In this document: positions 1 through 64,000 of the stretch, one piece after another | Numbering within the stretch: the first letter of the stretch is position 1 | Layout: every line of letters starts with the position of its first letter | DNA from: Halobaculum saliterrae | GTDB taxonomy: Archaea; Halobacteriota; Halobacteria; Halobacteriales; Haloferacaceae | Reading direction: 5' to 3' | NCBI RefSeq assembly: GCF_009831625.1 | Contig: NZ_WUUS01000001.1 | Coordinates: 372,301 to 436,300 of the forward strand | DNA length: 64,000 nt | Made by a program: the position numbers and the translations under genes | The notes under the pieces: model-generated | The model's database searches: none | The model's input: the letters and a program-made list of their open reading frames with translations, nothing else | Told to the model about the DNA's origin: nothing

Positions 1-1
1 C

Positions 2-613
2 GTGAGCGACGACACCCCTGCCGACGGGAACTGGACCTCCGACGAACCCGACTTCGGCGACGGCCGCCGCCACGACTGGCCGGGCGAGCCCGACTGGCCC
101 GTGCTGGAGACGGTCGTGGAGTACGAGACCGGCTGGCAGACCGCCGGCTACGACCTGGTCGAACACCCCGACGGCTCGACGAAGAAGTACTACTGGTCGG
201 AGTTAGCGACGGCCGTGGTCGTCGTCGCCCGCGCCGGCGACGACCTCCTCGTGGTCGAGCAGTACCGCCCGACCGTCCGCAACACGCAACTGGAACTCCC
301 CGCGGGCATCGTCGAGGGCGGGGAGTCGTACACCGAGGCCGGCCGGCGGGAGCTCCGCGAGGAGACCGGCTTCGACGCCGGATCGCTGTCGCTGCTCGGG
401 GAGGTGCAGTGCACGACCGGACTGCTCCGGCACACGCGCGGGTTCGTCTTCGCGGAGGGGCTGGAGCCGGTCGGACAGGAGTTGGACGACAACGAGTACA
501 TCGTTCCGCGAACCGTCCCCGTCGACGAGGCGGTCGACGTGGTTCGATCGCCGCCGACGAACGACGCGACGCTCGAGGGGGTCCTGCTGGCCCGCGAGGA
601 GGGGTTGCTGTAG
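2..613 (+). CDS. Nudix hydrolase (ADP-ribose pyrophosphatase-like)
   Basis: This 203-residue protein should hydrolyse a nucleoside diphosphate linked to another group, most likely ADP-ribose or a similar sugar nucleotide. Residues 102-124 match the Nudix box G-x5-E-x7-R-E-U-x-E-E-x-G-U exactly: it opens with GIVEGGE and closes with RELREETGF. The first 60 residues are acidic and resemble the extra N-terminal strand region of ADP-ribose pyrophosphatases. The start is a GTG one base inside the window, so a longer upstream N-terminus cannot be excluded. The substrate is inferred from overall similarity only. Confidence 0.9.
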   Translation: MSDDTPADGNWTSDEPDFGDGRRHDWPGEPDWPVLETVVEYETGWQTAGYDLVEHPDGSTKKYYWSELATAVVVVARAGDDLLVVEQYRPTVRNTQLELPAGIVEGGESYTEAGRRELREETGFDAGSLSLLGEVQCTTGLLRHTRGFVFAEGLEPVGQELDDNEYIVPRTVPVDEAVDVVRSPPTNDATLEGVLLAREEGLL

Positions 614-723
614 CGACAGCGTCTCGGGCCGGACGCCGCGACTGTCGACCCCACGGTCTCGACGGAGCGTCACGGATCGCCGGCGGCGGAGCCCTTTTCA
701 CCGGGCGACGGCACCCCACGGGC

Positions 724-1089
724 ATGGACGGCGAGATCACACCGGAGGAGGTCGAGCGACTCCTCGCGGACGGCGCGGACGTCCGCGTCGTCGACATCCG
801 CTCGCCGGGGGCGTACGCGCGCGGACACATCCCCGGCTCCGAGAACGTCCCGTTTCAGGAGCTCCCCGACCGGGTGGAGTCGCTGACCGGGAGCGAGCAC
901 ATCGTGACGGTGTGCCCGCACGGGAAGGCGAGCGTACAGGCCGCCCAGCTGATCGGCTCGTTCGAGGGGACGGCCGACGCCCGCGTCGAGAGCATGGCCG
1001 GCGGGCTGGAGGCGTGGACCGGCGACCTCGACGACGGGGGCGACGGAACGGAGGCGGCGGCCGACGAGGGGTCGCAGTCGCCGTTCTGA
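724..1089 (+). CDS. Single-domain rhodanese-like protein
   Basis: This 121-residue protein is a stand-alone rhodanese domain that probably carries or transfers sulfane sulfur. It has the early VVDIRSPGAYARGHIPGS stretch typical of the fold and an active-site loop CPHGKAS with the catalytic cysteine at about residue 64. The last 20 residues are an acidic tail common in haloarchaea. A TTTTCA element near 692-698 lies about 28 nt before the ATG, which supports this start and a leaderless mRNA. Nothing in the neighbourhood identifies the sulfur acceptor. Confidence 0.9.
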   Translation: MDGEITPEEVERLLADGADVRVVDIRSPGAYARGHIPGSENVPFQELPDRVESLTGSEHIVTVCPHGKASVQAAQLIGSFEGTADARVESMAGGLEAWTGDLDDGGDGTEAAADEGSQSPF

Positions 1090-1099
1090 CCGCCCGATC

Positions 1100-3364
1100 T
1101 CACTCTCCCGATCGACGACGACCGACACCGAGCAGCGCCGCGAGCGCCACCAGCAACGCCGTCGCGGCCGTGACGGCGCCGAATCCGGGCGTCCGCGTCG
1201 AGGAGGTGTCCGTCGCCGTCGCCGTCGATGGCTCGCTCACCGTCACCGTCAGCGTCCGGTTCCCGACCGTCACCGTGCGCCGTCCCGGCTCGTCGAACGC
1301 GACCGGGATCGTGAGCGTCGCGGTCGCGTCCGGGGCGACGCGGACGCGTTCCGTCCCGACCGGCTCCCCGTCGACGCGGACCGTCACCTCGCCGTCGGCC
1401 GGAACCGCCCCCTCGGCGACGACTTCGGCGGTGAGGAGCACCGACTCGCCGGCCTCGACGGCCGTCCGGTCGGCCGACAGCGAGCCGACCCGCGGGGTTG
1501 ACGGCTCGCGCACCCGCACCTCGTACGTCCGGCCGTCCAGCGACAGCTCGTACGTCCCGGGCTCGGCGGCCGTCCACGAGGGCCGCACGGTCGTGTTCGT
1601 CCCCGGCTCCAGCGTCCCGTTCGCCGCGTCGACGGTCCGGTTGTCGACCGTCAACGCCACGCGGTAGTCGCCGGCGGCGCCGCCCCTGTTCGTGACGGTC
1701 GTCGGCACGGTCACCGTCTCCCCGACGGCGACGGTCGCGGGCGACGTGCGGAGGTCGCCGTCACGATACGGACCGCCGATCTCGACCGCCGCCGGCGGCG
1801 CGACGTCCATCCACGGCGCGAGGGTGCCGAACGCCGCCTCGTGGCTGTCGGCGTCCCACACCGCCGGCGCCGCGTCGGTGCGGGCGTAGCGGTCGGACGC
1901 GTCGCCGACCGACTCGTTGGCGGCGGCGACGACCAGCTCGCGGAGGCGGTCGCCGGTGACCGGTTCGCCCTCGGCGTTCAGCCGGGCGAACACCGTCGCG
2001 AACGTGGATCCCCCGCCGCTCGACAGCCGGATCCGACGATCGAGGTCGCCCATCACGAGCGAGCCCTTCCGGTACGGCGTGGCGGAGGAGGCCCACGTCT
2101 CCGGGTCCGACAGCACCGCGCCGGCGTGGGGATCGCGGGTGCCCCGCTCGAGGTGGTCGGCGTACTCGCCGAATCCGATGTGCCCCTGTTCGAGCGCCAG
2201 CGCGGCGGCGTAGTAGTCCGCGCCGCCCTCGATCGTCCAGCGCGTCTCGGCGGTCGTGTCGTACGACTGGCGCGTGTGGACGTACTCGTGGAGCCACGGG
2301 TTGTCGGCCTCGTCGAGGGGTCTGTCCGCGGCCACCCACATGTCGGCGTCGCCCGTCTGAAGCCCCTGTACGGCCCACTCGACGCCCGTGGGCGCGGCGA
2401 CGACGAACACCGACTGGTCGCGGTCGCCGACGCGGAGCGTGTCGGAGGCCGACGAGAGCGAGTCGAGGACGGCGTCGGGAGACACGGTCATCGCGTCGGT
2501 CGAGCCCTCGGGGATCACGAGCCGGAACGTCTGCCCGTGGGCGGTCCGCTCGCGCACGGAGTACTCGCCGAGGAAGGCGACGCGGTCGCCGACTGCGCCC
2601 GGGCCCGCGGTGGTCGTCTCACGGCTGAACCCCACGGTCTCGCCGCGGTAGCGCCACGAGACGCCGGGACCGGGGATCCGCACGAGCGCCCACGGCCCGG
2701 CGTCGGCGAAGAGGTACCGCTCATCGGCGGTCGCGGCGGTCGCGTCCGGCGTGTCCGTCGTGGCAGTCGCGTCCGTTGCGGCCGTCGCGGCGGCAGCAGC
2801 CGTTGCGGTCGTCGCGCCTGCCGTGGGCGCCACGGCCGTCGCGGACCCGGCCCCTGCCGGCGCGGTCGCCGTCGCCGGACGGTCGTCGCCGGTGACCGCG
2901 TGTCCGTGCGTGTCGAATCGGGCCGAGGCGTCGGTCTCGTTCGCCGGGAGCCGGTAGCTGATCGTCGGTTTCGCGGTCTCGCCGTCCCACTCGTACGTGT
3001 CGCCGTCGGTGGCGGCGAACCCGGTCGTCTCGACGCCCCGGGCGCCGGGAGCGAGCGTCGTCTCGACCTCGGTGACGCGGTCGGGGATGTCGAATCGAAG
3101 GGTGACGCCGATCTCGCCCGGCGTCTCCGGCGTGAGCGCGAGTCGCGTCGTGAGGTGGATGTTGTCGGTCGCCGTCGTCCCCGTCGACGCCGGCGGGGCA
3201 TCGGCGGCGTCGACGCTGGACGCCGCTACCGGTAAGCCGTCGGGCGCGACCGACGGCGCGTCGGCACCGTTCGACGGACTCGCGAGCGGCGCCGCGCTGG
3301 CCGGGCCGGCGAATGCGAGTACGAGCGCCACGACTACGACGGCGGATCGACTCCCCCCTGACAT
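1100..3364 (-). CDS. Surface gluzincin-like metalloprotease, PGF-CTERM anchored
   Basis: This 754-residue protein is predicted to be exported and attached to the cell surface. It has an N-terminal signal peptide (residues 1-24) and a C-terminal PGF motif followed by a hydrophobic helix and basic tail, the archaeosortase sorting signal. The centre carries H-E-Y-V-H at residues 359-363 and a glutamate at about 379 in a TIEGGADYYAA context, an arrangement like the zinc site of gluzincin peptidases. Residues 165-205 are Ala/Thr-rich low complexity. Two CARDB/Ig-like beta domains (about 525-700) come before the anchor. Peptidase activity is inferred from the motif. A TATA element 26 nt before the ATG supports the start. 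Confidence 0.75.
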   Translation of the reverse strand: MSGGSRSAVVVVALVLAFAGPASAAPLASPSNGADAPSVAPDGLPVAASSVDAADAPPASTGTTATDNIHLTTRLALTPETPGEIGVTLRFDIPDRVTEVETTLAPGARGVETTGFAATDGDTYEWDGETAKPTISYRLPANETDASARFDTHGHAVTGDDRPATATAPAGAGSATAVAPTAGATTATAAAAATAATDATATTDTPDATAATADERYLFADAGPWALVRIPGPGVSWRYRGETVGFSRETTTAGPGAVGDRVAFLGEYSVRERTAHGQTFRLVIPEGSTDAMTVSPDAVLDSLSSASDTLRVGDRDQSVFVVAAPTGVEWAVQGLQTGDADMWVAADRPLDEADNPWLHEYVHTRQSYDTTAETRWTIEGGADYYAAALALEQGHIGFGEYADHLERGTRDPHAGAVLSDPETWASSATPYRKGSLVMGDLDRRIRLSSGGGSTFATVFARLNAEGEPVTGDRLRELVVAAANESVGDASDRYARTDAAPAVWDADSHEAAFGTLAPWMDVAPPAAVEIGGPYRDGDLRTSPATVAVGETVTVPTTVTNRGGAAGDYRVALTVDNRTVDAANGTLEPGTNTTVRPSWTAAEPGTYELSLDGRTYEVRVREPSTPRVGSLSADRTAVEAGESVLLTAEVVAEGAVPADGEVTVRVDGEPVGTERVRVAPDATATLTIPVAFDEPGRRTVTVGNRTLTVTVSEPSTATATDTSSTRTPGFGAVTAATALLVALAALLGVGRRRSGE

Positions 3365-3386
3365 CGTTCGTGGGAGGGCGCTACAT

Positions 3387-3393
3387 CATAAAA
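3387..3393 (-). promoter_or_regulatory. TATA box of the PGF-CTERM metalloprotease gene
   Basis: On the minus strand this reads TTTTATG. It is centred 26 nt before the ATG at 3364, the distance expected if transcription starts at or next to the start codon. Confidence 0.6.
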
Positions 3394-3500
3394 GCGGATC
3401 GCTCTACGGGACGGCGTTTTCCGGTCCCGCGACTCTCGCGGGAGAAACCGAGAGAACGAAACGCGACTGCTCGAGTGCGGGTGTCAGGTCGGCCCGGAGG

Positions 3501-6248
<2,748 letters not shown>

Positions 6249-6252
<4 letters not shown>

Positions 6253-7337
6253 GCGGTCACCTCCCCGTCGGCCGTGCGCCCGGTTCCGCGGTCGGAGTCC
6301 GCGCGCGGGTCCCGCCGCGAGACGCCGTAGGTCACGGGTCGGTCCGAGCGGAAGTCCGCGAACTCGTGGTCCTCCCCGCCCACGGAGACGCGCACGCCGT
6401 CGGCCTCGCCGTACACCGTCACGTCGGCGTCCGCGTCGGCGACGCGGCCGGGGCCGATCACCGCGAGCCGTTCGAGCAGTCGCACCTGACTGCCCCGCTC
6501 GCCCGTGACGGTGAGCGTTCCGTCGGGCAGCGAGACGTCGACCGGAACGCCGTCCTCGACGAGCGCGAGCGCGAGGCTCGCGGTCGCCTCGGCCATGCCG
6601 TCGTCGGCGCCGGGGGCCGCGGCGGCGCCGACGGCGACCGAGACCGCCTCGGTCTCGGCCTCCGCGGAGAACTCCTTGACGATGAGGTCGTCGCGCTTGG
6701 CGGTCGACTTCCAGTGGACGTCCCGCAGCGAGTCGCCGCGGTCGTACTCGCGGAGGCGGTCGAACTCGCGGCGCTCCTCGTGGACGCCCGTCTCGTGGAG
6801 CGCACGCAGGTCGCGACGGGCCCAGCCGGCGATGGCGTGGACCTCGGGGTAGACGAGCACCTCGCTCGTCGTCGTCGACAGGTCCGTCTCCGCGAGCCCG
6901 AGCGCGTCGCGGGCGGTCACCGCCGCCGGACCGAGCCGGTGGCGACCGCGCGACTCGTAGGTCACCTCGTACTCGACCGGAACCGCGCCGACGACGGTCT
7001 CGAAGACGAGCCGGTCGGCGTCGATGCCGCCGCCGACGCGCTCGCGGACGGCCCCCGCGAACGGGCGGTCCATCCCCGCCTCGGCGCTCGGACGGGGACC
7101 GTCCGGATCGCCGAAGAACAGCCGGACGGGGTAGGTCCGCCCGACGTGGTCGTCCGGCGGTACGTCGCGCGCGACCGCCGGCGGCTCGACCCAGCGGAGC
7201 TGGAGGTAGGCGGCGCTCAACGCGACGACAGCGGGCACGACGACGGCGTTGAGCGAGCGCGGGCCGAACGCGAGCCCGGAGACCACGGCGACGACGCCGA
7301 CCGCGACGACCGCCTTCCCGCGTCGGGTGAGCCGCAT
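6249..7337 (-). CDS. DUF58 domain protein (MoxR-associated, vWA-like)
   Basis: This 362-residue protein has two N-terminal hydrophobic segments (about residues 8-45), then a soluble part. The DUF58 signature lies near residues 195-220: LREYDRGDSLRDVHWKSTA followed by a lysine/glutamate-rich stretch. The C-terminal part resembles a von Willebrand A fold. It is the middle gene of a MoxR-DUF58-transglutaminase operon: the MoxR stop is 2 nt upstream and the transglutaminase start overlaps its stop by 4 nt. By analogy with MoxR/vWA pairs it probably works with the ATPase in assembly or activation of an envelope complex. The target is not known. Confidence 0.9.
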
Positions 7338-7339
7338 CG

Positions 7340-8377
7340 TTACTCGACGGCCACCGACGAGAGGGCGTCCTCGACCACGTCGAGTCCGGACTCGCTGCCC
7401 GTCCGGGGACGGACGCGGTGGGCGAACACCGACGGCGCCTCCGTCTGCACGTCGTCGGGGACGACGTAGTCGCGACCGTCGACGACCGCCCGCGCCTGCG
7501 AGGCGCGAACCAGCGCGATGCTGCCGCGGGGACTCACCCCGAGCTGGGCGTGCTCGCGGGTGTACGTCGCGAGGTCGGTGACGTACTCGCGGACCGGCTC
7601 GGAGACGCTCACCTCGCCGACGGTCGCGCGAGCGCGACGCAGTTCCGCGGTCGTCGCGACCGACTCCAGCGACTCGATCGGATGCTCGCCGGCCGTGCGA
7701 CCGAGCATCTCCGTCTCGTCGGCCCGGTCCGGGTAGCCCAGCCGGAGCTTCTTCATGAAGCGGTCGATCTCCGCCAGCGGGAGCTCGTAGGTCCGCCCCG
7801 GCTCCACGTCGTTCTGCGTCGCGATGACCGTGAAGGGGTCGGGGAGCCCGCGAGTGACGCCGTCGACGGTGACTTGCCCCTCCTCCATCGCCTCCAGCAG
7901 CGCCGACTGCGTCTTCGGCGGCGCGCGGTTGATCTCGTCGCCGAGCACGATGTTGGCGAACACGGGGCCGGGCCGGAACTCGAACTCGCCGGTCTTCTGG
8001 TTGTACACGTTGATGCCGGTCACGTCCGACGGGAGGAGGTCGGGCGTGAACTGGACGCGCTTGAACTCGCAGTCGACCGAGGTAGCGAGCGAGCGCGCGA
8101 GCATCGTCTTGCCGACGCCGGGCACGTCCTCCAACAGGAGGTGGCCTCGGCCGAGCACGGTCACGAGGATGTGCTCGACGGCGGCGTCGTTGCCGACGAT
8201 GACACGGGAGACGTTGTCGGCGACGCGGTCGACGAGGTCCGCCGCCTCCGACACGGGGAGCGGGGCGAGTCCGTCCGACCCGCCCGGTTCCGCGCCGTCG
8301 CGGTCGACCGCCGTCGCAGCGTCCGCCTCGTCGTCGGCCTCAGGATCGGTCTCGGGTTCCGCCTCCGCGTCGCTCAC
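7340..8377 (-). CDS. MoxR-family AAA+ ATPase
   Basis: This 345-residue ATPase has an acidic N-terminal extension of about 45 residues followed by a complete MoxR AAA+ core. Walker A is EDVPGVGKTMLA, Walker B is VLGDEINRAPPKTQSALLEAM, and sensor 1 is VIATQND. The family acts as a chaperone for metal insertion or complex assembly together with vWA proteins. I choose the GTG at 8377 (VSDAEAEP) because the residues before it do not resemble family sequence; the frame stays open to 8443. It is the first gene of the operon with the DUF58 and transglutaminase genes. Confidence 0.9.
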   Translation of the reverse strand: MSDAEAEPETDPEADDEADAATAVDRDGAEPGGSDGLAPLPVSEAADLVDRVADNVSRVIVGNDAAVEHILVTVLGRGHLLLEDVPGVGKTMLARSLATSVDCEFKRVQFTPDLLPSDVTGINVYNQKTGEFEFRPGPVFANIVLGDEINRAPPKTQSALLEAMEEGQVTVDGVTRGLPDPFTVIATQNDVEPGRTYELPLAEIDRFMKKLRLGYPDRADETEMLGRTAGEHPIESLESVATTAELRRARATVGEVSVSEPVREYVTDLATYTREHAQLGVSPRGSIALVRASQARAVVDGRDYVVPDDVQTEAPSVFAHRVRPRTGSESGLDVVEDALSSVAVE

Positions 8378-8687
8378 GCGGCACACACCTCGGCGGAGGA
8401 GTACACCCGGATACGAGCCGTCTGGGTGCCGTTCACAGCCCATGTCAGGGGCCGGACGGACCTAACTCTGCCGCATGCGGACGTGTGTCACATCGGAGCG
8501 ACGGCGCCGCGCTCCGGACCGGTGTCGAGCGCTCCGGATCCGAACGCAGCCGACCGGAGCCGACCGGAGCCGACCCGATCGCTTCGGGTGGAACCCGTCC
8601 GACGGTCGTCCGCCGCGCGGCCGGCGGGACGACTGAGAAAACGTTAGGGTGGTCCGATCCCGAGAGGGATCCGATCCGGTTCGATTC
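8378..8687. other. Intergenic region between divergent MoxR and methyltransferase-like genes
   Basis: This 310-bp stretch must hold the promoters of both flanking genes. I see no convincing small gene in it. It contains a short tandem repeat, GCCGACCGGA, nearly three copies at 8549-8576. No strong TATA element could be fixed for either side. Confidence 0.6.
8549..8576. repeat. 10-bp tandem repeat, 2.8 copies
   Basis: GCCGACCGGA occurs twice in a row, followed by GCCGACCC. It lies 112-139 bp before the start of the methyltransferase-like gene. The significance is unknown. Confidence 0.7.
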
Positions 8688-11024
8688 ATGTCAGACACCC
8701 CATACGGTTCGTACGGAGCCGGCTTCGTGGAGCGCGTCGTCGAGGCGGCCGACGGCGTCGAGGCGACGCTCGACGCCGACGCCGGCGCCGAACAGGTCGC
8801 GGCGTCGCTGTGTGCGGCGCTGTTCGGCGACGTGCTGGGACACGACCCGGCGGCGTACGAACTGGACGGACGCGTCGCTCGCGTCCGTGACGGCGACGGC
8901 GCGGTCGCGGTCACCTTCGCCGCCGTCGGTCGCGACGCCGCCGACGCCGGGGCGGCGGTGGTCGCGGCGTTCGAGGCCGCCAGCGACGAGCCGACGGCGC
9001 GATACGTCGTCGCCGGCGGCGTCGACCGACTGCTCGTCTTCGAGCGGGTCGGCGACGGGGCCGTCCATGTGGACGATACCGACGGCGACGCCGGCGGGGA
9101 CGGCGTGGACAGAGAGACCGTGGACGGGGAGGACATGCGGACCGTCGCGGGGGTGACGGCGGTCACCCACGCCGAGATCCCGCTCGCGAGGATCGTCGCC
9201 GCCGGCCGGCAGGGCCGCCTCTCACAGACGCTTCGCCCCGGCCAACAGCTCGCCGTGGCGAAGCTCACGGCGCTTCGCGCCGGGGAACTGTCGGCCGTCG
9301 GCGCCGGGGACCCCGACGGGACCCCGACCGATCGCGAGGACGACGGCACCGCGTCCGAACACGAGGCGACCGACGACGGGCCGGGGGCGATCGCCGAGAC
9401 CCTCCGGGACCGCCTCGACGACCTCCTCGCGCCGGCGGTCGAGGCGGCCCACGCACGCCTCGTCGACGACCTCGACGGCTACGACGACCGGGCGGCGGAT
9501 CTCCGGGAGGAGGTCCGCGACGCCCGTCGCGGCGACGGCGACGAGACCGCCGCCGGTCCCGCACGGCGACGACTGCTGGCGCACGAGTGCGCCCACGCCG
9601 GCGCGCGGGCCCTGCGTGCCGCCTACGGCACGTGGGTCCGCGGCGCGGGGCGGACGGGGTTCACCCCCTCGGAGAACCGTCGGGCGTTCGCCCGCGTCGT
9701 CGCGTTCCAGCTCGTGGAGGAGGCGCTGCTGGACCGGACCCTCGCGGGAGCGGGGGTCCTCGACGCGACGCTGACCGGGGATGCCCTCGGCCGCCTGACG
9801 GCGTTTGCCGACGACGTGGGCGTCGACCGCGACGCGGGCGACCTGTTCGCGCTGGCCCGCGAGCGCCGGGCGACGGTGTACGACCGACGTGCGCCGGACC
9901 TGGCCGGGTGGGCGCTCGACGACGACGGCGTCCGCGAGGCGCTGTCGCGGACCGTCGACGCGCTCGACGTCGCCCTCGCCGACCTCGACGGCGAACCCGA
10001 CCCGGAATCCGACCCGGACCCGAACCCGACCCGTGCGGCGACCGCGTACGACCGCCTGTTGTCGGCGGCGGATCTCCCCGGAGTCGACACGGACCCCCAC
10101 GGCGCCGACCGGAACCCTGCCGCTCCGGATCCGCTGTCGGACCCACTGCCGGACGCCCTGCTCGACGCCGCCGGCTATCTCGACTCCGTGGCGGGGGCAG
10201 ACACCGCCGTGGGCGAGCCGACCGACCTCGGCGGCGACCTCCTCGACCCCGCCGTCGGCGACGGTCGATACCTGCTCGCGGCCGCCGCGCGACTGCGATC
10301 CGAACTCGCGGACGTCGATCCCGCCGAGCGACTGCGGGCCGTCCGCGAGCGGCTGACGGGCGCGAGCCCGGATCCCCTCGCGTGTCGCGTGACCGAGACG
10401 CGGCTGCTGTTGCAGCTGCTCGACGATTACCGGGCGGCGCGGCAGGAGGGCGACGGGTTCACCCTGGACTCGCTTCCGGTGTACCGGACGGATCCGTTGA
10501 TCCGCGACGAGCACGACCCCGCCGCGCTCGCACGCGAGGACTACGACTACGTGGTCGGCGCGCCGCCGGCGACGCTGCGGCGCGACGTGGCCGACGGCCC
10601 GGTCGCCGACGCGTACGCCGGGTACGAGACGGCGTACTACACCTACGACACCTCCGCGCTGTACGTCGAGCGCGCGAGCGAGTGGCTCGCCGAGAACGGG
10701 ACGCTCGCGCTCCGGGTCGCGGGGCGCTTCCGCGACACGCGGTGCGGCGAGAAGCTCCGGGAGCGCCTGCCCCAGTGGTACCGGCTGGAGGAACTCAGGG
10801 AGGTTCCGGGGGAGGCCGCGGGCGGGACGCCCGTCCTGCTGGTCGCGCGGCGCTTCCGGAGGAACGAGCCGTTCACCGACCCCGAGGAGTACGAGCCGCC
10901 GACGTACGGCTTCACGTACGCCGAGGGGCTGGACGACGAGGGCGTCCGCCGGTCGTCGAGCCGGCTGACCGCCGAGCACTGGGACTGGGACGCCGACGGC
11001 GACGACGACGAGATCGGGATCTGA
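8688..11024 (+). CDS. Degenerate Eco57I/PglX-like N6-adenine methyltransferase homologue
   Basis: This 778-residue protein has the layout of large type IIG/PglX adenine methyltransferases but lacks their catalytic motifs. Residues 520-529 read DPAVGDGRYL where active enzymes have DPACGSGxFL (AdoMet binding). Residues 622-628 read VVGAPPA where active enzymes have VVGNPPY, so both the catalytic asparagine and the aromatic residue are gone. The following region (ALYVERASEWLAENGTLALR, then CGEKLRERLPQWYRLEEL) matches the family's post-motif-IV helices. The first 500 residues are helical and acidic with no recognised domain. The ATG at 8688 begins the first family-like sequence. It lies 79 bp upstream of mutS on the same strand. 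A structural or DNA-binding role is inferred, not shown. Confidence 0.65.
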   Translation: MSDTPYGSYGAGFVERVVEAADGVEATLDADAGAEQVAASLCAALFGDVLGHDPAAYELDGRVARVRDGDGAVAVTFAAVGRDAADAGAAVVAAFEAASDEPTARYVVAGGVDRLLVFERVGDGAVHVDDTDGDAGGDGVDRETVDGEDMRTVAGVTAVTHAEIPLARIVAAGRQGRLSQTLRPGQQLAVAKLTALRAGELSAVGAGDPDGTPTDREDDGTASEHEATDDGPGAIAETLRDRLDDLLAPAVEAAHARLVDDLDGYDDRAADLREEVRDARRGDGDETAAGPARRRLLAHECAHAGARALRAAYGTWVRGAGRTGFTPSENRRAFARVVAFQLVEEALLDRTLAGAGVLDATLTGDALGRLTAFADDVGVDRDAGDLFALARERRATVYDRRAPDLAGWALDDDGVREALSRTVDALDVALADLDGEPDPESDPDPNPTRAATAYDRLLSAADLPGVDTDPHGADRNPAAPDPLSDPLPDALLDAAGYLDSVAGADTAVGEPTDLGGDLLDPAVGDGRYLLAAAARLRSELADVDPAERLRAVRERLTGASPDPLACRVTETRLLLQLLDDYRAARQEGDGFTLDSLPVYRTDPLIRDEHDPAALAREDYDYVVGAPPATLRRDVADGPVADAYAGYETAYYTYDTSALYVERASEWLAENGTLALRVAGRFRDTRCGEKLRERLPQWYRLEELREVPGEAAGGTPVLLVARRFRRNEPFTDPEEYEPPTYGFTYAEGLDDEGVRRSSSRLTAEHWDWDADGDDDEIGI

Positions 11025-11103
11025 GCGGCGTCGGGGAAGCCGAACCGATCGCCTCGGTGCGAAACCCTTTCGCCGCTCGCCCGCCCCCCTCACAGTCGAG
11101 AAC

Positions 11104-13860
11104 ATGGTCACGGGAGCGCCGGCGACGATGCTCGACCGCCGGGAGGAGCTGACGCCGATGCTCGCGCAGTACGTCGACGTGGCCGAGCGGTACGACGACG
11201 CGGTCGTCCTCTTTCGCGTCGGCGACTTCTACAAGGCGTTCTGCGAGGCCGCCGACGAGGTCGCCCGGATCTGCGAGCTCACCCGGATCGAGCGCGAGGA
11301 CTCCACCGGCACCTACACCGCCTGCGGCATCCCCGTCGACAACGCCCCGAAGTACCTGAAGCGCCTGCTGGACGCCGAGTACCGCGTCGCCGTCGCCGAC
11401 CAGGTCGAGGACCCCGAGGAGGCCTCCGGTCTCGTCGAGCGCGCGGTCACGCAGGTGCTCACCCCCGGCACCGTCGTCGAGGAGGAACTGCTCGCGGCGG
11501 GGTCGAACACCTACGTCGCCTGTGTCGCGACCGCGGCGGGCGGATCCGAGAAGGAGTCCGAAGGGAACCCCGCCTACGGCGTCGCCCACGTCGACGTGTC
11601 GACCGGCGAGTGCGCCGTCACCGCCGGCGACGCCGCCGCGGTCGACGAGGAGCTCGCGCGGATCGGCCCCGCCGAACTGCTGTGCGGCCCCGGGGTCGAC
11701 CCCGCCGTCGTCGACGGCGCCGACTGCATGCGCACTGAGCGCGACCCGGAGACGTTCGAGCCCGACGCCGCCCGCGCCGTGCTCGACCGCTACGCCGAGT
11801 CGGAGCGCTTCGACGCCGCCGAGCGCGTCGCCGCCGGCGCGCTGTTGTCGTACGCCGAGTACACCCAGGGCGACGACGGCCCGCTGGAGTACGTCCGTCG
11901 CGTCCGACGGTACGACCCCCGGCGCTCGCTGCGGCTGGACGCGACCGCGCTCAGGGGGCTGGAGCTGTTCGAGAACCACGTCGGCTCCGGCCGGACGCTG
12001 TTCGACACGATCGACGAGACGCGCTCGGCGCTGGGACGGAGGCGCCTGCGCGCGTGGCTTCGCCGGCCGCTCGTCGACCGCGAGGCCATCGAGGCGCGCC
12101 ACGACGCGGTCGCGGCGTTCGCCGAGCGAACGCTCGTTCGCGAGGACGTGCGCGAGGCGCTCTCGGCCGCCTACGACCTCGAACGCCTCGCCGGGCGGAT
12201 CTCCCGGGGGCGGGCGGACGCCCGCGACCTCCGGTCGCTCCACGACACGCTCGCGGCGGTGCCGGCGATCCGCGACGCCGTCGCGGACGTGGAGGCGCTC
12301 GCCGAGGTACGCGCCGATCTCGACCCGCTCGACGACCTCCGGGAACTGATCGACGCCGCCGTCGTCGAGGAGCCGCCACAGGAGATCACCGACGGCGGAG
12401 TGATCCGCGCGGGCTACGACGACGAACTCGACGAGGTCCGGTCGACCGCCCGCGAGGGACGCGAGTGGATCGCGAACTTAGAGGAACGCGAGCGCGAGCG
12501 CACGGGCATCGACAACCTGGAGGTCGGCTACACGCAAGTCCACGGCTACTTCATTGAGGTGACCAACGGGCAACTCGACAGGGTTCCCGACGACTACACC
12601 CGCCGCCAGACGCTGAAGAACTCCGAGCGGTTCTACACGCCCGAGCTGAAGCGTCGCGAGGACGAGATCCTCGGCGCCGAGGAGCGCGCGGACGCCATGG
12701 AGTACGAGCTGTTCGCCGACCTCCGCGACCGGGTCGCCGAGGAGTCCGACCGGATCGGCGCGCTGGCGGACGCCGTCGCCCGCGTGGACGCGCTTTCGGC
12801 GCTCGCGACCGCCGCCGTCGAGCGCGACTACGTCCGGCCCGAGATCGTGGCGGGCGCCGACGCGACCGGCGGCGACACGGGCGACAACGACGACGGTATC
12901 CACCTGAAGCGCTCCCGACACCCAGTCGTCGAGGAGACCGAGCCGGAGTTCGTCCCGAACGACGCCGACCTCCCGCGGGGGACCGTCGCGCTGATCACCG
13001 GCCCGAACATGAGCGGGAAGTCGACGTACATGCGGCAGGTCGCGCTCGCGGTCGTGCTCTCGCAGGCGGGGTCGTTCGTCCCCGCCGAGACGGCCCGGCT
13101 CCCCGTGGTCGACCGCGTGTTCACCCGCGTCGGCGCCAGCGACGACATCGCCGGCGGCGAGTCGACGTTCATGCGCGAGATGCGCGAGCTGACCGACGTG
13201 CTCCACGACGCGACCGGCGACTCGCTGGTCCTGCTCGACGAGGTCGGCCGCGGCACGTCGACGACGGACGGCCGGGCCATCGCCCGCGCCGCCGTCGAGT
13301 TCCTCCACGACGAGGCCGGCGCGACGACGCTGTTCGCGACCCACTACCACGAGCTGACGGACCTGGCCGACGAACACGACCGGGTCGTGAACCGCCACTT
13401 CGCGGCGACCGAGCGCGACGGGGAGGTCACGTTCCTCCACCGGATCCGCGAGGGCGCCGCCTCCTCGTCGTACGGCGTCGAGGTCGCCGACCTCGCCGGC
13501 GTCCCCGACTCGGTCGTCGCCCGTGCGCACGACCTCGTCGCCGCCGACCGATCCGACGCGGGCGACCGGTCGGCCGCCGGCGACGACACCGTCGAGGCGA
13601 CGCCCCAGCGAACCCTCGACGAGATCGCGACGAACGGGCACGACACGTCGTCCCCCCCGGCGGCGTCCGGGTCGCCCCGCCACGACCCCGCGGTCGCCGG
13701 CCTCCTCACGGACCTCCGCGACCTCTCTCTCGCGGAAACGACGCCACTGGAGGCGCTGAACAGCCTCCACGAGTTCCAGCGGCGTGCCGAGGAGGCGGGC
13801 GACGTCAACCGCGACGGCTACGACGACGACGGCGCCGTACCCGGTGGTGGGGGACAGTGA
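11104..13860 (+). CDS. mutS: DNA mismatch repair protein MutS (MutS1 type)
   Basis: This 918-residue protein has the full MutS1 layout: mismatch-binding domain I, connector, core/lever, clamp, and the C-terminal ATPase with Walker A GPNMSGKSTYM at residues 633-643 and a Walker B region ending LLDEVGRGTST. An acidic, Pro/Ser-containing linker (about 815-865) comes before a short C-terminal helix region. In domain I the phenylalanine that stacks on mismatched bases is kept (F42), but the partner glutamate is lysine (FYK at 42-44). The stop overlaps the GTG start of mutL, so the two are coupled. Haloarchaea often carry several MutS proteins; this one may be a divergent paralogue. Confidence 0.95.
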   Translation: MVTGAPATMLDRREELTPMLAQYVDVAERYDDAVVLFRVGDFYKAFCEAADEVARICELTRIEREDSTGTYTACGIPVDNAPKYLKRLLDAEYRVAVADQVEDPEEASGLVERAVTQVLTPGTVVEEELLAAGSNTYVACVATAAGGSEKESEGNPAYGVAHVDVSTGECAVTAGDAAAVDEELARIGPAELLCGPGVDPAVVDGADCMRTERDPETFEPDAARAVLDRYAESERFDAAERVAAGALLSYAEYTQGDDGPLEYVRRVRRYDPRRSLRLDATALRGLELFENHVGSGRTLFDTIDETRSALGRRRLRAWLRRPLVDREAIEARHDAVAAFAERTLVREDVREALSAAYDLERLAGRISRGRADARDLRSLHDTLAAVPAIRDAVADVEALAEVRADLDPLDDLRELIDAAVVEEPPQEITDGGVIRAGYDDELDEVRSTAREGREWIANLEERERERTGIDNLEVGYTQVHGYFIEVTNGQLDRVPDDYTRRQTLKNSERFYTPELKRREDEILGAEERADAMEYELFADLRDRVAEESDRIGALADAVARVDALSALATAAVERDYVRPEIVAGADATGGDTGDNDDGIHLKRSRHPVVEETEPEFVPNDADLPRGTVALITGPNMSGKSTYMRQVALAVVLSQAGSFVPAETARLPVVDRVFTRVGASDDIAGGESTFMREMRELTDVLHDATGDSLVLLDEVGRGTSTTDGRAIARAAVEFLHDEAGATTLFATHYHELTDLADEHDRVVNRHFAATERDGEVTFLHRIREGAASSSYGVEVADLAGVPDSVVARAHDLVAADRSDAGDRSAAGDDTVEATPQRTLDEIATNGHDTSSPPAASGSPRHDPAVAGLLTDLRDLSLAETTPLEALNSLHEFQRRAEEAGDVNRDGYDDDGAVPGGGGQ

Positions 13861-15545
13861 GCCGCGACACCGAGGCCGACGCACCCGCGGTCCGCGAACT
13901 GTCCGAGGACAGCGTCGAGCGCATCGCCGCCGGCGAGGTGGTCACCCGCCCGGCCCGCGTCGTCGCCGAACTCGTGGAGAACGCGCTCGACGCCGGCGCC
14001 GAACGGATCGAGGTGGCCGTCGACGGCGACGGGACCGACCGGATCCGCGTCGCCGACGACGGCCACGGCATGAGCCGAGAGAACGCCGTTCGCGCGGTCG
14101 AGCCCCACACGACGAGCAAGATCCGCTCGGCCGACGACCTCCGCGAGGCGGCGACGCTCGGCTTCCGCGGCGAGGCGCTCGCCGCGATCGCCGACGCCGG
14201 CGACCTCGAACTCGTGACGAGCGACGGCTCGGCGGTCGGAACGCGAGTGACCGTGGCGAGGGACGGAAAGACGGTCGAGGACGCCGGCCGCGCCCGCGGC
14301 ACCACGGTCGTCGTGACGGACCTGTTCGGCGACCGGCCCGCGCGTCGGGAGTCGCTGGCGTCGCCGGCGCGGGAGTTCGGTCGGATCTCCGAGCTGCTCA
14401 CCTCGTACGCGCTGGCTCGGCCCGACGTGGCGTTCTCGCTCGAGCACGACGGCCGGGAGACGGCGTCGACGCCAGGGACCGGGCTCCGGGACGCGTTGGT
14501 GGCGCTGTACGGCCGCGAGACCGGCGGCGAGTCGACGGCAGTCACCCACCGAGCCGGGGTCGACCTCGTCGACCGAGCGGCGGACCTCTCGGTCGAGGGA
14601 CGGCTCTGTTACCCCTCCACGACGCGCTCGACGCGCGATCACGTCCACGTCGCGGTGAACGGCCGGCCCGTCCGCGCCGACGACCTCCGTCGGGCCGTCG
14701 CTCGCGGGTACGGGAGCCTGCTCCCGAACGGCCGGGAGCCGGTCGCCGTCGTTCACCTCGATCTGCCCGCGTGGGCGGTCGACCCGAACGTCCACCCCGC
14801 GAAGGAACGCGTCGCGATCCGCGGCGGCGACGCCGTCGCCGACGCGGTCGAGTCCGGCGTCCGGGAGGCGCTGACGACCGCCGACCTCCGCAGGTCGGGG
14901 GAGGTCGCGATGGACCTCGACTCCTCGCTCGCGCCCGTCGAGGCGACCGAGTCGGATTTCGCCGACGCGACGGTGCTCGGTGTCCTCCGCGACCTGTACG
15001 TCGTCTGCGAGTCGGGCGGGGACCTGGTGGTGGTCGACCAGCACGCCGCCCACGAGCGCGTCAACTTCGAACGTCTCCGGGCGTCGCTCGCGGAGGAGGC
15101 GGTTCCGTCGGCCGAGTTGGACCCGGCGGAGACGGTGACGCTGGACCCGCCGACGGCCGCCGCCGTCGAGGAGCACCGCGAGGAACTGGCGACGCTCGGC
15201 TTCTCGGTCGACCCGTTCGGCGGGACGACCTACCGCGTGACGGCGGTCCCGGCGCCGCTGGGGCGCGTCGCCGACGCGGGGACGCTCCGCGAGGTCGCCG
15301 CCGACCTCCGCGAGTCGGGCGGACGCGGCGGCGCGGACGCCGTCCGGGACGATCTGCTCGCGGATCTGGCCTGCCACCCGTCGCTGAAGGCCGGCGACGC
15401 GCTCGACCGCGAGACGGCGGCGCGGCTGGTCGAGCGACTCGGCGAGTGCGAGCAGCCGTACGCCTGTCCACACGGCCGGCCGACGGTGCTGTCGGTGGCG
15501 GCGTCGACGCTGGCGGACGGGTTCGAGCGGCACGGCTCGCGGTGA
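13857..15545 (+). CDS. mutL: DNA mismatch repair protein MutL with endonuclease motif
   Basis: This 562-residue protein has an N-terminal GHKL ATPase (motifs ELVENALDAGA, DDGHGM and TLGFRGEAL) and a C-terminal dimerisation/endonuclease domain. Residues 394-405 read DQHAAHERVNFE, a full match to the metal-binding endonuclease motif D-Q-H-A-x2-E-x4-E. A C-P-H-G-R-P motif near the C-terminus completes the site. It is therefore expected to nick DNA itself, as in organisms without MutH. The GTG start shares four bases with the mutS stop, so translation is coupled to mutS. Confidence 0.95.
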   Translation: MSRDTEADAPAVRELSEDSVERIAAGEVVTRPARVVAELVENALDAGAERIEVAVDGDGTDRIRVADDGHGMSRENAVRAVEPHTTSKIRSADDLREAATLGFRGEALAAIADAGDLELVTSDGSAVGTRVTVARDGKTVEDAGRARGTTVVVTDLFGDRPARRESLASPAREFGRISELLTSYALARPDVAFSLEHDGRETASTPGTGLRDALVALYGRETGGESTAVTHRAGVDLVDRAADLSVEGRLCYPSTTRSTRDHVHVAVNGRPVRADDLRRAVARGYGSLLPNGREPVAVVHLDLPAWAVDPNVHPAKERVAIRGGDAVADAVESGVREALTTADLRRSGEVAMDLDSSLAPVEATESDFADATVLGVLRDLYVVCESGGDLVVVDQHAAHERVNFERLRASLAEEAVPSAELDPAETVTLDPPTAAAVEEHREELATLGFSVDPFGGTTYRVTAVPAPLGRVADAGTLREVAADLRESGGRGGADAVRDDLLADLACHPSLKAGDALDRETAARLVERLGECEQPYACPHGRPTVLSVAASTLADGFERHGSR

Positions 15546-15594
15546 AAACGGCCCGCGTGGCCGGAACGGGGTCGGCGCCGAGGGTTCGCGCGCG

Positions 15595-15897
15595 TCACCA
15601 CTCCTTGCAGTCGACGCAGACGTAGTCGCCGTCGTCGCGCCACCGGCGCGTCACCCGCTCGCCGCAGGCGCCACAGGACGCGCCGTCGGGTGAGTAGTCG
15701 TACGTCGGATCGGCGGGATCGACCGCGTCGGCGGGAGGGTCGGCCGCGTCGTCGCCCTCGGCGCCGGCGCTATCGGCGGCGTCGTCGGCTGTGTCGCCCG
15801 GATCGCCCGGATCGTCCACGTCGTCCACCGTGTCCGTGTCGTCCGAACCGGTCGAGTCGGTCGACGCGAACTCCTCCAGCGAGTGGTCCTCCGACAC
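15595..15897 (-). CDS. Small acidic zinc-ribbon protein (DUF7573-like)
   Basis: This 100-residue protein starts with SEDHSLEEFAS, has a middle section made almost only of Asp, Ala, Pro and Ser, and ends with a four-cysteine zinc ribbon (CGACGERV, then CVDCKEW). This layout is common among small haloarchaeal proteins of unknown function and resembles the family I recall as DUF7573. I choose the GTG at 15897. The frame continues to 16089, but that part would overlap the divergent membrane-protein gene and does not look like coding sequence. Confidence 0.75.
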   Translation of the reverse strand: MSEDHSLEEFASTDSTGSDDTDTVDDVDDPGDPGDTADDAADSAGAEGDDAADPPADAVDPADPTYDYSPDGASCGACGERVTRRWRDDGDYVCVDCKEW

Positions 15898-16027
15898 GGT
15901 CGTTCGGTCCACCGGCGCGAAGTTAACTCCGGCGAGCGACGCCGCGGCGACGGAGGGGGAGGCGGGACCGCCGTCCACGGCCTCACACACATCAACGCTC
16001 AAGTCCCCGCGGAACCGAGCGCCGGGT

Positions 16028-16267
16028 ATGGTAACCGTCATCGACTTCATCGTCCGGCTGGTCACCAGCGTCATCGACCTGATCGTCATCTTCGTGACGG
16101 ACGTGGCGCTCCGGGACCCGCTGTCGTTCGTCTCGTTCCTGTTCGGCGCCGCGTTCGTCGGCGGAGCGTCCGCCTTCCTCGGCTACCTCGCGCTCGGCGC
16201 GCTCGGCTACGAGTTCGGCATCGGCAACCTCCCGGCGAAGAGCCGGCAGGTCCGCGGCCGGCGCTGA
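16028..16267 (+). CDS. Small two-helix membrane protein
   Basis: This 79-residue protein has two hydrophobic segments (about residues 4-24 and 33-58) and a basic C-terminus (KSRQVRGRR). No family with a known function was recognised. It is transcribed away from the zinc-ribbon gene, and the 130 bp between them must carry both promoters. Codon use fits the neighbours. The function is unknown. Confidence 0.7.
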   Translation: MVTVIDFIVRLVTSVIDLIVIFVTDVALRDPLSFVSFLFGAAFVGGASAFLGYLALGALGYEFGIGNLPAKSRQVRGRR

Positions 16268-16303
16268 CCCGACGCGACCGACACGACCCGACGCGACCGA
16301 CAC
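16266..16303. repeat. Perfect 19-bp tandem duplication
   Basis: GACCCGACGCGACCGACAC is present twice head to tail, at 16266-16284 and 16285-16303. It lies in the short gap between the convergent membrane-protein and mer-like genes, so it looks like replication slippage or a weak transcription-end structure. Confidence 0.85.
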
Positions 16304-16324
16304 GAAACGATCTTCTCCGCGGTT

Positions 16325-17362
16325 CTACTCCGTCGCGCGAGCGGCCGCCTCGGCCGCAAGTTCGATCGCCGTGTCGAGATCCGGCCCGAGCGGCGACCCG
16401 ACGACCAGCGAGTCTGCGTGCTCCAGCACCGCGGCCATCCGGTCCGCGACCGCCGCGGCGTCGCCGGCCATGCAGAACGCGTCGACCATCGCGGGCGTGA
16501 CCAGCTCGAACGCCTCGGAGAACTCGCCGGCGGAGATCCGGTCGCCGATGTCGCCGGCCAGATCCGCGTCGATCCCGTGGCGGTCCAGCACCGGGGGGGC
16601 CGCGCCGGCGGCGATGAACGCGACCGGGGGACGGGCGGCCTCCCGCGCCTCGTCCGGGTCGGCGGCGACGCTGACGGCGGCGTACGCCGCGAGGTCGAAC
16701 GCCCCGCGCGAGTCCGGACGGTCGGCCTCGCCCTGCTCGACCTGCTCGCGCGCCCACGCGAGGTCGTCCGGGTGCGAGCCGTTGAACAGCAGGCCGTCGG
16801 CGTGTTTGCCCGCCATCCGGCACATGTGCGGCCCCTCGCCGCCGACGTACACCGGGATGTCGGCGCCCTGCGGGGGCTCGTAGTTCAGTCCGGCGTCGTC
16901 GGCATCGAACGTGGATCCGCCGTCGACGCGCTCGCCGGCCCACAGCTTCCGTGCGGTCTTGAACGCCTCCAGCACGGGGCGAAGGCCCCGATCGTCGTCG
17001 AGCCCGAGGTTGCGCAGAGTGGAGGGGTCTCCGGGACCGATACCGAAGACTGCGCGGCCGTCGCTGGCCTCGTCGAGCGTCGCCACCTTCGACGCGAGCG
17101 TCGCCGGGTGGAACTCCAGCGGGTTCACGACGCCGGGGCCGAGGCGGGCGTCGTCGGTCGCGGCGGCGAGCCGCGAGAGCACCGAGAACGCGTCGCGGTT
17201 GTTGTAGTGGTGAGAGACGAACAGCGAGTCGAAGCCGGCGTCCTCCGCGAGCGTCCCCAGTTCGACCATCCGATCGACCGGGTGCTCGGGCGCGAGTTCG
17301 ATGCCGAGCATCGGTTCCGTCGCGTCCGCCTGCTCGCCGCCGGCGTCGGCGGAGTCACTCAT
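16325..17362 (-). CDS. Mer-like F420-dependent methylene-tetrahydro(methano)pterin/folate reductase
   Basis: This 345-residue protein is a luciferase-like (LLM) TIM-barrel oxidoreductase closest in pattern to Mer, the F420-dependent 5,10-methylene-tetrahydromethanopterin reductase. Characteristic stretches are SLFVSHHYNNRDAFSVLS, LGPGVVNPLEFHPATLAS and AVFGIGPGDPSTLRNLG. Haloarchaea do not make methane, and in them Mer-like enzymes are thought to act in folate-linked one-carbon metabolism. The gene overlaps the end of cofE by 8 nt, so an F420-dependent enzyme is co-transcribed with an F420 biosynthesis gene. The exact pterin is an inference. Confidence 0.85.
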   Translation of the reverse strand: MSDSADAGGEQADATEPMLGIELAPEHPVDRMVELGTLAEDAGFDSLFVSHHYNNRDAFSVLSRLAAATDDARLGPGVVNPLEFHPATLASKVATLDEASDGRAVFGIGPGDPSTLRNLGLDDDRGLRPVLEAFKTARKLWAGERVDGGSTFDADDAGLNYEPPQGADIPVYVGGEGPHMCRMAGKHADGLLFNGSHPDDLAWAREQVEQGEADRPDSRGAFDLAAYAAVSVAADPDEAREAARPPVAFIAAGAAPPVLDRHGIDADLAGDIGDRISAGEFSEAFELVTPAMVDAFCMAGDAAAVADRMAAVLEHADSLVVGSPLGPDLDTAIELAAEAAARATE

Positions 17363-18110
17363 CGAACTCCCACCCCCGGACCGCCTGGCGGATCAGGTCG
17401 CCGTCCACGTCGCGGAAGTGCGCGTCGCTCTCGCCGTGATCGCCCCACTCGAAGTCGCGGACGACGACGACCGGGGTTCCGCCGTCGCCCTCGCCGGCGA
17501 CGAGGTTCGCGGCGGCGGCGAGTTCGTCGGCGACGTTCTCGACGGTGACGCCGAGTTCGCGGCCGTCCCTGTCCGACTCGCCGCGCCAGTCGCGAGCGGG
17601 CGCCAGTCCGGCCCAGCCGACGGCGACGCCGCGCTGGCCGTGTCTGAACGGCCGGCCGCAGGTGTCGGTGACGAGCACCCGGTCGGCCGGCAGCCCCTCC
17701 CGAATGCGCTCGGCGGACTCCGACGGTCGCCTCGGCAGGAGGAGGAGGTCGTGCTCGGGGACGTTCGAGCGGTCGATCCCGGCGTTGACGCCGACGTGCC
17801 CGAAGCGGGACTCGGTGAGCAGGAACGGCGCCTCCATGATCACCTCGGTCGACTCCTCCAGCACGGCCTGCGCGAACCGGGGGTCCTTCTCGTCGCCGCT
17901 GATCTCCTCCAGGCGGGCGGCGATCTCCCGCGCTCGCGGGCCGGCGGGGAAGTCGTCGAGGTCGAACGCCCGGCCCTCGGCCTTCGAGACGATCGTCGAG
18001 GCGACACACACCACGTCGTCCGGGCGGAGGTCCACCCGGCCGCGGATCAGCGCCGCGAGGTCGTCCCCCTCCCGGATCTCGGGGAGATCGGGGACGGCGA
18101 ATAGCTCCAT
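17355..18110 (-). CDS. cofE: Coenzyme F420-0:L-glutamate ligase
   Basis: This 251-residue protein adds glutamate residues to F420-0, the last steps of coenzyme F420 synthesis. Family signatures include DVVCVASTIVSKAEGR near residue 40, FGHVGVNAGIDRSNVPE near 110, and VTDTCGRPFRHGQRGVAVGW near 150. The length matches archaeal CofE. The ATG at 18110 is supported by a TATA-like GCTTTTGC about 27 nt upstream. Its stop overlaps the start of the F420-dependent mer-like gene. Confidence 0.95.
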   Translation of the reverse strand: MELFAVPDLPEIREGDDLAALIRGRVDLRPDDVVCVASTIVSKAEGRAFDLDDFPAGPRAREIAARLEEISGDEKDPRFAQAVLEESTEVIMEAPFLLTESRFGHVGVNAGIDRSNVPEHDLLLLPRRPSESAERIREGLPADRVLVTDTCGRPFRHGQRGVAVGWAGLAPARDWRGESDRDGRELGVTVENVADELAAAANLVAGEGDGGTPVVVVRDFEWGDHGESDAHFRDVDGDLIRQAVRGWEFDE

Positions 18111-18132
18111 ACGACACCTCCGGCCGTCCGCC

Positions 18133-18140
18133 GCAAAAGC
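18133..18140 (-). promoter_or_regulatory. TATA-like element of cofE
   Basis: GCTTTTGC on the minus strand is centred 27 nt before the ATG at 18110, consistent with a leaderless cofE-mer transcript. Confidence 0.5.
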
Positions 18141-18261
18141 GCGCCGGTGGTGGTACACGTGTCCGGTGTTCGCGTCGATGACGAGGTTGCGGCCGAACGA
18201 CGCGCCGATGACGATGGGAAGGAGTGATACGCGCCGACCGGATACACCCGGCCGGGCGGCC

Positions 18262-18321
18262 GTGACGAGGGTTACCCCCACCGAGCCCCGTGTGACGAGG
18301 GATTCACCCGAGCCGCCCGAT
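18262..18321. repeat. Imperfect 30-bp direct repeat
   Basis: GTGACGAGGG begins at 18262 and again at 18292. Each copy is followed by a related C-rich stretch ending near CCGAGCC. The two copies are adjacent, giving a 30-bp period. Confidence 0.6.
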
Positions 18322-18439
18322 CCCATCCGTCGAGCCGCGGCTCTGCGGCGTACACGGGGGAGTTCGTTGCGTGCTACATCGCGAGTGAGTGCCCCCGTCC
18401 TCCTCCGAGAACGTTCGCTGCGAGCGTCGCGTCGGCGAC

Positions 18440-19672
18440 CTACTCGGTCGAGTCGGTCTCGGCGGCCCCCTCGCGAGCGCCGAGGTGGCTCCGCAGGGTG
18501 TCCACGTCCTTGTTTCCCGCGCCGGTGTTGAGGAGCACGACCGTGTCGTCCTCGCCGAGGTCGCCGCGCTCGGCGAGCTCGAAGGCTCCGGAGACGGCCG
18601 AGGCGCACGTCGCGCCGACCTCGATACCCTCCGTCCGCGCGACCTCGATCGCCGCGTCGAGGATCGCCCCGTCGCTCGTGGCGACCGCGCCGCCGCCGGA
18701 CTCCGCGATCGCGTCGAGGATCCACGTCGACGCGCCCGGATCCGGGACGGCGATCCCGTTACAGGCCGTGGTGATCTCCTCCCACGCCTCGTGTGCCTCG
18801 GCGCCGTCGTCCCACGCGCGGACGACCGGCGCACAGCCCTCGGCCTGCGCGGCGTACATCCCCGGCAGGTCGTCGGTGAACCCCAACTCGCGGAGCTCGA
18901 GGGCGGCCTTGTGCATCCCGATCAGGCCGACGCCGCCGCCGGTCGGGTAGACGACCGCGTCCGGCACGTCCCAGTCCAACTGCTCGATCGTCTCGTAGGC
19001 CATCGTCTTCTTCACGTCGTGGCGGTACGGCGTCACGAACGTCTTCGTGGAGTACCAGCCGGCCTCGTCGCCCTCGGCGCCCGGCTCCATCGCCGCGGCG
19101 TACTCGGCGCCGGCGTCGGTGATCTCGCCCTTCGCGATCCGGAGGTCGCCGCCGTGGACCTCGGTCATCGCCTTCTGCGTGAAGCCGGCGCGGTCGGGGA
19201 GGAACACGTGCGAGTCGAGTCCCGCCCGGGCGGCGTAGGCGCTTGCGGCCTGCCCGGCGTTGCCGGCGCTGTTGAGCGCGATCGACTCGGCGCCGTGCTC
19301 GACGGCGGCGGTGACGGCGCCCGTCTGCCCGCGGTCCTTGAACGTCCCCGTCGGGTTGCGCCCCTCGTCCTTGATGTAGACGGCGCCGACGCCCATCCGC
19401 TCGGCGAGCGTCGGGCACTCGACCAGCGGCGTCGCCCCCTCGCCCATCGAGACGGCGACGTCCTTCGGGAACGGGAGCAGCTCCTCGTAGCGCCACAGCG
19501 AGTCGAACGGACGCGACTCGATGTCCTCGCGGGAGAGGTCGACCGCGTCGAGGTCGTACTCGGGGTCGGTGATGCCGCCGCAGTCGGGGCAGCGGTGGGT
19601 TACCTCGCTCGGGTCGTGGCGGGCGTCGCAGTCGATACAGCGCAACGCGACGAAGGCGTCGGTGGTTCGCAC
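18440..19672 (-). CDS. thrC: Threonine synthase
   Basis: This 410-residue PLP enzyme converts O-phosphohomoserine to threonine. It begins with a four-cysteine zinc-ribbon-like segment (CIDCDARH, then CPDCGG), as in archaeal threonine synthases. The PLP lysine lies in NPTGTFKDRG near residue 112, and the phosphate-binding or substrate loop SAGNAGQAASAYAAR follows. The length is normal. The GTP-free fold-type II layout could also fit a threonine dehydratase relative, but the N-terminal ribbon and GEGATPLVE motif favour ThrC. It sits alone upstream of the cofE-mer operon. Confidence 0.9.
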   Translation of the reverse strand: MRTTDAFVALRCIDCDARHDPSEVTHRCPDCGGITDPEYDLDAVDLSREDIESRPFDSLWRYEELLPFPKDVAVSMGEGATPLVECPTLAERMGVGAVYIKDEGRNPTGTFKDRGQTGAVTAAVEHGAESIALNSAGNAGQAASAYAARAGLDSHVFLPDRAGFTQKAMTEVHGGDLRIAKGEITDAGAEYAAAMEPGAEGDEAGWYSTKTFVTPYRHDVKKTMAYETIEQLDWDVPDAVVYPTGGGVGLIGMHKAALELRELGFTDDLPGMYAAQAEGCAPVVRAWDDGAEAHEAWEEITTACNGIAVPDPGASTWILDAIAESGGGAVATSDGAILDAAIEVARTEGIEVGATCASAVSGAFELAERGDLGEDDTVVLLNTGAGNKDVDTLRSHLGAREGAAETDSTE

Positions 19673-19766
19673 ACGCGCCGTCTCGGCGGGGCGAGACTAA
19701 CCGCTTGTGCATCCGGCGGTCCGCGGGGTGAAACGGGATCGGTCCCCGAGCGCGCGGCGGTCGCCC

Positions 19767-20534
19767 CTACTCGACGCGCCGCACGATCCCGCGGACCTCC
19801 TCGCGGTACGCGTCGGGCGTGAGGCCGAGGTCCACGTCGACCGTGACGGTGATCGCCTCCGAGAGGTCCCGATCGACCGTCCGGGCGAAGTTCTCCGCCG
19901 GGTACGCCCCGCCGGCGATCAGCAGGCCGCCGTCGTGGATCCACGACGCGAGCAGCCCCTCGACGGCGACGCTCCCCTCCTCGATGGTGACCGTCTCGCC
20001 GCGCACGTCGAACGACAGCGCGTCGAACTCGAAGGCGGCGCTGTACTCCGTGAGCGAGGCGTCCTCGCCCGTCTCGACGGTGAGCGTTCCCGCGTCGCTG
20101 CCCGAGACGTCCGTGAGTCCGGCCGACGAGAGCTGCGACTCGAACTGGCCGCGCGCGACCTCGCCCGCGCGGTCGGCGAGTTCCTCCCGCGCCGACTCCA
20201 ACGGGATGTCTGCGAGGTTCGGCGAGAAGGCGATCCGGCTGGCGAAGACGTTCGAGAGCGGCGCGTCGATCGCCCCCAGGGTCCGCTCGGAGACCGCGGC
20301 GCGCAACGCCGCGTCGTCGTACACGCGGGTGACCGCCGTCGCGGTCACGTCGACCCCGCCGACGGTCCGCGAGAGCACCTCCTCGGTGTCGGCGCGCGTT
20401 CGCTCCCATCCCCCCTCGTCGAGCCGGTCATCCGGTGTCCGCGGCGGTCGGACGGTCCCCGACGCGGTCCCGCAGCCGGCCAGCCCCGCGACGCCGGCGG
20501 CGGCGGCCCCCGCGAGGAATCGTCGTCTGTCCAT
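19767..20534 (-). CDS. Tat-exported lipoprotein (DUF6517-like)
   Basis: This 255-residue protein begins with MDRRRFLAG, a twin-arginine signal, and has a lipobox LAGC at about residue 21, so it should be exported folded and anchored by a lipid on the outer face of the membrane. The rest is a beta-rich domain without recognised catalytic residues. It resembles haloarchaeal lipoproteins that I recall as DUF6517. A TATA element lies 26 nt before the ATG. The gene is divergent from the DUF5787 gene. The function is unknown. Confidence 0.8.
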   Translation of the reverse strand: MDRRRFLAGAAAAGVAGLAGCGTASGTVRPPRTPDDRLDEGGWERTRADTEEVLSRTVGGVDVTATAVTRVYDDAALRAAVSERTLGAIDAPLSNVFASRIAFSPNLADIPLESAREELADRAGEVARGQFESQLSSAGLTDVSGSDAGTLTVETGEDASLTEYSAAFEFDALSFDVRGETVTIEEGSVAVEGLLASWIHDGGLLIAGGAYPAENFARTVDRDLSEAITVTVDVDLGLTPDAYREEVRGIVRRVE

Positions 20535-20556
20535 GGTCGTCGGGGCGCCCGTCCGA

Positions 20557-20563
20557 CACAAAA
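20557..20563 (-). promoter_or_regulatory. TATA box of the Tat lipoprotein gene
   Basis: The minus strand reads TTTTGTG within GCGCTTTTGTG, centred 26 nt before the ATG at 20534. Confidence 0.55.
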
Positions 20564-20639
20564 GCGCGTCGTCGCGCGTATCACCCCCGATAGCGGCCGA
20601 TCCGTTCCCCGTCCGCGGCGCCCGCGAGCGTACGAGCGC

Positions 20640-20645
20640 TTTTGC
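20640..20645 (+). promoter_or_regulatory. TATA box of the DUF5787 gene
   Basis: TTTTGC within GCGCTTTTGC is centred about 26 nt before the ATG at 20668. It mirrors the core element of the divergent lipoprotein gene. Confidence 0.55.
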
Positions 20646-20667
20646 CCGTCCGGTCCCGCGGTCCGGT

Positions 20668-21633
20668 ATGGAGTTCGGCTTCGAGCTGGCGCTGTGTGCC
20701 CATCTGGAGCACGCGACCGACTGGGTGCTCGCGCGCCAGCTCGGCGGCGCCGTCGCGGCGCCGGGGAGCCGCGTCGTCGACGTCGTCGGCCTCGTGCCCG
20801 GCCCCGCGTTCGACGACCGCGCCCGCATCACCGACCGAACGATCCCGCCGAAGGCGGTCGAGTCGACGGCGGGCGTCGGGGAGGCGGTCCCCGTCGCCGA
20901 GGCGGTCGACGCGCACCCCGACCGCGCCCGCGGGATCGCCGACGCCGCCGTCGACTGCGGCTTCTTCGCCGAGGAGCGCCGCGGGGGCACGCGCCACGTC
21001 CGGAAGGCGACGCGCTACCCCGACGACTGGTTCGACGAACTCGTGGCCATCGAGAACAAACCCGACCTCGGCCGGCCGGGCGACCTCCGGCGACAGCTTC
21101 GGGTCGACACGAGCCTCGCGCTGTTCGACCGCGTCGTGCTCGCGACCGAGAGCCACGTCACCGGCGCGCACCTGAACCGGATCCCCGAGACGGTCGGCGT
21201 CTGGCGCTTCCACCCCGACACGGGCGACCGCGAGGTGGTCCGCGAGGCGACGAGCCTCGACCCCGACGCCCCGGGCGTAGAGCTGCTCGCCGAACACCCC
21301 GGTCGGACGGACGTGGCGGTCGTCGACCCCGCCGAGAAGGCCGCGAAGCGGCGACGGATCGCGGAGCGGGCCTACGGCAAGGGGTGGCGGACGTACGCGT
21401 TCCCCGGCTGCGGGAACTGCGAGGCGACCGAGGACGGTCGCCCGCGCTGCGCGCACTTCGACCGCGTCGTCGACCCCGCGAGCGACTGCGGGGAGTCGTG
21501 CTCCGGGTGGACGGCGGACGACGCGGCGGCGACCGCCGCGGACGGCGACGCGCTCCGCGCGGAGCGCACGCCGTGGGTCCGTGACCCGCCCGGGGTGGTC
21601 CGGCGACAGACCGGGCTGGACCGGTTCGGGTAG
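20668..21633 (+). CDS. DUF5787 family protein, candidate PD-(D/E)XK nuclease with cysteine cluster
   Basis: This 321-residue protein starts MEFGFELALCAHLE, typical of the haloarchaeal DUF5787 family. Its middle part reads LVAIENKPDLGRPGDLRRQL: a hydrophobic strand with E-N-K at residues 129-131 and a following helix with conserved Q, which resembles the (D/E)-x-K and Q/R elements of PD-(D/E)XK nucleases. Near the C-terminus five cysteines (248, 251, 261, 274, 278) form a CxxC-x9-C-x12-C-x3-C cluster that could hold zinc or an Fe-S centre, as in Cas4/AddB-type nucleases. The nuclease assignment is an inference from the motif pattern. The ATG is supported by the TATA element 26 nt upstream. Confidence 0.75.
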   Translation: MEFGFELALCAHLEHATDWVLARQLGGAVAAPGSRVVDVVGLVPGPAFDDRARITDRTIPPKAVESTAGVGEAVPVAEAVDAHPDRARGIADAAVDCGFFAEERRGGTRHVRKATRYPDDWFDELVAIENKPDLGRPGDLRRQLRVDTSLALFDRVVLATESHVTGAHLNRIPETVGVWRFHPDTGDREVVREATSLDPDAPGVELLAEHPGRTDVAVVDPAEKAAKRRRIAERAYGKGWRTYAFPGCGNCEATEDGRPRCAHFDRVVDPASDCGESCSGWTADDAAATAADGDALRAERTPWVRDPPGVVRRQTGLDRFG

Positions 21634-21725
21634 CCGACGGCGACGCGCCGGTGGCCGCTGCTGTGAGGATTCGGGAAACAGTCGCATCTTTTCACACCGT
21701 CCTCGAAACGGACGGCCGTTCGATC

Positions 21726-21760
21726 GATCAGGGGGGGACGACAATGGATCAGGGGGGACG
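21726..21760 (+). repeat. Direct repeat spanning the start codon of the DUF7344-like gene
   Basis: GATCAGGGGGGGACG (21726-21740) and GATCAGGGGGGACG (21747-21760) lie 21 bp apart. The first copy is in the leader and the second is codons 2-6 of the gene. The G-runs of seven and six make this a possible slippage site. Confidence 0.8.
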
Positions 21761-22088
21761 TCCGATCACGACCGACGCGGCGCTTCGACTGCTCGCGGAG
21801 CGACAGCGACGCGCCGTCGTCCGTCGTCTGGCCGACGCGGAGGAACCGGTCACCGTGGAGTCGCTGGCGGCGTCGCTCGCCACGACGACGAGCGACGTCG
21901 CCGGCGTCCGGATCGGGTTGCGACACAGCCACCTCCCGAAGCTACACGACGCCGACGTGATCGACTACGACGCCGAGGACGGGACGGTTCGGCGCGGCCC
22001 CCGCTTCGACGCGGTCGCCTCGCTCCTCCGGACCGTCACGGCCCACCGAGAACTCGGTGACGGATCGGACCGGTCCACGAGCGAGTGA
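21744..22088 (+). CDS. Small winged-helix protein (DUF7344-like)
   Basis: This 114-residue protein has a winged helix-turn-helix pattern: ALRLLAERQRRAVVRRLADA, then a recognition segment and the wing LPKLHDADVIDYDAEDGTVR. It resembles the haloarchaeal DUF7344 family of predicted DNA-binding regulators. I prefer the ATG at 21744; the frame is open 31 codons further upstream, but those residues do not resemble the family. The gene lies 44 bp from the convergent HalOD1 gene. The target genes are unknown. Confidence 0.8.
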   Translation: MDQGGRPITTDAALRLLAERQRRAVVRRLADAEEPVTVESLAASLATTTSDVAGVRIGLRHSHLPKLHDADVIDYDAEDGTVRRGPRFDAVASLLRTVTAHRELGDGSDRSTSE

Positions 22089-22132
22089 CGACGGCGGGCG
22101 TCATCGGAGGTCAGCCCGACCGCGCTATCGGT

Positions 22133-22378
22133 TCACTCGTCCACGGAGTCGAGCGCGATCACGCCGTCGCGGCCGACGCTGACGACGACGCCGGCGTACT
22201 CGAACTCGATCCGGAGCGACGACGACGCGTCGCCGCTCACCAGCGCCTCGAGGGCGTCGACGTCGACCGACCGTTGCAGCGGCGGGAGCCTCGTCGAGGG
22301 GAGCCCAGTCGCCTCCGACACCGCGGAGACGATCTCGACGCACGGCTCTGTGTCGCCGCACCAGACCGCCTCGCTCAT
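22133..22378 (-). CDS. HalOD1 output-domain protein
   Basis: This 81-residue protein is a stand-alone HalOD1 domain, a haloarchaeal output domain also found at the end of signalling proteins. The pattern EIVSAVSEATGLPSTRLPPL followed by SVDVDALEALV and a closing VVVSVGRDGVIAL fits the family. The role is presumed regulatory but is not known. It lies 44 bp from the convergent winged-helix gene and is separated by 500 bp from a TrmB-type regulator transcribed the other way. Confidence 0.85.
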   Translation of the reverse strand: MSEAVWCGDTEPCVEIVSAVSEATGLPSTRLPPLQRSVDVDALEALVSGDASSSLRIEFEYAGVVVSVGRDGVIALDSVDE

Positions 22379-22472
22379 CGTTCTCTAACCGTTGTCGGCG
22401 CGACGCCTGGTCGAAAGCCACGATCGTAGTCGTCCATCGTGGAGGGGATACCCCGTCAGCAGGGATAACGTT

Positions 22473-22489
22473 GTTGTGAATTTTTGAGT
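22473..22489 (+). promoter_or_regulatory. 17-bp motif, copy A
   Basis: GTTGTGAATTTTTGAGT. It matches copies B and C at 13 of 17 positions each and lies 95-111 bp upstream of the HalOD1 start. Confidence 0.55.
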
Positions 22490-22617
22490 AACAAAGCCGA
22501 TCGCGGGCCGGCGCGTCCAGACGCGGTCGGTCGTCGAGCCGAGCGTGCCGCTCGCGGGCCGACTCGGCGGCCTATCGAGAACGACCCGAGGTGGGAGTTC
22601 TCGGCGCGGGGCGACAG

Positions 22618-22630
22618 CGAGGTTGGGACC
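22618..22630 (+). repeat. 13-bp direct repeat, copy 1
   Basis: CGAGGTTGGGACC, repeated exactly at 22865-22877. Confidence 0.75.
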
Positions 22631-22682
22631 AGAACTGCGACCCCGCGCCACGAGGAACGAGTGATGGGCCGCATATAGTTTT

Positions 22683-22699
22683 GTTGTGATTAATCGAGT
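22683..22699 (+). promoter_or_regulatory. 17-bp motif, copy B
   Basis: GTTGTGATTAATCGAGT, in direct orientation to copy A and preceded by the same TT as copy A (TTGTTGTGA). Confidence 0.55.
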
Positions 22700-22761
22700 G
22701 AATTCTATTCCGAGAGCTAACAGCAGAGAGGACACACCCACGAAGCCGATTGATATGTGTA

Positions 22762-22778
22762 ACTCGAACGATCACAAC
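22762..22778 (-). promoter_or_regulatory. 17-bp motif, copy C (inverted)
   Basis: The minus strand reads GTTGTGATCGTTCGAGT, which matches copy B at 14 of 17 positions. It lies about 50-65 bp upstream of the TATA box of the TrmB-type gene. Confidence 0.55.
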
Positions 22779-22828
22779 CGAGCGTCGAACGCGGACGGGT
22801 GATCGAGGTCGGCTCGCGTCGCGAGGCT

Positions 22829-22836
22829 ACTATATT
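22829..22836 (+). promoter_or_regulatory. TATA box of the TrmB-family gene
   Basis: ACTATATT predicts transcription from about 22860, giving a leader of about 20 nt before the ATG at 22879. Confidence 0.6.
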
Positions 22837-22864
22837 CCCGGAACGAGAAGCGGGCGTGTCGTAC

Positions 22865-22877
22865 CGAGGTTGGGACC
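22865..22877 (+). repeat. 13-bp direct repeat, copy 2
   Basis: CGAGGTTGGGACC, identical to 22618-22630. This copy covers the predicted 5' leader and ends one base before the ATG of the TrmB-type gene. Confidence 0.75.
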
Positions 22878-22878
22878 C

Positions 22879-23703
22879 ATGAACGACAGCACCCATCGAC
22901 GGCAGGCGATCGAGTTGTTGCAACAACTCGGGCTCAAGGAGTACGAGGCGAGGTCCTTCGTCGCGCTGGCGCGGCAGCGACAGGCCACGGCCAAGGAGAT
23001 CAGCGACACCTCGGAGGTGCCCCGAACGCGCGTCTACGACGCGATCCGCGTGCTGGAGGCGAAGGGGCTCGTCGAGACGCAACACACCAACCCGCAGGTG
23101 TTTCGGGCGGTGTCGATCGACGAGGCGATCGGGACCCTACAGACGGAGTACGAGCGACGGACCGAGTCGCTGCGCGACGCGCTCGACGGGCTCGAACCGC
23201 CCGACGACGACGAGGGGACGGAGGTCACCCACGAGGTGTGGGCGCTGTCGGGCGAGCAGGGGATCACGAGCCGAACGCGGCAACTCGTCGAGGGCGCGGA
23301 GCGGGAGATCGTCGTCGTGATCGGCCACGACGGAGTGGTCACGCCCGAACTGATGCGGCGGCTCGACGCCGCACACGACCGCGGCGTCGACCTGCTCGTC
23401 GGCGCCGCCTCGGCGGAACTGGCCGCGACCGTCCGGGAGTCGCTCCCCGATGCCGAGGTGTTCGTCTCCGGGCTCGACTGGCTCAGCGGGGCCGCCACGA
23501 GCGACGACACCACCGAGATCAGCCGCCTCGTGCTGGTCGACCGCGAGGCGATCCTCGTGAGTTCGTTCACCGCCGGCGCGGCCGGCCGCGACCACGAACT
23601 CGGCGTGTTCGGTCGCGGGTTCGACAACGGGCTGGTCGCGATCGTCCGTCGGCTGATGGCCACCCGCCGCGGCTTCGGCGAGGAGGCGACGCCGGAGGAC
23701 TAG
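22879..23703 (+). CDS. TrmB-family transcriptional regulator
   Basis: This 274-residue protein has an N-terminal winged helix typical of TrmB regulators (LLQQLGLKEYEARSFVALAR, then TSEVPRTRVYDAIRVLEAKG), a short coiled stretch (about 85-110) and a C-terminal domain of PLD-like/TrmB effector type. TrmB proteins often control sugar or central-carbon genes, but family members in haloarchaea have other roles, so the ligand cannot be named. The ATG at 22879 follows a TATA box and a short leader. A three-copy motif upstream may be its own operator. Confidence 0.9.
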   Translation: MNDSTHRRQAIELLQQLGLKEYEARSFVALARQRQATAKEISDTSEVPRTRVYDAIRVLEAKGLVETQHTNPQVFRAVSIDEAIGTLQTEYERRTESLRDALDGLEPPDDDEGTEVTHEVWALSGEQGITSRTRQLVEGAEREIVVVIGHDGVVTPELMRRLDAAHDRGVDLLVGAASAELAATVRESLPDAEVFVSGLDWLSGAATSDDTTEISRLVLVDREAILVSSFTAGAAGRDHELGVFGRGFDNGLVAIVRRLMATRRGFGEEATPED

Positions 23704-23774
23704 CCGTCGTCCGGGCGAGTCACGACGGGATCGCGTCGAGACCGAACGCCGGCCCGCGGGAGCGTCGCCTCGCG

Positions 23775-24614
23775 TCAGTGGATGTCGGTGCGCTCGAACC
23801 GCCACAGGCCGAGCACCAACGGTGTCACCGCCCACGCCGCCAGCACGACGAAGCCCATCCAGTCGTCGAGGTACCACGCGCTCCCCTCCGGATAGAATGT
23901 TATCTCCCCGTACTCGGGAACGAACACCTGCACGGCGTGCATGAACGCCGTCGAGGGGTTCGCCAGCCCGAGGAACTTGAACCAGTCGGGGAGTCCCGTT
24001 TCCGGGATCTCGTTGCCGTAGATCACCAACTGCAGCATCAACAACAGCACGTCCCACCCGAGGAGGAACAGCGCGTAGAGGCCGCCGGCGCCGGCGAACG
24101 CGTTCATTCGGGTGCGCATCGCCGCCGAGAACCCCGTCGCGAGCGCGACGTACACCGCGCCGTAGAACACCGTGAGTACGGTGTACAGCGCGAACACCCG
24201 TAGGTCGAACGACTCGTACGTCGCCAGCGCGATGCCCCCGGCGACCGCGTAGCCGACGCCGATCGCGACCGTGATCACCCCAGTCCGACCGATCACCTTC
24301 CCGAGAACGGCCTCCGCGCGGGTGTTCGGGAGCCCGAGGAGGAGCCGGAGACTGCCGTCCTCGCGTTCACCCGCGAGGGTATCGTACGCGAGCAGCAGCC
24401 CGATCAGCGGGACGAGGAACACCGTCGGCTGGCGCATGCTGTTCAACAGGGCCAGCGTGTTCGGGTCGACCGCGCTGTCGCGGTAGATCGGGGGGATCCA
24501 CTGGATCGCTGCCAGCAACGCGCCGAACGCGACGAACACCGCCGTGGTCGACAGCAGCGCGAACGACCGGATCGAGTCCTGGAAGTCCTTCCGGACGACG
24601 GCGCGGAGGGCCAT
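23775..24614 (-). CDS. ABC-2 type transporter permease
   Basis: This 279-residue membrane protein has six hydrophobic segments and the N-terminal pattern of ABC-2/NosY-like permeases (VRKDFQDSIRS, then a long loop, and GEREDGSLRLLLGLP between helices 2 and 3). Such proteins pair with a separate ATPase; no suitable ATPase gene is adjacent, because the gene to the left encodes a regulator and the gene to the right an exported propeller protein. The substrate is unknown. A CTAAACTTTC element lies about 26 nt before the ATG. Confidence 0.85.
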   Translation of the reverse strand: MALRAVVRKDFQDSIRSFALLSTTAVFVAFGALLAAIQWIPPIYRDSAVDPNTLALLNSMRQPTVFLVPLIGLLLAYDTLAGEREDGSLRLLLGLPNTRAEAVLGKVIGRTGVITVAIGVGYAVAGGIALATYESFDLRVFALYTVLTVFYGAVYVALATGFSAAMRTRMNAFAGAGGLYALFLLGWDVLLLMLQLVIYGNEIPETGLPDWFKFLGLANPSTAFMHAVQVFVPEYGEITFYPEGSAWYLDDWMGFVVLAAWAVTPLVLGLWRFERTDIH

Positions 24615-24672
24615 ACGCGCCCGATGCGAGCCGGGAAAGTTTAGCGTGTTGATACGAACGCCGCCGCAGCGG

Positions 24673-26145
24673 TCAGCGCCGCCGAACCGCCGCGAGCGCG
24701 AACGCCGCCGCCAGCGCCATCAGGGCCGTCAGCGCCGCGCCGGCGCCGAATCCCGGCGTCTGGACGAACGACTCGTCGGGAACGGTCGTCCACTCGCGGT
24801 CGGTCCCGTCGGCATCGTCGCCGTCGGCGCTCCCGGCCGAACCGCCGTCCGCGCCGTCGTCGGGCGTCGCCGTCGCGGCGTCGCCCAGCTCGCCGCCGGT
24901 CCCCCACAGCTCGTCCTCGGGGACGAGCCGGTCGCGCTCGACGCCGGTGAGGTGCGCGTAGCACGACTCGATCGCCTCGGTGTCGAAGACCGTGCCGCCG
25001 GTCATGGTCTGGTCGCCGGTCGCGCCGATCTGGCGCGTCGTCGGGCCGTCGGAGCCGGGGTCGGTGCCGACGCGCTCGGCGTCGTACGGCTGCCACGGGG
25101 TGTACACCTCCCAGACGACTTCGCCGCGCGGGGTGACCTCCAGCACGCGATGGCCGCGGCGGTCGGTGACGAGCGTGTTGCCGTTGGGGAGCCGGTCCGC
25201 GTCGCGCGGCTCGTGGAGGCCGCCGCCCGAGAGCGACCACGTGCGCTCCCACTCGCCGCCGTCGGTCCGGCTGTACTCGACGACGCGGTCGTTCTCGGAG
25301 TCGGCGACGATGACGGTCGTGCGGCCGTCCTCGCCCTCGATGAAGTCGGGGTTGTGCTGCTCGTTCAGGACGTCGTAGTCGTCGTCCTCGCCGAGCGTCC
25401 ACTTCACCTCCTTGGTGTCGCGGTCGATGGCGATCACCTGATCGAAGTTGCGGACGGAGACGAGCAGCGTGTCGTCGCCGATGGGGTCCACGTCGTTGAC
25501 GTGGGTCCAGTCCGTGCCGTACGGACCCCCACCGTCCTCGGGGAAGCGGTCGGCGTGCTCGTCGAAGCGCCACTGCCAGACGATCTCGCCGGAGTCGTCG
25601 AAGATCACCACGCGGTTGCGCTCGTCGCCCTTGTCGACGGTGACGAACTCGCCGTCGCCGAGGTAGTCGACGTCGTGGGCGTCCTCGACGTTCTCCAAGT
25701 CGGTCCTCGATGTGGTCTCGCCGGTCGCGGGGTCGATCCGCTCGATCACCGTGTGGCGGTTCTGCGTCGTCGCCATCAGCAGCTCGCCGTTCGGGAGCGG
25801 GTCGACGTCGTAGGACCACCAGCGGCCGTCGGCGGTGTCGTTGTGGACGCCGACGACCGAGCCGTTCGGTGCGAGGCCGACCAGCAGCGCGGCGGTCTTG
25901 TCGCCGGCGCGGGCGCCCTGGATCGACACGAGCGTCGTCGTCTCGGGGCGGCGGTCCTCGTCGATCGTGCCGACGCAGGGGTTGAGGCCGTCCGACTGGG
26001 CGGCCGGTGCGCCGGGTCCGCCGACGGCGCGGGCGCCGTCGGCCGCACCGCCGGGGGCCGCCGCCCCGACGACGGGTGCGACGCCCGCGATCACGAGGAC
26101 GAGTGTCGCGAGGAGCGCGAGCCCGCCGGTTCGGCCGCCTCTCAT
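24673..26145 (-). CDS. Arylsulfotransferase-like beta-propeller surface protein, PGF-CTERM
   Basis: This 490-residue protein has a signal peptide (1-29), a six-bladed-propeller-like body with repeats such as EDAHDVDYLGDGEFVTVD and EPRDADRLPNGNTLVTDRRG, and an acidic Ser/Gly linker ending in QTPGFG plus a hydrophobic helix and RRR. The body resembles bacterial arylsulfate sulfotransferases and related haloarchaeal proteins, and the end is the archaeosortase anchor. Its ATG overlaps the stop of the sugar-dehydrogenase-like gene (ATGA), so the two are co-translated. Sulfotransferase activity is doubtful because family similarity covers the fold more than the active site. Confidence 0.75.
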   Translation of the reverse strand: MRGGRTGGLALLATLVLVIAGVAPVVGAAAPGGAADGARAVGGPGAPAAQSDGLNPCVGTIDEDRRPETTTLVSIQGARAGDKTAALLVGLAPNGSVVGVHNDTADGRWWSYDVDPLPNGELLMATTQNRHTVIERIDPATGETTSRTDLENVEDAHDVDYLGDGEFVTVDKGDERNRVVIFDDSGEIVWQWRFDEHADRFPEDGGGPYGTDWTHVNDVDPIGDDTLLVSVRNFDQVIAIDRDTKEVKWTLGEDDDYDVLNEQHNPDFIEGEDGRTTVIVADSENDRVVEYSRTDGGEWERTWSLSGGGLHEPRDADRLPNGNTLVTDRRGHRVLEVTPRGEVVWEVYTPWQPYDAERVGTDPGSDGPTTRQIGATGDQTMTGGTVFDTEAIESCYAHLTGVERDRLVPEDELWGTGGELGDAATATPDDGADGGSAGSADGDDADGTDREWTTVPDESFVQTPGFGAGAALTALMALAAAFALAAVRRR

Positions 26146-27524
26146 TCGCCGGCCTCCAGCCGCACGAGCACGTCGTGGTTCTCCTTCGGGAACTCCTCGC
26201 TGGACCGCCCGTCCCGGTTCGACGTGATCGCGTACAGCTCGCCGTCGACGCCCTGCTCGACGTGTCGGATCCGCCCGAGTTCGTCCGTCAGCATCGGGTG
26301 GGCGGTGGCGGTGAACGCGTCGTCGAGCCAGTCGGCGTCGAATCGCCGGCCCGTCTCACCCAGCGGCGGCAGCTCCGCCTCCGGGGGCGACAGCGTGACG
26401 ACGATCAGCTGTTGGCTGCCCAGCCCGCCGATGATCAGCCGGTTGTGCCAGGAGGGGACGGCCTCGCCCGTGTACCACAGCGCTCCCGTCGGCGCCCACG
26501 TGCTCCCGCCGGTGTTGGCGAGCGGACGCCGCACGTCGCTGTCCTCGGACAGCCCGCGGTACTCGTCGGCGTTCCTGACGTCCGGCCAGCCGTAGTTGCC
26601 GCCCGGGACCAGCCGGTTGACCTCGTCGCGGCCGGCGGGCCCATGCTCGGTTGCGACGGGCGTGCCGTCGGGGAGCCAGACGAGCCCCTGCGGGTTTCGG
26701 TGGCCGTAGGTGAACACGCGCGGGTCGCCGCCCGGGATGTCGGGGTTGTCCGGCGCGGGCTCCCCGTTGACGGTGACCCGGAGGACGGAGCCCGGGAGTT
26801 CCCCGGGGTCGGCCGCCAGCGCCTCCTCGCCGGCGTCGCCGGTGGTGATCCAGAGGTATCCCCGAGGGCCGAACGCGATGCGGCCGCCGTTGTGGAAGTT
26901 GTTCGCGGCCATGTCGCCGACGACGACCCGCTCGGTCGCGGCGGGGTCGTCGGCCGAGAGGTCGAACCGCGAGACGCGGTTGACCCGCTCGTCCTCCCCG
27001 ACGCTGGCGGTGTAGTAGACGTACAGCACCTCCACGTCCGGGTAGTCGGGGTGGACCGCGACGCCGAGGGTGCCCCCCTCGCCGCCCTCGACCCACCACT
27101 GCTGTTCCTGCGGCTCGGCGGCGATCGAGCCGGCGTCGATGGCGTCCTCCGGGGCGAACACCGTGTCGAGGTCGCCGCCGGCGACGCGGCTGACGCGGCC
27201 GACGCGCTCGGTGACGAACACGTCGCCGTTGCCCGCGACAGAGATGTCCCACGGCACCTCCAGGTTCTCCACGAGGACCGTCCGTTCGACGTCGCTCGTC
27301 GGCGCGTCGGTCGGTGCTGTCCACTCCTCGGGCGTGAACGACGCGTCGGGCTCGGGGACGGGCGTCGGCTCCGGCGTCGGGGTGCCGCTCGCCGTCGTGT
27401 CGGCCGGATCAGCCGTGGCGTCGCCGTCGGGCGAGCCGTCGGAGGGGGGCGAGCCGCTACAGCCGGCGAACAGCGCCGCACCGGCGACCGCGAGGGTCCG
27501 ACGACGGGACCAAGTGTTCGACAT
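26142..27524 (-). CDS. PQQ-type sugar dehydrogenase-like lipoprotein
   Basis: This 460-residue protein starts with a Tat-type signal (SRRRTLAVAGAALFAGC), where the cysteine is the lipobox residue. A Thr/Pro/Glu-rich spacer (about 25-60) leads to a six-bladed propeller of the soluble glucose/sorbosone dehydrogenase family: VPWDISVAGNGDVFVTERVG, NNFHNGGRIAFGPRGYLWI, TYGHRNPQGL and VPGGNYGWPDV are family signatures. It should oxidise a sugar-like substrate outside the membrane using PQQ, though no PQQ genes are visible here. The ATG at 27524 begins the signal peptide. Confidence 0.9.
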   Translation of the reverse strand: MSNTWSRRRTLAVAGAALFAGCSGSPPSDGSPDGDATADPADTTASGTPTPEPTPVPEPDASFTPEEWTAPTDAPTSDVERTVLVENLEVPWDISVAGNGDVFVTERVGRVSRVAGGDLDTVFAPEDAIDAGSIAAEPQEQQWWVEGGEGGTLGVAVHPDYPDVEVLYVYYTASVGEDERVNRVSRFDLSADDPAATERVVVGDMAANNFHNGGRIAFGPRGYLWITTGDAGEEALAADPGELPGSVLRVTVNGEPAPDNPDIPGGDPRVFTYGHRNPQGLVWLPDGTPVATEHGPAGRDEVNRLVPGGNYGWPDVRNADEYRGLSEDSDVRRPLANTGGSTWAPTGALWYTGEAVPSWHNRLIIGGLGSQQLIVVTLSPPEAELPPLGETGRRFDADWLDDAFTATAHPMLTDELGRIRHVEQGVDGELYAITSNRDGRSSEEFPKENHDVLVRLEAGE

Positions 27525-27658
27525 GTTCGTGGGAAGCGAACACGCGCGCAAGTGTCTTCGGGTCCTTTCACGGTCGCGGGTCGGTGAACGGCTGTCCGCG
27601 GTGGGTCCGGAGGCGGGACGGCCGAGCCGGGCGCGACGGCCCGGCGTGTGTCGGTGTC

Positions 27659-28945
27659 CTACCCGCGGAGCGACTGGACCGGCGGCTCCCACGCCGCGCG
27701 GTAGGCGGGGTACAGCCCGCCGACGAGCGCGACCGCCACGCCGAAGGCGAACGCACCCAGCGCGACCAGCGCGTTCGTCGGAACGAGCACCGCATCGAGC
27801 GGGAGCTCCGTGTTGAGCGCGACGATGACGACGCCGACGGTGCCGAGCAGGACCCCGACGGCGCCGCCCCCGACCCCGAGCAGCGTCGCCTCCACGAGTA
27901 ACGTCCGCAACACCTGGTCGCGGTGGATCCCGACGGCGCGCAGGACGCCGATCTCCCCCCGCCGCTCGGAGACCGTCATCAGCATGACGTTGAAGATCGA
28001 CACGCCGGCAACGACGAGCGAGACGCCCGCGACCGCCAGCAGGAACCCGTTGAGCAGCGCGAAGAACTCCGTGATCCGGTCGAGCACGCTCGTCAGCGAG
28101 AACACCGAGACGCGCCGCTCGCGGGCGTTGAGTCGGTCTCGGACCCCGCGGGCGACCGCGTCGGCGTCGCCGCCGGAGTCGGCCTGCACGACCACCTGCG
28201 AGAAGCCGTCGGTGGCGAACTCGCCGGGCGGAAGGACGACCGCCGAGTCGGCCCGCAGGGGCGTGATGCTCGACTGCGGGGGGAGCACCGCGACGACGCG
28301 GTAGGTGTTCGACTCGATCGTGACCTGCGACCCGACGCGGAGGTCGAGCGCCCCGGCCACGTCCGCGCCGACGAGCGCGCCCTGCCGGTGGTAGTCGGGC
28401 ACGCCCGGCGCGTCGCCGAACAGCGGCCGAGGGTTCGTCGTCCCGTACACCTGCGCGACCGTCCGGCTCCCGCCCGCGCTGACGGTTCCGCCGGTCGACT
28501 TCAGCGGGATCACCGTCCCGCGGCCGGCGGCGGCGCGTTCGACGGCCGCGAGGTCCCGACCGTCGAGCGTCTCCTCGCCGGACTCGGCGGCCGGGCTGAC
28601 GATCACCTGGTCTCCGAGCCCGCCGAGTTCCTCAGTCGCGGCCGTCTGGAGCGCGGTGCCGAGCATCCCCAGCGCGACGACCGCGAACACGCCGATGACG
28701 ATCCCCAGCGCGGCCAGCCCCGCGCGGAGGCGCTGGCGCGAGAGGTTGCGGAACGCGAGCGAGACCGCCGGGAAGCGGCGGCCGAGCGCGTCGCCCGCGC
28801 GGGCGATCCGGGCGACAGCCGGGTCCGGAACCGCGACGCGCGCCGCCGCCGCGGCTCCGCCGGCCGCGCCACGGAGGCGGCTCCCGAGTCGTGCGACCGC
28901 CGCGACCGGGGCGAGTCGCACGAGTCGCCGGATCCGGTCACGCAT
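27659..28945 (-). CDS. MacB/FtsX-type ABC transporter permease
   Basis: This 428-residue permease has one helix near residues 72-95, a large extracytoplasmic MacB-PCD domain (about 100-280), and three C-terminal helices (about 295-325, 345-372 and 385-412). The turn with VSERRGEIGVLRAVGIHRDQV is the FtsX-domain signature. Its start overlaps the ATPase gene by 8 nt. Together with the ATPase and the CARDB protein it forms a mechanotransmission-type export or lipoprotein-release system. Confidence 0.9.
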   Translation of the reverse strand: MRDRIRRLVRLAPVAAVARLGSRLRGAAGGAAAAARVAVPDPAVARIARAGDALGRRFPAVSLAFRNLSRQRLRAGLAALGIVIGVFAVVALGMLGTALQTAATEELGGLGDQVIVSPAAESGEETLDGRDLAAVERAAAGRGTVIPLKSTGGTVSAGGSRTVAQVYGTTNPRPLFGDAPGVPDYHRQGALVGADVAGALDLRVGSQVTIESNTYRVVAVLPPQSSITPLRADSAVVLPPGEFATDGFSQVVVQADSGGDADAVARGVRDRLNARERRVSVFSLTSVLDRITEFFALLNGFLLAVAGVSLVVAGVSIFNVMLMTVSERRGEIGVLRAVGIHRDQVLRTLLVEATLLGVGGGAVGVLLGTVGVVIVALNTELPLDAVLVPTNALVALGAFAFGVAVALVGGLYPAYRAAWEPPVQSLRG

Positions 28946-29882
28946 CGTCGAGCACCCCGTCGACGAGTTCGACGGTCCGGTCGGCGTACCCGGTCACGAG
29001 ATCGTCGTGGGTGACGGCGACGACACCGACGCCGGCGGCGGCGATCTCGCGGATCTCCTCGAGCACGGAGACGCCCGTCTCGCGGTCGAGGTTGCCGGTG
29101 GGCTCGTCCGCGAGCAGCACGTCGGGCTCGTTGATCAGCGAGCGCGCGATGGCCACCCGCTGCTTCTGCCCGCCGGACAGCTCGTCGGGGGTGTGGTCCA
29201 GCCGGTCGCCGAGGCCGACGCGTTCGAGCAGGTCGACCGCGCGGTCGGTGTGGTCCTCCGAGAGGAACGCCGTCGGGAGGCGGACGTTCTCGACGGCCGA
29301 CAGCGTCGGGACGAGGTGGAAGTCCTGGAAGACGAACCCGATCGTCTCGCGGCGCACGTCGGTGCGCTCGCGCTCCGAGCGGCCGGCGACGGGGGTCCCG
29401 TGGAGTTCGACGCGACCCTCGGTGGGGTCGTCGAGCAGACCGAGGAGGTTCAGCATCGTCGACTTCCCGGACCCGGAGGGACCGACGACCGCGACGACCT
29501 CGCCGCCGGCGACCGCGAACTCGACGTTCGACAGGGCCGTCACGGTGCCGCCACCGCCCTCGTAGCGCTTCGTCACGTTCGCCAGCCGAAGCGGAGGGGT
29601 CGCGTCGTCCGCGTCCGCGGCGTCGGCGTCGACGTCGGTCCCGCGGGCGACCGTGTCGGTCGGCGGTACGGCGGCGTCCGCCGCGGCGCCGAACGACGAG
29701 CGGGAGTCGTCGGAGGACACGTCGACGGCGTCGGCGGATCGGGCGGCCGGGTCGGTGTCCCCTGACCGGTCGCGACCGTCGGCGTTCACCGATCGGCCGG
29801 GGACCTCGGTGTCCGCCGATCGGCCGTCGCTATCGGCGTCCGCTGACCGGCCGGCGGCCTCGGTGTTCGCGTCGTCGGTCAT
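28938..29882 (-). CDS. MacB/LolD-type ABC transporter ATP-binding protein
   Basis: This 314-residue protein has a complete ABC ATPase from about residue 88: Walker A GPSGSGKST, Q-loop FVFQDFHLVPTLS, signature LSGGQKQR, Walker B VLLADEPTGNLD and the H-loop TH. The first 85 residues are an unusual acidic, repetitive extension with GRSAD/GRSVN-like units every 8-10 residues. Close homologues usually start at the ABC domain. The gene overlaps both neighbours by 4 and 8 nt, so all three are translated from one mRNA. Confidence 0.92.
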   Translation of the reverse strand: MTDDANTEAAGRSADADSDGRSADTEVPGRSVNADGRDRSGDTDPAARSADAVDVSSDDSRSSFGAAADAAVPPTDTVARGTDVDADAADADDATPPLRLANVTKRYEGGGGTVTALSNVEFAVAGGEVVAVVGPSGSGKSTMLNLLGLLDDPTEGRVELHGTPVAGRSERERTDVRRETIGFVFQDFHLVPTLSAVENVRLPTAFLSEDHTDRAVDLLERVGLGDRLDHTPDELSGGQKQRVAIARSLINEPDVLLADEPTGNLDRETGVSVLEEIREIAAAGVGVVAVTHDDLVTGYADRTVELVDGVLDDA

Positions 29883-31480
29883 ACGTACCGTCGGACGACG
29901 AGTCCGATCGCCAGCGGGATCGCGAACCCGACCGCGAGCAGGAGTCCGCCGACGGGGCCCGACACGCCGAGCGCGCCGAACGATCCCGCCCCCGTGGACG
30001 ACCGGCTCGCCGGGAGCGGCACCTCGATCACCTCGGTGACGCGGTCGTCGCCGGCGGTGTACGCCACCCGAACGGGGATCGACGTGGCGTTCGCGGCGTC
30101 GACGCGACCGGTCACGCTGAACGGCGCGAACTCGCTGGCGTCGACGGTGCCAACGAAGTAGCTCCGCTGGGGGTACGCGGGGGTGGCGGACCGGGACTCC
30201 GCGACGCCGACGACGACGCCGGACACCTCGCCGCCGCCGACGTTCCCGAGGTTGCCGCCGATCGTGACGCGCCCGTCGTCGTCGAGGCTGACGTTCAGGC
30301 CGGTCAACTCGACGGCGCCGCGCTTCGGCCGGAAGTCGTAGTCCGCGGCGGCCTCGCGGCGCTCGCCCGCGAGGTCGTATCTGGCGACGAAGTCGATATC
30401 GCCCGCGGTCTCGACGGCCGAGAGGTCGACGGTCACGGTCGCCTCGGCGCCGGGTTCGAGCGCGTCCGCGACCGCGACGCGACCGACGGCGGAGACGAGC
30501 GTGCCGTTGTCGCCTCGGGGGACGAGCACGACCCGTTCGATCGCGGCGTTGCCGAAGTTGGTCACGGTCACGTCGAGTCGGTCACCGTCCGCGTCGTCGT
30601 CGCCGTCGCCGCCGGTCGACGGCTGGAGGGCGCCGCCCCCGCCGCCGATGATCCCGGCGATCCCGCCCGCACCCCCCGCCGCGGCGTCGCCGGCGGCGTC
30701 GCCGGTCGCGGTCGAGACCCGCACGCCGACGTCGGCGGTCAGGGGGTCGACCGTCACCGCCCGGTCGTGCGTGACGGTCGCGCGGGTGCCCGCGGCGGTC
30801 GTGTAGTCGACCCGGACGCGGATCGACCGCTCGCCGGCCTCCATCGGTCGCACGGAGAGGTTGAGCGATTGGCTCGCGCCGGCCGCGAGCGTCGCGACGG
30901 TCCGGCGGACCCGCTCGCCGTCGGTCGGTTCGACGACCGAAACCGTGAGATCGCGCAGGGGAGCGGTCGTCGGATTCGAGACCGTCACGTCGACGGCAGA
31001 GTCCGCGCCCGCGACGGCGTCGGCGACGGTCGCCTCGACCAACGGCGCGCCGCGCTCGACGGCGAGCGAGAGCGGGCGGCTGGCCGTCGCCGTCTCGTCG
31101 TCCGCGTCGGAGACGGTGGCGACGACCGAGAGGTCGTACCCGCCGGGCTCGTCGACGACGAGCGTGACGGGGACGGCGATCGTCTCGCCGGGGGAGAGCG
31201 TGCCGAGCCCCGTCGCCGCCCCGAGGACGGTGCCGTTGGAGTCGCGGACGGCGACGCGGTCGAGATCGGCGGCGGAGGCGCTCGCGCCCGAGAGTCGGAT
31301 CGTCGCCTCGACGGTGACCGGCGCCCCCGCGGTCGGGGTCGCGGGCGTGACGGTCGCGTCGGTCACCGCGACGCGGGCGTCCGGCACCGCGCCGGCGACG
31401 CCGACGAACGGGGCGAGGACCGAGGTGGCGAGGAGCGCGGCGGCGACGAACGCGGCCGCTTCGGTCGAACGATCGTTCAA
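29879..31480 (-). CDS. Exported CARDB/S-layer-like protein of the MacB-type operon
   Basis: This 533-residue protein has a signal peptide, three or four Ig-like CARDB domains (for example PTAGAPVTVEATIRLSG and DSAVDVTVSNPTTAPL), a glycine-rich patch near residues 265-285 (GGAGGIAGIIGGGGGAL) and a C-terminal helix with VVRRYV, so it is anchored with its bulk outside. It is the first gene of the operon with the ABC ATPase and permease and may be the cargo-binding or surface partner. The start is uncertain: I prefer the TTG at 31480, directly before the signal peptide. A GTG at 31549 is in frame and would add 23 residues. Confidence 0.75.
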   Translation of the reverse strand: MNDRSTEAAAFVAAALLATSVLAPFVGVAGAVPDARVAVTDATVTPATPTAGAPVTVEATIRLSGASASAADLDRVAVRDSNGTVLGAATGLGTLSPGETIAVPVTLVVDEPGGYDLSVVATVSDADDETATASRPLSLAVERGAPLVEATVADAVAGADSAVDVTVSNPTTAPLRDLTVSVVEPTDGERVRRTVATLAAGASQSLNLSVRPMEAGERSIRVRVDYTTAAGTRATVTHDRAVTVDPLTADVGVRVSTATGDAAGDAAAGGAGGIAGIIGGGGGALQPSTGGDGDDDADGDRLDVTVTNFGNAAIERVVLVPRGDNGTLVSAVGRVAVADALEPGAEATVTVDLSAVETAGDIDFVARYDLAGERREAAADYDFRPKRGAVELTGLNVSLDDDGRVTIGGNLGNVGGGEVSGVVVGVAESRSATPAYPQRSYFVGTVDASEFAPFSVTGRVDAANATSIPVRVAYTAGDDRVTEVIEVPLPASRSSTGAGSFGALGVSGPVGGLLLAVGFAIPLAIGLVVRRYV

Positions 31481-31564
31481 TATAACGCGGTTAGGGGTCG
31501 GAGCCGCAAATACCTTCCCCGGGGCAGAGCGGGCCGGACACGTCGACACGACGGCGACCCGGAC

Positions 31565-32389
31565 TCACAGGTCGTACGTCTCGCCGTCGACCGCGAGCGG
31601 CTCCGCGAACGCCTCCTCGGGCGGGTAGTAGTGCGCGAGGTGGACCAGCCGCGTCTCCGCGGCGTCGAGATCGTCGGCCAGCGCCAGCGCCCCCTCGCGG
31701 GTCATGTGTTTCGTGCCGAAGGTGTACGGCGTGCCGTCGGGGCCCTCGTCCTTCCCGCCCATCGGGTGGTACTCACAGAACGCCGCCGGAACGATGCCGT
31801 CCGCGAGCAGGAGGTCCGGGTCCGAGAGCGCCGCTCGCGAGTCTGCGGGCACGTCGTAGCTCGTGTCGCCAGACAGCGACAGTTTCGCGCCCGTCTCGGG
31901 GTCCTCGACGCACAGCCCGTAACAGACGAGCGGCGGGTGGTCGACCGGGACGAGCGTCACGTCGAGACCGCACACGCGGACGGACTCGAACGGCGTCACG
32001 TCCTCCACGGTCACCCGGTCGAGGTAGTCGTACTTCGAGCGGATCGTGTCGGCGACCGACTCGCCGGTGACGGGGTCGACCTCGTCGGCGGCGTACACCG
32101 GGAGGTCGTCGAACAGCCGGTAGGCGTTGCCGAGGCCGTCGAGGTGGTCGAAGTGGATGTGCGAGACGATCGCGGCGTCCGGCAGCGGCACGTCGTGGGT
32201 GAGGAACTGCTGGCGGAAGTCCGGCGAGCAGTCGATCAGCAGCGACTCGCCGGTGCGCTCGTTCTCGACGTGCACCGAGAAGCGCGAGCGCTCGATCCCG
32301 CGTTCGCGGGCCTCCTCGCAGGTGTCGCAGTCGCAGCCGACGGTGGGCGTGCCGGTGGTGTCGCCCGTGCCGAGAAGCGTGACGCGCAT
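31565..32389 (-). CDS. MBL-fold metallohydrolase (PhnP/RNase Z-like)
   Basis: This 274-residue metallo-beta-lactamase-fold enzyme carries H-I-H-F-D-H-L-D-G as the metal-binding motif near residue 77. It starts with the VTLLGTGDTTGTPTVGCDCDTC region shared with PhnP-type cyclic phosphodiesterases, where the cysteines bind a structural zinc. The later LSGDTSYDVP and the final H-L-A-H-Y complete the site. PhnP-like proteins cleave phosphodiesters; the true substrate is not known. The gene begins 8 nt after the stop of the AAA ATPase gene, so the two are co-transcribed. Confidence 0.9.
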   Translation of the reverse strand: MRVTLLGTGDTTGTPTVGCDCDTCEEARERGIERSRFSVHVENERTGESLLIDCSPDFRQQFLTHDVPLPDAAIVSHIHFDHLDGLGNAYRLFDDLPVYAADEVDPVTGESVADTIRSKYDYLDRVTVEDVTPFESVRVCGLDVTLVPVDHPPLVCYGLCVEDPETGAKLSLSGDTSYDVPADSRAALSDPDLLLADGIVPAAFCEYHPMGGKDEGPDGTPYTFGTKHMTREGALALADDLDAAETRLVHLAHYYPPEEAFAEPLAVDGETYDL

Positions 32390-32397
32390 CCGGCGAG

Positions 32398-33777
32398 TCA
32401 GTGCTCGTGGTCGTGATCGTGATCGGAGTGATCGTGACCGGCGCCGCCGTCCCCGACGACCTCCGCGCCCTCGCCGTCGATCATGTCCATGTTCTTGAGG
32501 TTGTCGCGCTCCTCGAAGTCCTGGACGGCGTCCATGATGTCCGCCTGCGTGATCTCCATGCGGTCGTCGGTGAGCGCCTCCAGCACGGCCTCACGGAGCA
32601 CGAGTCGGAGGTCGCTCCCGGTGAGCCCCTCGGTTCGGTCGGCGACCTCGTCGGGGTCGAACTTCGCGATCTCCATCTGCCGGGTGATGACCCGGAGGAT
32701 GTCCGAGCGCATCTGCCGGTCGGGCTTGGGGAAGTTGACGATCTCGTCGAACCGGCGCCACGCCGCGGCGTCGAGCTGGTCGGGGTGGTTCGTCGCCGAG
32801 ATGAGCAGCACCTCGTCGCGCACCAGCGACACCTCGTCGATGCTCTTGAGCAGCGTGTTGACGGCGCGCTTGAGCGCGGCGTGCTCGTCGGACTTGCGGG
32901 TCTTGGCGACGGAGTCGAACTCGTCGATGAACAGGATACACGGCGCCAGCCGCTTGGCGACCTCGAACGTCTTCTCGACGTTCTTGGCGGTCTCGCCGAG
33001 GTACTGGCTCGTCACCATCGACAGCTTCACCTCGACGAACGGGAGGCCCAACTCGTGGGCGAGCGCGCGGGCGGCGGTCGTCTTGCCCGTGCCCGGCGGG
33101 CCCACGAACAGGAGCTTGCCGATCTCGCGCAGGCCGATGTCCGCGAGGTACTGCCGGTGCTCGATCGCCTTCATCAGCTTGCGGATCTCGCCCTCCTGGT
33201 CGGTCGTGAGCACCAGGTCCTTCAGCGTCATCTCGATCTCCTCGGGCGCCTTCACCGTGACGAGGTCGAGCATCTCGGCGTCCTCCTCCTCGTCGAAGTA
33301 CTCGCCGAGGAGGGCGTCGATCCACACCCGGTCGGCGCGAACGGGACGGTTCTCGTCGCGGGCCTCGTCGTGGGTCACCGAGAAGTCGGCGTCGTGGTCG
33401 ACCTCGGGGTCCTCGGCGATCGCCGCGAGCACGGGGTTGCTCAGGAGGTCGTCGTCGTCGACCCGGTCGAGGATCCACTCGACGGCCATCTCGGGCTGGG
33501 ACAGCGACACCTCCCCGGAGAACTCCTTTCGCTGGGTGAACAGGAGGTCGGAGATCGCCTCCCAGGGGCGCTCGACTCCGGTCGCGGTCTTTGCGGTCGA
33601 TTCGGTCACGTGGAGCGGACGCTCCACGCCGCCCGGTCCCTCCTCGTCCTCCGGGGATTCGCTCCAGAAGACACGGCGGTACCGTGGCGGTAAATCGTCG
33701 GCGTCGAGGTCGCGGTCCTCGTTGTACCGGTGGACGGTTACGAGAAGCTCGACCACGTCCTCTGCCGGGTCACTCAT
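32398..33777 (-). CDS. AAA+ ATPase (Vps4/Cdc48-like) with His-rich tail
   Basis: This 459-residue protein has an N-terminal region of about 200 residues without a named domain and a classic AAA module: Walker A FVGPPGTGKTTAA, Walker B ILFIDEFDS, sensor 1 LISATN, and arginine-finger region AAWRRFDEIVNFPKP. The C-terminus ends in a run of alternating His and Asp (GHDHSDHDHDHEH), which looks like a metal-binding tail. The AAA module belongs to the SpoVK/Vps4 group that remodels proteins. It is co-transcribed with the MBL hydrolase. The ATG at 33777 fits homologues; the open frame continues far upstream without coding character. Confidence 0.9.
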   Translation of the reverse strand: MSDPAEDVVELLVTVHRYNEDRDLDADDLPPRYRRVFWSESPEDEEGPGGVERPLHVTESTAKTATGVERPWEAISDLLFTQRKEFSGEVSLSQPEMAVEWILDRVDDDDLLSNPVLAAIAEDPEVDHDADFSVTHDEARDENRPVRADRVWIDALLGEYFDEEEDAEMLDLVTVKAPEEIEMTLKDLVLTTDQEGEIRKLMKAIEHRQYLADIGLREIGKLLFVGPPGTGKTTAARALAHELGLPFVEVKLSMVTSQYLGETAKNVEKTFEVAKRLAPCILFIDEFDSVAKTRKSDEHAALKRAVNTLLKSIDEVSLVRDEVLLISATNHPDQLDAAAWRRFDEIVNFPKPDRQMRSDILRVITRQMEIAKFDPDEVADRTEGLTGSDLRLVLREAVLEALTDDRMEITQADIMDAVQDFEERDNLKNMDMIDGEGAEVVGDGGAGHDHSDHDHDHEH

Positions 33778-33894
33778 CCCCCAGGGATTGCCGCCGGAAG
33801 CTGTTAAGCGCGTCGAAGCGGCGGAAACCGGGTGTGTGAGACGCACGCACGACTCGGGGTAAACCCTCGGCCACGCTCCGCCAGTTCTCCCGGA

Positions 33895-33900
33895 TTTATC
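33895..33900 (+). promoter_or_regulatory. TATA box of the thiolase gene
   Basis: TTTATC is centred about 27 nt before the ATG at 33925, which favours that ATG over the one at 33916. Confidence 0.55.
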
Positions 33901-33924
33901 AGTCGGGACCGCGGAATGAGTACC

Positions 33925-35058
33925 ATGGCAACACCCGTCATCGCGGCCGCGTACCGGACCCCGTTCGGGAAGCAGGACGGCGTCTTCGCGGACACCCGCG
34001 GCGAGGACCTCTCCGTCACGCTCATCGACCACATCCTCGAGGAACACGACCTCGAACCCGACGACGTGGACGACCTCATGTGGGGGGTCGCCCAGCAGCG
34101 CGGCGAGCAGGACAACAACGTCGCCCGCGTCATCGCGCTCCTCTCGGAGCTGGGCGAGGGGACGCCCGCGACGAGCATCAACCGCTGGTGCGCCTCGTCG
34201 ATGCAGGCGATCATCTCGGCGTCGGACGCCGTCGCCGCGGGCAACCGCGACTGCATCGTCGCCGGCGGCGTCGAGAGCATGAGCCGGGTGCCGATGGACG
34301 GCGACTCCTACCAGCACCTCCACCCCGAGCTGTCCGAGAAGTACAACGTCTTCCAGCTCCAGATGGGGATGACCGCCGAGAAGGTCGCCGAGGAGTACGA
34401 GGTGTCCCGCGAGGCGCAAGACGAGTTCGCCGCGCGCTCGCACCACCGCGCCGCCGAGGCGACGGAGTCGGGGCGCTTCGACGACGAGATCGTCCCCGTC
34501 GAGACGGAGGACGGCGTCGTCACGGAGGACGAGGGCATCCGCACGGACACGTCCGCGGAGGCGCTCGCGGACCTGCCGCCCGCGTTCACCGGCGACGGCA
34601 GCGTCACCGCGGGGAACTCCTCGCAGATCACCGACGGCGCGGCGGCGACGCTCGTGTGTTCGCGGGAGTTCGCCGACGAGCACGGGCTCGACGTGCTCGC
34701 GGAGGTCGGCACGAACAACGTCGCCGGCGTCGACCCGACCGTCATGGGTATCGGCCCGGTCCCGGCCACACGCGGCCTGCTGGAGCGGGCGGACGCCGAC
34801 ATCGACGACTACGGGCTGGTCGAGGTGAACGAGGCGTTCGCCTCCCAGTGCGAGTACACCCGCCGCGAACTCGGGATCGACGAGGACAGCTACAACGTGA
34901 ACGGGGGCGCCATCGCGCTGGGGCACCCGCTCGGGGCCTCCGGCGCCCGCCTGCCGGTGACGCTGATCCACGAGATGATCAAGCGGGACGTGGACCGCGG
35001 GCTGGCGTCGCTGTGCGTCGGCTTCGGGCAGGGCGCGGCGATCGAGTTCAGTCGGTAG
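33925..35058 (+). CDS. Acetyl-CoA C-acyltransferase (thiolase)
   Basis: This 377-residue thiolase condenses or cleaves acyl-CoA units in fatty-acid or isoprenoid metabolism. The nucleophilic cysteine sits in [12 protein letters not shown] near residue 88, the VNEAFASQ motif carries the conserved asparagine/glutamate region, and [17 protein letters not shown] supplies the catalytic histidine. The C-terminal catalytic cysteine lies in [10 protein letters not shown]. The length is normal. Another ATG nine bases upstream (33916) is possible. An acyl-CoA ligase is encoded at 61 kb, but no beta-oxidation operon surrounds this gene. Confidence 0.93.
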
Positions 35059-35072
35059 ATCGGTTGCATGCG

Positions 35073-35080
35073 TTTTTCTT
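35073..35080 (+). terminator. T-rich terminator of the thiolase gene
   Basis: TTTTTCTT follows the thiolase stop by about 15 nt. Short T-runs are the usual archaeal termination signal. Confidence 0.4.
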
Positions 35081-35206
35081 GGCCGCGTGAGGGAGAGTGA
35101 CTACGCCGATCCGGGATCCGGGTGTGGCGACGCAACGGTAGCTGTCACGACCACGGCGACCGGATCACATCCACCGGATCAGGATCGCTCACACGGACCC
35201 GACACG

Positions 35207-35213
35207 GTTTAGG
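35207..35213 (+). promoter_or_regulatory. TATA-like element of serS
   Basis: GTTTAGG lies about 28 nt before the ATG at 35238, consistent with a leaderless message. Confidence 0.5.
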
Positions 35214-35237
35214 CGGAACCACCGGAACCGACAGACA

Positions 35238-36617
35238 ATGATTTCGAGGCAGTACCTCCGCGAGCACCCCGAGGAGGTTCGCGAGGGGATCGAGAACAAG
35301 GGGGTCGACGTCGACCTCGACCGGATTCTCGAACTCGACGAGGAGTGGCGCGACCTGAAGGGCCGCGGCGACACGCTGCGCCACGAGCGCAACGAGGTCT
35401 CGTCGCGGATCGGCCAGTTGAAACAGGAAGGCAAGGAGGAGGAGGCCCAGGACGCGATCGACGAGAGCCAACAGCTCAAGGCTGAGCTCCAGGAGATCGA
35501 GGACCGCGCCGACGAGCTGGAGGAGGAACTCCACGAGGCGATGCTCCACCTCCCGCAGATCCCCGACGACGACGTGCCCGTCGGCGAGGACGAGTCGGAG
35601 AACGTCGAGCGCCGGCGCGAGGGGTTCGACGACCTCCGGGACCTCCCCGAGGAGGTGATCCCGCACTACGATCTGGGCGAGGACCTGGACGTTCTGGACT
35701 TCGACCGCGGCGCGAAGGTGTCGGGCGGCGGCTTCTACTTCGCGAAGGGCGAGGGGGCGATGCTGGAGCACGCGCTCATCCAGTTCTTCCTGGAGGTCCA
35801 CCGCGAGCAGGGCTACACCGACGTGTTCCCGCCGATCCCCGTGAACTCGAGGTCGATGGAGGGCACCGGCCAGTTCCCGAAGTTCGTTGAGGACGCCTAC
35901 CGCGTCGGCGACGAGAACGCCGACGAGATCGACGACGACGACCTCTGGCTGCTCCCGACCGCGGAGGTCCCGGTGACGAACATGTATCGCGACGAGATCC
36001 TGCTGGACGACGACCTCCCGGTCAAACACCAGGCGTACTCGCCGAACTTCCGCCGCGAGGCGGGCGAACACGGCACCGAGACGCGCGGGATCGTCCGCGT
36101 CCACCAGTTCAACAAGGTGGAGATGGTGAACTTCGTCCGTCCGGAGAACAGCGAGGAGCGCTTCGAGCGCCTCGTCGAGGAGGCCGAGGAGGTGCTCGAA
36201 CGGCTCGGACTCCCGTACCGGATCTTGGAGATGTGCACCGGCGACCTGGGGTTCACGCAGGCCAAGAAGTACGACATCGAGGTGTGGGCCCCCGGCGACG
36301 ACATGGACGACGGCCCCGAGCAGGGCGGCCGATGGCTGGAGGTCTCGTCGGTATCGAACTTCCGCGACTTCCAGGCGCGGCGCGCCGGCCTGCGGTTCCG
36401 ACCCGAGCGCCACGAGTCGGCCGAGTACCTCCACACGCTCAACGGCTCGGGAGTGGCGGTTCCGCGCGTCGTCGTCGCCATTCTGGAGTACTATCAGAAC
36501 GACGACGGCACCGTCGACGTGCCCGAACCGCTCCAGCCGTACATGGGTGGCAGGGAGGTCATCGAGGGCAGCGAGAAGGTCGGCGAGAGCGCCGTCGGCG
36601 CCGGCGAGCGGGAGTAG
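35238..36617 (+). CDS. serS: Seryl-tRNA synthetase
   Basis: This 459-residue class II synthetase charges tRNA-Ser. Residues 1-110 form the long antiparallel coiled-coil arm that grips the tRNA variable arm (rich in Glu, Lys and Gln). The catalytic domain shows motif 2 SPNFRREAGEHGTETRGIVR and motif 3 TLNGSGVAVPR. The length and order match the common bacterial/haloarchaeal SerRS type and not the rare methanogen type. The gene is single. Confidence 0.97.
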   Translation: MISRQYLREHPEEVREGIENKGVDVDLDRILELDEEWRDLKGRGDTLRHERNEVSSRIGQLKQEGKEEEAQDAIDESQQLKAELQEIEDRADELEEELHEAMLHLPQIPDDDVPVGEDESENVERRREGFDDLRDLPEEVIPHYDLGEDLDVLDFDRGAKVSGGGFYFAKGEGAMLEHALIQFFLEVHREQGYTDVFPPIPVNSRSMEGTGQFPKFVEDAYRVGDENADEIDDDDLWLLPTAEVPVTNMYRDEILLDDDLPVKHQAYSPNFRREAGEHGTETRGIVRVHQFNKVEMVNFVRPENSEERFERLVEEAEEVLERLGLPYRILEMCTGDLGFTQAKKYDIEVWAPGDDMDDGPEQGGRWLEVSSVSNFRDFQARRAGLRFRPERHESAEYLHTLNGSGVAVPRVVVAILEYYQNDDGTVDVPEPLQPYMGGREVIEGSEKVGESAVGAGERE

Positions 36618-36674
36618 CCGGCGGTCCGGGGACCGGCACCGGAACCGGCGTATCGTCCTCCGCAGCCCCGTTTC

Positions 36675-37025
36675 TCAGTCGGTGTACGTCGTGAGGTGAT
36701 CGACAACCGCGTCCGCATCGTCGTTCGCGAATCGGAACACGTCGACGAATCCGAACAGTTCCTCGCCGTCGTCGCCGAGGAGTCGTCCGCGGGCGACGAC
36801 TTCGGGAGACGCCGTGTCGGCGGACGCGTACACCGCGTCGACCCGGTGTTCCGTGTTCGTCCGCGGGCGCTCCTCGCGCATGAATCGAACAAACGGCTCC
36901 CGTCCCGACAGCGTCCGGTCCGGTCGGTCGTGGACGAACCCGGACGCGAGCAGGGCCGCGAGCGCGTCGTAGTCCGCGGCGTCGACGGCGCGGTAGTACG
37001 TCCGGACGGCATCCTCGCGTGACAC
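36675..37025 (-). CDS. SnoaL/NTF2-like protein
   Basis: This 116-residue protein has the pattern of the NTF2-like cone fold: [20 protein letters not shown] at the start, then [18 protein letters not shown] and a closing [20 protein letters not shown]. Small members act as isomerases, hydrolases or binding proteins, and no catalytic residues identify this one. It starts at a GTG, and a TATA-like GATTCAA about 29 nt upstream supports that. Confidence 0.8.
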
Positions 37026-37121
37026 GCCTCACTCGCGGGCACCGACGGGCTTGAATCGGTCGGCCGGAGGGACGGCGCCGACCCGCCGGCGCGAGGAACA
37101 CGCCGCCACCGCTCCGGGGCG

Positions 37122-37128
37122 CTTATTC
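37122..37128 (+). promoter_or_regulatory. TATA box of tsr3
   Basis: CTTATTC is centred about 27 nt before the GTG at 37152 and decides this start. Confidence 0.6.
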
Positions 37129-37151
37129 GCCCGCGCGGCCTCGCTCCGGGC

Positions 37152-37652
37152 GTGGACCTGCACGTCCGGTACGAGGGAGACGACGACCCCGACAAGTGCA
37201 CGGCGCGCAAGCTCGCGCGCTTCGACCTCGCGGCGCTGCACCGCTCGGACGCGGCGACGCCGTACGGGGTCGTGCTCAACCCCCACGCCGAGCGCGCGCT
37301 CTCGCCCGCCGACCGGGACGTGGCGGACGGGGAGACCCTCGTCGCGCTCGACTGCTCGTGGGAGTCGGCCGGCGAGGCGATGTTCTCGCTGCCGGGCGAG
37401 CACCGCGCGCTCCCCTACCTCGTCGCCGCCAACCCCGTGAACTTCGGTCGCCCGATGCAGTTGACGACGGTGGAGGCGTTCGCGGCCGCGCTCCACATCC
37501 TGGGCGAGCGCGACCAAGCCGAGGAGGTGCTCGCGAAGTTCACTTGGGGCGAGACGTTCCTCGAACTCAACGAGGAGCCGCTCCGGCGGTACGCCGAGTG
37601 TGCCGACTCCTCGGAGGTCGTCGCGATCCAGCAGGAGTACCTCGATCGGTGA
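37152..37652 (+). CDS. tsr3: 16S rRNA aminocarboxypropyltransferase Tsr3
   Basis: This 166-residue protein belongs to the Tsr3/DUF367 family, which transfers the aminocarboxypropyl group of AdoMet to a hypermodified uridine of small-subunit rRNA. Family stretches include [42 protein letters not shown] and [18 protein letters not shown]. It starts with a GTG, supported by a TATA box. The length matches archaeal members. Confidence 0.93.
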
Positions 37653-37685
37653 ACGGCGGCCTCCAGTTCGGTCCCGCGATCAGCG

Positions 37686-38054
37686 TTACTCCGCCGACAG
37701 AACGGCCCCGATAGCGCCGGCGATAGCCGAGTCGATCGCGAACACGAGCGTGATCACGAGGCCGAGGACGAACACGCCGGCGCCGCCGACGAACCCGCCG
37801 AGGGGACCGCCGCCCGCGAGCCCGAGCACGCCGCCCAGCAGCGCGAACAGCAGCGTGTAGGCGATCCCGGTCACCGAACCCGCGAGCAGGCCGTGGTACG
37901 CGCCGCTGCCGAGGCCGCCGCCGGCGAGGTAGCCCGCGACCGCGCCGCCGACCAGCCCGGCGCCGAGCTGCCCGACGATCGGGACGGCGGTTCCGAACGC
38001 CGCGAGCACGAGGAACACGAGCGCGCCCCACGCGACCGCACGCCAGTCTGTCAT
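37686..38054 (-). CDS. Four-helix glycine-rich membrane protein (DUF5518-like)
   Basis: This 122-residue protein is almost entirely membrane, with about four helices (residues 7-24, 28-48, 55-80 and 85-118) rich in Gly and Ala. It resembles the haloarchaeal DUF5518 family of unknown function. Only the first few residues (MTDWRA) and the last few are polar. It follows the gene at 38082-39161 by 27 bp on the same strand and may share its transcript. Confidence 0.8.
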   Translation of the reverse strand: MTDWRAVAWGALVFLVLAAFGTAVPIVGQLGAGLVGGAVAGYLAGGGLGSGAYHGLLAGSVTGIAYTLLFALLGGVLGLAGGGPLGGFVGGAGVFVLGLVITLVFAIDSAIAGAIGAVLSAE

Positions 38055-38081
38055 ACCTCGACGGACGCGCGGCGCGGGTAT

Positions 38082-39161
38082 CTACCTGTCGTCGGCGTCG
38101 TCGGCTCGATCGCGGTCGTCGGTCCGGTCGAAGGCGTCCGCGCCGTCGATGAACCGACCCCCGTCGTCCACGTCGGCCCCCGGGTCGTCGTCCCCCTGGA
38201 CCGCGTACTCCGGGAGGTCGGCGGCCTCGACGTCGCCCGAGAGCAGATCGGCGGGATCGATCTCCGCGAGCTGGTCCGGATCCGGGTCCGGATTCGAGCG
38301 CGGATCCGACTCCGTGGCCGCATCCGGATCTTGGTCCGGATCGCTGTCGGCAGTGATCGTGTCGTCGCCGGCGAGGTCGCCACGCTCGTCCTCGTGTCCC
38401 GCCCCCTCTCCGTCGTCCGTTCCCGCACCGTCACCGTTCGGCCCCTCGTCGGCCTCCCGAACGGCCGCGAGTTGGTCGGTCGTCGGGACGAACAGGCGGT
38501 CCGTCTCGGGGTCGTACGGCCCGTCGGGGACGCCGTCGCGCGCCTCCGCCCGGAGCCCGTCGGCCGCCTCCGGCGCCGGATCCGGCGCGGCGGCAGCGTT
38601 CGACCGGACGCGGTCGGGGTCGACGCCGCGGACGGCCGCCCACTCGTCGGGGTCGGCGCCCGCGGCGTCGACGGCCCACGCATCGAGCGCGGCCGCCGGC
38701 GACGACCCGGACTCCAACAGGCCGATCAGCGAGCGCAGCGTGCTCGTCTCGACCTCGCGCCACCAGTCGGGCTTCTCGACGTAGACGGGGTAGAAGAACG
38801 GCGTGTCGCTGGCGTCCGCTAGGTCCCGGGGGAACGAGACGGTCCGGTCGTGGACCTCCTGGAAGACGGTCATGTTGACGGCGGCGACCGCCGCGAGCAG
38901 GTCCGCGTCCATCTCGTAGCCGGCGGCCTCCAGCTCCGACCGGAGGTCGGCGAACGCGAACGCGAACCACGCGGCGTCGGCGTCGTCGGTCAGCAGGTGG
39001 TTCGGGGTCGCGTCGTCGCGGGCGCGGCGGTACTGCTCGACGAGGCGGTCCTGGACCGCGTCGTGGAGGACGCGCAGGCCGATTCGAACGTCGTCGACGG
39101 TGAAGTCGGTGCGCTCGGCGACCTCCTCGATGTAGGCGTCGGGAACCGCCGGGCGATGCAT
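38082..39161 (-). CDS. Conserved haloarchaeal protein with acidic repetitive tail
   Basis: This 359-residue protein was not assigned to a family. Residues 1-190 are helical and well ordered (for example VDDVRIGLRVLHDAVQDRLV and FFYPVYVEKPDWWREVE). Residues 190-359 are low complexity and extremely acidic, with Asp-Pro dipeptides such as DSDPDQDPDA and NPDPDPDQ. No signal peptide or membrane helix is visible, so it is probably cytoplasmic. It is upstream of the DUF5518-like membrane protein on the same strand. Confidence 0.75.
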   Translation of the reverse strand: MHRPAVPDAYIEEVAERTDFTVDDVRIGLRVLHDAVQDRLVEQYRRARDDATPNHLLTDDADAAWFAFAFADLRSELEAAGYEMDADLLAAVAAVNMTVFQEVHDRTVSFPRDLADASDTPFFYPVYVEKPDWWREVETSTLRSLIGLLESGSSPAAALDAWAVDAAGADPDEWAAVRGVDPDRVRSNAAAAPDPAPEAADGLRAEARDGVPDGPYDPETDRLFVPTTDQLAAVREADEGPNGDGAGTDDGEGAGHEDERGDLAGDDTITADSDPDQDPDAATESDPRSNPDPDPDQLAEIDPADLLSGDVEAADLPEYAVQGDDDPGADVDDGGRFIDGADAFDRTDDRDRADDADDR

Positions 39162-39222
39162 TGTGGGGGGATGCGTCGGTTTCCGGGTTAAGGGTTCGTG
39201 TCTCGGGATCGATTCGGCCCGG

Positions 39223-40203
39223 TTACAGCGACTCGGCGACGTCCTCCGCGAGGTACGTGAGGATCAGATCCGCGCCGGCGCGCTTCATCGAGAGCAGGGA
39301 CTCGCGGGCCGTCGCCTCCAGATCCAGCCACCCGCGGTCGGCCGCGGCGTGGAGCATCGCGTACTCCCCGGAGACGTTGTAGGCGGCGACCGGGACGTCG
39401 AACCCCTCGCGCACGTCGCGAACGATGTCGAGGTACGGGAGGCCGGGCTTCACCATCAGCACGTCCGCGCCCTCCTCGGCGTCGAGGCGAGCCTCCCGGA
39501 GCGCCTCGCGGCGGTTCGCGGGGTCCATCTGGTAGTGTCGACGGTCGCCGAAGGCGGGCGCGCCGTCGGCGGCGTCGCGGAACGGCCCGTAGAAGGCGGA
39601 CTCGTACTTCACCGCGTAGCTCATGATCGGCACCTCCGCGAAGCCCTCGCCGTCCAGCGCCTCGCGGATGGCGCCGACCATCCCGTCGGTCATCGAGGAG
39701 GGCGCGACCATGTCCGCGCCGGCCTCGGCGTGCGAGACCGCCGTCTTCCGGAGCAGGTCGAGCGTCTCGTCGTTCCGCACCGTCAGGGTGGGGTCCTCCG
39801 CGGCGCTCCCCTCGACGATCCCGCAGTGGCCGTGGTCGGTGTACTCACAGAGGCACACGTCGGTGATCACGTATGCGTCGGTTTCGGCCGCGATATCGCG
39901 GACGGCGCGCTGGACGACGCCGTCGTCGGCGTACGCCCGGGAACCGACCTCGTCCTTCGACTCGGGGATGCCGAACACCATCACCGCCTCCACGCCCGTC
40001 GCCAGCACCTCCTCGACGCGGTCGACCGCCTCGCTCACCGGGACGCGTTCGTGACCGGGCATCGACTCGATGGCGACCCGCTCGTCCGTCGTCGCGTCGA
40101 CGAACACCGGCGCGATCAGGTCCGACGCCGAGAGGTCCGTCTCGGAGACGAGCGACCGGACGCCGTCCGTCCGGAGCCGTCGCGGCCGATCGGTTGGGAA
40201 CAT
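39223..40203 (-). CDS. hemB: Delta-aminolevulinic acid dehydratase (porphobilinogen synthase)
   Basis: This 326-residue enzyme joins two 5-aminolevulinate molecules into porphobilinogen in haem and cobalamin synthesis. The three-cysteine zinc site CLCEYTDHGHCG is present, so this is the zinc-dependent type. The Schiff-base lysines sit in VKYESAFYGPFRDA and VLMVKPGLPYLDI. The ATG at 40203 is supported by a TATA-like element about 28 nt upstream. No other haem genes are adjacent. Confidence 0.96.
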   Translation of the reverse strand: MFPTDRPRRLRTDGVRSLVSETDLSASDLIAPVFVDATTDERVAIESMPGHERVPVSEAVDRVEEVLATGVEAVMVFGIPESKDEVGSRAYADDGVVQRAVRDIAAETDAYVITDVCLCEYTDHGHCGIVEGSAAEDPTLTVRNDETLDLLRKTAVSHAEAGADMVAPSSMTDGMVGAIREALDGEGFAEVPIMSYAVKYESAFYGPFRDAADGAPAFGDRRHYQMDPANRREALREARLDAEEGADVLMVKPGLPYLDIVRDVREGFDVPVAAYNVSGEYAMLHAAADRGWLDLEATARESLLSMKRAGADLILTYLAEDVAESL

Positions 40204-40227
40204 GGATGAGCGTCGGCCCGCGTGGGA

Positions 40228-40234
40228 AGTAAAC
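40228..40234 (-). promoter_or_regulatory. TATA-like element of hemB
   Basis: The minus strand reads GTTTACT, centred 28 nt before the ATG at 40203. Confidence 0.5.
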
Positions 40235-40307
40235 CCGACGCTCGCGGCCGTCGGCGACGGCACCGCCGCCGGCGACCGTCGCCGCCGCACAAGGTATCAC
40301 ACAAACC

Positions 40308-40316
40308 CTATATTCG
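40308..40316 (+). promoter_or_regulatory. TATA box of the DedA-like gene
   Basis: CTATATTC within 40308-40316 is centred 26 nt before the GTG at 40337. It therefore selects that GTG over the ATG at 40367. Confidence 0.6.
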
Positions 40317-40336
40317 GAGACGGGAAATCGGAGTCC

Positions 40337-40864
40337 GTGACGCTGTCGCCCCTCCAAGTCGGCGCGATGCCGCCGTGGCTGGAGTCGATGCTGGCCTCGG
40401 AGTACGCCTACCTCGCGCTGTTCGCGGTGTTCGTGCTGGAGGGGGCCATGCTGATGTACTTCATGCCGAGCGAGCTGATCGTCCCCGGGTCGCTCATCCT
40501 CTTCGGCCACTCCCCGGGAACCGTCGTCGCGGTGGTCGGGATCGCGGTGCTCGGTGCGACGGTCGGACAGGTCGCGCTGTTCACGCTCGCTCAGCGGGGC
40601 GGGCGCGAGTGGCTTCTGCAGAAGCGGTGGTTCCGCGTGAGCGAGGACAGCCTCGACCGCTTCGACGGGTGGTTCGATCGCTGGGGGCCGGTCGTCGTGC
40701 CCGTCTCGAACGCGCTGTTGTTCACCCGCGGAATGCTCACCGTCCCCGCGGGGCTGGCGGAGATGGACCGGCGACGGTTCGTCGTGCTCTCGGCGCTCGG
40801 CACGCTGGTGTTCGAGTCCGCGCTGGCCGGGCTGTACGTGTTCGGCGTCGACCTGCTGTGGTGA
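40337..40864 (+). CDS. DedA/VTT-family membrane protein
   Basis: This 175-residue protein belongs to the DedA (SNARE-associated/VTT) family, whose members include phospholipid scramblases or flippases. The signature VLEGAMLMYFMPSELIVPGS lies near residue 35, followed by helices and the second motif with NALLFTRGMLTVPAGLAEM. About five membrane segments are predicted. The GTG at 40337 fits the promoter position; ATG 40367 is the alternative. It is divergent from hemB. Confidence 0.85.
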   Translation: MTLSPLQVGAMPPWLESMLASEYAYLALFAVFVLEGAMLMYFMPSELIVPGSLILFGHSPGTVVAVVGIAVLGATVGQVALFTLAQRGGREWLLQKRWFRVSEDSLDRFDGWFDRWGPVVVPVSNALLFTRGMLTVPAGLAEMDRRRFVVLSALGTLVFESALAGLYVFGVDLLW

Positions 40865-40900
40865 GGAGGGAACGGGTCGCGGGGATCGACGGCGTCCGGT

Positions 40901-41074
40901 TCAGGGCTCTCGATCGGTCTGTGTCACGTCGACCTGCTCCCGGAGCGCCTCGAGTCCCTCGCTGTCGGCGAGCTCCTCGACGCGGTCGCGGAAGTGCGAC
41001 TCGCATAGGCCGACCGTGACGCCGTCGCGCTCGGCGCCGTACGCCGCGTCCCGATCGCAGTAGTGACACTGCAT
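40901..41074 (-). CDS. Small zinc-finger protein (DUF6757-like)
   Basis: Reading the minus strand from the ATG at 41074 gives a 57-residue protein that begins MQCHYCDRDAAYGAERDG and continues with VGLCESHFRDRVEELADSEG. The two cysteine pairs (C3, C6 and C24 with H27) form a compact zinc knuckle. It resembles the small haloarchaeal DUF6757 proteins. It is shorter than usual gene-calling cut-offs. It lies 25 bp downstream of the PHP-domain gene on the same strand and probably shares its transcript. Confidence 0.85.
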   Translation of the reverse strand: MQCHYCDRDAAYGAERDGVTVGLCESHFRDRVEELADSEGLEALREQVDVTQTDREP

Positions 41075-41099
41075 ACCCGATCGAGGGGCTGGATCGTAC

Positions 41100-41915
41100 T
41101 TAACCCCGCGCCTCCGGCAGTCGTTCCCGCACCGCGTTCCACCGTCGCGCGTCGAGCCCGTCGACCGCGAGCTCCTCGCCGTGGGCGTCCGTTCCCCCGG
41201 TCAACAGCAGGTCGTGCTCGCGCGCCAGTTCCTCGACGGTCTCGGGGTCGTCGGCGACCGCGTCGGCGTACGGATAGAAGCGTTCGACGGCGTCGAGGTC
41301 GTGCTCGACGCAGAGTTCGAGCGCGCGTGACGGGTCGCCGTAGCGGAACGGGTGCGCCAACCCCACGACCGCGCAGGCGTCCCGGAGCAGGTCGACGCCG
41401 CGCTCGACGGGCGTGACGGCACGAGGAACGTAACAGGGGCCGTCGCTACCGATCAGGTCCCTGAAGGCGCCCTCGTAGTCGTAGTCGGCGTCGCTCTCGT
41501 CGATGGCGCGGGCGATGTGCGGTCGGCCGAGGCCGGCGCGCGGCTCGAGGCCCAGGTCGACGCCGAGACGGTCCTCGACGCGCTCGATGATCCGCCGACC
41601 GCGTTCGCGACGGTCCGCCTGTAACCGGTCGCACTCGGCTCGCAGGTGGGGGTCGTCGTCGACGCCGTACCCGAGGAGGTCGACGCGCTCGCCGCCCCCG
41701 TCGCCCGCGTTCGTCTCGACCCGCAGTTCGATGCCGCGGACGACCGTCAGGCCGTCGCGGTCGACGACGGGCGCCTCGAGTTCCGGATGGATCCGGTCGT
41801 GGTCGGTGACGGCGACCGCGTCGAGGCCGACCGTTCGCGCCGTCGAGACGAGCGTCTCGAGCGTGAACGTTCCGTCGGAGACGGTCGTGTGCGCGTGGAG
41901 GTCCGCGACTACCAT
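41100..41915 (-). CDS. PHP-domain phosphoesterase
   Basis: This 271-residue protein is a PHP (polymerase and histidinol phosphatase) domain enzyme. It starts VVADLHAHTTVSDGTF with the first histidine pair, continues AVAVTDHDRI, has GLAHPFRYG near residue 190 and ends LLLTGGTDAHGEEL, which together make the trinuclear metal site. Close relatives include the RNase AM/YciV nucleotidases, which hydrolyse 3',5'-bisphosphonucleotides and short RNA. The exact substrate is an inference. The ATG at 41915 is chosen; residues upstream do not look like family sequence. Confidence 0.9.
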   Translation of the reverse strand: MVVADLHAHTTVSDGTFTLETLVSTARTVGLDAVAVTDHDRIHPELEAPVVDRDGLTVVRGIELRVETNAGDGGGERVDLLGYGVDDDPHLRAECDRLQADRRERGRRIIERVEDRLGVDLGLEPRAGLGRPHIARAIDESDADYDYEGAFRDLIGSDGPCYVPRAVTPVERGVDLLRDACAVVGLAHPFRYGDPSRALELCVEHDLDAVERFYPYADAVADDPETVEELAREHDLLLTGGTDAHGEELAVDGLDARRWNAVRERLPEARG

Positions 41916-42007
41916 TGCCGGAGCGGAGGTGCGCGGCGCGCAAGGTCGTTCCGGTCGCGCATGCGGGATCTCCCGGCAGGAAGAACGTAGCCTACGGCGA
42001 CGACCGT

Positions 42008-42051
42008 GTGAGAGGATCGTATTATAATACATTATATTCTACCGTTCTCAC
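42008..42051. promoter_or_regulatory. Nested palindromes in the PHP/DUF5789 divergent promoter region
   Basis: GTATTATAATAC (42019-42030) is a perfect 12-bp palindrome that could serve as a TATA element on either strand. GTGAGA (42008-42013) and TCTCAC (42046-42051) form outer inverted arms around it. The region lies between divergent genes starting at 41915 and 42104. Confidence 0.55.
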
Positions 42052-42103
42052 GAAGGTCGTACATGGACAATCATTACATACTCGGCTCGTGTTCGACCAG
42101 TTG

Positions 42104-42388
42104 ATGCGCCTGAACGGCACGGACGACGAGCTATCCGCCCACGAGTACCCCGCGACGAGCGGCGAACTCATCGACGCGTACGGCGACACCCGTATCGAAC
42201 TGCAGGACGGGAGCGAGACGATCGGCGCGGTACTCGGCCGTCTGGGCTCGGAGACGTTCCACTCCGCCGACGACGTGTGGACGACGCTTCGCGGCGGCGT
42301 CGGGCACGAGGCAGTCGGCCGCCGGTTCTACAGCGACCGCGACGCGCCGGCGGTCGGCGAGGACGGACCGGATCAGATCTCGTTCTGA
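42104..42388 (+). CDS. Small acidic protein (DUF5789-like)
   Basis: This 94-residue protein contains HEYPATSGELIDAYGD, then IELQDGSETIGAVLGRLG and GHEAVGRRFYSDRDAP, a pattern seen in small haloarchaeal proteins of the DUF5789/DUF2795 group. These often act as regulators or DNA-associated factors, but that is not established. The start is uncertain: an in-frame GTG at 42089 would add five residues. A weak TATA-like CATTACATA lies about 26 nt upstream of the ATG. Confidence 0.75.
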   Translation: MRLNGTDDELSAHEYPATSGELIDAYGDTRIELQDGSETIGAVLGRLGSETFHSADDVWTTLRGGVGHEAVGRRFYSDRDAPAVGEDGPDQISF

Positions 42389-42502
42389 GCGGACCCCCGC
42401 GGCGGCCCGCCACCGCCGCGGCACCGATCGCTGCCATACCTCCGGCTCCGGACCGGCTCAGTCACCGTACTCCGGGGCCACTCCTTCCGTGAGAACGCCG
42501 CC

Positions 42503-43543
42503 TCAGACCCACTCCAGCGCCGCGTCGAGTTCCAGCGGAACGCTCCCCTTTCGGTACGCCTCCGTCGAGCCGTCGGGGCGCGAGCGGAACACGACCGCGG
42601 GCCGGTGCCCCACCTCGGGCCGCTCCCCGCGCACGGCGAACCAGTCGTCGTCGGGGAACGACGAGCAGTCGACGAACAGCGTGACGCCGCCGCCGTGCGC
42701 CTCCAGCTGTCCGCTCGTCTTCGTCTGAACGGTGTCGCGCACGGCCGCCGACGGGGTCCCCGCGGCACGCTTGTTCGGCGTGACCGGGCGGGTGACCTCG
42801 ACCAGCGTCGAGCGACCGTCCCCGCGGGTCGCGCGGAAGTCGATGACGTGGTCGGTCGACACCTCGATCTCCGGCTCGATGTCGTAGCCAGCGTTCACGA
42901 GCAGGCGCGCCACGTCGAACTCGCCCATCGTCGCGATCATCCGGGTGAGGTCCATGTACTCGCTGGTGCCGAGCTTGCTCGCCATCTCCTCGCGGTCGTC
43001 GTCGAGCACGCCCGTCGCGAGGAACTGCTCGTAGAAGCCGAGCGCGTCGAACCGGTCGGCGTCCGGGAACCCCGCGGCGTGCTCCCGGAAGAACTCGCGC
43101 GTCGTCTCCGCGCCGTCCTTCGAGCACAGCACCGGAAGGAAGTACCACGCGAGGTGCGGGAAGTCCTCGAGCCACGGGTCCTCCTCGTAAAGCACCGCGA
43201 GGAGTTCGCGTTCGGCCCACCGCGTCACCGGGAACGGCACGTCCGCGAGCGCGTACTTCTCGGTCCGCCACAGCGACGAGGGCGTCTCCGTGTTCCCCAG
43301 CCAGTAGGCGCCGGGACCGCCGCCGACGCCCGTCGGCCCCTCGCCGTCGTCCGTCCAGCAGAACAGCGCGAGGCTCCCGTCGTCCATGTCGAAGCGCCGA
43401 GCCTCGTAGCCCGCGGGCGGCGCGAACCACGGGTCGCGCTCGGTCGCCCCGAGGTTCGAGTCGAGCGGTCGGTAGAGGTCGTCGCGGACCCGGGACGCCG
43501 ACCACGACCCGGGCGCGTATCTGAACCGTAGGGGACGTGCCAC
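42503..43543 (-). CDS. DUF5784 family protein
   Basis: This 346-residue protein starts at a GTG with ARPLRFRYAPGSWSASRVR and matches the haloarchaeal DUF5784 pattern (DDLYRPLDSNLGATERDPWF). Around residue 230 it reads HVIDFRATRGDGRSTLVEV, a strand-loop-strand resembling a PD-(D/E)XK nuclease core with threonine where lysine would be expected. Function is unknown. The GTG at 43543 is supported by family similarity. A perfect 8-bp inverted repeat covers the expected TATA position 18-35 nt upstream. Confidence 0.8.
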   Translation of the reverse strand: MARPLRFRYAPGSWSASRVRDDLYRPLDSNLGATERDPWFAPPAGYEARRFDMDDGSLALFCWTDDGEGPTGVGGGPGAYWLGNTETPSSLWRTEKYALADVPFPVTRWAERELLAVLYEEDPWLEDFPHLAWYFLPVLCSKDGAETTREFFREHAAGFPDADRFDALGFYEQFLATGVLDDDREEMASKLGTSEYMDLTRMIATMGEFDVARLLVNAGYDIEPEIEVSTDHVIDFRATRGDGRSTLVEVTRPVTPNKRAAGTPSAAVRDTVQTKTSGQLEAHGGGVTLFVDCSSFPDDDWFAVRGERPEVGHRPAVVFRSRPDGSTEAYRKGSVPLELDAALEWV

Positions 43544-43560
43544 ACCCGATATCGACCGTC

Positions 43561-43578
43561 GGTGGGTTTGAACCCACC
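43561..43578 (-). promoter_or_regulatory. Palindrome over the core promoter of the DUF5784 gene
   Basis: GGTGGGTT and AACCCACC face each other with a 2-nt spacer. The AT-rich centre lies about 26 nt before the GTG at 43543, where a TATA box belongs. A protein bound here would block transcription. Confidence 0.55.
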
Positions 43579-43633
43579 GCTCGCGCGGCAACCGGACGAC
43601 AGGACACCGGCGAGCTGTGAACGATCGATACAT

Positions 43634-43661
43634 ATATCACACAGAATTTGCTATGTGATAT
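43634..43661 (+). promoter_or_regulatory. 8-12-8 inverted repeat in the DUF5786 promoter
   Basis: ATATCACA (43634-43641) and TGTGATAT (43654-43661) are perfect inverted arms. The left arm overlaps the TATA element CATATATC (43631-43638), and the right arm ends seven bases before the ATG at 43668, so the repeat spans the predicted transcription start. Confidence 0.65.
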
Positions 43662-43667
43662 CGTACC

Positions 43668-43838
43668 ATGTCAATGGGTGCCTACGACGAGAAGGAGCAC
43701 GAACGCCGCGAGGAGAAGACGCGCGTCGACGGTGACTTCGCGGAGGAGCGAAGCGAGTACCGCGGCAGGGTCACCTACGACTCCGGCGAGTCGACCGAGG
43801 CACTCCTCGACCAGTTCAGGACGATCAAGGACGAGTAA
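43668..43838 (+). CDS. Small charged protein (DUF5786-like)
   Basis: Translation from the ATG at 43668 gives a 56-residue protein starting MSMGAYDEKEHERREEKT and ending ALLDQFRTIKDE. It is rich in Glu, Arg and Asp, has no cysteine or membrane segment, and matches the small haloarchaeal DUF5786 family that I recall as widely conserved. The gene is too short for many gene finders. It is divergent from the DUF5784 gene and has a palindrome on its promoter. Confidence 0.85.
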   Translation: MSMGAYDEKEHERREEKTRVDGDFAEERSEYRGRVTYDSGESTEALLDQFRTIKDE

Positions 43839-43925
43839 CCCCCGACGGCGGCCCCCGACCGGTCGACTTCTCCGCGGGATCCGACGGCCACAGCGACGGC
43901 CGGCTCGACCGCGGCGGTCTCGCGG

Positions 43926-44810
43926 TCAGCCGTCCCAGTCGGCCGTCTCGGGCGCCCCGCGGTCGACCTCCACGCGGTCGGGGTCGGGCGCGTCGACGTC
44001 GGCGACGGCGTCGCCGCGGGGTCCCGCGGCCGCTCGCCACCCCTCTGCGGCGGCGCCCACCCACGAGTCGGCCGCGAGCACGCGCTCTCGGGCCCGTTCG
44101 TATCGGTCGGCGCTCACCGCGGCCGTCCCCGGCGCCGAGGCAGCCGCGCAGGCGACGAACGTCGCGCGGTCGGCGCGGGTCGCCGCGTCGTCCACGAGCC
44201 GTCCGACAGCGCCCGAATCGGCGAGCGCGTCGGGATCGTGGTGCAGGAACACCGACGAGCCGAGGGCTCCCCGACTCAGCGGCGGCGGCGGGAGGTCCCC
44301 GGGAACCGCGTCGTCGACGAGGCGCTCGCCCGCCTCGCCGTGGACGCGTTCGACGCGCTCGCACTCGGTCTCGGCGTCGAGTTCGAGGTTGTGCCCGGGG
44401 TACGTTCGACAGCGATCCGGGTAGCGATCGGTGTCGTGGATCCGGCACTTCAGCGTGTCCGGGTCGAGGAACGCGCAAGTGTCGAGCCAGACCCGGTCCC
44501 CGTCGAACGGCGCGACGGGCTTCGGGAGCTTGCGGATGCCGACGAGGAAGGCGGGTCGACCGCCGATCCCGGCGACCTCGTGCCCGCCGACCGTGGCCGT
44601 CCGGTCGCCCTCGGCCGCGAACAGCCGCGGGACGAGCGCGTCCCCGAGCCCCGAGTCGACGAACCCGCGGATCTCGTCGCGAGAGAGCGGAACGAGGTGG
44701 TACGCGTCGTCGAGCGCGCGGTAGCGGCCCTCGCGCTCGCGATCGTCAGGCGCGCCGAGCGGCCGCCAGTCGAGACAGCAGCCGGCACACCCCTCGCAGT
44801 TCACGTCCAT
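43926..44810 (-). CDS. YkgJ-like cysteine-cluster protein (zinc/iron chelating)
   Basis: This 294-residue protein begins MDVNCEGCAGCCLDWRPLG, and later reads TCAFLDPDTLKCRIHD and RCRTYPG; together these are the eight-cysteine YkgJ/UPF0153 pattern predicted to bind zinc or iron. Residues 170-294 add an acidic helical region rich in Ala and Asp that is not part of the family core. The role is unknown. The ATG at 44810 begins the cysteine motif; residues coded further upstream do not fit the family. Confidence 0.85.
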   Translation of the reverse strand: MDVNCEGCAGCCLDWRPLGAPDDREREGRYRALDDAYHLVPLSRDEIRGFVDSGLGDALVPRLFAAEGDRTATVGGHEVAGIGGRPAFLVGIRKLPKPVAPFDGDRVWLDTCAFLDPDTLKCRIHDTDRYPDRCRTYPGHNLELDAETECERVERVHGEAGERLVDDAVPGDLPPPPLSRGALGSSVFLHHDPDALADSGAVGRLVDDAATRADRATFVACAAASAPGTAAVSADRYERARERVLAADSWVGAAAEGWRAAAGPRGDAVADVDAPDPDRVEVDRGAPETADWDG

Positions 44811-44934
44811 GCCGTCGCTAGTCGACGCCGCCTCCGAGCAAGAAGCTGTCCCCGACCGATACCGCGCCGGCGACGGTCGGCGGTCGGCCGTGTTCTGCGG
44901 CGTCCGGGTCCGATCCGGGCGCGGGAGCCGGGGG

Positions 44935-44940
44935 CTTATC
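44935..44940 (+). promoter_or_regulatory. TATA-like element of the zinc-ribbon gene at 44964
   Basis: CTTATC is centred about 26 nt before the ATG at 44964. Confidence 0.55.
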
Positions 44941-44963
44941 GCCGCGGCCCTCCGAGCGGTCCC

Positions 44964-45185
44964 ATGAGCAAACAGCGCTGTGACGGCTGCGGCCGGCGCG
45001 TCCGTCTCGGCGGGGGGATCGGGGACCTCTGGTCGTTTCAGACCGGGAGCACCGACGGCCTGACGCTGGAGTTGGCGGACGGCTCCGAGCACTTCCTGTG
45101 TTACGACTGCATCGAGGCGCTGCCGGACGACGAGGAGGTCACCCGCGCACACGTCGAGGCGCTTCCGGCGGATGGCGACGAGTGA
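44964..45185 (+). CDS. Small zinc-ribbon protein (DUF7561-like)
   Basis: This 73-residue protein has two cysteine pairs, RCDGCGRRV near the start and CYDCIEAL near residue 48, around a beta-rich segment, so it is a small treble-clef or zinc-ribbon protein. It resembles a haloarchaeal family I recall as DUF7561. It lies 103 bp upstream of the helicase gene on the same strand. Confidence 0.8.
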   Translation: MSKQRCDGCGRRVRLGGGIGDLWSFQTGSTDGLTLELADGSEHFLCYDCIEALPDDEEVTRAHVEALPADGDE

Positions 45186-45288
45186 CTATCCCGACGCGCA
45201 CGCCACCCGGGTCGCGATCGTCGCCGGATCGCCACGGTGCCACCATCCGACACGCTTACCCGCCGGCCGCCGATTCGGTCTGACGACC

Positions 45289-47235
45289 GTGGACCCCGAC
45301 CGGATCGGCTCCGAGTTCCCCGCGCCCTCCTACCGCGGCGCCCAGAAGGGGGCGCTGTCGGACATCGCGGACGCGTTCGCCGCCGGCAACCGCGTCGTCC
45401 TCGTGCGCGCGCCCACCGGCAGCGGGAAGTCCCTGCTCGCGCGGGCCATCGCGGGCGCCGCCCGGAGCGTCGAGGAGGCGAGCCCCTCGGAGGCGACGGG
45501 CGCGTACTACACGACGCCGCAGGTGTCCCAACTCGACGACGTGGCGGAGGACGACCTGCTCGACGACCTGAACGTGATCCGGGGGAAGTCCAACTACACC
45601 TGCATCCTCCCCGGCGAGGAGGACACGCCGGTCAACCGCGCCCCGTGTGCCCGCCAGCGCGGCTACGACTGCTCGGTGAAGCATCGCTGTCCGTACTATT
45701 CGGACCGGGCCATCGCCTCGAACCGCCCCATCGCCGCCATGACGCTGGCGTACTTCATGCAGACCGCCGGCTCGGACGTCTTTCGGAAGCGGGACGTGGT
45801 CGTCGTCGACGAGGCGCACGGCCTCGCGGAGTGGGCGGAGATGTACGCGACGATCGACCTGTCGCCCGAGACCGTTCCCGTGTGGGACGACGTGGGGGTT
45901 CCCGACGTCCACAACGACGAGGTCGGTCCGCTCGAACGCACCGCTCGGTTCGCGAAGGCCCTGCTCGGCGTCTGCTCGGACGAAAAGGACGAGCTACTCC
46001 GGCAGGGCGACCTGACGCCCGAGGAGGCCGCACGCCGCGACCGCCTTCAGGAGATGATCTCGGATCTGAAGTGGTTCCTCGAGGACTACCGCGACACGGA
46101 GTCGGCGACGACGTGGGTCGTCGACCAGCCCGACGGCGAGGGCGGGGCGCTGACGATCAAACCGCTGGACCCCGAGAAGTACCTCAAACACACCGTCTGG
46201 GACCGCGGTAACCGCTTCGCCCTGCTCTCGGCGACGATCCTGAGCAAGGAGTCCTTCTGCCGCGGCGTCGGCCTCGACCCCGAGGAGGTCGCGCTGGTGG
46301 ACGTGCAGCACACCTTCCCCGTCGAGAATCGCCCGCTGTACGACGTGACGCAGGGGAAGATGACGTACGAACACCGCGACGAGACGCTCCCGAAGGTCGC
46401 GCGGCTGTGCCTGCGGCTGATGGCGAACCACCCCGACGAGAAGGGGTTGATCCACGCCCACAGTTACGCCATCGCCCGACAGCTCACCGAGAGCCTCGAC
46501 CAGTTCGGCGTCGGCGCGCGCGTCCGCCGCCACGACAGCGACGACCGCGACGCCCAACTGGAGGCGTGGAAGGCCAGCGACGACCCCGAGGTGTTCGTCT
46601 CCGTGAAGATGGAGGAGGCGCTGGACCTGCACGGCGACCTGTGCCGCTGGCAGGTGCTGTGCAAGGCGCCGTATCTCAACACCGGCGACTCCCGCGTCGC
46701 CGCCAGACTGGAGGACGGGCAATGGCCGTGGTACCACCGCGCCGCGCTCCGCACCGTCATTCAGGCGTGCGGCCGGGTCGTCCGCGCGCCCGACGACCAC
46801 GGCGCGACCTACCTCGCGGACTCGAGCCTCCTGGACCTCTTCGAGCGCGCCGAGGCCGACACGCCGCCGTGGTTCCGCGACCAGATCGACCGCATGTCGA
46901 CCCCCGACCTCCCCGAGTTCGACCCCGACGCCGCGATGGCCGGGATGGACGCCGACCCCGGGCCCAGTTCCGGAGCCGGCCACGGCGTCGGTCGGGGCCG
47001 GTCGAGCGCGTCCGACGGAGCGACCCGGTCCGGCGGATCGAACCGAGCCGGCGGCGGATCGAGCACGTCGAAGGGCTTCAGCGGCGGATCGGGCGGATCA
47101 CGTCGGTCCACGTCCTCGCGCTCCGGGTCGACGCGGTCCTCGGGAACCGCGGGGGGCGACGCCGGCGGGGACGACGGCGACGACGAGGACGACCCGATGG
47201 CGGACCACCCGCTGTCGGACGTGTGGGGGGAGTAG
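45289..47235 (+). CDS. XPD/DinG-like Fe-S superfamily 2 DNA helicase
   Basis: This 648-residue helicase has Walker A APTGSGKS (K47), DEAH at residues 174-177, and four cysteines between them (C105, C120, C128, C134) that fit the Fe-S cluster of XPD/DinG helicases. The C-terminal helicase half includes GLIHAHSYAIARQL and the motif VI region IQACGRVVRAPDD. The last 90 residues are a Ser/Gly/Arg-rich linker and an acidic end. The GTG at 45289 is chosen because sequence before it (to 45172) overlaps the zinc-ribbon gene and is not family-like. It probably acts in repair or R-loop removal. Confidence 0.9.
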   Translation: MDPDRIGSEFPAPSYRGAQKGALSDIADAFAAGNRVVLVRAPTGSGKSLLARAIAGAARSVEEASPSEATGAYYTTPQVSQLDDVAEDDLLDDLNVIRGKSNYTCILPGEEDTPVNRAPCARQRGYDCSVKHRCPYYSDRAIASNRPIAAMTLAYFMQTAGSDVFRKRDVVVVDEAHGLAEWAEMYATIDLSPETVPVWDDVGVPDVHNDEVGPLERTARFAKALLGVCSDEKDELLRQGDLTPEEAARRDRLQEMISDLKWFLEDYRDTESATTWVVDQPDGEGGALTIKPLDPEKYLKHTVWDRGNRFALLSATILSKESFCRGVGLDPEEVALVDVQHTFPVENRPLYDVTQGKMTYEHRDETLPKVARLCLRLMANHPDEKGLIHAHSYAIARQLTESLDQFGVGARVRRHDSDDRDAQLEAWKASDDPEVFVSVKMEEALDLHGDLCRWQVLCKAPYLNTGDSRVAARLEDGQWPWYHRAALRTVIQACGRVVRAPDDHGATYLADSSLLDLFERAEADTPPWFRDQIDRMSTPDLPEFDPDAAMAGMDADPGPSSGAGHGVGRGRSSASDGATRSGGSNRAGGGSSTSKGFSGGSGGSRRSTSSRSGSTRSSGTAGGDAGGDDGDDEDDPMADHPLSDVWGE

Positions 47236-47334
47236 TCCCTTCGATCCGCGCGACGGTCCGAGTACGTCCTTATATCACGTAGTTCGAGCGCCGGGCGGTA
47301 TCGCACGTACCATGGCATATTATCTCACGAAGGA

Positions 47335-47343
47335 TTATGTATT
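47335..47343 (+). promoter_or_regulatory. TATA-like element of the HTH gene at 47364
   Basis: TTATGTATT is centred about 25 nt before the ATG at 47364. A second candidate, CTTATATC near 47270, would start transcription about 65 nt before the ATG. Confidence 0.5.
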
Positions 47344-47363
47344 CCCTTGTAGTAGCGGGAGCC

Positions 47364-47549
47364 ATGACGATCCACGGTGTCGACACCGCCCTGACGCTGT
47401 TCAAGGCCGGAACGCTCACCAGAACGCAGGCCGCCCGCAAGGCGGGCGTCGACCTCGATCGCTTCGACGAGCTGTGTGTGAAGCGCGGCATCGCTTCCGC
47501 GGGACCGTCGCTCGACCCGAGCGGCCCCTCCCACGTCGACGCCGACTGA
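47364..47549 (+). CDS. Small helix-turn-helix protein
   Basis: This 61-residue protein has one clear helix-turn-helix: ALTLFKAGTLTRTQAARKAG then VDLDRFDELCVKRGI. It resembles short haloarchaeal HTH proteins of the DUF7317 or UPF0175 kind, which may act as antitoxin-like or auxiliary regulators. No toxin gene is adjacent. The ATG at 47364 starts the conserved part; the frame is open nine codons further upstream. Confidence 0.75.
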   Translation: MTIHGVDTALTLFKAGTLTRTQAARKAGVDLDRFDELCVKRGIASAGPSLDPSGPSHVDAD

Positions 47550-47561
47550 GAACTCGGTTCG

Positions 47562-48692
47562 CTATTCCGCCGCGTTCGACTCCGACGGCACCACGTACAG
47601 CCCCGCGTCGGTCTTCACCGCGTCGACGGTCGCGGCGTCCTCGTCGACGCTTGGGGGACGCGCGACCGTCACCGCCTCGTACGTCTCCGGATCGAGGACC
47701 TGTACTGCGTTGTCGTCCTCGACGGCCACGACGGTCGTCTCCACGGCGTCGTCGACGTGTCCGATCGTCTCGGCGTCGGGCGTCTCTCCCTCCTCGAACC
47801 GCGCCTCGTACGGCTCGCCGGTCGCCATGCGCAGGCCCTTGAGATTCCCCTGGACCGAGCGCACGAGCACCGGGCCGTCGCCGTCGTCGGGGTCGATCAC
47901 GTCGCCGGGGCGGAACTTCGGTAGGCGAACCGCGAACGTGACGCGGTACACCTCGTTGCCGTCGCCGTCCTCGGTGACCAGCGTCGGCGCCTCCGAGTAG
48001 CTCCCGCCCAACTCCTCGGTGATCTGGGTCGCGACGGCCTTGCCGAGCTTGTTCGTCGAGAGCTTCACGTCCTTGCCTTCCGGCTGGTCGACGACCTCGG
48101 TGACGAACGACTCGCGGTCGCCGTCGGCCTCGCGCTCGGCGACGAGCGACTCGGCGATCTCGACGGCCCTCGACTGCTCCTCGGGGTCGGGGACCCGGTC
48201 GCGACCGCGGATCTGGACCTCGGCGGCGTAGCTGCCCCCGGAGATCCGCCCGCACCGGTCGCAGGTCCCGCGGCTGATCTTCACCGGGACGACGACCGTC
48301 TCCTCGACGTGGGTCCCGCGGACGACGCCCGAGAACGTGCAGTGCATCCGGATCGTGTTCTGGTCGACCTGCTCGGGCTCGACGCCCCACTGGATCTGCT
48401 CGGCCTTCAGGTGGACCGCCAGCGCCTCCGACACCTCGTCGACGGCGACGTCGGTGTAGTCGCGCGCGCCGACGTCGACCCAGCGGTTGCCGCGATGGAT
48501 CGCGCCGCAGTGCGAGCAGACGGTCACCTCGACGCGCTCGGGCGCGTCGACCAACTCGAAGTCCTCGAAGTAGCAGGCGTCACAGAGCACGCGGTCCCGC
48601 TCGCGCGGCTCGCCCGGGAGCGGCTCCTCGCGCTCCGGAACCGAGTCGCCGCAGCGCGGGCAGAAGTCCCGCGTGTCGCGTGTCTCGCTCAT
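47562..48692 (-). CDS. NMD3-related ribosome assembly protein
   Basis: This 376-residue protein matches archaeal NMD3. It has an N-terminal zinc domain with CPRCGDSV, CDACYFE, CSHCGAIHRG and later CDRCGRISGG, followed by eIF5A-like and OB-like beta regions (PKFRPGDVIDPDDGDGPVLV). In eukaryotes NMD3 is the 60S export adaptor; in archaea it is expected to act in late large-subunit assembly. The ATG at 48692 is preferred, six codons after the first in-frame start. Confidence 0.93.
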   Translation of the reverse strand: MSETRDTRDFCPRCGDSVPEREEPLPGEPRERDRVLCDACYFEDFELVDAPERVEVTVCSHCGAIHRGNRWVDVGARDYTDVAVDEVSEALAVHLKAEQIQWGVEPEQVDQNTIRMHCTFSGVVRGTHVEETVVVPVKISRGTCDRCGRISGGSYAAEVQIRGRDRVPDPEEQSRAVEIAESLVAEREADGDRESFVTEVVDQPEGKDVKLSTNKLGKAVATQITEELGGSYSEAPTLVTEDGDGNEVYRVTFAVRLPKFRPGDVIDPDDGDGPVLVRSVQGNLKGLRMATGEPYEARFEEGETPDAETIGHVDDAVETTVVAVEDDNAVQVLDPETYEAVTVARPPSVDEDAATVDAVKTDAGLYVVPSESNAAE

Positions 48693-48793
48693 TGGACCCA
48701 CGGTACACATCAGAGCCGGTTAAGCGGCGCGACTGGCCGCCCGTCCGCCGCCCCGGACGCGACGCGCCCGGCGTGCCGGATCCCCCGAACCGG

Positions 48794-49945
48794 TCACTCT
48801 CCCTCGTAGGTCGACTCCCACTCCGGGGCCGCCTCCGCGCCGTTGTCGGTCTCCGGTTCGAGCATCTCGGCGACGGAGTCCAGCCCGAGCAGCTCCCGGT
48901 CGTCGTCGTCGAACTCCAGCGAGTCGAGCCCCGCCGAGTCCTGCACGTCCGACCCCGAGAGCTGTTGGCCGTAGCGACCCAGCAGGCTCGTCAGCTCCTG
49001 CGGGATGACGAAGGTGGTGGACTCGCCCTGCCCGACGGACGCCAGTGTCTCCATGCCCTTGTCGACGATGGCGCGTTCGCCCATCGACTCGGCGGACCGG
49101 GCGCGCAGGACGGTGGAGATGGCGTCCCCCTGCGCCTCCAACACCGAGGCGACCTTCTCGCCCTGCGCCGAGAGGACGTTCGCCGTCCGCTCGCCCTCGG
49201 CGGTCTCGACGGCGGCGCGGCGCTCGCCCTGCGCCTCCAGGATCATGGCGCGGCGGCGACGCTCGGCGGAGGTCTGCTCCTCCATCGCGTCGAGGACGCC
49301 CCGGGTGGGTAACACCTCCTTCACCTCGACCATCTCGACCTCGACGCCCCACTCGTCGGTCGGACCCTGCAGGCTCGTCCGGATCCGTCGGTTGATCTCG
49401 TCGCGCCGCGAGAGCGTCTGGTCGAGCTCCATGTCGCCGATGACCGCCCGGAGGGAGGTCTGTGCGAGCAGCGCGGTCGCCCGGCGGTAGTTCTCCACGT
49501 TGAGGAACGACCGCTCTGCGTCGACGACGCGGATGTACACGACCGCGTCGGCGGTGACCGGCGAGTTGTCACGGGTGATCGCCTCCTGGGTCGGCACGTC
49601 GATCGTCTGGACGCGCCTGTCGAACCGGTAGGTACGGGAGACGAACGGGGGGATCAGGTGGATCCCGGGGTCGAGGAGCCCGCGGAAGGAGCCGAGGACG
49701 GTGAGCGCGCGCTGCTCGTAGGCCTGGACGATCTCGACGGCCGAGAGCAGCGTGACCAGCGCGAGGACGAGCACCATCGCTCCGAGGGCGTACATCATCG
49801 GGAGGAGGATCCACGCCAGGACGGCGAGCGCGACGCCGAGGCCGATCTGGAACCGGCCGTCGTCGGGGAGCAGCTCCGGGAGGCCGACCTCGCCGGCGCT
49901 CACGCGACCCAAGGTTCGAAAGAACCGACCGCCGGCGTCGTTCAT
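48794..49945 (-). CDS. SPFH/stomatin-prohibitin membrane protein
   Basis: This 383-residue protein has two adjoining membrane helices (about residues 34-75), then an SPFH domain (VEIVQAYEQRALTVLGSFRG, later DAVVYIRVVDAERSFLNVEN and MELDQTLSRRDEINRRIR), a long Ala/Glu/Arg coiled coil (about 225-300) and an acidic C-terminus. Members form ring- or cage-like assemblies that organise membranes and often associate with proteases. No NfeD or membrane protease gene is next to it, unlike the usual stomatin operon. Confidence 0.92.
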   Translation of the reverse strand: MNDAGGRFFRTLGRVSAGEVGLPELLPDDGRFQIGLGVALAVLAWILLPMMYALGAMVLVLALVTLLSAVEIVQAYEQRALTVLGSFRGLLDPGIHLIPPFVSRTYRFDRRVQTIDVPTQEAITRDNSPVTADAVVYIRVVDAERSFLNVENYRRATALLAQTSLRAVIGDMELDQTLSRRDEINRRIRTSLQGPTDEWGVEVEMVEVKEVLPTRGVLDAMEEQTSAERRRRAMILEAQGERRAAVETAEGERTANVLSAQGEKVASVLEAQGDAISTVLRARSAESMGERAIVDKGMETLASVGQGESTTFVIPQELTSLLGRYGQQLSGSDVQDSAGLDSLEFDDDDRELLGLDSVAEMLEPETDNGAEAAPEWESTYEGE

Positions 49946-50074
49946 GGCTCCGAGTTGGACGACAGGCTACTTACAGGTTTCGCGGGATCGAACGACGTCG
50001 GGTCGACGTCGGGGGTCGAGGAGGAGTCGGATCCGCCGGTCGGAGGAGGGGAGTCGAGTCGAAGGCGTACGATA

Positions 50075-51193
50075 TCAGCGGAGCGTGAGGTACCGCCCGT
50101 CGTCGACGCGGCGGTCACCGTCGTCCTCGGGGGTCTCGGTCGGAGTCGCTGTGCCGTCGTCGGAGGAACCGGTTCCGTTCCCTCGCGTCTCGTCGTCGCC
50201 GGACTCGTTCCCGCTCCCGTCGCCGGCGTTCTCCGACCCGCTCCCGGTATCGGCGTTCTCGGATCCGGTCCCGTCGCCCGCGTCGCCGGAGCCGTTCCCG
50301 GTATCGGCGCTCCCGGCGGACCCATCGCTTGCGTTCTCCGACCCGTTCGCGCCGTCGGCGGCGTCGCCGGCGTTGCCACGGTCGTCGGACCCGTTCGTGT
50401 CGCCCCGGGCACCCGGCGGGCCCCCGTCGGTCCCGTTCTCGGCGCCCGCGCCGGCCCCGGTCGTTCGGTTCGCGTTGCCGCGGTCGTCGGGCGGACCGGC
50501 GGCACCCTCGCCGCGGTCCTCCCCGTTCCCGCCGTCGTCAGGCCCGGCGTCGGCGGGCGGACCGCCGGTTCCGTTGCCTGAGCTCCCCGGTGGACCGGCG
50601 TCGCTCGGCGGCCCGGCGTTCTCAGGCGGGCCCGGATCGCCGGTGAGTCCCTGTCCGGTGTCGGCGCCGCCGATCCCACGTGCGGCCTCCGCGACCTCCC
50701 CGCCGCCCATCTCGGAGGCGTTCCGTCGCAGTTCGGCGATCTCGGAGGCGTTCACGCCGCGATCGCGCAGCGTCTCCTCGGGGATCCCCTCGGCGGCCGC
50801 GGCGGTGGCGTTCAGGCGGCGTTCGAGCGTTCGGATCTGTGCGCCGATCTGTGCGAGCCTGGAGCGGTACTCGCCGCGCGTGATCTCGCCCGACTCGTAC
50901 CGCTGTTCCAGCGTCTCACGGCGCTCGCGGAGGGCCGAGAGCTGTCGGCGAGCCTCCTCGGTCTCCCCGGCGACGACGGCCGCCTTGGAGCTGTTCGAGT
51001 CCGCGTTGGCGAGGCGCCGGTCGAGGGATCGCTGGGCGACCTCGCCCTCGACCTCCGCTCCCTGCACCCCCACGACGCCGGCGAACGTCGCCCCCGGCTG
51101 CTCACTCGACGACTCCTGAGCGAACGCGGCCGTCGCGGGGACCCCCGCGACGACGAGCATCGCGACCGCCAGGAGCACGGTCGTCCGTCTCAT
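50075..51193 (-). CDS. Secreted protein with coiled region and Gly/Asn/Asp-rich tail (DUF7096-like)
   Basis: This 372-residue protein has a signal peptide (residues 1-25) and a helical part (30-160) with RRQLSALRERRETLEQRYES and EITRGEYRSRLAQIGAQIRT, resembling the N-terminal domain I recall as DUF7096. From about 165 on it is low complexity, with units such as GSENAD, GSGDAGDGT and GPPSDAGPP, many N-x-S/T sites and no clear anchor at the end. It is probably secreted or held by partners and heavily glycosylated. The gene upstream on the same strand encodes a membrane winged-helix regulator. Confidence 0.75.
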   Translation of the reverse strand: MRRTTVLLAVAMLVVAGVPATAAFAQESSSEQPGATFAGVVGVQGAEVEGEVAQRSLDRRLANADSNSSKAAVVAGETEEARRQLSALRERRETLEQRYESGEITRGEYRSRLAQIGAQIRTLERRLNATAAAAEGIPEETLRDRGVNASEIAELRRNASEMGGGEVAEAARGIGGADTGQGLTGDPGPPENAGPPSDAGPPGSSGNGTGGPPADAGPDDGGNGEDRGEGAAGPPDDRGNANRTTGAGAGAENGTDGGPPGARGDTNGSDDRGNAGDAADGANGSENASDGSAGSADTGNGSGDAGDGTGSENADTGSGSENAGDGSGNESGDDETRGNGTGSSDDGTATPTETPEDDGDRRVDDGRYLTLR

Positions 51194-51311
51194 ATCTCCG
51201 GCAACGGGGTCCACCCACTAATAGCGTCGACTCGCTCGTTCCGGATTCACCCCGGTTAAGCGACGTTAAGTCGCCGCAGTCGGGGAGTTCTCCGCGAAGG
51301 CCGCCGAGCCG

Positions 51312-52598
51312 TCAGGCGCCCGACTCGTCGCCGCCGCGATCCGTGTCTCCGGGGTGGGGTTCGTCGTCGGCCTCCGGAATGCGGAGGACGTTCTCGCGCC
51401 CGAGCCGGAAGCTCTCGATGTCCCCCTCGTCGCGGAGGTCGCCGACGACCTGACTGGTCCGAGCGGCGCTCCAGTCGAGCGCGTCGGTCACGTCGGCCTG
51501 CTTCATCCGGCCGCCGTTGTCCGTTACGAGCCGGATGACGCGCTCGTGCGGGCTGAGGAGGTCCTCCGGCGGGGTCGTGGCGTCCGCGTCCGTCGTCTCC
51601 TCGTCGGCGTCGTCGCCGGTATCCCCCTCGACGGCTTTCGAGTCGTCCCCGCCCCCGTTCGACCCGCCCTCGCTCGGTTCGTCCGCCGCGGCGTCGGCGG
51701 TCGTCGCCGCGGCGCTCCCGCCGGACGCGGCCGTCGCGTTCGAGTCGCCCGAAAGCGGGCCGAGGTCGTCGCCGGCGCCGATCGGGAGGTCACCGCGGCG
51801 ACGGAGGAGGACGGCGCCCGCGATACCCGCCAGCAGGACGGCGGCGGCCGCGAGGTAGACGGGGCGGACCGGCAGCGCCGACGCCGGCGCGAGAACCACG
51901 CGGGGCTGGTCCGGCCCGAAGTTTCGCTCGCCGCGCCACGTCGCCGCCGTCTCCGAGCGCTGGTCGGCCTCGGGCGACACCGAGCGGGCGTCGTACTCCT
52001 CGGGCCACGCGATCGTGAGAACGGTCCCCGAGTCGAGGTAGAGGCCGGTCAACGCGTCGCCGGCGACGACGCGCTGGCCCTGCGTCGCGGCGAACCCCTC
52101 CCACGTGAACGTGTAGGCGACGACGCCGTAGTCGGTGCTGGTCGGGAAGGCGTCCCGCTGGGCGGTCACCGAGAAGTTCGTCGCGGCCATCTCGCGGCCG
52201 GTGGCGTTCTCGGCGGCCGCGACGGTCGTCGCCATCCGTCCCTCGAAGCGGGCGACGTACGAGGACGTGTTCTCGCGGATGTCCGTCTGGAGGCTCTCGA
52301 AGGCCGCGGTGGTGTTCTCGTCGCTCAGCTCGATGCGGTACGCGATGCGCCACTGAGCGTCGCCGTCGGGACCGACCTCCGCCCGGAGGACGACGGTATC
52401 GGCGGCGATGTCGCCGGTCTGGGCGAACCCGTCGCCGAGACCGCGCTGGGACGCCGCGGGCGAGTCCAGCGCGGCGGGGGGAGCGGCAGCGGCGGCGGAG
52501 GAGCCGGGAGCGGGAGCCGCCGCGACCGCGATCGCCGGGGCGATCCCGGCGACCGCGAGGACGAGCGCGAGCGCGATGGCCACGGCGGGGCGTCGCAT
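51312..52598 (-). CDS. Membrane-anchored winged-helix regulator (DUF7345/DUF7343-like)
   Basis: This 428-residue protein has a signal peptide (1-27), an extracytoplasmic beta domain with N-glycosylation sites (about 50-230), one membrane helix (about 242-262, ending LLRRRGD), an acidic linker, and a cytoplasmic winged helix near the end: LSPHERVIRLVTDNGGRMKQ followed by DALDWSAARTSQVVGDL. It can therefore sense something outside and bind DNA inside in one chain. The gene is 118 bp upstream of the secreted coiled-coil protein on the same strand, which may be its target or ligand. Confidence 0.85.
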   Translation of the reverse strand: MRRPAVAIALALVLAVAGIAPAIAVAAAPAPGSSAAAAAPPAALDSPAASQRGLGDGFAQTGDIAADTVVLRAEVGPDGDAQWRIAYRIELSDENTTAAFESLQTDIRENTSSYVARFEGRMATTVAAAENATGREMAATNFSVTAQRDAFPTSTDYGVVAYTFTWEGFAATQGQRVVAGDALTGLYLDSGTVLTIAWPEEYDARSVSPEADQRSETAATWRGERNFGPDQPRVVLAPASALPVRPVYLAAAAVLLAGIAGAVLLRRRGDLPIGAGDDLGPLSGDSNATAASGGSAAATTADAAADEPSEGGSNGGGDDSKAVEGDTGDDADEETTDADATTPPEDLLSPHERVIRLVTDNGGRMKQADVTDALDWSAARTSQVVGDLRDEGDIESFRLGRENVLRIPEADDEPHPGDTDRGGDESGA

Positions 52599-52659
52599 AT
52601 CCTCTCTCACCGCCGGCCCGCCCAAAACGGTTTTCGTCGGCGGCGAGCCACGGGGTGAT

Positions 52660-52839
52660 ATGCCACTCGACGTGGAGGACCTGCTGAAGATCGTGTTGCT
52701 GCTCGTTATCCTCTGGCTACTCCTCGAGATCCTCTCCGAGGTGGTCGGCCTCGCGCTGGGGCTGCTCGGCTCGTTGGGCGGGATCATCGGCGTTCTCATC
52801 GTCGTGCTCATCGTGCTCTGGCTGACGGACAGCCTCTGA
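52660..52839 (+). CDS. Small hydrophobic membrane protein (DUF7554-like)
   Basis: This 59-residue protein is MPLDVEDLLK followed by two membrane segments (about 11-38 and 41-55) and ends LWLTDSL. It resembles small haloarchaeal membrane proteins I recall as DUF7554. It stops 3 bp before the start of the 2H phosphoesterase gene, so the two are transcribed together. Function is unknown. Confidence 0.8.
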   Translation: MPLDVEDLLKIVLLLVILWLLLEILSEVVGLALGLLGSLGGIIGVLIVVLIVLWLTDSL

Positions 52840-52842
52840 GCC

Positions 52843-53418
52843 GTGTACAGCGTCAACGTCCCCGTCCCCGGGGCGGTCAGGCGGCTCGCGGCCTCGCTGG
52901 AGCCCGACCTCGCGGGGTTCGCGTCGATCCGAGACCGACACACGCTCGTGGTCAAGCGCCTCGACGGCCGCGACCTGAACGACCTCCATCGGATCCGCGA
53001 GCGCCTTCGGCCAGCGCTGCGGGGCGTCGCGCCGTTCGAGGTACGCGTGACCGGCGTCGACGCGTTCGAGAACCCACCGTTGGGGGACGCGCCGGTCGTC
53101 TACCTCGCCGTCGAGGCGGTCACCGGGAGCGCCAGCGAGACCGGCGACGGCGGCGACAGCGACGTCGGGACGGATCCGCTACTCGCACTCCACGACCGCC
53201 TCGTCCGGGAGTTCGGCGCGATCGAGGGACTGGAGGAGTCGGACTACGTGTCCCACGTCACGCTCGCACGGGGGTGGGACGGAGTGGGCGATCCGACCGA
53301 CGTGGTCGAGCGCCTGCGCGAGCGCGACTTCGACGACGTCCGCTGGACCGTCGACGAGCTGGGGATCTGGACGCGCGAGTACAAGGAGATCGCCGCGCGG
53401 GTGCCGCTTCGGGGGTGA
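52843..53418 (+). CDS. 2'-5' RNA ligase-family (2H) phosphoesterase
   Basis: This 191-residue protein starts at a GTG and has the two H-x-T/S-like motifs of 2H phosphoesterases: HTLVVKRL near residue 33 and HVTLARG near residue 142. A Gly/Asp-rich loop (about 95-105) interrupts the middle. 2H proteins act on cyclic phosphates of RNA or nucleotides; this subfamily is common in haloarchaea and has no fixed substrate. The gene follows the small membrane protein by 3 bp. Confidence 0.85.
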   Translation: MYSVNVPVPGAVRRLAASLEPDLAGFASIRDRHTLVVKRLDGRDLNDLHRIRERLRPALRGVAPFEVRVTGVDAFENPPLGDAPVVYLAVEAVTGSASETGDGGDSDVGTDPLLALHDRLVREFGAIEGLEESDYVSHVTLARGWDGVGDPTDVVERLRERDFDDVRWTVDELGIWTREYKEIAARVPLRG

Positions 53419-53449
53419 GTCGGAACGGCCGTCGAGCCGGGGTCCCCCG

Positions 53450-54802
53450 TCAGCGCGAGGAGACCCGCAGCGGCATCGGGTGGTCGGGATGCATCGTCAG
53501 CGACCCGCGGAGGTCCAGCTCGGGACCCTCGTACTCGAAGTCGAACGCGCGCCCGACGGTCGCGAGGATGAGTTTCGCCTCCAGCAGCGAGAACTGCTTG
53601 CCGATACAGTGTCGCGGGCCGGCGCCGAACGGGTAGTAGGCGAACCGGGGGCGATCGCGGGCGCGTTCGGGTGCCCAGCGGTCGGGGTCGAACGCCAGCG
53701 GGTCGTCGTACCACCGGTCGGAGCGGTGGATCACCCACTGCGGGAGCATGATCAGCGACCCCTCGGGGATCCGATAGCCGGCGATCCGGGTGTCGACCTT
53801 CGACTCGCGGAACAGCGTGTAGACGGGGGGGTACAGCCGCATCGCCTCCGAGAGCACGCGGTCGGTGAACTCGAGCCCCCGCACGTCCTCGCTCGTCGGG
53901 GCGCCGTCGAGGGCGTCCACCTCGCGCTGGAACCGCGCCTTCGCGTCGGGGTGTCGCGAGAGGAGATAGAAGGTGTACGTGAGCGCGAGCGCGGTCGTGT
54001 CGTGGCCCGCGAGGAGCATCGTCATCAGCTCGTCGCGCAGGTCCCCCTCGGTCTGCTCGCCCCGGTTGTGCGCGCGAAGCAGGATCGACAGGAGGTCCAT
54101 CGGCATCGGGGAGTCGACGGCCTCGCCGGCGGGGTCGGGGGCGGTCTCCTCGGTGCCGCGGCGGCGCGCGACGAGGTCGTCGATGACGCCCTCCAGCGTC
54201 GAGACGGCGCCGTGGAACTCGCGGTTCTCCCGCGTCGGCGCCCACGAGGGGATGACCGCCCGGATCGCGTTCGGTTCGAACCGCTGGCCGAGCGGCTCGA
54301 GGTTCTCCTGGACGGTTCGAACCCGCTCCTCGGTGATGTCGGTGCCGAACATCGCGGTGACGATGACCCGGACGGTGAGCCGGGCGAGCTCGAGCTGTAC
54401 GTCGACCCGGTCGCCGTCGCTCCAGCCGGCCATCGCCTCCTCCGTGTGGCCGACGATCGCGTCGTCGAGGCCGGCGATACGGCGCGCGTGGAACGCGGGA
54501 TTGGCGAGGTCACGCTGTCGCTGCCAGCGGTCGCCCTCGCTCATGAGGAGCCCGTCGCCGAGTAGGTCGTCGACGGCGTCGTCGAGGGTCGGCTTGCCGA
54601 AGGCCGCCCAGTCCGAGACGAGCACGCGCTCCACGTCGCGGGGGTTGGTGAGCATGTACGTCTCCCGCGGGCCGAGGTCGAGGCGGACGACGTCGCCGTA
54701 GGCGTCCGCCACGTCCGTCATGAACGAGAAGGGGTCCCGGGAGTACCGTCGGCCGTTGCCGAACAGCGGCTCGCCGCGAGGACCGGGCGGTCGTGTACTC
54801 AT
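53450..54802 (-). CDS. Cytochrome P450
   Basis: This 450-residue P450 mono-oxygenase has the I-helix motif AGHDTTALALTY, the E-x-x-R element in SEAMRLYPP, and the haem-binding loop FGAGPRHCIGKQFSLLEAKL with the iron ligand C399. It has no membrane anchor, so it is soluble like bacterial P450s, and needs separate redox partners. The substrate is unknown; fatty acids or terpenoids are typical. It lies downstream of an 86-nt structured repeat and the ABC exporter gene, both on the same side. Confidence 0.95.
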   Translation of the reverse strand: MSTRPPGPRGEPLFGNGRRYSRDPFSFMTDVADAYGDVVRLDLGPRETYMLTNPRDVERVLVSDWAAFGKPTLDDAVDDLLGDGLLMSEGDRWQRQRDLANPAFHARRIAGLDDAIVGHTEEAMAGWSDGDRVDVQLELARLTVRVIVTAMFGTDITEERVRTVQENLEPLGQRFEPNAIRAVIPSWAPTRENREFHGAVSTLEGVIDDLVARRRGTEETAPDPAGEAVDSPMPMDLLSILLRAHNRGEQTEGDLRDELMTMLLAGHDTTALALTYTFYLLSRHPDAKARFQREVDALDGAPTSEDVRGLEFTDRVLSEAMRLYPPVYTLFRESKVDTRIAGYRIPEGSLIMLPQWVIHRSDRWYDDPLAFDPDRWAPERARDRPRFAYYPFGAGPRHCIGKQFSLLEAKLILATVGRAFDFEYEGPELDLRGSLTMHPDHPMPLRVSSR

Positions 54803-54911
54803 GGACAGTAACAGGGGAGCGAGCCGGAAATACCCTCGGGCGAGCGCGGGCGCGCGTGCGAGGCGGAGCCGGGGGTCGCTCGTGTTCCCTCCGCGGTTGG
54901 CGGCTCGGCAC

Positions 54912-54997
54912 GGAGACCTCGCCGTTCACGAGACCTGCGGTCTCGTGAGCGCACAAATCGCGCAGCGATCTGTGAACGCCGTTGTGCCGAGGTCTCC
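54912..54997. repeat. Cloverleaf-like nested inverted-repeat element
   Basis: An outer stem GGAGACCTCG/CGAGGTCTCC (54912-54921 with 54988-54997) and CGTTCAC/GTGAACG (54923-54929 with 54972-54978) enclose two hairpins. Hairpin 1 has 10-bp arms TCACGAGACC/GGTCTCGTGA with loop TGC (54926-54948). Hairpin 2 has CACAAATCGC/GCGATCTGTG with one mismatch and loop GCA (54952-54974). Some stems share bases, so alternative folds compete. It lies between the ABC exporter stop and the P450 start. Confidence 0.8.
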
Positions 54998-55014
54998 CGT
55001 CGGTCGACCTCGCG

Positions 55015-57006
55015 CTAGTCGTCGGCCGCCGCCAGCGCCTCCGTCTCCTCGTCCTCGCCCGCCTGCCGGGCCCACAGGGCCGCGTAGTCGCCGTCGGCGG
55101 CGACGAGTTCGTCGTGGGAGCCCTGCTCGGCGATGCGTCCCTCCTCCATGACGACGACGCGGTCGGCGTCGCGGATGGTCGACAGCCGGTGGGCGATGAC
55201 GAACGCCGTCCGGTCGGCGATGAGCCGGCGGAGGCTGCGCTGGATCAGCTCCTCCGTCTCGGTGTCCACGTCGGAGGTCGCCTCGTCGAGGACGATGATC
55301 TCCGGGTCGTTCAGGAGGGCGCGCGCGATGGCGATCCGCTGGCGCTGGCCGCCCGACAGCTTCACGCCGCGCTCGCCGATCTGGGTGTCGTAGCCGTTCG
55401 GCAGGTCCGTGATGAACTCGTGAGCCTCCGCCGCCTTCGCGGCCTCGACGATGCGCTCGCTCGGGCCGTCGTCGACGCCGTCCGCGGTGGCGCCGCCGAC
55501 GTTCGTGTCGGCCTCGACGTCGCTGACGGCGGCCTCGCTCCCCTCGTCCAGCGCCGAGAGGTCGCCGTACCCGATGTTCTCGGCGGCGGTTCCCGAGAAC
55601 ATGTAGGGGTTCTGCTCGACGATGCCGACGTGCTCGCGGAGCGCGGCGAGGTCGTACTCGCGCACGTCGACCCCGTCGACCTCGACGGCGCCCGAGTCCA
55701 CGTCGTAGAAGCGGGGAATGAGCTTGAGGAGCGTCGACTTCCCGGCGCCGGTGGTGCCCGCGAGCCCGATCGTCTCGCCCGGATCCACGTCCAGATCGAT
55801 GCCGGAGATGACCTCCTCGTCGTCGGTGTAGCCGAAGCGCACCTCGTCGAAGGTGACCCGTCCCTCGACCGACTCGGGGACGTAGGGGTCCTCCGGGGAG
55901 GTCACCACGGGATCGTGCCCGAGCAGGCCGAACACGCGCTCGGCGCTCGACTTGGCGAGCTGGTACTTGTTCGCGGTCTTGCCGACGCGGCGCATCGGGG
56001 AGTAGAGCCGCCGCAGGAGGAGGAAGAACAGCGCGACCGACCCGGCGGTGAGCGTCGCGGGGTCGGTGTTGCCGAGGCCGTACCGGATGATGTCGCTGCC
56101 GGCGATCCAGAGGATGGCGACGAAGACGATTCCCGTGAGCAGCCGGAGGCCGGAGAAGAACGCCCGCCGCGCGCGGATCGCCTCGACCTTCTCGTCGTGA
56201 TACCGCTCGCTCTGGGCTGCGACGCGGTCGAACTCGAAGTCGTGACGGTTGAACGCCTTGATCACGCGGGCGCCGCCGATGTTGTTCTCCAGCCGGGAGT
56301 TCAGTCTGGAGACCGTCTCGCGGATGCCGCGGTACTTCGGCTCGATCCACGTGAGGAAGCGCCCGGAGGCGAGGCCGATGATCGGCACCGGCGCCAGCGC
56401 CACGAGCGCGAGCTTCGGCGAGTACGTGTACATGATCGCCGCGATGCCGCCGACGGTCGCGACGACGCGGATCCCCTGTCGTATCTCCGTGTTGAGGAAC
56501 TGCTCCAGCCGGTTCACGTCCTGATTCAGCACGGACATCATCGCGCCGGTCTGGTGGTCCGCGAAGAAGCCCAGCGAGAGGTGCTGCATGTGGTCGTACG
56601 TGTCGTTCCGGAGGTCGCGTTGGACCTTCTGGGCCGTCGACTGGAACAGGTACCGCGAGGCGAACCGCGTCACCGACCGGATCAGGTACGCCAGCGCCGC
56701 GATGACCACGAGCCGCTGGAGGAACGCCAGCCGCGCGGCCTCCCCCGAGATGGTGCCGCCGGGCAGCAGGCCCGCCTGCGCGAGCAGCCCCGGCTCGCCG
56801 CTCCCGAGGATGACGCGGTCGATGGCGGCCGCGACCAGAAGCGAGGGGAGCAGCCGGGCGAGTCGAGTGGTGATCGCCGCCACCAACCCGACCGAGAGCC
56901 GGGGCCAGTACGGCACGCAGTACCGGAGCAGCCCGGACATCGGGTTGCCGTCCACGGACTCGCGGATCTCCGCGAAGTCGCCGTGTTCGTCCTCCGCGTC
57001 GCTCAT
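55015..57006 (-). CDS. MsbA-type ABC exporter (fused membrane and ATPase domains)
   Basis: This 663-residue half-transporter has six membrane helices (about residues 30-345) with the type IV ABC exporter pattern (FFADHQTGAMMSVLNQDVNR in the coupling region) and a C-terminal ATPase: Walker A GTTGAGKST, signature LSGGQRQR, Walker B IIVLDEATS. Between Walker A and the signature there is an acidic insertion of about 35 residues (SALDEGSEAAVSDVEADTN and on). It probably works as a homodimer exporting lipids or drugs. The ATG at 57006 fits homologues. Confidence 0.93.
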   Translation of the reverse strand: MSDAEDEHGDFAEIRESVDGNPMSGLLRYCVPYWPRLSVGLVAAITTRLARLLPSLLVAAAIDRVILGSGEPGLLAQAGLLPGGTISGEAARLAFLQRLVVIAALAYLIRSVTRFASRYLFQSTAQKVQRDLRNDTYDHMQHLSLGFFADHQTGAMMSVLNQDVNRLEQFLNTEIRQGIRVVATVGGIAAIMYTYSPKLALVALAPVPIIGLASGRFLTWIEPKYRGIRETVSRLNSRLENNIGGARVIKAFNRHDFEFDRVAAQSERYHDEKVEAIRARRAFFSGLRLLTGIVFVAILWIAGSDIIRYGLGNTDPATLTAGSVALFFLLLRRLYSPMRRVGKTANKYQLAKSSAERVFGLLGHDPVVTSPEDPYVPESVEGRVTFDEVRFGYTDDEEVISGIDLDVDPGETIGLAGTTGAGKSTLLKLIPRFYDVDSGAVEVDGVDVREYDLAALREHVGIVEQNPYMFSGTAAENIGYGDLSALDEGSEAAVSDVEADTNVGGATADGVDDGPSERIVEAAKAAEAHEFITDLPNGYDTQIGERGVKLSGGQRQRIAIARALLNDPEIIVLDEATSDVDTETEELIQRSLRRLIADRTAFVIAHRLSTIRDADRVVVMEEGRIAEQGSHDELVAADGDYAALWARQAGEDEETEALAAADD

Positions 57007-57091
57007 TACGAATCGAAACACGCCGCCGATACAAAGGCTCACGGGACTCGGAACCGCCGGCGAGACCGGACGACGCGTCGCCCCGGCGTCG

Positions 57092-57412
57092 CTACTCCCC
57101 GTCGAGCAGCCGAGTCTGATCGATGGGAACCGCCGCGAGTCCGCCGGCGTTGCCGTTGCCGTAGGCGTACAGCACGACGCCCGCCTCCACGTCGACCGCG
57201 CGCTTGAGCGTCCCGTTGAAGTCGTCGTCGCGGAAGCGCACGCCCACCAGCCTCGAGAGCGGGTCGTCGTCGCGTTCGCCGCTCTCGCCGTCGCTCTCCC
57301 CGTCGTGGTCGGCGGTTCCGGGAACCGGCTCGAACGTCGGGCCGTCGGCGGCGTCGGCGTCACCGTCGATTTCGTCGTCGCTCATGTCCGTGTCGCGGTC
57401 GAACAGACCCAT
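57092..57412 (-). CDS. Small acidic protein of unknown function
   Basis: This 106-residue protein was not recognised. The first 50 residues are disordered and rich in Asp, Glu and Gly (SDDEIDGDADAADG). The second half is ordered: LVGVRFRDDDFNGTLKRAVD then VLYAYGNGNAGGLAAVP. No signal peptide, membrane helix or cysteine is visible. It lies between the ABC exporter and dihydrolipoyl dehydrogenase genes on the same strand, with about 60-85 bp on each side. Confidence 0.65.
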   Translation of the reverse strand: MGLFDRDTDMSDDEIDGDADAADGPTFEPVPGTADHDGESDGESGERDDDPLSRLVGVRFRDDDFNGTLKRAVDVEAGVVLYAYGNGNAGGLAAVPIDQTRLLDGE

Positions 57413-57471
57413 GGCCGGGGGGTCGCCGCGTCGTGTGAAAAACGTGATGTGATCCCGTCGGCGCGTCCGAC

Positions 57472-58899
57472 CTACCGGTTCAGCGTGTGGATCGCCTGCC
57501 CCATCGCGTTCTCGGCGGCCTCCATGGTCGCCTCCGCCAGCGTGGGGTGGGTGTGGATCGTCGCGGCCACGTCCTCCAGCGTCGCGCCCATCTCGACGGC
57601 GAGCGCGAGCTCGGCGATCAGCTCCGAGGCGTCGGGGCCGACGATCTGCGCGCCGAGCACGAAGCCTGTCTCCTCGTCGGCGACGACCCGGACGAATCCC
57701 TCGGTGTGGGTCGTCGTGAGCGCGCGCCCGGAGGCGTTGAACGGCATCTGCCCGACAACGGGGTCGAACCCCTCCTCGACGGCCTCCTCCTCGGTGAGCC
57801 CGACGGTCGCGATCTCGGGGTCGGTGAACACCGCAGCGGGTACCGCCTGATAGTCGAGCGCGGCCGGCTCGCCGGCGGCGACCGCCGCGGCGACGGTCCC
57901 CTCCTTGCTGGCCTTGTGCGCGAGCATCGGCTCGCCGGCCACGTCGCCGACGGCGAGGATCGAGTCCACGTCGGTGCGGGCCTGATGGTCCGTCTCGAGG
58001 AACCCGGCGTCGTTCGGTTCGACCCCGGCGTTCTCCAGTTCGAGCGTGTCGGTGACGGGCGAGCGCCCGACCGCGACGAGGACCTGTTCCGCGAGGTACT
58101 CCGACTCCTCGCCGTCCTCGGTCTCGGTCGTGACGGCGACGCCGCCCTCGGCGGTCTCCTCCCAGCCGCTGGCGCCCTCGCCGAAGTGGAACTCGACGCC
58201 GAGCTCCTCCGCCCGCGTGCGGACGATCCGCTGCACGTCCTCCTCGTAGCCGGGGAGCACGTCGTCGAGCATCTCGACGACCGTCACGTCGACGCCGAGC
58301 TTCGCGAGCATCGTCGACAGCTCCATCCCGATGTAGCCGGCGCCGACGACGACGAGGCCGTCCGGGAGCGACTCCATCCCCAGCAGATCGCGCGAGGAGA
58401 GCACGCGCTCGCCGTCGAACTCGAAGCCGGGGATCTGGATCGGCCGCGACCCCGTGGCGACGATGGCGTGCTCGAACTCGATAGACTCGCTGCCCTGTCC
58501 GGAGCCCTCGTGTGCGACCCGGAGCTTGTGCTCGTTGGCGAACGTCGCGGTCCCCTCGACGAGGTTGACGCCGTTGGCCTTGCAGAGCTTCTCGACGCCG
58601 CCCGTGAGGCGGTCGACGACGCCGTCCTTCCAGCGCTGCATGCGCTCCACGTCGACGGCGGGGTCGGCGTAGATCCCCATCTCCTCGGCGTTGCCGGCCT
58701 CATGGGCGACGTCCGCGCCGTGGATGAACGCCTTCGACGGGATGCAGCCGTGGTTGAGGCAGACGCCGCCGTAGGCGTCCTTCTCGATGAGCGTGGTGTC
58801 GAGCCCCAGCTGTGCCGCGCGGATGGCGGCGACGTAGCCCCCGGGACCGGCCCCGATGACGGCGACGTCCGTTCCGGTCGAGATGTCTCCGACGACCAT
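57472..58899 (-). CDS. lpdA: Dihydrolipoyl dehydrogenase
   Basis: This 475-residue FAD enzyme reoxidises dihydrolipoamide of 2-oxoacid dehydrogenase complexes or the glycine cleavage system with NAD. It shows the FAD motif VIGAGPGGYVAAIRAAQLG, the redox disulfide GGVCLNHGCIPSKA, the NAD motif VVGAGYIGMELSTMLAKLG, and the C-terminal HTHPTLAEA with the active histidine. No E1 or E2 genes are beside it, so it serves complexes encoded elsewhere. The ATG at 58899 directly precedes the FAD domain. Confidence 0.96.
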   Translation of the reverse strand: MVVGDISTGTDVAVIGAGPGGYVAAIRAAQLGLDTTLIEKDAYGGVCLNHGCIPSKAFIHGADVAHEAGNAEEMGIYADPAVDVERMQRWKDGVVDRLTGGVEKLCKANGVNLVEGTATFANEHKLRVAHEGSGQGSESIEFEHAIVATGSRPIQIPGFEFDGERVLSSRDLLGMESLPDGLVVVGAGYIGMELSTMLAKLGVDVTVVEMLDDVLPGYEEDVQRIVRTRAEELGVEFHFGEGASGWEETAEGGVAVTTETEDGEESEYLAEQVLVAVGRSPVTDTLELENAGVEPNDAGFLETDHQARTDVDSILAVGDVAGEPMLAHKASKEGTVAAAVAAGEPAALDYQAVPAAVFTDPEIATVGLTEEEAVEEGFDPVVGQMPFNASGRALTTTHTEGFVRVVADEETGFVLGAQIVGPDASELIAELALAVEMGATLEDVAATIHTHPTLAEATMEAAENAMGQAIHTLNR

Positions 58900-59049
58900 T
58901 ACGCGGGTGTTGCCGATCCGGGATGATAAACTGGCAGGAATTGCGGCCGCGGCGCGGGCGGGACCGATCGGCCGGGCGGGCCGAGACGGACGGCGATCGA
59001 GACGAGTCCTCTACAGGTCGGAACGGGCGACGGCCGTGCGGCGGCGTCG

Positions 59050-60915
59050 TTACTCGGGTTTGAACCGGCGGCGCGCCTCCTGAACCTCGTCGTGGCCGCC
59101 GATGATGGTGACGCGGTCGCCGATCTGGAGCATGAAGTCGGCGTCCGGCACCCGCGTCTCGCCGTCGCGGGCGACGAGCGCGATCAGGCTGCCGCCGGGG
59201 AGTTTCGGTCCGATGTCCTTGATCGTGACCCCCACCATCTCCTCGCTGGTGACCTCGGTCTCGAGCACGTCGCCCGACTCGCCGATCTCGCCCATCCAGT
59301 TGGCGAGCGCCGGACGCTCGATGTAGTTGTCGATGGCCTGCGCGGTCGCCAGCACCGACGAGACGGTGGTGACGCCGAGCTCCTCGAACGCCTCGACGTT
59401 GTCGGGGTTGTTCGCCCGCGCGAGAACCGTCTCGGGGTCGAACTTCGACTCGGCCAACTGCGCCACCAACAGGTTCGCGTCGTCGTCGCCGGTGGCGGCG
59501 ACGACGATCCGGGCGTTCTCCGCGCCGGCGGATTGGAGCACCTCCGTGTCGGTGCCGTCGCCGATGTGGACGGCGTGGCCCTCGTTTCGCGCGATCTGTA
59601 CGACCTCCTCGTCGTTCTCGATGATGACCACGTTCTCGCCGCGGTCCTCGAGGCGGTCGGCGAGCGTTCGGCCCACCTTCCCGCCCCCGATGATGAGTAC
59701 TCGCATTGGTATGACGTCGAGCTTCTTCGCGATCTGTTTGGCGAACCCGCCCTCCAGCACCACCGTCGCCATGATGACGAGGAAGACGGTGCCGACGAGG
59801 GCGTTCGCCGCCTCCGTCATTCCCGAGTTCGCCAGCTCGACGGCGAACAGGGTGGCGACCGACGCCGGGATGATGCCGCGCGGACCGACGAACGACATGA
59901 AGATCCGCTCGTTTCGCTGGAAGCTGCCTCCGACTGTCGACAGCATGACGAGCGCCGGCCGGATGACGAACATCACCGCGGCGACGACGACCAGTCCGCC
60001 GAGTCCCAACTGGATCAGGCTATCGAACTCCAACAGCGCCGCAAGCGAGATGAACACGAACGAGAGGACCAGCAGCGTGATGTCGCCCTTGAAGTCCGTG
60101 ATCTGTTCCTCGTAGGGGATGTCCGCGTTGCCGAGCAGGATGCCGGCCACCGCGACCGCCGCGATCCCCGCCTCCGTCCGCACGAGGTTCGCCTCGCCGT
60201 AGGCGACGAGCGCGCCGGCCAACACGAGGAGGCGCGCGTTTCGAGGGGCGTTACCCGGCGAGAGATCGACGTACCGGAGCGCGTAGTAGACGACCGCGGC
60301 CACGGTCACGCCGACGACGACGCCGACCCCGAGCCGTTCGGCGAACAGTGCGACCAGTTCGGCGGGGTCGGTCGTGTCGGAGGCGATCGCCTCGAAGATG
60401 ACGACCGCGAGGATCGCCGCGGTCACGTCGTTGACGATCCCCTCGGTGTCGAGCGCGGTGGCGACCTTGTCACGAACCGGAACGACCTCCAGAATGGGGG
60501 CGATCACCGTGGGCCCCGTCGCCACGAGCAGTGCGCCGATGAGGGCGGCGACGAGCCACTCGACGCCGATCGCGAACCGCACGACTGCGGTCGTCGCGAC
60601 GAACGCGATGGCGGCGCCGACCGTGACGAGCCGCACCGACGCCGCGGGCGCCTGTCGGAGCTCGTCGATCTTCAGATGAAACGCCCCCTCGAACACGATG
60701 ATCGCGACGGAGAGGCCGACGATGGTCGACAGCCCCTGCAGCCCGAACGTCTCCCGGGTGACGACCCCGAGCCCCTCGGGGCCGAGTGCGATCCCGGCGG
60801 CGATGAGGAAGATGATGCTGGGGAGCTGGAAGCGGTCGGAGAGTATCTGTGCGGCGACGCCTGTCGCGATGATGACCGCGACGATCGCGATCAGCTGTCC
60901 GGCGCCCGCCGACAT
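59050..60915 (-). CDS. CPA-type sodium/proton antiporter with TrkA-N and TrkA-C domains
   Basis: This 621-residue protein has 12 or more membrane helices (residues 5-400) of the cation-proton antiporter type (for example the helix around LLVATGPTVIAPILEVVPVR and DTEGIVNDVTAAILAV), then a Rossmann TrkA-N domain (VLIIGGGKVGRTLADRLEDR, residues 403-520) and a TrkA-C domain at the end. Such fusions exchange Na+ or K+ for protons with nucleotide gating, which fits life in salt. A strong ribosome-binding site precedes the ATG. Confidence 0.93.
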   Translation of the reverse strand: MSAGAGQLIAIVAVIIATGVAAQILSDRFQLPSIIFLIAAGIALGPEGLGVVTRETFGLQGLSTIVGLSVAIIVFEGAFHLKIDELRQAPAASVRLVTVGAAIAFVATTAVVRFAIGVEWLVAALIGALLVATGPTVIAPILEVVPVRDKVATALDTEGIVNDVTAAILAVVIFEAIASDTTDPAELVALFAERLGVGVVVGVTVAAVVYYALRYVDLSPGNAPRNARLLVLAGALVAYGEANLVRTEAGIAAVAVAGILLGNADIPYEEQITDFKGDITLLVLSFVFISLAALLEFDSLIQLGLGGLVVVAAVMFVIRPALVMLSTVGGSFQRNERIFMSFVGPRGIIPASVATLFAVELANSGMTEAANALVGTVFLVIMATVVLEGGFAKQIAKKLDVIPMRVLIIGGGKVGRTLADRLEDRGENVVIIENDEEVVQIARNEGHAVHIGDGTDTEVLQSAGAENARIVVAATGDDDANLLVAQLAESKFDPETVLARANNPDNVEAFEELGVTTVSSVLATAQAIDNYIERPALANWMGEIGESGDVLETEVTSEEMVGVTIKDIGPKLPGGSLIALVARDGETRVPDADFMLQIGDRVTIIGGHDEVQEARRRFKPE

Positions 60916-60920
60916 CCGCT

Positions 60921-60927
60921 CACCTCC
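60921..60927 (-). promoter_or_regulatory. Strong Shine-Dalgarno site of the antiporter gene
   Basis: The minus strand reads GGAGGTG, five bases before the ATG at 60915. Most genes here look leaderless, so this is unusual, and it confirms the start. Confidence 0.65.
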
Positions 60928-60950
60928 ATGGTCTATGCTCGGGGAGCGAC

Positions 60951-60959
60951 GATAAAAAG
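60951..60959 (-). promoter_or_regulatory. TATA box of the antiporter gene
   Basis: The minus strand reads CTTTTTATC. Transcription from about 60928 would give a leader of about 13 nt that just includes the Shine-Dalgarno site. Confidence 0.6.
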
Positions 60960-61064
60960 CCGGCTACTGCGGCGAGGTCGGTAGTCCGCGTCGGGAGGGA
61001 CCGGCGGGTCAGGTCTGACGGAGGCGCTGTACTCTGATCGGCACACAGCGGACGCCGGCGCCGC

Positions 61065-63014
61065 TCACGAATCCGCGTACATGCTCCCGATGTCGTCCGC
61101 GTACCGCTCGAGGATGTTGCGCCGCTTCTTCTTCATCGTGGGCGTGAGCAGGTCGTTCTCCTCGGAGAACTCCTCGGCGACGACCCGGAACTGCTTGATC
61201 GTCTCGTGGGCCTCGAAGTCCTCGTTGACGCGATCGACCTCCGTCTGCACCAGTTCCCGAACCCGATCGTCGCGGCACAGCGCGTCGGCGTCGGCAGGGA
61301 GGTCGTACCCCTTCGCGTCGCCCCACTCGCGCACCGCGGCGAGGTTCGGGACGATGATCGCGGAGACGAACTTCCTCGAGTCGCCGATCACCATCGCCTG
61401 CTCGACGTACTCGGAGGCGGCGAAGGAGTCCTCGATGGCGCCCGGCGGGACGTACTTGCCCGTGGAGAGCTTCATGAGCTGTTTCGCGCGTTCGCGGAAC
61501 GTGATGTAGTCGTCCTCGCGGACCTCGACCACGTCGCCCGTGCGGAACCAGCGCTCGCCGTCGATCTCGACGAACGCCTCCGCGGTCGCCTCCGGGAGGT
61601 TCCGGTAGCCCCTGAAGACGTTCGGTCCGCGGACGAGCAGCTCGCCGACCTCGCCGCCGCTCCCGTCCACGGCGTCGGTGCCGCCGACGCCGCTCACCGC
61701 CTCGTCGATGCGGACGTCCACGTCGTGGACGGGCGGACCGATGGTGCCGACCTTCGGCTCCTCGGGCGGGTTCACCGCGAGGACCGGCGCCGTCTCGGTG
61801 AGGCCGTACCCCTCCAGGATGGGGACGTCCATCCCGTGGTACAGCTCACAGAGGTCCGCCGACAGCGACCCGCCCCCGGAGATGAAGAAGTCGACGTTGC
61901 CGCCCAGGGCCTCCTTCACGGTGGAGAAGACGAGGCGGTCCGCGAGCGCGTAGCGGGTTCGCAGCCCGAGGCCGGGGTCGTCGGCGCGGTGGTGTTCGCG
62001 GCCGACGGCGGTCGCCCAGTTGAAGATCCGCTCCTTCACGCTCGACTCGGACGCCTGTTCGCGGATCGCGGCGTACAGCTTCTCGTAGACGCGGGGGACG
62101 CTCGTCGCCGTCGACGGGCGAACGAGCCCGAAGTCCTCCCGGAGGGTGTCGGGCGACTCGGCGTACGCCACCGTCGCCCCCGCCGCGTACATCATGAAGT
62201 GCCCGGCGAGGCGCTCGAACACGTGCGCGAGGGGGAGAAACGACAGGGTGACGCTCTCCTCGTCGACGACGGGTACGTCGTCGGGCTTGTCCGGGCGGTC
62301 GCCGAACCGTCGCATGCACTGGTCGACGTTGGCGAGGAAGTTCCGGTGGGTGAGCTCGGCGCCCTTCGGCGTGCCGGTGGTGCCCGAGGTGTAGATGAGG
62401 CTCGCGAGGTCGTCGAGGTCGCGGTCGATCACCCAGCCGTCGCCGGGATCGACTTCGGCGCCGAGGTCGTGGACCTCCCCGAGCGTGTACACGTCGTCGC
62501 GCTCGTGCGCCTCGCCGTCGACGAGGACGACGAACTCCAGATCGAGGTCGTCCTCGACGGCGAACACGCGCTCCAGCAGGTCGCGGTTCTCGACGACGAC
62601 GCCTGAGGCGTCGGGGTCGTCGAGGAGGTGGCGGACCTGGTTCGACGACGACGACTTGTACACCGTCGTGACGACCGCGCCCGCGCCGAGCAGGGCGAAG
62701 TCGCTGTGGGCCCACTCCATGCGCGTGTTCGAGAAGATCCCGACCCGGTCGCCGGCGGCGACGCCGAGCTCGCGAAACCCGGCCGAGAGCCGGCGCACGA
62801 GGTCGCGCATCTCGGCGTACGTGAGGTCGGCGTACTCGCCGTCGGGGGCGCCGTCGACGACGCCCGCGCGGACGAGCGACCGATCGTACACCCCGCCCTT
62901 GTATCGCTGTGCCACCCGATCGGCGTGCTCGCGGGCGCTCGCGTCGAACGTCGCCGCCAGCGAGTCCCGGGTTACCTCCGGGTCGTACTCGCGCTCCGCC
63001 TGGCGCCAATCCAT
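61065..63014 (-). CDS. Long-chain fatty acid-CoA ligase (AMP-forming)
   Basis: This 649-residue enzyme activates a carboxylic acid to its CoA ester through an acyl-adenylate. It has the AMP-binding motif LIYTSGTTGTPKGAELTHRN, the later GYGLTETAPV, and the hinge region GERWFRTGDVVEVREDDYIT with ERAKQLMKLSTGKYVPP. The length and the order match FAA1-type long-chain acyl-CoA synthetases. Substrate chain length is not visible from sequence. The ATG is supported by a TATA element 26 nt upstream. Confidence 0.94.
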   Translation of the reverse strand: MDWRQAEREYDPEVTRDSLAATFDASAREHADRVAQRYKGGVYDRSLVRAGVVDGAPDGEYADLTYAEMRDLVRRLSAGFRELGVAAGDRVGIFSNTRMEWAHSDFALLGAGAVVTTVYKSSSSNQVRHLLDDPDASGVVVENRDLLERVFAVEDDLDLEFVVLVDGEAHERDDVYTLGEVHDLGAEVDPGDGWVIDRDLDDLASLIYTSGTTGTPKGAELTHRNFLANVDQCMRRFGDRPDKPDDVPVVDEESVTLSFLPLAHVFERLAGHFMMYAAGATVAYAESPDTLREDFGLVRPSTATSVPRVYEKLYAAIREQASESSVKERIFNWATAVGREHHRADDPGLGLRTRYALADRLVFSTVKEALGGNVDFFISGGGSLSADLCELYHGMDVPILEGYGLTETAPVLAVNPPEEPKVGTIGPPVHDVDVRIDEAVSGVGGTDAVDGSGGEVGELLVRGPNVFRGYRNLPEATAEAFVEIDGERWFRTGDVVEVREDDYITFRERAKQLMKLSTGKYVPPGAIEDSFAASEYVEQAMVIGDSRKFVSAIIVPNLAAVREWGDAKGYDLPADADALCRDDRVRELVQTEVDRVNEDFEAHETIKQFRVVAEEFSEENDLLTPTMKKKRRNILERYADDIGSMYADS

Positions 63015-63036
63015 GTCACTTCCTGCCGCGCCGGCC

Positions 63037-63044
63037 GTAATAAG
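63037..63044 (-). promoter_or_regulatory. TATA box of the acyl-CoA ligase gene
   Basis: The minus strand reads CTTATTAC, centred 26 nt before the ATG at 63014. Confidence 0.6.
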
Positions 63045-63129
63045 TCGGTCCCCTCGCGACGCCCGTTGTTGTGCGTTTTTCCGCCGTCGCCGCAGCCAGC
63101 CGCGCTGTCGACGGGGCCGGACTCCCGCC

Positions 63130-64000
63130 TCAGATCGTCTCGTCTCGCTCCTCCATGTAGTCGAGGTAGCCGAGCACGCCGCGGGTGTTCATCCGCTGTT
63201 CCTCCCGCGCCTTCCGCTCGCCCCACACGTCGATGAGCTCCTGGGGTGCGTGTTCTGCGAAGTGGTCGAGGACCGCCTCGTCGTCGTCCAGCGACTCGCG
63301 CCGCCGACGAACCGCCTCGACCCACTCGGCGAGCGTGCGCTTGTAGCCGGCGAGCATGTCGTCGTCGAACTCGCGGGGGCCGAAGTGACCGAAACAGAGG
63401 TATCGCGGGTCGATATCGCGGATCATGTCGGCGTCCTCCTGACAGCCGTGGAGGTCGAACTGGGACGGGGGCGAGGTCTGCTCGATGGCGTCGAGTTGCG
63501 GGACGTAGATCCCGGCGGCGTCGGCGGTGAACACCACGTCGTCGCCGGGGTCGTGGAAGACGACCTGGTGGGGGGCGTGGCCCGGCGCGTAGTGCACGTC
63601 GAGATCCCGGTCGCCCAGGTCGATCGTCTCGCCGCCCGAGAGCGACTCGATCCGTTCCTCGGGGATCGGCTCCGGCTCGACGTAGAAGCGCCACTGGTCG
63701 CCGACGGCGGCCTTCGTGCCCGCGACGAGCCGCCCCGGATCGACGAGGTGCTCGACGGCGGACTCGTGGATCATCACCGTCGCGTCCGGGTAGCGCTCGG
63801 CGAGGAATCCTGCGCCGCCGGCGTGGTCGAGGTGAACGTGCGTGGGGAGAATGAACTCGGGCGTCATCCCGAGGTCGTCGAGCGCGTCGAAGAGGAACTC
63901 GCGGTTGGTGCCGAGTCCGGTGTCGATCACCGCGGGACGCTCGGCGTCGAGGAGGTACACCGAGCCGTAGTTGGCGGTGTCGTACATGTCGGTGTCGAGG
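63130..64000 (-). CDS. MBL-fold hydrolase, N-terminus cut by the window edge
   Basis: This metallo-beta-lactamase-fold protein has THVHLDHAGGAG with the metal-binding histidines, YAPGHAPHQVVF, and VVFTADAAGIYV, and a C-terminal helical region of about 100 residues. An internal ATG at 63987 gives 285 residues, but the frame continues open to the window edge with L-D-T-D before M-Y-D-T-A-N-Y, as homologues have a further N-terminal stretch, so the true start lies outside. Glyoxalase II-like or lactonase-like activity is possible. It is on the same strand as, and upstream of, the acyl-CoA ligase gene. Confidence 0.88.
   Translation of the reverse strand, partial: LDTDMYDTANYGSVYLLDAERPAVIDTGLGTNREFLFDALDDLGMTPEFILPTHVHLDHAGGAGFLAERYPDATVMIHESAVEHLVDPGRLVAGTKAAVGDQWRFYVEPEPIPEERIESLSGGETIDLGDRDLDVHYAPGHAPHQVVFHDPGDDVVFTADAAGIYVPQLDAIEQTSPPSQFDLHGCQEDADMIRDIDPRYLCFGHFGPREFDDDMLAGYKRTLAEWVEAVRRRRESLDDDEAVLDHFAEHAPQELIDVWGERKAREEQRMNTRGVLGYLDYMEERDETI

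Follow-up and report, generated by a model that had tools for sequence, protein, structure and literature searches.

X, the 778-residue product of the open reading frame at positions 8688-11024 of the Halobaculum (Haloferacaceae) DNA analysed here (a stretch of 64,000 nucleotides, referred to as the window), is probably a type IIG restriction-methylase relic, co-opted and without catalytic activity. The protein is expected neither to cut, nor to methylate, nor to read specific DNA sites, and its preserved helical and methyltransferase-core surfaces may act as a binding scaffold. X would be a clear-cut natural example of a restriction-modification enzyme which is devoid of its three defining activities and whose protein is still under selection. 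The reading frame contains no internal stops and its Eco57I match (PF07669, residues 556-701) reaches 27.6 bits as compared to the Pfam gathering score of 25.3. Both the frame and its GAPPA motif IV are confirmed as described in the first-pass annotation. The features of the locus are compiled in Table 1.

Table 1. Features of the X locus, with positions given in window coordinates
Feature	Positions	Strand	Basis
TgpA-like transglutaminase (TgpA_N, Transglut_core, DUF4129)	3916..6252	-	domain scan
DUF58 protein	6249..7337	-	domain scan
MoxR-family AAA+ ATPase, the invariant divergent neighbour; translation may start at a more internal codon	7340..8443	-	domain scan, locus comparison
Putative X core promoter GAGAAAACGTTAGGGTGG	8635..8652	+	aligned element only where X is present; promoter role inferred
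X, type IIG homologue of the Eco57I family, truncated and catalytically dead	8688..11024	+	translation, Pfam, profile alignment, motif table
Nuclease-like N-terminal domain, X residues 10-125	8715..9062	+	motif table; HSDR_N_2 in active relatives
Helical connector, X residues 236-440, homologous to that of active relatives	9393..10007	+	profile alignment
Motif I (SAM-binding loop), DPAVGDG, X residues 520-526, retained	10245..10265	+	motif table
Dead motif IV GAPPA, X residues 624-628 (most active relatives read GNPPY here)	10557..10571	+	motif table
Post-motif-IV segment, X residues 641-771, no TRD after it	10608..11000	+	alignment, pN/pS
Putative mutS core promoter CGAAACCCTTTCG	11060..11072	+	conserved whether X is present or absent; promoter role inferred
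MutS, neighbour outside the X unit	11104..13860	+	NCBIfam equivalog
MutL, neighbour outside the X unit	13857..15545	+	NCBIfam equivalog

Kinship with active type IIG enzymes and the motifs lost

The fold assignment of X rests on sequence profiles; structure prediction from two sequences yielded a model too poor for use (pLDDT 36.6). Alignment of the X-like proteins with the active type IIG group by hhalign returned a probability of 100 and an E-value of 4.7e-80, whereby columns 2-691 of 723 and X residues 2-746 were covered, with 28% identity over 682 profile columns. As this comparison covers almost all of X, its N-terminal half is taken to correspond to that half of a type IIG enzyme which comprises the nuclease-like domain and the helical part, and X possesses the nuclease-helical-methyltransferase architecture of this class. 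The earlier description of the N-terminal 500 residues as having no named domain is superseded, as these residues align over their whole length with the nuclease-like and helical regions at the N-terminus of the active enzymes. The active-looking relatives are about 1200 aa long, come from several families and are not linked to moxR in the regions read. Two of them were scanned and revealed Eco57I, N6_Mtase and TaqI_C together with a weak N-terminal HSDR_N_2 match (24.4 bits, just below the 25-bit cut-off). In a sequence search of solved structures active relatives matched BseCI, LlaBIII, LlaGI, BsaXI and MmeI, and the same type of search with the dead-family profile gave nothing at E <= 0.01. 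Dead homologues were found in one family (f1) only, where they are distributed over four genera, i.e., g1 (Halobaculum), g6, g78 and g8, and mostly comprise about 730-830 aa, given the start codons used here; viral contigs scanned with the dead and the active profiles contained no relatives. Haloarchaeal type IIG enzymes of the Eco57I family (PF07669; e.g., G219 L078 and G339) are arranged like X, with an N-terminal nuclease-like domain followed by the helical connector and then the methyltransferase core, whereas the nuclease E-x-K, motif X, NPPY and the TaqI_C target-recognition domain (TRD) are missing from X, which is about 450 aa shorter and fixed beside moxR. HVO_A0079 from Haloferax volcanii has also been named as a type IIG enzyme with an Eco57I domain (PMC5867850). 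The initial PglX-like naming of X had to be abandoned: the Eco57I-type methyltransferase core is common to PglX and X, but the catalytic motif of X is dead and its PglX score of 14.7 bits, compared to the curated NCBIfam cut-off of 400, rules this identity out. No BREX genes such as those for PglZ and BrxC were seen among the identified neighbours of X, and searches of the literature on MoxR-DUF58-transglutaminase systems and on haloarchaeal and pseudo-enzyme methyltransferases returned nothing on the X gene.

Comparing 15 aligned dead homologues from the locus with 10 active relatives revealed no overlap between both groups at the nuclease E and K, at F, Y and P of motif X and at N and Y of motif IV. 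Both nuclease residues, E and K, are present in all ten active relatives and absent in 15/15 dead homologues, in which the active D..E-x-K became V/S/E .. A/T-x-V/A/T, and X is thus devoid of a PD-(D/E)xK nuclease motif. Likewise, F and Y of motif X (FYTP) are gone in each of the 15, the alignment being gappy there, and an intact NPPY, which would have spoken against a dead enzyme, was not encountered at the locus, as none of the 15 proteins keeps N or Y. The first-pass annotation was right in stating that both residues are absent; they belong to motif IV alone, however, and motif I is not defective. Its D-P-A-x-G-x-G occurs in every homologue, whether dead or active, whereby the loop varies by C/V and S/D changes only, with S changed to D in the dead ones. 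Of the SAM motifs of a type IIG enzyme, X consequently keeps motif I and has lost motif X, and the motif II acid is lost in Halobaculum and g6. As to the conservation of APPA, the exact motif is not kept outside the genus, but N and Y are missing from every homologue at the locus: motif IV reads APPA, APPT or SPPA in Halobaculum, RFPA/AFPA in g6, RFPT in g78 and DPPN/DAPT in g8. The C-terminal TaqI_C of the active relatives is missing, with X ending before it, and no C-terminal or TRD remnant was found in the X flanks; since the TRD is absent, site-specific DNA reading is not expected of X. Truncation was stepwise, as more of the sequence leading up to the TRD survives in the g8 proteins, and the order of loss is partly readable, given that more of the C-terminus and of motif II is retained in the g8 homologues than in those of Halobaculum.

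Selection, neighbourhood and descent

Within Halobaculum, the dN/dS of X (Nei-Gojobori) is about 0.27-0.45, as compared to 0.21-0.29 for MutS and 0.05-0.22 for MoxR, the value of X thus lying above that of moxR, and its pN/pS amounts to 0.26-0.44 with all codon-bootstrap intervals below 0.54; all these values are approximate, a simple method having been applied to G+C-rich genes. The most constrained part of X comprises residues 641-745 (pN/pS 0.17-0.26, about the level of MutS) and its linker evolves fast (pN/pS about 0.7). The frame is open in nearly all bearers from the four genera; the copy of H. litoreum (G205) carries frameshifts, which were put down to sequencing error because mutL and the genes for DUF58 and transglutaminase are also broken in the same assembly. 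The dN/dS together with a post-motif-IV segment as constrained as MutS argue that X is not a case of simple decay and that its remaining core is under purifying selection. The earlier view of a pseudo-methyltransferase whose core is preserved rather than simply decaying is borne out, with dN/dS, pN/pS intervals and motif table in agreement.

Identification of MutS and MutL as NCBIfam equivalogs confirmed that X resides directly upstream of mutS-mutL in the window. The constant neighbour, as would be expected for an accessory of the MoxR operon, is moxR, which divergently adjoins X wherever X is largely complete, counting the partial match of G240 and the frameshifted G205. On its far side five different arrangements were identified, namely mutS in Halobaculum, ThrC in g8 and G279, a nicotinate phosphoribosyltransferase-like gene in G104, a superoxide dismutase-like gene in G326 (both names read by eye from sequence) and an inverted mutL behind a small ORF in G280. 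Within g6, the gene downstream of X is a different one in each of the genomes G104 (L064), G279 (L063) and G280 (L067), and the far side of X thus seems prone to rearrangement. Adjacency to mutS is confined to Halobaculum and hence unlike that of a MutS-linked factor, as the orthologues in three other genera have other far neighbours (or an inverted mutL). The junction of moxR and mutS without X was found in g3, g5, g7, g9 and g12 as well as in the Halobaculum genomes G209 and G210 and is, judged from this distribution, the older one. The box CGAAACCCTTTCG upstream of mutS is near-palindromic, occurs once in the window and is conserved in Halobaculum genomes whether or not they carry X; it is possibly a BRE/TATA element or an operator. 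Restriction to one genus, moxR-mutS junctions without X elsewhere and a mutS box independent of X together indicate that the mutS adjacency of X is incidental. A striking adjacency can thus be incidental and a duller neighbour, here moxR, the conserved one. X is the constant divergent neighbour of MoxR-DUF58-transglutaminase operons in four genera, whereas most of the sampled Halobacteriales operons stand without it, the operon transglutaminase being present in 167/195 genomes of the order and X in few.

The dead homologues fall into a single clade (87/83, subject to a long-branch warning), in which Halobaculum, g6 and g78 group with 100/100, the monophyly of g8 with the others being moderately supported only. 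In the moxR-operon tree all X bearers are grouped (96/93), and both trees reveal the same genus branching, (g8,(g78,(g6,Halobaculum))). Placing X presence on the moxR-operon tree requires five changes, a count which itself cannot tell gain from loss; the simplest scenario fitting the data is a single acquisition next to moxR in the common ancestor of four genera of the Haloferacaceae, followed by vertical descent and four losses. X was lost with the moxR operon remaining in G209, G210, G203 and two g8 genomes, hence it is dispensable. In Halobaculum G203 (L073:8000-8260) a remnant is still in place, in which a short piece of the N-terminus is fused to the final few codons at a GAC-rich repeat; this is a deletion caught in place.

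Possible functions of X

The likeliest partner or target of X would be the divergently transcribed MoxR-DUF58-transglutaminase system, a tie which we propose tentatively and which is less probable than the relic reading itself; adjacency to moxR may also reflect simple inertia, and neither gene order nor constraint by itself demonstrates a function. As the operon persists without X in most Halobacteriales, X would be an optional accessory at most. The more specific proposal of a ligand-responsive regulator or adaptor of the MoxR AAA+/DUF58/transglutaminase envelope system, possibly binding SAM via motif I, is quite unlikely. The main rival to a co-opted relic is a slowly decaying one, once useful or selfish, now weakly constrained and repeatedly lost, which we regard as unlikely, though it carries some weight: the four losses in the X-bearing clade, including the G203 remnant, the variable motif IV and the fast linker are in line with it, but the frame stays open in nearly all bearers of four genera, the pN/pS intervals are far below 1 and the post-motif-IV segment is about as constrained as MutS.

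Pairing of X as a non-catalytic partner with an active methyltransferase encoded elsewhere, as in METTL14-like pairing, or with another defence protein is distinctly improbable. The genome does encode other N6-methyltransferases and a core segment usable for pairing is conserved in X, yet a direct search of this genome, with only one match to X at E <= 0.001, revealed no homologous active relative, and a co-localised partner was not found. That X still methylates by a different chemistry is very improbable: the motif I loop on which this would depend is nearly invariant, but motif X, the catalytic N and Y and, in Halobaculum and g6, the motif II acid are lost. Moreover, the exchange of DPPW to APPA, made on purpose to abolish activity, yields a catalytically inactive METTL3 whose motif IV is identical to that of X (PMC6787028), a likeness which is an analogy only, METTL3 being a eukaryotic RNA methyltransferase. 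Strongly disfavoured is the idea, put forward in the first-pass annotation, that X is a pseudo-enzyme which binds DNA and serves mismatch repair as a sensor of methylation or strand state. It was prompted by the position upstream of mutS-mutL in Halobaculum, but this adjacency occurs in one genus, the gap between moxR and mutS predates X, mutS has its own promoter-like box, relatives without X possess mutS-mutL, and X has no TRD with which to read DNA.

Outside the window, the genome of X contains a region in two copies of 92-94% identity, L192 (G000:C12:1-14000) and L193 (G000:C13:87000-101829), each with two divergent type IIG-like methyltransferase ORFs adjoining an HKD+Snf2 helicase. The two copies carry the segment L192:5086-7129, which is flanked by 288-bp inverted repeats, in opposite orientations; this suggests that these ORFs may form a phase-variable invertible pair.
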